A DNA stretch of 22,924 bases from a virus. Made by a program: the position numbers and the translations under genes. The notes under the pieces are model-generated. The model was not told the DNA's origin. It did not search any database and saw only the letters and a program-made list of their open reading frames with translations. Of the stretch, positions 1-22,924 are shown piece after piece (positions within the stretch are counted from its first letter, which is position 1; the number at the start of each line of letters is the position of its first letter). Where the stretch lies: the IMG/VR virus record IMGVR_UViG_3300033388_001512, positions 1 to 22,924 of that record. One strand, given 5' to 3'.

Positions 1-2141
1 TGTCTATTTTCAAATATAAACTTGCCATCCTCTCGAACAAAGAACCTACCGCCCTCTGCTTCTACCACCTGCTCAATCTCATATAAAGCAGTATTGCCAC
101 CATACCAAGCGACCGGAATAGTCTGTATCCCTGCGTCAAAATCCATATCGGCTAATGTAAAACCGCATTCTATCAATATAGCCTTAACATAATCAGCAGT
201 ATTTATATTTATATTCAACGACCCTTCAGGTAACTTATAGTTCCTCAAATACTCCATTTTGTCGTAAAAATGTATAGCTGTGGTCTTGTTTCTTAAACTA
301 GATTTTGGCAACTGAGAAACCCCATTAAATACTTCGCAATACTCACTCCCGAAGCCTAAACTTATTCTCCCGTTTCTATTAGGTTTAATATAATCAGTAA
401 TATTGTTTTCTTCACTATCCATATAACAAGATCTCTCTGTATGAGACGTGTAAGTGGTGTCGGCATCCATAAAACAATTAATTGTCTTATAAGTATCAAA
501 CATACCCTCTAAGACACAATCATTATCCCTTTCGCTATCAGTTCCGGGGTATCTGCCCCATAAAACACAATCTCTATCGGCTTCACTCTCAACCTGACCG
601 TATATAACACAATCTCTGTCTCCACCGCTATCAGTTCCATCACCTTTTCCATCTATAACACAGCTCCTGACAACTCCTTCTAATTCTCCACCCAAAATAG
701 CACTCACTGAAGTATGAGTCGAAGTATCCTGTCCCCATAATCTACAACTTCTCGAAACGCTTTCGATATCTTCCTGACCGCTTACAACACAATCAGTATC
801 TCTCTCCGAACTGGTCTTACCCCATACTCTACAATCTAAGTTTGTTTGATCTTCACTTAATCCATGCAAAACCGCATCTCTATCGCCATAGCTCTCAACC
901 TGACCAAAAGAAACTGCGTCTCTGTCAACTTCACTAGTGTCCATACCAGCAATAATACAGTCGTTATCTCTTTCGCTAGTTAGCGTCTGTTCTAATTCTG
1001 CTTCTATCATTAAAAAGCTCGGCCCAATATATACACTAAAATCTGCGTATTTACCCTCTTTTCTAATATATGAATTATCATCAGCATCTATTAATCCAAG
1101 GTTGCTACTCTTTTTGAGAATTATATCATGGTTCCATAATCTAGTTTCTGATATTTCGCTACCTGATATTTCAGCTCCAATCGAAGTATCATATAATCTA
1201 GCATATCCAGTAGCAGTTGCTCCTGTTCTATAAAAATGGCAATAGAAATAACTATCTAAATTTCCGGGAGCAATATCAAAATCTGCCATATTTAATATTA
1301 CTCTATTATCAGAAGGAAGATAATTATAAGTAGTTGCATGTAAAAAATTATAGCTTCCGAATGGAATAAAAGTATTTGTTTTAGTCCAATTGCCAGTTTG
1401 AGTAATATATAAATTCCAAGCATGAGCATAACCAATATATGTGCTATTTATCACTCTCATTTTTACTATATATCTATGACCTGCGATTAAAGTTATATTC
1501 CCTGAAGTAACCCATGTCGGACTAGATTCCGTAGTGCCTAAATTGGTTCCCGGAACTATTAAGTCTGTATCCATATCAAATAAACCAACATAAACTTTCC
1601 CCCCAGGCTCTGATTCTATTAATACCTCGAAATTAGTAATTATAGTCCCATCATTATTTCCGAATTCAAATGCGCTAGGATATTGAGTTATTTCATGGTA
1701 ATCAACAGCATTGGTCGCTTGATATAATATTTTATTAATATTAGTTTGAGTTGATGATATTAAATCAGCTTCTTGTATGATTACAACCTTAGGAGAATGT
1801 ATATAAGAAGCCCCGGATGATGTTTTATATCCTTGACCATATCTTTTACTACCAGATAATGTAATAGCACTAGATCTTACTCTTACCGGATTGGTAGAAG
1901 TAGTAGAAACCTCACTATCAACAACGAAATTATCATCAGTAACATTATTTAATCTACAATAAGCGGTAATTCCAACTCCGCTAGACCACAAAACAGCCTC
2001 AAAATAATATGTAGCATCGGAAAATTTGCTAACATCAATACGAATATCACCCCCTGGTAATACGCTAGTTGCATTATAAGAAGTGCTAGTAGTAGAAACA
2101 GAACTTGCACCAAAGCTATAATATTTTGCTATCTTATTCAT
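1..2141 (-). CDS. Tail tip / hub-adhesin protein (3' end beyond window)
   Basis: An open frame starts at ATG 2141 and stays open for 713 codons to the left edge, so the C-terminus is missing. Its start overlaps the stop of the previous gene by 8 nt. Residues about 5-125 and 265-385 look like two copies of one beta-sandwich domain (shared 'Y.RL...SE.S' pattern), with another beta-rich stretch at 160-255. Residues about 388-575 hold 13 short repeats with consensus R-D-x-C-V-x-x-G. From about 578 the sequence changes to a tail hub (gp27-like) pattern: 'DYIKPNRNGRISLGFG', then 'ADYVKAILIECGF', then 'EAEGGRFFVREDGKF'. I infer a tail-tip protein in which binding domains are fused to the hub core. 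The hub N-terminal piece seems to be the separate gene at 3374-3601. Confidence is high for a tail protein and moderate for the domain roles. Confidence 0.8.
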   Translation of the reverse strand, partial: MNKIAKYYSFGASSVSTTSTSYNATSVLPGGDIRIDVSKFSDATYYFEAVLWSSGVGITAYCRLNNVTDDNFVVDSEVSTTSTNPVRVRSSAITLSGSKRYGQGYKTSSGASYIHSPKVVIIQEADLISSTQTNINKILYQATNAVDYHEITQYPSAFEFGNNDGTIITNFEVLIESEPGGKVYVGLFDMDTDLIVPGTNLGTTESSPTWVTSGNITLIAGHRYIVKMRVINSTYIGYAHAWNLYITQTGNWTKTNTFIPFGSYNFLHATTYNYLPSDNRVILNMADFDIAPGNLDSYFYCHFYRTGATATGYARLYDTSIGAEISGSEISETRLWNHDIILKKSSNLGLIDADDNSYIRKEGKYADFSVYIGPSFLMIEAELEQTLTSERDNDCIIAGMDTSEVDRDAVSFGQVESYGDRDAVLHGLSEDQTNLDCRVWGKTSSERDTDCVVSGQEDIESVSRSCRLWGQDTSTHTSVSAILGGELEGVVRSCVIDGKGDGTDSGGDRDCVIYGQVESEADRDCVLWGRYPGTDSERDNDCVLEGMFDTYKTINCFMDADTTYTSHTERSCYMDSEENNITDYIKPNRNGRISLGFGSEYCEVFNGVSQLPKSSLRNKTTAIHFYDKMEYLRNYKLPEGSLNININTADYVKAILIECGFTLADMDFDAGIQTIPVAWYGGNTALYEIEQVVEAEGGRFFVREDGKFIFENR
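418..980 (-). repeat. 13 short protein repeats (solenoid-like) in the tail tip gene
   Basis: Residues about 388-575 of the tail tip protein contain 13 diverged units of 11-17 residues. The usual core is (S)-x-x-R-D-x-C-V-x-x-G, for example 'ERDNDCIIAG', 'DRDAVLHG', 'DRDCVIYG' and 'DRDCVLWG'. Ten of the 13 units keep a cysteine at the same place; the others have alanine. Regular short units with a fixed small or Cys residue and Gly turns suggest a beta-solenoid with a ladder of stacked residues. The DNA copies have drifted, so this is an old array. Confidence 0.8.
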
Positions 2142-2397
2142 TTATCTTTTCGAGTGCTTTCTCGATTTTAGCCTTTGACATTTTCCTTGAGAATACAACT
2201 ATCACTTCATCGCCTGTCATAGTAACCCCATTTATTCCGCTACCTTTTCTCTTTATACTAGATTGTTTATCAAAAAAACTATCCACATGACTAGCGTCCC
2301 AATCATCGGGAAAAATAGATCTGTCGAACACATAAGAAGTATAAGGCAACTTCCCATTAAACATTCTACTTTCTTTTCTTATTTTATCCGAATTCAT
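2134..2397 (-). CDS. Small distal-tail region protein, unknown function
   Basis: An 87-residue protein I do not recognise. It is mixed and charged, with no signal peptide or membrane segment. The middle, 'KGSGINGVTMTGDEVIVVFS', looks beta-rich and is followed by a Lys/Glu-rich helical tail ('KMSKAKIEKALEKINE'). A strong ribosome site (AAGGAGG, 6 nt before the ATG) lies inside the end of the preceding gene, which it overlaps by 14 nt; its own stop overlaps the start of the tail tip gene by 8 nt. The tight coupling suggests a tail-tip accessory or assembly protein (inference from position). Confidence 0.75.
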   Translation of the reverse strand: MNSDKIRKESRMFNGKLPYTSYVFDRSIFPDDWDASHVDSFFDKQSSIKRKGSGINGVTMTGDEVIVVFSRKMSKAKIEKALEKINE

Positions 2398-2770
2398 CTA
2401 AAACCTCCTTGTCTTTATCGTCTAGTTTGACCACAGATGCCTCGCTGTTGCCATTTTCATCATCAACCCATATATCGATAGCTTTATCATCAAAAATAGC
2501 CCTAACGCCAGTTAGGATTGTATGTTTAGTAACTCCGCCCATAAATTGGTCTTGTATCGCTTTATGCAAACCTCTGTATGTTATGGCTTTAGGCGGATAG
2601 TAAATCCTGCCTTTGCAATCAACATACATCATTGTTATTTTGCATTTACTTTTTCTCAGATAATCTTCCAGTAAAAACCAAGGCGATCTTCCACCAATTT
2701 CTTCTTTCAAAACACCTTCATTCTCTACTAGAGTCTTGCCATTGCTCAAATTAGCAACCCATCTAGCCAT
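2384..2770 (-). CDS. Distal-tail region protein, unknown function
   Basis: A 128-residue soluble protein without a recognised domain. It opens with 'MARWVANLSNGKTLVENEG', has an Arg/Lys-rich middle ('YLRKSKCKITMMYVDCKGRIYYPP') and ends in a very acidic tail ('KLDDKDKEVLDEFG'). The start is backed by AGAAGG four nt upstream. It lies in a tight string of genes between the tape measure and the tail tip protein, so a tail-tip or accessory role is likely, but only position supports that. Confidence 0.75.
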   Translation of the reverse strand: MARWVANLSNGKTLVENEGVLKEEIGGRSPWFLLEDYLRKSKCKITMMYVDCKGRIYYPPKAITYRGLHKAIQDQFMGGVTKHTILTGVRAIFDDKAIDIWVDDENGNSEASVVKLDDKDKEVLDEFG

Positions 2771-2787
2771 AGTGCCTTCTTTCTAAA

Positions 2788-3342
2788 TCAATAATAGGTA
2801 AGTTCAGCTCTTACAGCGAATGCGGTCTTTTCTCCCACACTCTCAGGTGAAGCAGACATTGCAACATAAAAATCATGTGAAGTCGAAGCTGACTGATTTC
2901 CGAGTGAAACACCACTTGCCTGACCTTCGGCATTAGTCCAGTTAGTATCACCCTGTTCTAAAGCTTGAAATGTAACTCCTGTCGGCGCCGAAGTAACAGT
3001 ATTCCCATCATAAGCATAAAATAAACCATTTTCAGTAGCCACGCTTGAAGTATGAGAAAAATTAAACTTTATGCAATCAGTAGTTAATAATGTATTGCAA
3101 TTAATCGTTCCGCCTCCCTTATCGCATTGATTAGATGAAATATACTTAATCCCTATCAAATGAGGCGAACCACAAGCGTCTGTATCAGTCCCAGCCGAAG
3201 TCCTGATGTGCATTGAGTCCTGATATTCTCCTACTGTGATCTTGTCACCATAACTTGCGCCATAAAAACCGATTAAATTAGTAGCGCTAATAGTAAAGTT
3301 CCAATCTGCACCATCATGCGCAGTAACAGTCCATGTAGCCAT
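2788..3342 (-). CDS. Beta-rich virion protein, probable tail or decoration component
   Basis: A 184-residue protein rich in Thr, Ser, Gly and Asn, without signal peptide or membrane segments. It looks all-beta: 'MATWTVTAHDGADWNFTISA', 'YGASYGDKITVGEYQDSMHIR' and, at the end, 'GEKTAFAVRAELTYY'. It carries six cysteines. I recall similar 'MATWT...GASYGD.ITVGEYQDSMH' proteins from uncultured phages, always as hypotheticals, but could not search for them. The start is supported by AAAGG 7 nt upstream. It is the first complete gene between the two proposed halves of the hub and most plausibly a surface or decoration subunit of the tail tip (inference). Confidence 0.75.
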   Translation of the reverse strand: MATWTVTAHDGADWNFTISATNLIGFYGASYGDKITVGEYQDSMHIRTSAGTDTDACGSPHLIGIKYISSNQCDKGGGTINCNTLLTTDCIKFNFSHTSSVATENGLFYAYDGNTVTSAPTGVTFQALEQGDTNWTNAEGQASGVSLGNQSASTSHDFYVAMSASPESVGEKTAFAVRAELTYY

Positions 3343-3373
3343 AATAAACCTTTCTTCTTAAATAAACATTTTC

Positions 3374-3601
3374 CTAATCTGGCGTATATTTGTTATCGTT
3401 ATTACTTAAAATAATATCTGCCTGAGCCGAGTGAGTTCCGCCCACAGGTTCTTTAATTGACCTCTCGACACTTAAACTCAACACTCTATGACTCTCATTG
3501 TCATAATTATCGTCTAAATCCCAATCTATTTCAACTTTCTGTATTATGTTTCTTTTTTTATGTGCTGTGTTTGTAGTAAACTCGGAACTCACATCCTGCA
3601 T
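3374..3601 (-). CDS. N-terminal fragment of a tail hub protein (split gene)
   Basis: A 75-residue protein that reads like the first domain of a larger phage tail hub: 'MQDVSSEFTTNTAHKKRN', 'KVEIDWDLDD', 'RVLSLSVERS', then 'SAQADIILSNNDNKYTPD' and a TAG stop. In hub proteins of this type, the 'L.N.D..YTPD' strand pair is normally followed by a 'Y..P.R...I..GF' segment in the same chain. Here that segment appears only in the tail tip ORF near position 400. The ATG overlaps the previous stop (TAATG), indicating coupled translation. Reading through the TAG meets TGA after 19 codons and does not restore hub sequence. It could be a working half of a two-chain hub or a relic; the intact frame and coupling favour a working gene. 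Confidence 0.75.
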   Translation of the reverse strand: MQDVSSEFTTNTAHKKRNIIQKVEIDWDLDDNYDNESHRVLSLSVERSIKEPVGGTHSAQADIILSNNDNKYTPD

Positions 3602-3972
3602 TAGCTCCTCGCTTCCGTTTCGATAATAGTTATTTTGGCTTGTATGTATGGATTAGTTCCACTACCTATAAAATCCTTAGCTGATTGTATTCTAGCTTTG
3701 ACTTTCTTCTGCACTAAATCAGGCCAACGATCTAGCCAACTTAATCTTAAATCTTCTGCTGAGTCTATAAAATCCTCGATATTATCATAATCAGCCTGCT
3801 TCATATTAGGATAATCAAACTCATATTGATATTTCCAATATAAAACATCTGTATTAGTAGCACCTCCTAATGTTTCTTGGTCGCTTTCGCCATATATTTT
3901 CGTTCTAGTCGGCTTTGTTGGTAAAGGTAGTTCTTGCTCATTGCTACCATCAATCAAACTTGGCTTGTTCAT
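3601..3972 (-). CDS. Minor tail protein in the distal-tail (Dit) position
   Basis: A 123-residue protein directly after the tape measure, where siphoviruses encode the distal tail protein. The N-terminal third is a Pro/Thr-rich strand ('ELPLPTKPTRTKIYGES'). The middle has 'YWKYQYEFDYPNMKQADYDNIEDFID', typical of small minor tail proteins that measure a loading segment, and the C-terminus is beta-rich ('PYIQAKITIIETEARS'). The start has AGGA 7 nt upstream. It is far shorter than classical Dit proteins, so it may be only the ring-forming part. Assignment rests on position and general pattern. Confidence 0.65.
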   Translation of the reverse strand: MNKPSLIDGSNEQELPLPTKPTRTKIYGESDQETLGGATNTDVLYWKYQYEFDYPNMKQADYDNIEDFIDSAEDLRLSWLDRWPDLVQKKVKARIQSAKDFIGSGTNPYIQAKITIIETEARS

Positions 3973-3974
3973 AA

Positions 3975-5789
3975 TTAAATCCTATCTAAGTTAAATACCG
4001 GACTCTGTCCTTTCCCTTTCATAACATCATCGATACTTTTGGCGATCTTCTCTGCATAGGCTCTCTGAGTCGAGTCATCTACCGGACTTGCAGGAACATT
4101 TATTGTGATATTCCCCATACCGCCTGCTTTGTCCAAAGGCACGACTGCCTCAGGCCCCGCTTCACCGACCATAGCTAAAGTTGGTCTAGTGACAATTCCG
4201 CCCTCAGCTAATTGAGGTATCATAGGAATATTAATCCCCGGCACTTTATTAAATCCACTGATTGCAGTATTTAGTGGCTTGATAACTGCATTGACTCCCG
4301 ACTTGAATGTGTTTTTTATACTATCCCACATTGAACTAAATATCATTTTAATACCATCTGCAATTCCTAGAGTCCCGTCTTTCCACCCATTGAATACATC
4401 TATTATTGTATTGATATAATTTGAAATACCATTATAAAGAGTTTTGAAATAATCTATTACTCCCAATACCCAAGATTTTACTATATCATAAGACTGAATA
4501 AACCCATTTATCATTTGTGATATAACCCAAACTATACCTTTTATCACATAAATAACTGCTAATATAGCTCCCACTAATGCTAATCCTAATACTATCGCCA
4601 AGAATTTTAATACTGGTATCAAAACAGGAGATATTAAATCCCACAACTTCTGTAATTCAGGTAATAACTGGTCTTTAATAGTCCCCCATAATGACAAAAT
4701 CGCACTCCATATCAAACCAACTACTAATTTCAAATTATCTAGTGCTGGTTGTATTATAACCATAATATTTCCCCATCCGCCCAAATAATCAATTAGCTTT
4801 TTGATAATTAAACCCAAAGCAACGCCAATAGCTATAAACGGCAACAGAGGAGATATAACTGCCCATATACCAGAAGCAACCCCATATAAAGCAGGAGCAA
4901 GCGCTCCTAATAATATACCTGCTACAATATATCCATTGTCTTTTATATATTCCATCAAATTTTTAGCCCAAGCAATCATCGTTTCGCTATTATTATCTAC
5001 ATAATTGACAAAAACACTTAATGCGTTTTTTACAGTATCGAATATCCCAGTTTGCTTAACAAACTCTGAACCGAATATAACTATATTATCCATCATATTA
5101 GACCAAAGCTGATTGAATGTTCCTGCTTGATTGGCGAATGCATCAGCGAACATTCCTCCTGCAGAGCCAGCATCCTCAAAAGCTTTCATCACAACTTCAG
5201 ATGTTAATTCTCCGCTATCTTTTAATGACTCCATCGATTTGCCAGTAGATTTTTCTATCATTTCAGTAAATGCCGGTATAGCTCCTTGAAATTGTCGAAT
5301 ATCCATGGCTGTTATCTTTCCAGTAGAGGCTATTTGTTGCAAATTCAATATAATTCTATCCATTTCAGGCGCACCCTTACCAGAAGCAGAAACAGCTTTC
5401 CCCACATTGAGCAACATATCTATTGCCTTATCACCGTCTTTGGTTATTGTCGCTAAGGCTTGAGTCCCTCTAGTTAGCCCTGCAAGCTCAAAAGGAGTGC
5501 TGGCAGCTTCTTTTTTTATTCTAGTCATTACTGCGTCTGCTTTGTCTGCAGATCCTAGTAAAGTAACAAAACCCATTCTCATAGCCTCCAAATCACCAGT
5601 AGTTTTCACAGCACTAAATGCCAATGCACCCATAGCAGTAGCAGCCCCTGCTAATCCCAATGCAACCTTGTTAGAGGCAGTAATAGACTCTTTGCTAAAT
5701 CCTTTTATTTTGCTAGTAGCTCGACCAATACCTTTTTCAAAGTCTGATAAATTAGCTTTGATTTTTACAATTATATCGCCGACATTCAT
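3975..5789 (-). CDS. Tape measure protein
   Basis: A 604-residue tail length-determining protein. The start follows the preceding stop with no gap (TAAATG). After a short basic N-terminus, residues about 65-245 match the tape-measure N-terminal domain: 'LEAMRMGFVTLLGSADKA', 'EAASTPFELAGLTRGTQALA', 'QIASTGKITAMDIRQFQG' and 'FNQLWSNMMDNIV'. Two long hydrophobic stretches follow (about 285-340 and 385-430), expected of a protein that may enter the host membrane during DNA injection. Near the C-terminus is the common 'LAEGGIVTRPTLAMVGEAGPEAVVPLD' signature, here given as 'LAEGGIVTRPT' plus 'GEAGPEAVVPL'. At roughly 1.5 angstrom per residue the tail would be about 90 nm (inference). No peptidase domain is seen. 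Confidence 0.95.
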   Translation of the reverse strand: MNVGDIIVKIKANLSDFEKGIGRATSKIKGFSKESITASNKVALGLAGAATAMGALAFSAVKTTGDLEAMRMGFVTLLGSADKADAVMTRIKKEAASTPFELAGLTRGTQALATITKDGDKAIDMLLNVGKAVSASGKGAPEMDRIILNLQQIASTGKITAMDIRQFQGAIPAFTEMIEKSTGKSMESLKDSGELTSEVVMKAFEDAGSAGGMFADAFANQAGTFNQLWSNMMDNIVIFGSEFVKQTGIFDTVKNALSVFVNYVDNNSETMIAWAKNLMEYIKDNGYIVAGILLGALAPALYGVASGIWAVISPLLPFIAIGVALGLIIKKLIDYLGGWGNIMVIIQPALDNLKLVVGLIWSAILSLWGTIKDQLLPELQKLWDLISPVLIPVLKFLAIVLGLALVGAILAVIYVIKGIVWVISQMINGFIQSYDIVKSWVLGVIDYFKTLYNGISNYINTIIDVFNGWKDGTLGIADGIKMIFSSMWDSIKNTFKSGVNAVIKPLNTAISGFNKVPGINIPMIPQLAEGGIVTRPTLAMVGEAGPEAVVPLDKAGGMGNITINVPASPVDDSTQRAYAEKIAKSIDDVMKGKGQSPVFNLDRI

Positions 5790-6110
5790 TTAATACCTCT
5801 TTTTCAAGGATTGAGTGTTTGACATTTTCCTTTTTAGTATTTCGAGACCAGCTTTATCTAACTTGTTTTCTTTTTCCGCCTTACCTAGTCTAGATTGTAG
5901 CTCTTTTTGTAATCTCTCCAAACTACTCTTTCCTGTTTTTCTAGTATCTATATCATAAACAGGTTTTGGATCGTTCGCTATGGCTAATTGTAGTAATGCC
6001 TCCTCGGCTTTTATGATTTCAATCTCTGTGACAAGTCCTATGAAAACACTATAAGGCATTTTTAACATCTCTGTGTATGAAATGTTATAAAAACGAGCAA
6101 ACCTCGCCAT
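5790..6110 (-). CDS. Tail assembly chaperone, T-type extension (made by -1 frameshift)
   Basis: A 106-residue frame between the G-type chaperone and the tape measure, the lambda gpG/gpGT arrangement. It is helical and charged; 'SSLERLQKELQSRLGKAEKEN' suggests a coiled coil. It lies in the -1 frame of the upstream gene, and the frame is open back to the slippery run at 6137-6143. A shift there would fuse 88 residues (counted from ATG 6400) plus nine linker residues (RKRADLIKT) to this ORF. The ATG at 6110 has no visible ribosome site and sits in the loop of the frameshift stem, so most product is probably the fusion. In this family the fusion recruits tail tube subunits to the tape measure. 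Confidence 0.85.
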   Translation of the reverse strand: MARFARFYNISYTEMLKMPYSVFIGLVTEIEIIKAEEALLQLAIANDPKPVYDIDTRKTGKSSLERLQKELQSRLGKAEKENKLDKAGLEILKRKMSNTQSLKKRY

Positions 6111-6143
6111 AGTTTTAATTAGGTCTGCCCGTTTTCTTTTTTT
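6094..6143 (-). promoter_or_regulatory. Programmed -1 ribosomal frameshift signal
   Basis: On the coding strand the run A-AAA-AAA (6143-6137, part of eight A's) lies in the X-XXY-YYZ phase of the upstream frame (GAA AAA AAA GAA). After a 5-nt spacer (6136-6132), a 10-bp stem forms between 6131-6122 (CGGGCAGACC) and 6103-6094 (GGTTTGCTCG), with an 18-nt loop and two G-U pairs. The stem encloses both the zero-frame stop and the downstream ATG. Slippery site, spacer and stem together match the classical signal in phage tail chaperone genes. Confidence 0.9.
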
Positions 6144-6394
6144 TCGTCTACAATCTCAGAACTTATATACTCTACTAACTTCATCTGTTTTCTAAATGAG
6201 GCTTTCGATACTTCTTCTGCATCTTTCTTGTTCATTATAGACTCAAAGAACAGCTTAACGCTTCTCAAATTAGGATTATCAGTCAAATCCGATAATAAAA
6301 TCATATCATTTAAGCTCGGTTCTTTGGCGCTGTATCTTTTACCATTAAAAGTAAACTCGATACTACGATCTTCAATTTTGTCTAAATCTAACAT
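6119..6394 (-). CDS. Tail assembly chaperone, G-type
   Basis: A small acidic protein (91 residues from this start) in the lambda gpG position, between tail tube and tape measure. It contains 'EFTFNGKRYSAKEPSLNDMILLSDL', a short beta hairpin followed by helices, as is usual for this family. The zero frame ends 'VDEKKENGQT' just after the slippery run. Two ATGs are possible: the one at 6400 is only one nt from AAGGAG, while the one at 6394 is 7 nt away, so I chose 6394. It acts with its frameshift product on the tape measure during tail assembly (family knowledge). Confidence 0.85.
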   Translation of the reverse strand: MLDLDKIEDRSIEFTFNGKRYSAKEPSLNDMILLSDLTDNPNLRSVKLFFESIMNKKDAEEVSKASFRKQMKLVEYISSEIVDEKKENGQT

Positions 6395-6417
6395 TTCCAT
6401 TCTCCTTTATTTAGTTA

Positions 6418-6921
6418 TTAAGCAGTAGAGTCACCTAAAGTAGCCAAATAGTTACCATCTGCCTTACTCTCATCAACTAATGCAATAAACTCAACTTCCC
6501 AAATTCTTTCCTCGTCAATCTTATGAGGTATTGGGACTTCACTAACAGCGATACCTTTGTGCAAAATAACATCGGCCTCGCCTGAAGTGCCTTTTGGTCT
6601 GAATACCATTCTTTCAGCGCTAGCCAATCCACTCTGACCAGCAGTCTTACCGATAGTAATCTTATCAGTCCCAGTTAAAGTTCCATGTGGAATAGCTTTG
6701 ATAATCTGGTCATACTGCCATTCGGCAAAATATGCCTTAACTCTAAACTCCTCACCGATCAAAACAGCGTCAACCGGAGACGATCCGTATTCGTCAACAG
6801 TTACCATGTGAATATCTGGAGTATAAGTAACTTCTGCGCCACCCTTGGTATGACCCATTTCCTTTGAACCGATAGTTACATCACATTGTCCTAATTCAAC
6901 AGTTGTTGCGTCTTTAGTCAT
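6418..6921 (-). CDS. Major tail tube protein
   Basis: A 167-residue protein just before the tail chaperones, the standard place for the tube subunit. The sequence is beta-rich and starts 'MTKDATTVELGQCDVTIGS'. It has 'GGAEVTYTPDIHMVTVDEYGSSPVDAVLIGEEFRVKAYF', seen here as a strand, loop and strand, then 'DQIIKAIP', 'PHKIDEERIWEVEFIALVDES' and a flexible C-terminus. This is the pattern of the small tail tube family that stacks as hexameric rings. No Ig-like C-terminal domain is present. Loosely spaced AGGAG (11 nt before the ATG) precedes the start. Confidence 0.85.
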   Translation of the reverse strand: MTKDATTVELGQCDVTIGSKEMGHTKGGAEVTYTPDIHMVTVDEYGSSPVDAVLIGEEFRVKAYFAEWQYDQIIKAIPHGTLTGTDKITIGKTAGQSGLASAERMVFRPKGTSGEADVILHKGIAVSEVPIPHKIDEERIWEVEFIALVDESKADGNYLATLGDSTA

Positions 6922-6938
6922 AATACAACTCCTCTAGC

Positions 6939-7340
6939 TCATCTTACTTTTAGATGAACATTAATTGAAAACTCATCATTTCCGTTTTCATCTTGTCCAA
7001 TGTGAGCAGGATAATCTTGCAAACATTGACTATACATTACTTCATAGCCACCACTTTCTAAATTATAATAGTGTTGCCCATGAAATAAATCTCTAATCTC
7101 TTTGGCGATAACTTCGCCATTCTTATATCGTTTGTTTCTGATAACAAATTGCACTGTCAAATCCATTATATCAGATATTTCGCCCGTGCTACCAATACCA
7201 CCTGTCTGTCTCATCATAATACAATTTACCTGCTTTTTTCTATCAGGCTGTTTGCCTATAAATAAATCAACTCCTCTTTTGTAATTAGAGTTATTTTCTA
7301 CATATTCAGATAATTGCTGTATAAATGTAGTTTCTGCCAT
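6939..7340 (-). CDS. Tail terminator / minor capsid-type protein
   Basis: A 133-residue protein between the gp10-like gene and the tail tube, where the tail terminator (lambda gpU role) is encoded. The pattern fits the family: an N-terminal helix ('FIQQLSEYVENNS'), 'DLFIGKQPDRKKQVNCIMMRQTGG', a beta strand 'DLTVQFVIRNKRY', a helix 'GEVIAKEIRDLFHG' and a final strand 'DEFSINVHLKVR'. The start overlaps the previous stop (TAATG). It should cap the growing tail and join it to the head-closure ring. Role is inferred from order and fold pattern. Confidence 0.75.
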   Translation of the reverse strand: MAETTFIQQLSEYVENNSNYKRGVDLFIGKQPDRKKQVNCIMMRQTGGIGSTGEISDIMDLTVQFVIRNKRYKNGEVIAKEIRDLFHGQHYYNLESGGYEVMYSQCLQDYPAHIGQDENGNDEFSINVHLKVR

Positions 7341-7696
7341 TATAGCCCTTTCTTCTTTAATTCTCCCGATAATCTAATTTTTATTGTTGGTATTACTTCT
7401 TTGGCAGGGTCTTCTAAATACTTGCCTTTTCTGCCCTTATTAAAATGATATTCCGGATGTTCATGTAATCTTAACGCGTATGGTGTATGGTAGCCGACCT
7501 CATACTCTGCGAAATCTACTTTTTCGTTACTACCGCTGTTTTGTAATCTACCGGTATCGTGAGGCACTTCTCTCCGGCTTCTTCTTAAAACCTCGTCACC
7601 AATTTCGCCCATTTCATCATCAATCGTTCCATTAACTACTTTAAGAGCTTTGTTTAAGTTTGCAGTAACATTGTCTATTCCTTCGATATTAGACAT
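7340..7696 (-). CDS. HK97 gp10-like head-tail joining protein
   Basis: A 118-residue protein with the common HK97-gp10-like pattern: an N-terminal helix ('NVTANLNKALKVVNG'), then 'VLRRSRREVPHDTGRLQNS' (the 'VP.DTG.L..S' signature), 'YEVGYHTPYALRLHEHPEYHF' with the aromatic-Leu-His-Glu segment, and 'GRKGKYLEDPAKEVIP' with a helical C-terminus. Its start overlaps the previous gene by 8 nt and its stop overlaps the next ATG. It probably works at the head-tail junction or in tail assembly, between closure protein and terminator. Confidence 0.85.
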   Translation of the reverse strand: MSNIEGIDNVTANLNKALKVVNGTIDDEMGEIGDEVLRRSRREVPHDTGRLQNSGSNEKVDFAEYEVGYHTPYALRLHEHPEYHFNKGRKGKYLEDPAKEVIPTIKIRLSGELKKKGL

Positions 7697-8003
7697 CGTA
7701 ATATTTTAGCATGCATTCTTTATGATGTTCATTTCCCAATTCGTCAAAATAGATATTAACACTTTCTATCTTATAACTTTCTTCGTTATATTCTAATATA
7801 TCACCCTCATTTGCCTCTGTGTTCGCATCTAAGAAGACTTTACCATCAAATACTATATCGATACCACTTTCGTCTTTTATATACTTACTTTCTAATTCTA
7901 ATCTACAATTAACTATACTCCCAAACCCATAGTTAACCTCGCCGAACTCATCAACTTTATTTCTGTTCTTCAATAATGCTTGTTGATTTAATAACTCTCT
8001 CAT
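7689..8003 (-). CDS. Head closure / head-tail adaptor protein
   Basis: A 104-residue beta-rich protein: 'KVDEFGEVNYGFGSIVNCRLE', then 'FDGKVFLDANTEANEGDILEYNEESYKIESV' and 'HHKECMLKYYDV'. The 'G..V.VFD.....EGD.L...G..Y.I..V' order is typical of small head-closure proteins (SPP1 gp16-like role). Its ATG overlaps the upstream stop as ATGA, a strong sign of coupled translation. It lies just after the connector gene and before the gp10-like gene, the usual place. No alternative role is suggested by sequence. Confidence 0.75.
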   Translation of the reverse strand: MRELLNQQALLKNRNKVDEFGEVNYGFGSIVNCRLELESKYIKDESGIDIVFDGKVFLDANTEANEGDILEYNEESYKIESVNIYFDELGNEHHKECMLKYYDV

Positions 8004-8683
8004 ATTATCCTGCCCGTTCTATCAATATAATCCATTAGATAATTCATTACATTCGGAGGTAGTTTTACCTCATTATCATAATTGAAAAATGTTTTACTCA
8101 CATTTCCAATTTTCAATGATTTTACTCTTGTGTCGCCATCATTATTTTCTTTGCCTTTAATTATCCATAATGCACATTCATAAACTGCAGTCTTAAACTG
8201 CTCCGGCAAAGGCCGGACTAATTGATATCGAGATGTCGAGTCTATCGCGCTGTCAAACTCCTCGCAAGTAATCTGGCCGGTAGAAACATCAAAGTCAGTA
8301 ATCCGCCTTACTTCGTTTTTATTAGTTCCGTCTATTATTCTCACAGCTCCATTATTCCAATAATCATCGTAATATGCTTCATCATCAGCTAATTCTGAGT
8401 CAATTAATGTTGTAGTAGAGCCGCTATCTGCAGTTCCACCAGACAAACTTTCTTCAGCATTAGGCATTTTTAGTGCTTGATTAGGTGTTAACTTCCAACC
8501 ATATCGAAAACTATTAATCAATCTAGTTGCTTCTATCAACGCTCTCTGTTTCTTGTTATCACTATTCTCAGTCCAATCAGTTACGTCAATTTTGTCATCA
8601 AAATAATCATTAGCCTCGTCTAGAGAAACAAAGCTATTAGCGAACATATCAGTTAGTGCATACTTAAACTTTTTTACTGCCAT
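8000..8683 (-). CDS. Head-tail connector (DnaT-like / gp6-like) with inserted beta domain
   Basis: A 227-residue adaptor below the portal. Residues 19-75 ('SFVSLDEANDYFDDKI', 'KKQRALIEATRLINSF', 'NQALKMP') and 158-227 ('LPEQFKTAVYECALWII', 'LPPNVMNYLMDYI') match the helical connector family sometimes annotated as DnaT-like. Between them, residues about 82-156 form an extra domain: 'GSTTTLIDSELADDEAYYDDYW', then 'GAVRIIDGTNKNEVRRITDFD', then 'TGQITCEEF'. This unit recalls a small beta domain I know from other virion proteins. Its start overlaps the glycosyltransferase gene upstream by 20 nt, so that cassette is translationally joined to the head genes. Confidence 0.8.
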   Translation of the reverse strand: MAVKKFKYALTDMFANSFVSLDEANDYFDDKIDVTDWTENSDNKKQRALIEATRLINSFRYGWKLTPNQALKMPNAEESLSGGTADSGSTTTLIDSELADDEAYYDDYWNNGAVRIIDGTNKNEVRRITDFDVSTGQITCEEFDSAIDSTSRYQLVRPLPEQFKTAVYECALWIIKGKENNDGDTRVKSLKIGNVSKTFFNYDNEVKLPPNVMNYLMDYIDRTGRII

Positions 8684-9506
8684 AACACTCCTTTACTATT
8701 TCCCAAAACTTTGCAGGAGCATTTTCCGTTTCTTTTTTTATCATATCATAATTAGAATAATCCCAACCATAACTCATTGCACCAATTCTATCATTATCTA
8801 CAATTAATCCACAACCGCACAGGTAAGCTTCTAATATAGTTCTGCCGAAAGGCTCATTCCAATTAGGTAAATGAATAAAATACTCATAACTCGAATACGC
8901 TTTCTTTTTAGCCTTTATTCCATTTAGAAATCCCATATATCTTAAATTACGATATTTGTTTAGCTCTACAATAACTTCGTGGTCGTGATTGCCATAGAAG
9001 TCGATATTATAATTCAAATTATTTAATGCGAAATCAACTATTCTGTCTAATCCCTTATGTTTAGAAAAATATCCTATCCATATAACGCTATTCTTCTTTC
9101 TATACACATTTTTGATCGGCTCGAAACCTATCACCGGACTTGGCACATATTTAACATTAGGACATTCAATCCCTATCGACTTATAATGCAAAGGACTCAA
9201 AAATATACTCGCTACTGCATTTCTAAATGGGTTTTTATGATTATCTAAACAGCTATAATCGTGTTCATATCTTATAAAGGGAACATTATCAGAAATCCAT
9301 TCTATATAATCAGAATGAAACTTCATTATATTATTAGTAATAGCCAAATCGACATTTTTTAATACTTTTTTGCTAAAATCATCAGGTCTTATTTTTATAA
9401 TCTTATACCCTAGCGACTCACCATATCTAATCATCTCCTCATTGGTCTGTTGAGCGCCTCCCTGATGTTCTTCTACAAAATAATCAGCTATCCAAGCTAT
9501 AATCAT
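8664..9506 (-). CDS. Glycosyltransferase, GT-B fold (GT4-like)
   Basis: A 280-residue predicted sugar transferase. The N-terminal half begins 'MIIAWIADYF' and has the acceptor-side 'HQGGAQQTNEEMIRYGE' segment (residues 14-30). The C-terminal half has 'VIWIGYFSKHKGLDRIVDFA' (141-160), a GT4-style donor domain start, and 'NEPFGRTILEAYLCGCGLIV' (217-236), the E-x7-E motif with E218 and E226 that contacts the nucleotide sugar. It is short for GT4 but both Rossmann halves are present. There are no membrane segments. It overlaps the methyltransferase before it by 23 nt and the connector after it by 20 nt. Acceptor is unknown; a virion protein is possible. Confidence 0.85.
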   Translation of the reverse strand: MIIAWIADYFVEEHQGGAQQTNEEMIRYGESLGYKIIKIRPDDFSKKVLKNVDLAITNNIMKFHSDYIEWISDNVPFIRYEHDYSCLDNHKNPFRNAVASIFLSPLHYKSIGIECPNVKYVPSPVIGFEPIKNVYRKKNSVIWIGYFSKHKGLDRIVDFALNNLNYNIDFYGNHDHEVIVELNKYRNLRYMGFLNGIKAKKKAYSSYEYFIHLPNWNEPFGRTILEAYLCGCGLIVDNDRIGAMSYGWDYSNYDMIKKETENAPAKFWEIVKECYGSKKV

Positions 9507-10092
9507 TGATAACCCTCATTAATAATTGCCCGTCACAAGGTATTTTCTCCCATTTTCTTTTTCCGATAACTTCCTGTATATCTTCCAATGTAATTAAGCT
9601 CTTGTGATTATCATATTCCATATTTATCTTTATATCTTCCTTAAAAAACTCTAACGGAGTTGAAATAATATGTTGCCTGCCATTATCCAGATTTCGTTTC
9701 AATGTATATAACGCAGTGTTCTTGTCTATATGTTCCAAAACATCAATCCACAAAATCAAATCGTATGTTTTTTTAATCTCTATGTCTTCTATCTTGCCTA
9801 TTTTTACAGAGTCATAAATGTTTTTGTTAATTTCCGATATTGCTCCGCTATATGCGTCTATACCGTCTATCTCTAAATGGCTAAGCTCCCCAGTCATACT
9901 CTCGACAGTGATCTGCAAATACTCCCTAGCCAAAAATCCGTATTTCCCATTTCCAAAACCGATATCCAATATAGATTTAGGCTTAATCCCCCACATCCAC
10001 CTTATAATATGAGGTATAGCCTCAGGACTGCTCGTCATCGTTCCTCGCTTTCCATTTTCCATTAATTTTTTCTTTAATTTGAACAATAGCAT
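9484..10092 (-). CDS. Class I SAM-dependent methyltransferase in glycosylation cassette
   Basis: Up to 202 residues. Motif I is clear ('ILDIGFGNGKYG', residues 41-52), followed by an acidic strand-end ('IDGIDAYSG', 75-83) and the 'YDLILWIDVLEHID' segment (110-123), all typical of a Rossmann methyltransferase using S-adenosylmethionine. It sits among glycosyltransferases and overlaps both neighbours, which suggests methylation of a sugar, as in glycan capping (inference). Two starts are plausible: ATG 10092 with AGGA 8 nt upstream, and ATG 10038 with GAGGA close by, giving 'MTSSPEAIPHIIRW'. The shorter form would overlap the previous gene by only 17 nt. Confidence 0.85.
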   Translation of the reverse strand: MLLFKLKKKLMENGKRGTMTSSPEAIPHIIRWMWGIKPKSILDIGFGNGKYGFLAREYLQITVESMTGELSHLEIDGIDAYSGAISEINKNIYDSVKIGKIEDIEIKKTYDLILWIDVLEHIDKNTALYTLKRNLDNGRQHIISTPLEFFKEDIKINMEYDNHKSLITLEDIQEVIGKRKWEKIPCDGQLLMRVINDYSLDS

Positions 10093-11413
10093 GGTCTGTT
10101 CCTATCAATTCAATATCGCCATCAATCCTTGCATTCAAATGAACACATTTAACCGACCAATCTATTACAGCCTTTTTGCCTTTGTTTTTAATATCTAACG
10201 CGAACAATACATCTGGTCCAGCGACAGCGCTTCTGCCACTACCATCAAATTTAACTTTCTCAAATACTCTGCTATCACACACAAAGCAATAAAACCCCCC
10301 ACCGCTTATTTCTTCTACACCTTTGTGCCTTAGTTGTTTGCTCCTGTGTCGCAGTATATCGCCATTTTCGCCTAAATCCATATCCCAAGCCCCAACCATT
10401 CTAAACTTCCATCTACTGACCTCTACGCCCTCAGCAAACCATATATTATCATCTAGTCTATCTTTTAATCTTGGTATTGCGTCTAACGCCGGGATAGTGT
10501 CATCTTCAATCATTGCATAATAAGGAGTTCTCAACATATCAACTGTAATATTCATATTCCTAGCGATAACTTTCCATCGTTTCTGGACAGTAGTCATTAT
10601 CTTTTCTTCATCGATAGTAATCATTCTGACACTATTCCAATTCTCTTGATCTGTTTCTAAAAACTCCCTCAAAATTCTATTTACGAATATATTGTTGCTA
10701 TTATCCAAAAATACCAAATCCATATTCCAAGTTTTCATTTCTTTCTTAGCCCGATCCAACCAATCTAAATACCTCAATATACAAAACTCTCTACTGAACG
10801 GAGTAAACAAAGTAATCTTGGCGTCTCTGTATCTGATAACGTGCTTCTCTCTTATTTTTTTCTCATTAATTTCAACATAATTATTATGTCTCCATAATTC
10901 TTTATTTAATAACCTGCCCGACTCAGTGACTAAAGTCACTTGCAACCAAAAATCCCAATCTTGGACATCTCTAAAATCCTCATCCCATATTGCGACATAT
11001 TTTCGATACAACATACCGCCTCTGATAGTGTCCTCTAACTCCAAAGAAGTCCTGAAAAACTCCAATCTGTTAATCATTGACTTGCCTTTCGCTCCACATT
11101 TTGAATAACAAAAATCTAATCCGAACTTTAATATAAAATTGACCTCCTCTTGCAAACATCCATCGAATAGCTCGTCTTTACTATCTAAAAACTTTATAAA
11201 TTCACCCTTTGACTTCGCAAACCCATAATTCCTGCATTTGTTAGCATTGTTAAAATTGACTTTATAAACATCAACATCATAACCACTCGAGACTTCGTAA
11301 TCGCAACCATCTAAAACTAAAATAACCTCCTTATTCACATCTTGTTTGAAAACGCTATCTAAGCACTTTTTGAGACCTTTTGCGGTTTTGCAATTTATAA
11401 TTACGCTAACCAT
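10022..11413 (-). CDS. Two-domain glycosyltransferase (GT2-like plus second GT-A-like domain)
   Basis: A 463-residue protein that looks like two fused GT-A domains. Residues 1-190 are GT2-like: 'MVSVIINCKT' opening, 'EVILVLDGCD' (29-38), 'FIKFLDSKDEL' with the metal-binding acidic pair (72-82), and 'DVQDWDFWLQV' (149-159) resembling the catalytic acid region. A second domain (about 198-430) starts 'AKITLFTPFSRE', has 'YYAMIEDDTIPALDAI' with an Asp-rich site at 303-305, and 'AGPDVLFALDIKNKGKKAVIDWSVKCVHL', here seen as 398-425 with a late His. It probably adds two sugars in sequence or makes a disaccharide (inference). It overlaps both neighbours; donors and acceptor are unknown. Confidence 0.85.
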   Translation of the reverse strand: MVSVIINCKTAKGLKKCLDSVFKQDVNKEVILVLDGCDYEVSSGYDVDVYKVNFNNANKCRNYGFAKSKGEFIKFLDSKDELFDGCLQEEVNFILKFGLDFCYSKCGAKGKSMINRLEFFRTSLELEDTIRGGMLYRKYVAIWDEDFRDVQDWDFWLQVTLVTESGRLLNKELWRHNNYVEINEKKIREKHVIRYRDAKITLFTPFSREFCILRYLDWLDRAKKEMKTWNMDLVFLDNSNNIFVNRILREFLETDQENWNSVRMITIDEEKIMTTVQKRWKVIARNMNITVDMLRTPYYAMIEDDTIPALDAIPRLKDRLDDNIWFAEGVEVSRWKFRMVGAWDMDLGENGDILRHRSKQLRHKGVEEISGGGFYCFVCDSRVFEKVKFDGSGRSAVAGPDVLFALDIKNKGKKAVIDWSVKCVHLNARIDGDIELIGTDHAIVQIKEKINGKWKARNDDEQS

Positions 11414-12627
11414 TTTATCACCAAGTCCCTAATAGTTTTTTTAATCCTGCTAAAGTCAAAATCATCGTTGAGGGGTAGTTTCTTTCTCATTTTGCTCACT
11501 TTTTTCACAATCCTCTCAAAATCCTCATAATCACCGAACTTAGCCATCTTAAAATAGTTTTCTGCTTCGGGGTGCTTCTCGATAATTTCTTTAGCAGTAG
11601 GGTATTCATAAAACACCACCGGAATACCGCAAGCCATAGCTTCTATTAACCACATTCCGAAACCCTCGAACTTACTAGAGTTAATCATCATTTTAGATTT
11701 TTTCATTATAGTAAACTTCTCATAATCCGAAGCTCCGAAATGAACATCGACTCTGTCTTTAATCCTCATCTCTGCTAATAATTTCTCCAAATCGCCCTGA
11801 TACGCGTAGCTAGTGATAATCTGTAATCTCCACTTGTCAGGTAGTTTGCTAAATGCCTTAAAGCTCTCTTTGAAGTTTTTACGATTAACAAACCTCCCGA
11901 CATAAACAACCCAATCTTTACGATCATAATCGGGAACAGAATGCAACACCCTTGAATTAACAACTGGGTATATAACTTCAAAGTCTTTTTTGTCTTTTTT
12001 CAACCACTTATAGGAATAGTCTCTGGTTAATTCAGAAACAGTCAATATCTTAATATCTCCTTTGAAACTAGTAATCTTATCAGCCATTGATTGCATATAT
12101 TCTCTTTCCATTGCATAATCCTCAGGCACGCATTTTTTGATATAAGGCAAGGCGTCAAATATATAACACATCACAGGCTTATTATATTTCTCAGCCAACT
12201 CAATAGCTCTTTCATTGCCGAATGTCGGAAAGCTAATATACAAATCAGCCAAAACGTCAAAATGTCTCTTGAAATCGTCAACTATATTTACATTTATGTT
12301 CTTATATAAACTAAAATCATTTTTGAATATAGGTTCTTTGTTGCTCCAATACTCGACATCAAATCCCATTAGTTCGCCTAACTCAGCCAAAGCGCATAAA
12401 AACTGATATCCGTTATATCTTCCCCCGGAATAAAAACTACAATTTTCCTCTATTACTGCTATTTTTTTATTCGCTATGGGATTTTTTATAGTATTAATCC
12501 CTTTTTTGTATTGATTATTATCGACTATCTCAAATCCAAACTCTTCGAGATGTTTTTTTATCTTCTCTTTCTCAGTAGCCTCATCAAACTCAATCATCTT
12601 TCCGTTTTTATTTTTCAGCCAAGTCAT
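11401..12627 (-). CDS. Glycosyltransferase, GT4-like, with short N-terminal extra domain
   Basis: A 408-residue GT-B enzyme. The first 35 residues ('MTWLKNKNGKMIEF' to 'GFEIV') form a separate small motif of the 'WLKNK.TG' kind seen at the ends of other phage proteins. The transferase proper begins near 53 ('NKKIAVIEENCSFYSGGRYNG'). 'WVVYVGRFVNRKNFKESFKAF' (239-259) marks the donor domain, and 'EGFGMWLIEAMACGIPVV' (321-338) is the E-x7-E motif. It overlaps the upstream gene by 20 nt and the next by 13 nt. I infer a role in building the same late glycan as its neighbours. No membrane anchor is visible. Confidence 0.88.
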   Translation of the reverse strand: MTWLKNKNGKMIEFDEATEKEKIKKHLEEFGFEIVDNNQYKKGINTIKNPIANKKIAVIEENCSFYSGGRYNGYQFLCALAELGELMGFDVEYWSNKEPIFKNDFSLYKNINVNIVDDFKRHFDVLADLYISFPTFGNERAIELAEKYNKPVMCYIFDALPYIKKCVPEDYAMEREYMQSMADKITSFKGDIKILTVSELTRDYSYKWLKKDKKDFEVIYPVVNSRVLHSVPDYDRKDWVVYVGRFVNRKNFKESFKAFSKLPDKWRLQIITSYAYQGDLEKLLAEMRIKDRVDVHFGASDYEKFTIMKKSKMMINSSKFEGFGMWLIEAMACGIPVVFYEYPTAKEIIEKHPEAENYFKMAKFGDYEDFERIVKKVSKMRKKLPLNDDFDFSRIKKTIRDLVIKWLA

Positions 12628-13570
12628 TAAACATCTCCTTTAGTTTCTCTGCCGTATTGGCATAAGAATAATTAAATGCGTGTTCCGAAGCTAGCCTGCC
12701 CATCTCTTTTGCTCTCTCCTTATTATCTACAACCCATTTCATTTTACGAGCAAGATCGCTTATAGAACATTTATACATTCTGCCACAATCCTCATTTTTA
12801 TAATGCGCATAGACCGCTTTAATTCTATTGCTGTCCACCTTAACCATACACTTCTTATCGAAATACTCGCTTATACCATGTCTATTAGGCACGATAGCTG
12901 TTATTCCCGAAGCCATAGCTTCCAAAGGAGTTATACCAAACCCTTCGCCCCTGCTCGGAAAGACAAAACAATCAGCTTTTTTCAATAACGCATACATCTC
13001 ATCATCTGAATATTCAGCTACGATACTTTCCATATTTTTGTATCTATGTAGCGGTGGAATTGTTCTTCCGTCTGCAATTCCTTTGAATATAATCCTTACA
13101 TCATCTCTACCTCGGAATGCTTTGTTGAATGCCTTAAACACCTCGTGCCAACCCTTTCTAACTGTAAAAGAGTCATAATGCAAAAATGTGAATACTTTTC
13201 TTTTCGGTCTCTCATGATACTTATAAATGTCACTATCATATCCCAACTGTATAACTTCTGTTTCGATACCATGCTTGAAAAACACATTACCGCAAAAATA
13301 ACTAGGGACAATCACTTTATCTGCATAGCTAATTGGCTCTGTGAAACGATCTGGGAGCTTATTCGTCTCGAACATAGTGTAGAGAACCTTATACCTTGCT
13401 TTGAGTTGTAAGATACTCGCTGGTGCAGAAAAACATAATCCGAAATCCCTTATTTTGTCATCCTCTTTTAATTCCAAACCCACCCTCGAACAATATTTCT
13501 TCAGGTTTTTCTTAGCCCTCCCATATCCATTGAGCTTGTCATTTTTTGTTGACAGAAATGTAACTTCCAT
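12608..13570 (-). CDS. Glycosyltransferase, GT4-like
   Basis: A 320-residue GT-B enzyme, the first gene of the glycosylation block after the capsid gene. 'LNGYGRAKKNLKKY' (13-26) is the N-terminal acceptor-side loop. 'TFLHYDSFTVRKGWHEVFKAF' (128-148) opens the donor domain and includes the 'RKGW' basic pair that usually contacts phosphates. 'SRGEGFGITPLEAMASGITAIVP' (206-228) has the E-x7-E motif (E209, E217). The start has AAAGG closely upstream ('AAAAGGAAAATG'). It is separated from the capsid gene by 58 nt without a good terminator, so it is probably transcribed with the head genes. Confidence 0.9.
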   Translation of the reverse strand: MEVTFLSTKNDKLNGYGRAKKNLKKYCSRVGLELKEDDKIRDFGLCFSAPASILQLKARYKVLYTMFETNKLPDRFTEPISYADKVIVPSYFCGNVFFKHGIETEVIQLGYDSDIYKYHERPKRKVFTFLHYDSFTVRKGWHEVFKAFNKAFRGRDDVRIIFKGIADGRTIPPLHRYKNMESIVAEYSDDEMYALLKKADCFVFPSRGEGFGITPLEAMASGITAIVPNRHGISEYFDKKCMVKVDSNRIKAVYAHYKNEDCGRMYKCSISDLARKMKWVVDNKERAKEMGRLASEHAFNYSYANTAEKLKEMFNDLAEK

Positions 13571-13628
13571 TTTCCTTTTATTAGAACTTACTCTGGTAGA
13601 GAAAGCCCGAAAGCTTCCTCATATCAAA

Positions 13629-14540
13629 CTAAGTCAACACTTCAACTGCGAATTCGTTTCTCTTTATTCCAACTCCGTAAAGAATATCAATCGATACAAT
13701 CTCAGCAAGAGCCTTGTGGTCGAATGAATGTATTACTCTAACAGCGATACCGGTCTCAGGATCGGTAACAACTGCACTTGAAATAACACCTTTTTTAGGC
13801 ATTTTAAGAGGTCGCATAGCTAGAACAAAAGCGTCTCTGGTAAATCCGACATTATGGGTAGAAACAGGAGAAGAACCAGAAGTAGGCATCTGAGTGTCTT
13901 CAAATATCTCCATTCCATATCTTTTGCCAAGATAAGCCTCTTTCATCGCAGCGCCTTGGTCGTCTATCCAAGCAGAGCTAGTAAACTTCTCTGTCTTTAA
14001 TAGAGCAGTAATATCCTTAGGGCCAAGCACCATATACTTAGGCATAAACTTAGGCACTTTATTCTTCACCAATTCTTCTCTAGCATCAGCAATCATATCA
14101 GCGGTGATATCTGTTCCGGCAGTTCCAACTTGGTCAGTAACAGAAGTAATCAATGCCAATAAGTCAGAGTCAACCTGATCTGCCATCAACATCAAACCCT
14201 GCTCAGCATAACCCGGTATTACAGAACCTTTAGTCATAGCCTCAGCGATATCTTCAACCTCGAAAGCAACAACTTTGTGCTTATCAAGAGTAATATCGAC
14301 CTTATCCTCACTTGGTCGAGTAACAGCAAAATCAGTGGCAGCATCTTTATCCTGAACTTCCAAATCGCCATACTTAGGGATTTGTAAAGTAGCGCCATAC
14401 TTAGAAAATTCACTTCCAATATCTTTTGAAACCAATGCAGGCATTACTGCATACTCTTTTAGATAGTTAATAGCTTCTTGAGCTATAACTGTAGGAGTCC
14501 AGTAAGTTACATCAGCTTGTCTTATATTTCCGTCAGCCAT
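13629..14540 (-). CDS. Major capsid protein
   Basis: A 303-residue coat protein directly after the scaffold. The sequence pattern is of the P22 coat-like branch of the HK97 fold: 'YWTPTVIAQEAINYLKEYAVMPALVSKDIGSEF' near the start (positions about 13-45), a strand 'GATLQIPKYGDL', 'DKHKVVAFEVEDIAEAMTKG' and the spine helix region 'YAEQGLMLMADQVDSDLLAL'. A-domain-like strands follow: 'KYMVLGPKDITALLKTEKF', 'GKRYGMEIFEDTQMP', 'GFTRDAFVLAMRPL', 'GIAVRVIHSFD' and 'AEIVSIDILYGVGIKRNEFAVEVL'. Length fits a compact capsid subunit. The start has AAAGG 6 nt upstream. It ends at TAG. It is a possible target of the glycosyltransferases encoded next to it (inference). Confidence 0.88.
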   Translation of the reverse strand: MADGNIRQADVTYWTPTVIAQEAINYLKEYAVMPALVSKDIGSEFSKYGATLQIPKYGDLEVQDKDAATDFAVTRPSEDKVDITLDKHKVVAFEVEDIAEAMTKGSVIPGYAEQGLMLMADQVDSDLLALITSVTDQVGTAGTDITADMIADAREELVKNKVPKFMPKYMVLGPKDITALLKTEKFTSSAWIDDQGAAMKEAYLGKRYGMEIFEDTQMPTSGSSPVSTHNVGFTRDAFVLAMRPLKMPKKGVISSAVVTDPETGIAVRVIHSFDHKALAEIVSIDILYGVGIKRNEFAVEVLT

Positions 14541-14542
14541 TA

Positions 14543-15187
14543 TTAACCTTTCTTAACTATTCTACCCTCCCTGATAGCTTTTAGAATGTCGTCCTTATTC
14601 TCTCGATAGAACTTCGGGTCATTCAACTGTTCTTCAGTGAAAGTAGTAGAACTGCCAGGATCTGCAGGATTAGAGCCTCCGCCGATATTATTCGTTTTTT
14701 TACCGAATAGATATGGCTTATTCTCTTTCAATTTTTCAACCTCTTTTTGGACTTCACTTTCATCGACTTCACCATTTTCGTCAACTTCTATTTTATCGCT
14801 TATTAACGACTTAATATCATTGGCGTCAACAGCTCCGCTAGATGTAGCTATATCCTTAATAGTTGAGTTTTTGTTACTCTCAACCATTTTCTTTTTAAGG
14901 TTATCAATCTCTTTCTGCTTTTTCTCGGCAAGTTCTTGGTATTTTTTTTCATCTTCCAATTTTTTGTTCTCTTCTTTTTCTCTGGCATCTTTTATCTCTT
15001 TAAGCTCTTTTCTACTAGCTTTTAGCTCATCTAAAATGCCTTTTTGCTTTCTCTGTTCTTCAGTCATCTTATTATCACCGTCTTTTTTGTCGCTATCGGT
15101 GCCAGCGTCTTTGTTTTTATCGATGTCTTTGTCATCGTCCTTTTTTTGGTCGGCTTTGGATTTGCCGTCTTTGTCTTTATCAGACAT
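14543..15187 (-). CDS. Capsid scaffold protein
   Basis: A 214-residue, extremely charged protein just before the capsid gene. Residues 1-50 are almost all Lys and Asp ('DKDKDGKSKADQKKDDDKD'). Residues about 42-110 form a long coiled coil ('ELKASRKELKEIKDAREKEE', 'ELAEKKQKEIDNLKKKM'). A Gly/Ser/Pro linker and a short helical C-terminus ('FTEEQLNDPKFYRENKDDILKAIREGRI') follow, the end that usually binds the coat protein. The start has GAGG 6 nt upstream. It should guide procapsid assembly and then leave the head. No protease domain is present in it. Confidence 0.88.
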   Translation of the reverse strand: MSDKDKDGKSKADQKKDDDKDIDKNKDAGTDSDKKDGDNKMTEEQRKQKGILDELKASRKELKEIKDAREKEENKKLEDEKKYQELAEKKQKEIDNLKKKMVESNKNSTIKDIATSSGAVDANDIKSLISDKIEVDENGEVDESEVQKEVEKLKENKPYLFGKKTNNIGGGSNPADPGSSTTFTEEQLNDPKFYRENKDDILKAIREGRIVKKG

Positions 15188-15223
15188 AATACCTCACTTT
15201 TTTGGTCAGTCATTAGGGGACTG

Positions 15224-16027
15224 TTAATTAAACTTTTTATGATAAATGCTTATCGTATGGCGACAATTCGGACGGAATAATCCGCCATCGATAGCTTCAC
15301 TTAACATTTTATAACCTTTTGTCTTTCCGGTCAAACTGTATATCTTGCCCTGCCAAGGCTTACATAATGCCGAGCTGTCTGGGTGGCTTGATACCTCTAC
15401 CAAATCATAGCCATTTTCTATCATTCTATTTTTTACACCATCGTTGTGAGCATGCATCATTTTCGTTCGGGATAGCATCTCTGCGTAAGTATCTAGTTGC
15501 CAAACCTTCCCCCCTTTATCTTTCAATGCAACAGCTCCTGTATCACTCAAGACTTTAGCTATCGCCTCCTTGCTTGTTCGAATTGTATCGCCTTTTATAA
15601 TGCCTTTGGCTAACTCATTTCGCATCTGTAGCTTGACTGCTTCGGCTACTAATCTTTCACTATCTCTCGACACAACTCGCATAGCATTTGAGAAATCGAT
15701 ATAACTTTCTTTGACTATCTGATTAACTGCTTTGGTATGTATCCGACTAAAGCTCTTTTTTGTTATAAGTATCCCTTGTTTTTTAGAGTCATTTATAACC
15801 GAGTCGCTACCTATTTTATAGACTTCCGGAACTTGTTTTTTTAGATATTTCAAAGTCTCTTTGTCTAGCTTTTTTAGCTCATCATCAATTCTTTGAAGTA
15901 TGAGCTTGTTTCTTAGTGTGGCCGATACTGTAATCTTCTTCTGCTCCTTGAGAATATCTAAATAAGCACTCTTATATAATCCAACAAGTTCTTTGATATA
16001 TCTGTCCGGGAATTTGTCAGCTAACAT
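15224..16027 (-). CDS. Mu F-like head morphogenesis (minor capsid) protein
   Basis: A 267-residue protein right after the portal, the usual place for the Mu gpF/SPP1 gp7 family. The N-terminal half is helical. The C-terminal half has the family signature: 'LSRTKMMHAHNDGVKNRMIENG', 'VSSHPDSSALCKPWQGKIYSLTG' and 'GGLFRPNCRHTISIYH', with conserved Cys and His residues. The start overlaps the portal stop (TAATG). It probably binds the portal inside the head and helps start capsid assembly or DNA ejection (family knowledge). No toxin domain is fused to it. Confidence 0.88.
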   Translation of the reverse strand: MLADKFPDRYIKELVGLYKSAYLDILKEQKKITVSATLRNKLILQRIDDELKKLDKETLKYLKKQVPEVYKIGSDSVINDSKKQGILITKKSFSRIHTKAVNQIVKESYIDFSNAMRVVSRDSERLVAEAVKLQMRNELAKGIIKGDTIRTSKEAIAKVLSDTGAVALKDKGGKVWQLDTYAEMLSRTKMMHAHNDGVKNRMIENGYDLVEVSSHPDSSALCKPWQGKIYSLTGKTKGYKMLSEAIDGGLFRPNCRHTISIYHKKFN

Positions 16028-17403
16028 TATTCCTCTTCGTTATTTATATCTACATTATCTAAATCCATTTCAGCGCTACCTTTGATTTTAGCCATTTCTT
16101 CCTCGATCTGTTTATCATCTAGCTCTGGCCGTCTCTGCCTTAGCGCTTCTTCTTCGCTCATCTGTCCGCTTCTAATCAAAATCTCATTAAGCTCAGCTAC
16201 TTCCTTTTCATCAGTTGGGATACCATCACCCCATATAATATCTACCTCAACACCAGTTACTTTTTCAAACTGTAATGCACAATCGATAATGTATTTTAGC
16301 GACTCCTCGTAATATCTCTGTTTTCGTTTAGTTTTAGCGATAGTTCTCAACATCTTAAACTTCAATGCTCTGCCACTTTCGGCAATTCCGTCTTTATCCA
16401 TACCCAATATGCTTGTGCTTGTCTCAGATGCAGCCATTATAGCGCTTATTAATAAATCAACTTCCTTGAAAGCACTATCAGTCTTAGCGTCCCACACAAT
16501 ATATTCAGGCTTTTGATTGGCGTCAGAAGATATTTCAAACATCTTGAGGCTTCCTCTTTTCACCTCACCATTTTCGTCTAATACTCCTTTCGGAACAGAT
16601 AATATCGGGTCTGAATGTCTATCATGGACACTATCGATCATTGATATTCTATTATTTATAGCCTTAAATAGACTTTCCAAATCATAATAATCTGATATTC
16701 CGTATTCGGAGTCTATATCTTTGAAATTAGTTATAAGCTTCACGGGAATTTTGTCTATCCCCGTTTCCACTATTTCATCTAAATTGTTATAGAACATATC
16801 GAGAGGCACTTCGTAATCTATCTTATTCGATTTTAGTTTGAATAATTTATTATAAATACATCCTAATTCGTGTATCTCTGCTCTCAAATATTCATCATCA
16901 CCATTATATTTTTTCCAACCCAACATTACATACTTTAATTCATTGATATTGTCAGGGTCTGTTTCTTGAAAATACAAATCTGGTGCTACATATTCGATAT
17001 AACTTCCTTCACCCTCAACATATCTCGCCTTGACAACAACATCGCCTCTAGACGATTGTGTTAGCGCACTCTCTGCATTCTTAGCGTGTAAATTACTTCT
17101 TTTTACTATCTCATCTATCTTTTTGTCTGCAGTCTTTTTGTCTGAGTTGATAGTTATCGGCTCACCAAATAAAAAATCACTAGCCACTCTGCTAATGAGT
17201 CCTGCAAAGTTCCATACAATATAATTGTCAATAGTGCTTTCGCCCCTTCTCTTTTCATCCTCCAAATTAGGCTCAAATATTTCTTCATGCTCTCCCAAAA
17301 GCATTTTTCTGAACCTAGCATAATCAGATAGCCTGCCTGCATCGTTCCCTGATGGGAAATCCATATCTTTCACATTTCCTGTTATAAGATCACCTATATT
17401 CAT
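16027..17403 (-). CDS. Portal protein (SPP1 gp6-like)
   Basis: A 458-residue portal between large terminase and Mu F-like protein. It shows the family's features: 'LLGEHEEIFEP' near the N-terminus, 'NYIVWNFAGLISRVASDFLFGEPITI', 'SALTQSSRGDVVVKARY', the stem region 'DLESLFKAINNRISMIDSVHDRHSDPILSV', 'ISAIMAASETSTSILGMDKDG' and the helix 'GRALKFKMLRTIAKTKRKQRYYEESLKYII'. The C-terminus is acidic and helical. The start follows the terminase stop at once (TAATATG). Twelve copies should form the DNA entry ring at one capsid vertex. Confidence 0.93.
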   Translation of the reverse strand: MNIGDLITGNVKDMDFPSGNDAGRLSDYARFRKMLLGEHEEIFEPNLEDEKRRGESTIDNYIVWNFAGLISRVASDFLFGEPITINSDKKTADKKIDEIVKRSNLHAKNAESALTQSSRGDVVVKARYVEGEGSYIEYVAPDLYFQETDPDNINELKYVMLGWKKYNGDDEYLRAEIHELGCIYNKLFKLKSNKIDYEVPLDMFYNNLDEIVETGIDKIPVKLITNFKDIDSEYGISDYYDLESLFKAINNRISMIDSVHDRHSDPILSVPKGVLDENGEVKRGSLKMFEISSDANQKPEYIVWDAKTDSAFKEVDLLISAIMAASETSTSILGMDKDGIAESGRALKFKMLRTIAKTKRKQRYYEESLKYIIDCALQFEKVTGVEVDIIWGDGIPTDEKEVAELNEILIRSGQMSEEEALRQRRPELDDKQIEEEMAKIKGSAEMDLDNVDINNEEE

Positions 17404-17404
17404 A

Positions 17405-18874
17405 TTACCAACCTCTCGGCTTTGAGCTAAATGTCCTTACACTTTCCTTGTGACTTAAAGCCAATGCATTGCTCCAAAAGCTATCTGCGTGGCCTTCAGG
17501 ACTTTCCAACGACTGTAAATCATTATTCACCATTAACATCTGGCTTATCTGTCGTTCGTCATCTATCAATTCAATTCTACCATCTGCGATTTTCTCCTGC
17601 AAAGAGTTAGCCATGCTACTCATTGTCTTTATATTAAATATAACAGGTTTTAGCTCAGTTGGTAACTGTCCATTTTCTCTTAAAGCTTCAAGCTCACCTC
17701 TTGTTGCGTCATAATATATAGTATCTATACCGAGGTTTTTGATACTTGTGCTTATATATTCTAACTGAGTCGGCTTCTTTGGGTCGTATTTGCCGGTAGA
17801 GTTATTATAATCCCAATTATCCATCCACACATTTAATCTCTGTATCCAATGATTTGTTTCATCTCTAGTATAAACTACGAAATGGCTAGGATGAGCCTTC
17901 TTACCTATATCCCAACCGCCGATAATATCTAGATTTTTGATATGCTCTTTACTTTTTTCAGTCCATATATTTATATTCGATAATTTTGGATTAACTCTGC
18001 TTCTTAGTTCTTTTTCATTCAGATATGCGTCTTCGCTATATACCGGACTGCACATAAACTCTTGATTGAAGTTCTTTATTCCGAGTGCATTTTTCTTTTC
18101 CATCAGTCTTTCCCAGCTCCAATACTCCGGCCATAGCTGTATTTTCTTTTCATAACTTATAACTGCAGGCGAAATCATTATCTTAAAACTACCACCATTT
18201 TCTAATCTGAGCTTCTTGTCAAAAAAAAAGTCAAAATTAGTCTGAGGCGTTCCTACTGCGTGAACTATACCTGTATCTTTATGTGGCATACTCAATAATT
18301 CTTTGACAAATATATCGTTGACTTTTTTTATTACAGTCGGCAACATCTTGTTTTCGGGGTCTCTCAACGGATCGTCAACATAAATATCATCACAGTGAAT
18401 ACCACGCTTGAATGTTAATAATCCCTTAGGCTCTAAGGTGTAAACTGAGTTCGGATTGCCATTCCAAAATACTTTCAAAGCACTCTCGGCTTTTACTTTC
18501 AGGTCTATCATATCTCCGAACCAGAGATTTCTATGTATTAGATCTTTTATTTTCTTTATATGATAAGCACTCATATCATGATTATATGAAAAATAATGAG
18601 CTTCTATGTTCTTTTTAGAAACCATTAATTGCCATATACGCCACATTACGAACGCATACATTGAAGTCGACTTAAAGTGATCACGAGCCGATACTCGCAT
18701 TGTATGCCGATAGCCTGTATAAAACTTTACTACTTCCCATATATAATCTCCTGCTATAAACTCCTCGAAACTAGCACTAAATATATATTTAACAAAAACC
18801 TCGAAAGAGTTTATTGCCCTAATAGCTATCGTCTTATCAGAAATGTTATTTGCCTGATCCATTAGTCTTGACAT
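17405..18874 (-). CDS. Terminase large subunit
   Basis: A 489-residue packaging motor. The ATPase half has a Walker A-like loop in the deviant form common in phages ('ARDHFKSTS', 63-71), Walker B 'DIYVDDPLRD' (163-172) and coupling motif 'VHAVGTPQTN' (204-213). The nuclease half has the three acidic sites of the RNase H-like fold: 'GGWDIGKKAHPSHFVVY' (D322), 'IDTIYYDATRGE' (D389) and 'GHADSFWSNALAL' (D464). Length and motif order are complete. The start overlaps the small subunit gene by 29 nt and has GAGGAGG upstream. It pumps DNA through the portal and cuts the concatemer. Confidence 0.95.
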   Translation of the reverse strand: MSRLMDQANNISDKTIAIRAINSFEVFVKYIFSASFEEFIAGDYIWEVVKFYTGYRHTMRVSARDHFKSTSMYAFVMWRIWQLMVSKKNIEAHYFSYNHDMSAYHIKKIKDLIHRNLWFGDMIDLKVKAESALKVFWNGNPNSVYTLEPKGLLTFKRGIHCDDIYVDDPLRDPENKMLPTVIKKVNDIFVKELLSMPHKDTGIVHAVGTPQTNFDFFFDKKLRLENGGSFKIMISPAVISYEKKIQLWPEYWSWERLMEKKNALGIKNFNQEFMCSPVYSEDAYLNEKELRSRVNPKLSNINIWTEKSKEHIKNLDIIGGWDIGKKAHPSHFVVYTRDETNHWIQRLNVWMDNWDYNNSTGKYDPKKPTQLEYISTSIKNLGIDTIYYDATRGELEALRENGQLPTELKPVIFNIKTMSSMANSLQEKIADGRIELIDDERQISQMLMVNNDLQSLESPEGHADSFWSNALALSHKESVRTFSSKPRGW

Positions 18875-19232
18875 TTTTTTCTGCCTCCTCGCTATTTTTT
18901 ATGCTTTGCATAATAGCAATAATTTCTTCAGAGTCTACTTTCCGTTCATTAAAATCGCCTTCAATCCGTTGTGTTGGCATACCATCAACATAGTTTAATA
19001 TGTTTTTAATCTGCTGATCATTCCCATCTTGTATAGCAGATTTTATTATTCTTCTAACCAACATATAGGCGTATGTCTTTTTATCTTCGCCTTTAGGACA
19101 CTTTTGCAATTCTTCTTTTAATATAGATACTAAAGAAAACTTTGGCCGTCCGTTAGGATTTGCATTATTTCCCGGACCAAATGTTCCATCAGGTTGCCGG
19201 TTGGCTCCGTTTTTGTCGGTTTTTTCACTCAT
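18846..19232 (-). CDS. Terminase small subunit-like protein
   Basis: A 128-residue protein immediately before the large terminase. The N-terminus is the Gly/Pro/Asn-rich 'PDGTFGPGNNANPNGRPKFSL' type (residues 13-33), which I know from a family (DUF5681-like) encoded at the small terminase position. A helical region follows ('TYAYMLVRRIIKSAIQDGNDQQIKNILNYVDG'), and the C-terminus is charged. The start overlaps the ParB-methyltransferase stop as ATGA. It probably recognises the packaging site and loads the motor; this is family and position knowledge, since no helix-turn-helix is obvious. Confidence 0.75.
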   Translation of the reverse strand: MSEKTDKNGANRQPDGTFGPGNNANPNGRPKFSLVSILKEELQKCPKGEDKKTYAYMLVRRIIKSAIQDGNDQQIKNILNYVDGMPTQRIEGDFNERKVDSEEIIAIMQSIKNSEEAEKNVKTNGSGK

Positions 19233-20389
19233 AATTTTTTAGCCTTCTCTCCTGTAAATTGTTCCCATCTTTTAATAATTACATCAATGTATTTGGGGTC
19301 TAGTTCCATCATATAACACTTTCTGTCCAGCTGTTCACAAGCCATTAAGGTTGAGCCAGAGCCACCAAAGAGATCAAGGACTATGTCCCCAACCTTGCTA
19401 CTGTTTTTAATCCCTTTTGCACATAACTCTATCGGCTTCATTGTGGGATGTTCTTTACTCTTTAGTGGCCTATCTATCTCCCACACTTCTACCTGTTTTC
19501 TATCTCCGACAAAAGAAGATTTACTTTTTTCGTTCCAACCATAAAAGCAAGGTTCATACATCCTTTGATATTTAGCAGAACTCAGGACTAACTGTTGCTT
19601 CTTCCATATAATTGTCGCAGACCAATGAAAACCAGCGTCAACATACGCTAGTCTTGACCTCATGCCGTCTGGGCCAGGTGCTCCGAAAACATAAATATCT
19701 CCTGAGCATCTAGCAGACATCGTCTGGGCCAGATGCAAATTAAAATCGGCCCATTCTCTGTCTCCCATACTATCATTTTCTATGCTCCTTATCTTGTGTC
19801 TGGGGTTTTTTGAACTTCCATAGTCAACATTGTATGGTGGGTCTGTAAACACCATATCTGCCTTTTCCCCATCCATCAGTTTCTCTACATCCTCTGCCTT
19901 TGTGGCATCACCGCACATTAGTCTGTGGCCTCCTAATTGATATATCTCTCCTATTTTAGATTCGGGTTCATCTGGGATGTCTGGTATCTCATCTTCCTCT
20001 ACTTCTTTTTCAATCTTTAGGTCTTTCTCGTCAAAACCCATATCTAATAACTCCTCTATACTGTAATCATCGGCCAATATATCAAAGTCATCTTCACCAA
20101 ATCCCAAGTTATCTTGAACTATAAATCTTTTAATCTGTTCTGGTGTAAAGTCAGATCCGTCTTGCACCCAATCATCTGGTATCTCTGTCATTCCCAACTC
20201 TTGGAAAGCCCTGTATCTCATATTGCCTGCCAATATAATATTATCCTTATCAACTATGATAGGTCGCTTCTTCATCATCTTATCGGTGAAGTCATTATCC
20301 TTCTCAATAGAATGAACAAGTTTCTTGAACTTATCGTCTTCAATGTGACGAGGATTGTTTGGATTTGGTTTTATTACATTTAATTTCAT
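19229..20389 (-). CDS. ParB-like domain fused to DNA methyltransferase
   Basis: A 386-residue fusion. Residues 1-110 are ParB/sulfiredoxin-like: 'LNVIKPNPNNPRHI', 'RPIIVDKDNIILAGNMRYRAFQELG' (given here as 42-66). Residues 145-386 are an N-methyltransferase of the class with motif order IV then I: 'MVFTDPPYNVDYG' (179-191, DPPY 183-186), 'HPTMKP' (314-319), 'DLFGGSGSTLMACEQL' (339-354) and 'ELDPKYIDVIIKRWE'. It should methylate adenine N6 or cytosine N4. No paired endonuclease is visible. Its start codon lies inside a 19-nt inverted repeat arm and no ribosome site precedes it, so initiation may be controlled by RNA folding (inference). Confidence 0.92.
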   Translation of the reverse strand: MKLNVIKPNPNNPRHIEDDKFKKLVHSIEKDNDFTDKMMKKRPIIVDKDNIILAGNMRYRAFQELGMTEIPDDWVQDGSDFTPEQIKRFIVQDNLGFGEDDFDILADDYSIEELLDMGFDEKDLKIEKEVEEDEIPDIPDEPESKIGEIYQLGGHRLMCGDATKAEDVEKLMDGEKADMVFTDPPYNVDYGSSKNPRHKIRSIENDSMGDREWADFNLHLAQTMSARCSGDIYVFGAPGPDGMRSRLAYVDAGFHWSATIIWKKQQLVLSSAKYQRMYEPCFYGWNEKSKSSFVGDRKQVEVWEIDRPLKSKEHPTMKPIELCAKGIKNSSKVGDIVLDLFGGSGSTLMACEQLDRKCYMMELDPKYIDVIIKRWEQFTGEKAKKL

Positions 20390-20511
20390 TAAGCAGGACA
20401 GTAAAAATCAGAGAGATTAAATACTGCCTGCCGGAGGGAAATTAGCACTTTTGAAAAAATACTAGAACCCATTATGTGTGCCTAGGACTTCCGTCCTACT
20501 TAATGAAATTA
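20381..20511 (-). promoter_or_regulatory. Inverted-repeat RNA element over the methyltransferase start codon
   Basis: In the coding RNA, arm TAATTTCATTAAGTAGGAC (20511-20493) can pair with GTCCTGCTTAATGAAATTA (20399-20381) along all 19 positions, one of them a U-G pair. On the other strand that position is an A-C mismatch, so the fold favours the transcript. Arm 2 contains the ATG of the ParB-methyltransferase gene and arm 1 starts with the stop codon of the preceding gene. Inside are a 6-bp GGAA-loop hairpin (20498-20483), a weaker A/U-rich hairpin with G-U pairs (20464-20443) and a 3-bp GC-rich loop (20437-20427). Confidence 0.65.
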
Positions 20512-21132
20512 CTTGCTTATCATAAATATCGTATTATCAATACCTGGTTTATACAAATAATTATAATCATTCACTTTCATATCAGGCTGGAATATATTAA
20601 ATTTTCCTTTTGATATTTTCTTCAATTTATCAGTAAAAGCTTTGATTTCGTATCCTCTTAAATGATCTGACTGCTTTTTATAATTTTTGCCTTCGAATGG
20701 CACAGCTATAAAACAAACTCCGTTCGGTTTTAATACTCTTATCATCTCTCTGATAGCTTCTTTGTCATCCTCTACATGTTCTAATACATGAATACATATA
20801 ATCACATCGAAACTATTTTCAACAAATTGTAATCTCTGAATATCAACTATTTCATCTTCACCCTCGGTAGTATCGACACTCTTATATTCACAATACTTAT
20901 TGTTTTTAAGTGCGTTTTTTATTCCCTCATTAGGCGAAAAATGTAGCACACTAAATTCAGTCTTTTTTTCTTCTGATTTGTCTAAATTAGGCCTTATTAT
21001 TTTATACAAAAATCTATGCCTACATAATGATTTACATTCCGGACATTGCTCTTTAGTTCTGCCTCTGAAATCAACGAAATCACCATCGAAACCGCATATA
21101 TTACACTTGAAAGTCTTTTTCACATTTTCCAT
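20509..21132 (-). CDS. Zinc-ribbon SAM-dependent methyltransferase
   Basis: A 207-residue protein. The N-terminus is a zinc ribbon: C10-x2-C13 and C30-x2-C33 ('CNICGFDGDF', 'CPECKSLCRHR'). The rest is a class I methyltransferase with degenerate motif I ('SVLHFSPNEGI', 61-71), an acidic residue at 'YKSVDTTEG' (83-91), and the typical 'FDVIICIHVLEHVEDD' (108-123) and 'EMIRVLKPNGVCFIAVPF' (129-146). Such zinc-ribbon enzymes often occur near polysaccharide genes, but the substrate is unknown. The ATG has AAGGAG 7 nt upstream. Its stop is inside arm 1 of the inverted-repeat element. Confidence 0.88.
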   Translation of the reverse strand: MENVKKTFKCNICGFDGDFVDFRGRTKEQCPECKSLCRHRFLYKIIRPNLDKSEEKKTEFSVLHFSPNEGIKNALKNNKYCEYKSVDTTEGEDEIVDIQRLQFVENSFDVIICIHVLEHVEDDKEAIREMIRVLKPNGVCFIAVPFEGKNYKKQSDHLRGYEIKAFTDKLKKISKGKFNIFQPDMKVNDYNYLYKPGIDNTIFMISK

Positions 21133-21151
21133 TATTTTCTCCTTTTCTATA

Positions 21152-21397
21152 TTATATCATATCTCTTAATCTTCGGAATTCCTTTGCTGTCGCCTCTCGA
21201 CTATACTCTATTCCCATGTGGCACTCTAAACACAGAAGCAGAACTTGATCGAAATCCCATAGTTTGTCTTTGTTCTTGCCCTTATACCAATTTCTTTTAT
21301 GTCTATGTGCCGGAGTTAATCCCCAAGTCGAACCGCACATCTCGCAGTAAACTATTCCCCTATCTTCGAATTCTTCTTTTAATTGTTTCCAACCCAT
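21152..21397 (-). CDS. Small HNH nuclease
   Basis: An 81-residue HNH-type protein. Visible are C18-x2-C21 ('YCEMCGSTWGL'), 'PAHRHKRNWY' with H31 and H33, and C56-x2-C59-H60 ('LLLCLECHMGIEY'), the usual zinc-plus-catalytic-His layout. I chose the ATG at 21397, which overlaps the previous stop by one base (TGATG); an upstream TTG at 21406 is less likely. No clear ribosome site is present, so translation is probably coupled. Phages with HNH genes beside the terminase often use them in cleavage of packaging sites (family knowledge); that role here is inferred. Confidence 0.85.
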   Translation of the reverse strand: MGWKQLKEEFEDRGIVYCEMCGSTWGLTPAHRHKRNWYKGKNKDKLWDFDQVLLLCLECHMGIEYSREATAKEFRRLRDMI

Positions 21398-21897
21398 CAA
21401 TACCAATTATGCTCTAACTTAAACAGATATGCGTTCTTAGGCGTTTTATATCTATTTTCGATATAATCTAGCCCCCAAGATATTTCTTTGTCTATATCGC
21501 CTCTTATGCTAGCAATCTTTTCGCATGGGTATGCCTGAAAAATTCCGCACGCCCTAGAAGTTGGATTAACCGCATTTATATCAAATCCACTTTCACTCTC
21601 TAATAAATTAAACAAATAATCAACATTATTATCGCCAAACCTATCAATGCAAGCGATAGATAATTTCTCTTTGATCGTTGGCTCTCTGTAAACGTCATTA
21701 ATGTCGCAAACCTTCTCATAGCTCTGAAGCTTCCAACCCAATAGCCGATCAGAAACATCATCGTAAGCCACAACATTTTTGTCTTTTGTTAAATAATATT
21801 TGTTCTTGTAATATTCTCTTTCCCCATTGTCCGAAGCCGACACTATCCCGATAAATAAAAACTCTATAATCGTCACAAACGCTAATAACTTTTTCAT
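21397..21897 (-). CDS. Exported lytic transglycosylase-like protein
   Basis: A 166-residue protein with a signal peptide: 'MKKLLAFVTIIEFLFIGIVSASD', with likely cleavage after residue 21. The C-terminal 80 residues resemble a compact lysozyme-like/SLT domain: 'YLFNLLESESGFDINAVNPTSRACGIFQAYPCEKI' (positions 94-128; Glu102 is the likely catalytic acid), then 'WGLDYIENRYKTPKNAYLF' and the terminal 'NWY'. It should cut peptidoglycan, either in lysis through the Sec pathway or as a cell-wall enzyme of the virion. It lies in the packaging region without an adjacent holin. The ATG has no good ribosome site, in contrast to an overlapping short ORF that does (21758-21934). Confidence 0.82.
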   Translation of the reverse strand: MKKLLAFVTIIEFLFIGIVSASDNGEREYYKNKYYLTKDKNVVAYDDVSDRLLGWKLQSYEKVCDINDVYREPTIKEKLSIACIDRFGDNNVDYLFNLLESESGFDINAVNPTSRACGIFQAYPCEKIASIRGDIDKEISWGLDYIENRYKTPKNAYLFKLEHNWY

Positions 21898-21934
21898 AAA
21901 TACAACTTAATAATCTAAATAAGTGTGTATTCAT
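21758..21934 (-). CDS. Possible 58-residue leader ORF overlapping the lysin gene
   Basis: An ATG at 21934 with a strong ribosome site (CAGGAGA, 6-7 nt upstream) opens a 58-codon frame, 'MNTHLFRLLSCIYEKVISVC' onward, ending at TGA 21760-21758. It overlaps the lysin gene in another frame by about 140 nt. The lysin ATG 37 nt further on has no such site. It might be a leader that sets lysin translation by coupling, or simply misplace the ribosome site. The peptide matches nothing I know, so coding is uncertain. Confidence 0.3.
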   Translation of the reverse strand: MNTHLFRLLSCIYEKVISVCDDYRVFIYRDSVGFGQWGKRILQEQILFNKRQKCCGLR

Positions 21935-21961
21935 ATATTTTCTCCTGTTTTAGTTTATATC

Positions 21962-22059
21962 GTGGGCTTTGTTACGTAAACGCTTTTTGTCCCACATATG
22001 TCCGCTTCTTCCGACTCGGATTTGCGGAAAGGCGTGACTTATAACACTTGATTATAAGT
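21962..22059. other. Cluster of three inverted repeats in the noncoding region
   Basis: Three dyads lie side by side. GTGGG 21962-21966 pairs with CCCAC 21991-21995 around the palindrome TTACGTAA (21972-21979). TCCGC 22001-22005 pairs with GCGGA 22024-22028 and encloses the palindrome TCCGACTCGGA (22010-22020). ACTTATAA 22037-22044 pairs with TTATAAGT 22052-22059 over a 7-nt loop. None ends in a clean T-run on the coding strand. They could be part of a structured RNA, protein-binding sites, or part of a cohesive-end/packaging site near the HNH and terminase genes (inference). Confidence 0.55.
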
Positions 22060-22082
22060 TCGTTTCTTTATTATATCCACTA

Positions 22083-22182
22083 ATGTAGAGAGGCAACTGG
22101 TTTCAACGTTGCGACAAATTGGCGGCTCGAACGCCCACTTGGCCTCCTGCTTCGTATCAGGCTACCACGCCACTCTCTACAT
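22083..22182 (-). ncRNA. Candidate cloverleaf-like structured RNA (not a canonical tRNA)
   Basis: A perfect 10-bp closing stem (ATGTAGAGAG 22083-22092 with CTCTCTACAT 22173-22182) encloses three hairpins: GCAAC/GTTGC (22093-22097, 22108-22112), GGCG/CGCC (22121-22124, 22132-22135) and CCTG/CAGG (22146-22149, 22158-22161). On the minus strand it has tRNA-like pieces, 'GTGGTAGCC' and a 'TTCGAGC' loop, but the T-like loop is not next to the acceptor strand and no 7-nt anticodon loop with U33 fits. GC content is higher than that of neighbouring genes. The strand is chosen because all genes are on it; function is unknown. Confidence 0.5.
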
Positions 22183-22198
22183 ACTAGATATAAAGTTG

Positions 22199-22213
22199 TT
22201 AATGTGTGAAATT
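22199..22213. repeat. 15-bp direct repeat, left copy
   Basis: TTAATGTGTGAAATT occurs here and again at 22394-22408, exactly 195 bp apart. This copy contains the stop codon of the small gene at 22199-22384; the other lies just upstream of that gene's ribosome site. The pair frames one complete small gene. Confidence 0.85.
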
Positions 22214-22384
22214 ATCATAATGAAAATGTAATGGAAACAAATGCAAGTTCCAGCTTCCGTGTTTTCTTTTAACGAAACACCATCCGTGTTTTCTTTTAAC
22301 GAAACACCATCTCTTGACCAGAAAAGGACTACTAAGCTGTAATCTAATATAAAGTTTCCCTATTGTCCATTCTTTGTCTTTCAT
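22199..22384 (-). CDS. Small basic protein with internal duplicated segment, unknown function
   Basis: A 61-residue, basic, aromatic protein I do not recognise. The start is convincing: AAGGAGA lies 4-5 nt before ATG 22384, and the protein begins 'MKDKEWTIGKLYIRLQLSS'. A 27-bp exact tandem duplication doubles the nine residues 'WCFVKRKHG', so the product contains two Cys, four Lys and two Arg in a row of two units. The gene lies exactly between two 15-bp direct repeats. The ribosome site supports coding; the perfect repeat shows a recent event and leaves open that the ancestral gene was 52 residues. No membrane segment or signal peptide is seen. Confidence 0.55.
   Translation of the reverse strand: MKDKEWTIGKLYIRLQLSSPFLVKRWCFVKRKHGWCFVKRKHGSWNLHLFPLHFHYDNFTH
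22257..22310. repeat. Exact 27-bp tandem duplication
   Basis: Two identical 27-bp units (22257-22283 and 22284-22310) follow each other without a gap. Each carries a dyad, GTGTTT and AAACAC, separated by 10 nt. Inside the small gene it duplicates nine codons in frame. The dyads also allow an operator or iteron reading, spaced 27 bp apart. Confidence 0.95.
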
Positions 22385-22393
22385 ACTTTCTCC

Positions 22394-22408
22394 TTAATGT
22401 GTGAAATT
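22394..22408. repeat. 15-bp direct repeat, right copy
   Basis: This is the second exact copy of TTAATGTGTGAAATT (first at 22199-22213). Here it lies directly before the ribosome site of the small gene at 22199-22384. Confidence 0.85.
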
Positions 22409-22419
22409 CTTACGAATTT

Positions 22420-22566
22420 CTAATCACAGCTTTTAAGCTTTTCTAGCAACTCTTTTGACATTTTATAGTGTTGGTCTTTTCTTCCAAAATAACTTCCTTC
22501 GCTAATGTGCGTTTCTAATAAGTGAGCCAACAATTCGTATTCTGTTTTTCTTATATCAAGTTTCAT
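22420..22566 (-). CDS. Small phage protein of unknown function
   Basis: A 48-residue protein from ATG 22566, 'MKLDIRKTEYELLAHLLETHISEG' then 'SYFGRKDQHYKMSKELLEKLKSCD'. It looks like a helical hairpin with a Gly-Ser-Tyr-Phe turn; similar small 'LE.H...GSY.GR..QHY' proteins are common in phages, without assigned function. A longer frame opens at 22662, but AAAGGAGA just before 22566 and the low-complexity Pro/Gly-rich extension argue for the shorter start. Confidence 0.65.
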   Translation of the reverse strand: MKLDIRKTEYELLAHLLETHISEGSYFGRKDQHYKMSKELLEKLKSCD

Positions 22567-22598
22567 GCTTTCTCCTTTAATGTTTATATACATTGGTT

Positions 22599-22669
22599 GG
22601 GGAGGAGCAGACTTGCCCCTCCCCCTGTCAGTAGGCGGTTGGTAGCCTAGTTTACGACTCATCGGCTAC
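22599..22669. other. Two hairpins between small genes, one very GC-rich
   Basis: GGGGAGG 22599-22605 pairs with CCTCCCC 22618-22624; after an A/C mismatch, GC/GC pairs extend the stem around a 6-nt loop. It lies 33-58 nt upstream of the start at 22566. A second stem, GTAGCC 22642-22647 with GGCTAC 22664-22669, lies just after the stop of the gene at 22678. No U-run follows either, so they are not simple terminators; they may stabilise or attenuate the small-gene mRNA. Confidence 0.5.
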
Positions 22670-22677
22670 GAGTTCGC

Positions 22678-22893
22678 CTAACATCTGTTCAGTTCGATTC
22701 CGTTCTCTAGCAGATGTATGTCTGCTTTGACAGTTTCGTTGTGCCATTTTCTGGCATCTTCATCTGATTCGAAAAGTGCGACTACGTGTCGCTTGATGTG
22801 TCCACACTTAGTGGCGAAGTAGTGATACTTCCCCTGTGCGTAGTAGAGATTGAACCCCCACTCGCCATCGGCGTATCCCTGAATAAACTTCAT
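22678..22893 (-). CDS. Small hypothetical protein
   Basis: A 71-residue protein, 'MKFIQGYADGEWGFNLYYAQ' onward, with a beta-rich, aromatic N-terminal half ('GKYHYFATKCGHIKRHVVAL') and an acidic helical part ('FESDEDARKWHNETVKADIHLLENG'). It has two Cys and several His but no clear zinc motif. The ATG overlaps the end of the previous frame (TAATGA), with a G-run just upstream. Its GC content is visibly higher than in the head and tail genes, so it may belong to another module. Function is not recognised. Confidence 0.6.
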   Translation of the reverse strand: MKFIQGYADGEWGFNLYYAQGKYHYFATKCGHIKRHVVALFESDEDARKWHNETVKADIHLLENGIELNRC

Positions 22894-22924
22894 TATGCAT
22901 CCCCCAGTTCAGCAAGGATATTTC
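22894..22924 (-). CDS. C-terminal end of a gene entering from the right edge
   Basis: The last codons of a frame read 'NILAELGDA' and a TAA stop at 22896-22894, joined to the next start as TAATGA. The short peptide and the stop-start coupling look like a gene end, but only nine residues are visible. Confidence 0.35.

What the first reader, a model, noticed from the sequence alone, without database searches (positions are those of the whole stretch)
1..3601. Tail hub appears split, with about 3 kb and three whole genes between its halves
The 75-residue gene at 3374-3601 ends exactly at 'NNDNKYTPD', the point where hub proteins normally continue with a 'Y..P.R...I..GF' segment. That segment ('DYIKPNRNGRISLGFG') is found only near position 400, inside another ORF, after about 577 residues of unrelated binding and repeat domains. 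The gap holds three complete, coupled genes. Either the hub is built from two chains, with a permissive surface loop expanded into a gene cassette, or an old hub gene was broken by recombination and both parts kept. The intact frames and coupled start favour function.
Basis: partly seen in the sequence, partly recalled or inferred. Interest (0 to 1): 0.72.

Follow-up and report, generated by a model that had tools for sequence, protein, structure and literature searches.

The report
Phage tail hub in two pieces
In this family of bacterial viruses the ring-shaped hub at the tail tip is encoded by two separate genes, broken inside one domain, and the break is where different surface-binding modules are attached, so the hub is probably rebuilt from two chains rather than being a damaged gene.

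Summary
The 75-aa gene (3374-3601, -) ends in NNDNKYTPD. The missing continuation (DYIKPNRNGRISLGFG) starts at residue 583 of another gene, whose full length, read from an identical longer contig, is 985 aa.

Five divergent viral contigs (36-55% identity between chain 1 proteins) break the hub at the same loop: a 75-82 aa first chain, then a second chain whose N-terminus is an unrelated binding module and whose C-terminus is the rest of the hub. One relative (L021) has an unbroken hub bridging both pieces; the junction falls in its residues 104-109. Bacillus phage Stills also has an unbroken hub.

A fold comparison of L021 matches Mu gp44/VgrG-type hubs from their first strands; a model of the window's second chain alone matches the same hubs only from about residue 88. 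The break is therefore inside hub domain I.

The three genes between the chains occur only in the window's lineage; elsewhere the chains overlap by 4 nt or lie 86 nt apart.

Most likely it is a working two-chain hub, assembled by strand complementation, with swappable binding modules at the break. Split hubs are known (lambda gpL/gpJ, RcGTA), but broken between domains: a new variant of a known kind. Co-assembly is inferred, not shown.

The parts
3374..3601 (-). hub chain 1 (75 aa): N-terminal strands of hub domain I
   Evidence: ORF; 36-51% identical to free-standing 75-82 aa proteins of L009, L013, L016, L020 and 30% over residues 1-103 of the unbroken hub of L021; good ribosome site, start overlaps the stop of the 123-aa gene
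3..395 (-). hub chain 2, hub core (residue 583 on; continues left of the window to residue 985): rest of hub domain I, then HDII, HDIII, HDIV
   Evidence: 38-45% identical to hub cores of L009, L013, L020, L021; fold match to hub proteins from residue 625 on; full length from L002
396..2141 (-). hub chain 2, N-terminal module (residues 1-582): probable jelly-roll binding domains then a short-repeat stalk
   Evidence: No sequence relatives in phage records, Pfam or PHROGs; weak jelly-roll/CBM-like fold matches at residues 19-129 and 146-249 on a low-confidence model
501..935 (-). stalk of at least ten 13-17 residue repeats (core [CA]-x-x-x-G), one predicted strand per repeat
   Evidence: repeat positions; strands at regular spacing between 434 and 558
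2788..3342 (-). cassette gene 1 between the chains (184 aa, unknown)
   Evidence: ORF; no relative in the other loci; only a marginal hit to a Bacillus phage CM1 tail protein, E 0.08
2384..2770 (-). cassette gene 2 between the chains (128 aa, unknown)
   Evidence: ORF; no relative found
2134..2397 (-). cassette gene 3 between the chains (87 aa, unknown); overlaps the start of chain 2 by 8 nt
   Evidence: ORF; no relative found
3601..3972 (-). 123-aa protein in the distal-tail (Dit/gpM) position between tape measure and hub
   Evidence: syntenic homologues in L013, L016, L020, L021 and a weak one in L009; L021 homologue hits phrog_1194, E 2e-7; distal-tail role inferred from position
3975..5789 (-). 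tail tape measure protein
   Evidence: Pfam TMP_3 E 5e-28, many PHROG tape measure families

Best explanation
The tail hub (the gp27-like baseplate hub protein at the end of the tail tube) is made of two polypeptides in this phage group. Chain 1 (75 aa) supplies the first strands of hub domain I (HDI). Chain 2 (985 aa) begins with an N-terminal cell-surface-binding module of 582 residues and then supplies the last strands of HDI plus domains II-IV. The two are expected to fold together by strand complementation, so that three copies of each form the usual trimeric hub ring. The binding modules would hang from the loop where the chains part. Shown here: the split, its position, its conservation, and the unbroken homologues. 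Inferred: co-folding, 3:3 stoichiometry, outward placement, and receptor binding by the modules. The exchange of module type between relatives suggests that the break site is where phages swap adhesion domains.
For: (1) The same break occurs in five divergent contigs: window, L009, L013, L016, L020. Chain 1 is 75-82 aa and ends 2-9 residues after the [RK][FY]T motif; where chain 2 is complete (window, L009, L013, L020) its hub core resumes at I-[KLV]-P-[NK]-R. (2) The unbroken hub of L021 aligns to chain 1 (E 5e-14) and to chain 2 (E 1e-50), with the junction at residues 104-109. (3) Bacillus phage Stills has a one-gene hub after TMP and a 121-aa gene; the chain 2 profile hits it at 2e-17 (residues 404-540) and the chain 1 profile hits its N-terminus weakly, at 8e-4, against that one sequence. 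(4) The L021 model aligns with Mu gp44 (1wru Z 9.5; 9ki1_G Z 10.5) from target residue 3, whereas the model of the window's chain 2 alone aligns with 9ki1_G and 1wru from residue 89, 80alpha from 87, monocin from 88, NF5 Tal from 88. In chain 2 alone, residues 583-626 get no strands (pLDDT about 19-32); in the unbroken hub the same segment has strands. (5) In L009, L016 and L020 the chains overlap by 4 nt (GTGA/ATGA), typical of coupled translation. (6) Only one copy of each half was found per contig.
Against: The two chains were never modelled together; the single-chain models are of low to medium confidence (pLDDT 61 and 42), and the missing HDI in the chain 2 model could partly reflect poor modelling and a different alignment. 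Only six contigs are known, all metagenomic, with no isolate and no virion proteomics. In the window the chains are 1.2 kb apart, so tight translational coupling is not general. That the N-terminal modules bind receptors rests on weak fold similarity and context.
Confidence: 0.82

Rival explanations
1. A hub gene recently broken by recombination; one or both parts are decaying remnants.
For: An unrelated module and three extra genes lie between the halves in the window.
Against: The same break with intact frames, starts and stops persists across five contigs at 36-55% chain 1 identity. No second, complete hub was found.
Confidence: 0.03
2. The two ORFs are joined during expression (programmed frameshift, stop read-through or hopping) into one hub chain.
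For: In L009, L016 and L020 chain 2 is in the -1 frame with a short overlap.
Against: The open overlap in L020 is only ATCATGA, and I saw no slippery heptamer in L009. L013 has 86 nt with further stops between the chains; the window has 1,232 nt and three genes.
Confidence: 0.04
3. Chain 1 is an independent small tail protein that has taken a different role, and chain 2 builds its own ring domain from its N-terminal module.
For: Chain 1 is always free-standing in the split group, and the N-terminal modules of chain 2 are beta-rich.
Against: The modules are unrelated between most relatives (jelly rolls, Ser/Pro-rich linker, tail-collar repeats), so they are unlikely all to replace one conserved domain. 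Chain 2 keeps the second part of HDI, conserved with the unbroken hub.
Confidence: 0.08
4. It is simply the known lambda gpL/gpJ type of split hub.
For: Two-protein hub, with genes between the two parts, as lambda K and I lie between L and J (PMC10721106).
Against: In lambda the complete HDI plus an iron-sulphur domain lies in gpL and the break is in the HDII insertion. Here chain 1 has 75 residues and no cysteine, and the break is inside HDI.
Confidence: 0.03

Closest known systems
Phage lambda gpL + gpJ (with K and I between)
   Same: Hub made of two proteins; HDI material in the upstream gene; extra genes between the two; adhesion function on the downstream protein (PMC10721106).
   Different: Break between HDI and HDII with a complete HDI and an Fe-S domain in gpL. 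Here the break is within HDI, chain 1 has no cysteines, and the large adhesion module is at the N-terminus of the second chain, not its C-terminus.
RcGTA Hub (g13) + Megatron (g15)
   Same: Two-protein hub that superposes on a one-protein hub (PMC10038345; PMC10721106).
   Different: Same break as lambda, not within HDI.
One-chain hubs: T4 gp27, Mu gp44, T5 pb3, 80alpha Tal, VgrG
   Same: Mu gp44, 80alpha, VgrG and T5 tip hubs are fold matches of the models; T4 gp27 is the canonical member.
   Different: All four hub domains in one polypeptide.
Bacillus phages Stills/Staley/Slash 'tail fiber' (1956-1970 aa)
   Same: Nearest isolates by sequence; same gene order TMP, about 121 aa, hub.
   Different: Unbroken, with a long region C-terminal to the hub, noted as carbohydrate-binding in the Stills record.

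Membership tests
gp27-like baseplate hub protein (BHP) | hub fold (HDI-HDIV) in sequence order | tested here: met
   Unbroken relative L021: Z 9.5-10.7 to Mu gp44, 3d37, 3cdd and others, spanning model residues 21-61 to 597. Window chain 2: Z up to 10.4 from HDII on, and to about residue 960 in diffocin, NF5, monocin and 80alpha. Models are of low to medium confidence.
gp27-like baseplate hub protein (BHP) | gene position: tape measure, distal tail protein, hub | tested here: met
   TMP 3975-5789, 123 aa 3601-3972, chain 1 3374-3601; same order in L009, L013, L016, L020, L021.
gp27-like baseplate hub protein (BHP) | homotrimer closing the tail tube | not testable with these tools
   No virion or complex structure.
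lambda gpL/gpJ type split hub | complete HDI in the first protein | tested here: not met
   The junction falls at L021 residues 104-109, and HDI strands continue to about residue 155 in the L021 model, a segment encoded by chain 2.
lambda gpL/gpJ type split hub | four-cysteine iron-sulphur domain at the end of the first protein | tested here: not met
   The 75-aa sequence has no cysteine.
lambda gpL/gpJ type split hub | hub divided over two genes with other genes between | tested here: met
   Three genes between in the window; none in L009, L016, L020 and only 86 nt in L013.

The most novel reading that the evidence does not exclude
A single domain of the tail hub is stably encoded as two interlocking chains across a phage lineage, and the chain break serves as an evolvable docking site where whole adhesion modules (and in one lineage extra genes) are swapped without touching the hub core; the small chain may also act as an assembly clip.
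Probability: 0.4. Interest if true: 0.62.

Novelty: new variant of a known kind. Interest (0 to 1): 0.5.

Why it matters
Hub proteins are among the most conserved parts of phage tail tips, and host range normally changes at their C-terminal ends or in separate fibres. A hub domain split into two chains at a loop that accepts unrelated binding modules would show another route to host-range change. It would also explain why small conserved proteins just before hub genes go unannotated, and why some hub genes in metagenomes look as if they lack their first domain. It can be tested directly by co-expression.

Tried and rejected
Close-relative scans of genome contigs with the hub core and with the tape measure found nothing, so no host could be named. 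Chain 1 has no usable Pfam or PHROG match; the sub-threshold Phage_TAC_4 hit (17.4 bits, cut-off 21.1) and the phrog_7939 hit are taken as chance. Phage-record searches with chain 1, with the chain 2 N-terminal module and with the L013 and L021 hubs found nothing. PDB sequence searches found no relative. A first tree run used an out-of-frame Stills segment and its tree was discarded. The corrected tree places L021 beside L020 with 71% support, and a distant outgroup cannot polarise it: one split with L021 outside, or a re-fusion in L021, both fit. A search of host groups could not be set up because no host genome handle was available. Literature searches gave lambda and RcGTA as the precedents for split hubs; no report of a break inside HDI was found in the open-access library, which is not proof of absence.

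Full report
What is there. The window carries a siphophage head and tail region on the minus strand. After the tape measure gene (3975-5789) come a 123-aa gene in the distal-tail position (3601-3972), the 75-aa gene (3374-3601), three genes of 184, 128 and 87 aa, and a long gene cut off by the window's left edge. The contig IMGVR_UViG_3300033144_001801 (38,631 bp) is identical to the window over at least 15.8 kb and supplies the rest: the long gene has 985 codons. DYIKPNR starts at residue 583.

Why it is one hub. A tape-measure-based search gave L009, and hub-profile and chain-1-profile searches gave L013, L016, L020 and L021. In L009, L013, L016 and L020 the order is distal-tail gene, 75-82 aa gene, large gene. 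The small proteins are 36-51% identical to the window's 75-aa protein. In L009, L013 and L020 the C-terminal part of the large protein is 44-45% identical to the window's; in L016 the contig ends before that part. L021 has no break: one gene carries both parts. The 75-aa protein aligns to its residues 1-103 (E 5e-14) and the window's second chain to residues 109 onward (E 1e-50 and 8e-11). The nearest isolates, the Bacillus megaterium phages Stills, Staley and Slash, also have a one-gene hub; for Stills and Staley the gene order was read and is the same. The profile match to Stills is good for the C-terminal part (2e-17) and weak for the N-terminal part (8e-4).

Where the break lies. The AlphaFold2 model of L021 (mean pLDDT 61) matches solved hubs (Mu gp44 and others, Z about 9.5-10.7), several of them from the targets' first residues; residues 192-364 are an inserted carbohydrate-binding-module-like domain (Z about 10), whose segment is also present in L009 and L020 but not in the window, and at most as a fragment in L013. 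The model of the window's 985-aa chain alone (mean pLDDT 42) matches the same hubs in nearly all rows only from their residue 87-127 on, that is from HDII, and gives no strands for residues 583-626. With the sequence alignment this places the break inside HDI: about 75 residues in chain 1 and about 44 in chain 2. The models are weak, so this rests mainly on the alignment to L021.

The break site as a module site. The N-terminal part of chain 2 differs between relatives: in the window about 400 residues with jelly-roll-like folds plus at least ten 13-17-residue repeats; in L013 a beta domain and a long Ser/Pro linker; in L016 and L020 three tail-collar-like segments; in L009 about 350 residues with a PHROG match of unknown function. 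No relative of the window's three cassette genes was found in the other loci. So the split is general to this group, and the cassette is a local feature of the window's lineage.

Expression. In L009, L016 and L020 the two genes overlap by 4 nt (GTGA or ATGA), in L013 they are 86 nt apart, in the window 1,232 nt. A frameshift fusion is unlikely: the overlapping open stretch in L020 is 7 nt, and L013 and the window have stops or genes between.

Known precedents. Lambda gpL/gpJ and RcGTA g13/g15 divide the hub over two proteins, with complete HDI in the first (PMC10721106; PMC10038345). The present case works like these (one hub from two proteins, extra genes possible between) but fails two defining features: chain 1 is not a complete HDI, and it has no iron-sulphur cysteines. 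I therefore call it a new variant of a known kind, and not a member of the lambda type.

What is not shown. Physical association, stoichiometry and receptor binding are inferred. The direction of evolution is open: one ancestral split with L021 outside it, or a re-fusion in L021, both fit the tree. The host is unknown.

Noticed in passing
window 8664-13570: A block of glycosyltransferase genes (three of Glycos_transf_1 type, one of family 2) and a methyltransferase between the P22-like coat protein gene and the head-completion genes; L021 starts with a glycosyltransferase-like gene upstream of its head-completion genes too.
   Followed up: partly
L007:1392-3791: A 799-aa protein with many [SD]-[ED]-R-x-A-K-[LIV]-x-G repeats near the head genes, apparently of the same short-repeat type as the stalk of the window's chain 2.
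   Followed up: no
L013:8822-8902: A 26-codon reading frame between chain 1 and chain 2 (MDKFRNKATCQNWIEGSVSDLWIGVI), perhaps a remnant of an earlier module start.
   Followed up: no
L009, L020, L021 hub core: A carbohydrate-binding-module-like domain of about 170 residues inserted in the hub after HDI, absent from the window and mostly from L013.
   Followed up: partly
window 19229-20389: ParB N-terminal domain plus N6/N4 DNA methylase fusion near the terminase region.
   Followed up: no
L008:7157-13014: A different, possibly lambda-like arrangement (314 aa, 140 aa, 1492 aa) in a contig that matched only by the tape measure; one ORF of that record gave a marginal chain 1 profile hit (E 2.7e-4).
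   Followed up: no

Follow-up and report, generated by a model that had tools for sequence, protein, structure and literature searches.

A 131-nt inverted-repeat element spans the junction between two methyltransferase genes of a virus and is predicted to fold into a closed structure in which the start codon of the downstream ParB-methyltransferase gene is paired with the region of the upstream stop codon. The element is real as sequence, and its fold, as modelled, may form in vivo. The reading favoured here, held tentatively and at a little less than an even chance, is that of a lineage-specific intercistronic structure, which would block independent initiation and tie translation of the ParB-methyltransferase to that of the upstream gene by RNA-unfolding coupling. 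A regulatory role, as judged from one virus lineage and from predicted folding, is plausible.

Gene context of the element

The window, i.e. the whole stretch of 22,924 nt that was analysed, is a 22.9-kb virus record in which the predicted genes, including those for tail, head and portal proteins, lie almost entirely on the minus strand. The predicted genes surrounding the element are all on that strand and the leader RNA is thus expected from the minus strand only. The features relevant to the analysis are as follows.

17405-18874, minus: TerL gene
18846-19232, minus: DUF5681 (TerS-like) gene
19229-20389, minus: ParB_N plus N6_N4_Mtase DNA methyltransferase (ParB-methyltransferase), 386 aa, phrog_498
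20381-20511, minus: complete structured element between the two cistrons (131 nt), running from the upstream methyltransferase's stop codon to codon 3 of the ParB-methyltransferase
20381-20399, minus: 3' arm, GUCCUGCUUAAUGAAAUUA, holding AUG AAA UUA (ParB-methyltransferase codons 1-3)
20387-20389, minus: start codon AUG of the ParB-methyltransferase, pairing with CAU 20503-20505 and lacking a Shine-Dalgarno sequence
20392-20432, minus: hairpin P4, GCAGGCAGUA/UACUGUCCUGC, adjoining P1
20436-20470, minus: hairpin P3, with a GGG/CCC base and two U-G pairs
20483-20498, minus: hairpin P2, UAGGAC-GGAA-GUCCUA, which cannot coexist with the upper part of the long arm helix
20493-20511, minus: 5' arm, UAAUUUCAUUAAGUAGGAC, of which 20501-20511 take part in P1, the basal helix (11 bp in the minimum-energy fold)
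20509-20511, minus: UAA triplet that ends the upstream methyltransferase frame and opens the 5' arm
20509-21132, minus: upstream gene, class I SAM-dependent methyltransferase, 207 aa

An HNH-like gene lies on one side of the element and the terminase genes on the other. The upstream methyltransferase has no homologue among phage database records and finds weak matches in bacterial plasmids; from its sequence it looks like a bacterial-type accessory gene, apparently acquired, and may have arrived along with the element. The record IMGVR_UViG_3300033144_001801 represents the same virus, with 0 mismatches across the shared stretches compared. A 27-bp unit at 22251-22304 occurs twice in the window and once in that record, the rest being identical; either the tandem repeat varies in copy number or the assemblies differ.

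Anatomy and predicted fold

The two 19-nt arms are separated by 93 nt and are complementary at 18 of 19 positions as DNA, the odd pair being U-G in the minus-strand RNA, while a second G-U lengthens the arm helix to 21 bp. The initial annotation of this DNA had described such arms with one U-G pair and an ATG inside their helix, together with the UAGGAC-GGAA-GUCCUA hairpin and further inner hairpins; the arms (20381-20399 and 20493-20511) and the ATG (20387-20389) are present as described, and the hairpins all appear in the predicted minimum-energy fold. The partner bases of the AUG are nucleotides 7-9 of the element. The distance from the upstream stop codon to the ParB-methyltransferase start is 119 nt, and an in-frame UGA located 21 nt 5' of the AUG leaves the latter as the sole usable start in its frame.

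Folding of the minus strand from 20511 to 20381 yields a closed four-helix structure of -43.6 kcal/mol (z -6.25), which was equalled by 0 of 200 shuffles and is predicted to persist in 241- and 331-nt contexts; the plus strand of the element gives -36.4 kcal/mol (z -4.98). An inverted repeat of the arm length, searched with at most one mismatch within 200 nt in locally shuffled copies of the window, was encountered in 1 of 150 such copies, corresponding to a window-wide chance of about 0.7%, the fold not yet counted. The argument that the G-U pairs of the inner hairpins exist only in the sense strand fared less well: an inner hairpin with U-G pairs (P3) is indeed predicted, but the sense-antisense energy difference at the element (-7.2) is unremarkable for this DNA (mean -5.9, sd 5.4), with 42% of windows at least as skewed, and the strand asymmetry was rejected as evidence for RNA. 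In a scan of all 131-nt windows, equally or more unusual folds were found at 22594-22724, 6019-6149 and 22069-22199. A strong fold is therefore not unique to the element, which is distinct in spanning a stop-start junction.

Of these other regions, 22594-22724 (minus, z about -5) has the window's most unusual fold; it lies in a gene-poor region and overlaps a sub-threshold preQ1-II match (22 bits, 47 needed). The minus strand of 22069-22199 folds strongly into a closed structure whose base, AUGUAGAGAG/CUCUCUACAU, has 10 bp and which includes a T-arm-like GUUCGAGC stretch; neither ARAGORN nor Rfam made a call there. At 6088-6144 (minus), a slippery A AAA AAA G run and, after it, a long hairpin are located between a 93-aa ORF (6119-6400) and a 106-aa ORF (5790-6110), shortly upstream of the tape-measure gene, with the -1 frame open to the end of the 106-aa ORF; judging from its sequence, this is the -1 frameshift typical of tail assembly chaperones.

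Accessibility of the start codon

Most genes in the window are preceded by a Shine-Dalgarno sequence of the AGG/GGAG type. None was found before the ParB-methyltransferase AUG, as had been noted initially, and in the prediction the AUG has a mean unpaired probability of 0.00 (0.15 for the region from -20 to +10), the lowest of the 29 starts examined.

The element has an alternative fold, in which P1 extends to 19-21 bp, P2 is lost and P4 is replaced, at -41.5 as compared to -43.6, i.e. 2.1 kcal/mol above the minimum. Whether P1 has 11, 13 or 19/21 bp, the AUG is paired. As it sits within the first 11 basal pairs, which are common to both folds, their exchange leaves it unexposed, and this takes away the chief argument for a two-state switch. 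Of the switch proposed in the initial annotation, the competing folds are borne out by the prediction and the control of the start codon is not.

A different outcome was obtained when the presence of a ribosome was mimicked by forcing the stop codon and the next 6-15 nt to be single-stranded. Under this constraint P1 is lost while P2-P4 stay, and the unpaired probability beside the AUG (scored on the bases UAA 121-123, the last A being that of the AUG) rises from about 0 to 0.9; the 3' strand of P1 is open throughout the printed constrained structures. The start region thus lies in a predicted helix, which in the constraint fold is disrupted by the ribosome.

A model of translational coupling

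In the favoured model, the stretch from the upstream stop codon onward would pair with the first codons of the ParB-methyltransferase and exclude free ribosomes, whereas a ribosome terminating on the upstream UAA would cover the 5' strand of P1, so that the helix would open and leave the AUG unpaired. The ParB-methyltransferase would then be produced only when the upstream gene is translated, presumably at a low level since a Shine-Dalgarno sequence is lacking. The opening of the helix by the terminating ribosome is predicted by the constraint-fold model, and the remaining steps are inferred. Precedents have been described in which structure keeps a start region silent until translation of the upstream gene opens it, including rpmI-rplT at a +52 spacing (PMC12548453).

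Several considerations weigh against coupling. The absence of covariation or conservation counts against it in the sequences compared, where no relative has the element, as does the lack of a Shine-Dalgarno sequence even with the helix open. Coupling is generally weaker with distance, and the 119-nt gap between stop and start is thus a further adverse point. A stable structure placed right after a stop codon has been associated with blocked re-initiation rather than with coupling (PMC7518266), which likewise speaks against the coupling model.

Distribution among relatives

Relatives were gathered from viral contigs using the ParB-methyltransferase (80 loci), TerL alone and in alignment, and the upstream methyltransferase; among these the element was not found outside the same virus, the sole other carrier being a near-identical assembly. 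It is absent from the closest protein relatives (56%, L003-L006). When 71 ParB-methyltransferase leaders were folded alike, the fold was shared by four, all from the same virus, and the other 67 lacked both an inverted repeat of this kind over the start and a z-score of similar size, the best among them being -3.48 in a leader (L016) whose start is unpaired. Arm conservation, the test set beforehand for a regulatory RNA, was thus seen in 0 of 67 leaders, which argues against a conserved one. With 0 relatives carrying the element, it is, as far as the sequences compared indicate, not a conserved structured RNA family. Motif scans with P2 plus the junction, the arms and the inner stretches returned chance matches only (e.g. 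in L082, L086, L096 and L097), and a blastn search against phages and plasmids gave only short chance matches.

A TerL search of genome contigs identified a contig (L095, JAFCCK010000001.1) in the metagenome-assembled genome (MAG) of a Diapherotrites archaeon, with a TerL that is 47% identical to that of the virus studied here. It carries a ParB-methyltransferase, a small gene and TerL, shares the ParB-methyltransferase-TerS-TerL order, and may represent a virus infecting that host or else a virus contig that was binned wrongly. The element is absent here and the methyltransferase ATG immediately follows the preceding stop codon.

The start sequence AUGAAAUUA / ATGAAATTA also occurs in three element-free relatives (L020, L035 and L036). 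The end of the 3' arm therefore looks like native coding sequence which the 5' arm matches, and the comparison suggests that the 5' arm is the novel part; AAA UUA are also the codons that would be expected in an AT-rich genome.

Origin of the element

These observations bear on the possibility that the element is a small MITE-like inverted-repeat insertion, or a template-switch inverted duplication of the ParB-methyltransferase start, with no regulatory role. Such an origin, to which roughly one chance in a handful may be assigned, would account for the restriction to one virus lineage and for the near-perfect arms, which fit a recent inverted duplication or an element with terminal inverted repeats; the arms can be read as 17-bp terminal inverted repeats with flanking TA. 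Like MITE-type elements, the element is about 130 bp long with near-perfect terminal inverted repeats and a possible TA-flanked reading, but it differs from them in being single copy and without relatives, and in that the end of its repeat coincides with the downstream coding start. The native appearance of this arm end counts against such an origin, and the template-switch form may still apply. The occurrence of the same 131-bp unit at unrelated sites, which had been named beforehand as the sign of a mobile element, was not observed, no further copy being found in the virus (38.6-kb assembly) or among the virus, phage and plasmid sequences searched. Moreover, the empty site reconstructed by taking out the element on a TA-duplication model has a ParB-methyltransferase frame with no start codon, and a simple mobile insertion at a TA target is disfavoured because the gene would previously have had none. 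Deletion of all 131 nt joins both genes in one frame, but with a 1 in 3 chance of this and a native M-(I)KL start retained in relatives, an intron or bypass reading was set aside. A gain of only the part before TAATGAAATTA would imply an earlier TAATG stop-start overlap, a common coupled arrangement.

Alternative functions

Unlikely, though deserving of some weight, is an RNase III processing or mRNA-stability site, in which a helix of about 20 bp is cut and the upstream message separated from the ParB-methyltransferase-terminase message. Intercistronic RNase III sites are established in phages such as T7 and in lambda sib, and the 19-21 bp helix, or P1 stacked on P4, is of acceptable length. 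The lowest-energy fold, however, splits the 19-bp helix into shorter ones, and cleavage would still leave the AUG without a Shine-Dalgarno sequence. An intrinsic terminator was considered and rejected, as no U run follows the element on its 3' side and a scan of the minus strand for terminators found none; the missing U-tract is in keeping with RNase III processing.

Slightly less probable again is an insulator, i.e. a ribosome termination structure: re-initiation would be prevented, the accessory gene upstream would not drive the next gene, and the latter would be very weakly expressed. Stable structures following stop codons are enriched at intergenic distances >25 nt and reduce re-initiation (PMC7518266). 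The predicted fold of the element likewise stands at a stop codon with a gap exceeding 25 nt, and the upstream gene looks acquired and accessory, without a homologue in the phage database. Insulation would, however, leave the ParB-methyltransferase with no visible route of initiation, there being neither a Shine-Dalgarno sequence nor a promoter-like minus-strand site nearby.

A DNA-level site, such as an inverted repeat for packaging, replication or protein binding, appears improbable. It would suit the position between the HNH-like gene and the terminase genes and the binding of DNA palindromes by the ParB_N domain family, but the arms are 93 nt apart, the inner hairpins would have no explanation, and the Diapherotrites-associated contig with the same gene order is without the element.

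A ligand-responsive switch, e.g. for SAM/SAH, is more doubtful still. Two folds within 2.1 kcal/mol of each other and a methyltransferase gene on either side might invite this explanation, but the AUG is paired in both folds, no conserved relatives exist from which an aptamer could be defined, and the comparison with Rfam proposed initially gave no SAM/SAH or other riboswitch model match at the gathering score or at E<=10. Thus, of the cis-acting switch or structured leader suggested in the initial annotation, a strong predicted fold burying a start codon devoid of a Shine-Dalgarno sequence holds, and the ligand or two-state switch is not supported. Least probable of all is a bacterial analogue of ribosome shunting, in which the stop codon and the start lie on opposite strands of a single helix and the terminating ribosome would be handed to the next start across the base of the closed structure.

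Comparison with known systems

The proposed coupling resembles the RNA-unfolding coupling of E. coli rpmI-rplT and MS2 coat-lysis, where the downstream start is likewise paired with a strand that ribosomes of the upstream gene cover, and a collision of ribosomes at the start is unnecessary (PMC12548453). The element differs in its pairing partner, which starts right at the stop codon, in a stop-to-start distance of 119 nt as against 52 nt or an overlap, in three extra inner hairpins and in the absence of a Shine-Dalgarno sequence; coupling here is a prediction. With the ribosome termination structure, it shares a stable structure directly 3' of the stop codon and an intergenic gap >25 nt; that structure, however, is local and thought to block re-initiation, whereas the helix of the element also holds the next start codon (PMC7518266). 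Alternative intergenic stem-loops are likewise known from Salmonella mgtC-mgtB, where they control translation of the downstream gene in a manner dependent on the small ORF mgtQ, whereas the alternatives of the element leave the pairing of the AUG unchanged (PMC8092293).

As a single unconserved case, the element carries limited general weight. If the coupling model is correct, it would represent a compact phage example in which a terminase-adjacent DNA methyltransferase is linked to the translation of an acquired accessory gene, with the pairing of the stop-codon region and the next start codon serving as the tie, and it would bear on whether structures following stop codons couple neighbouring genes or insulate them.
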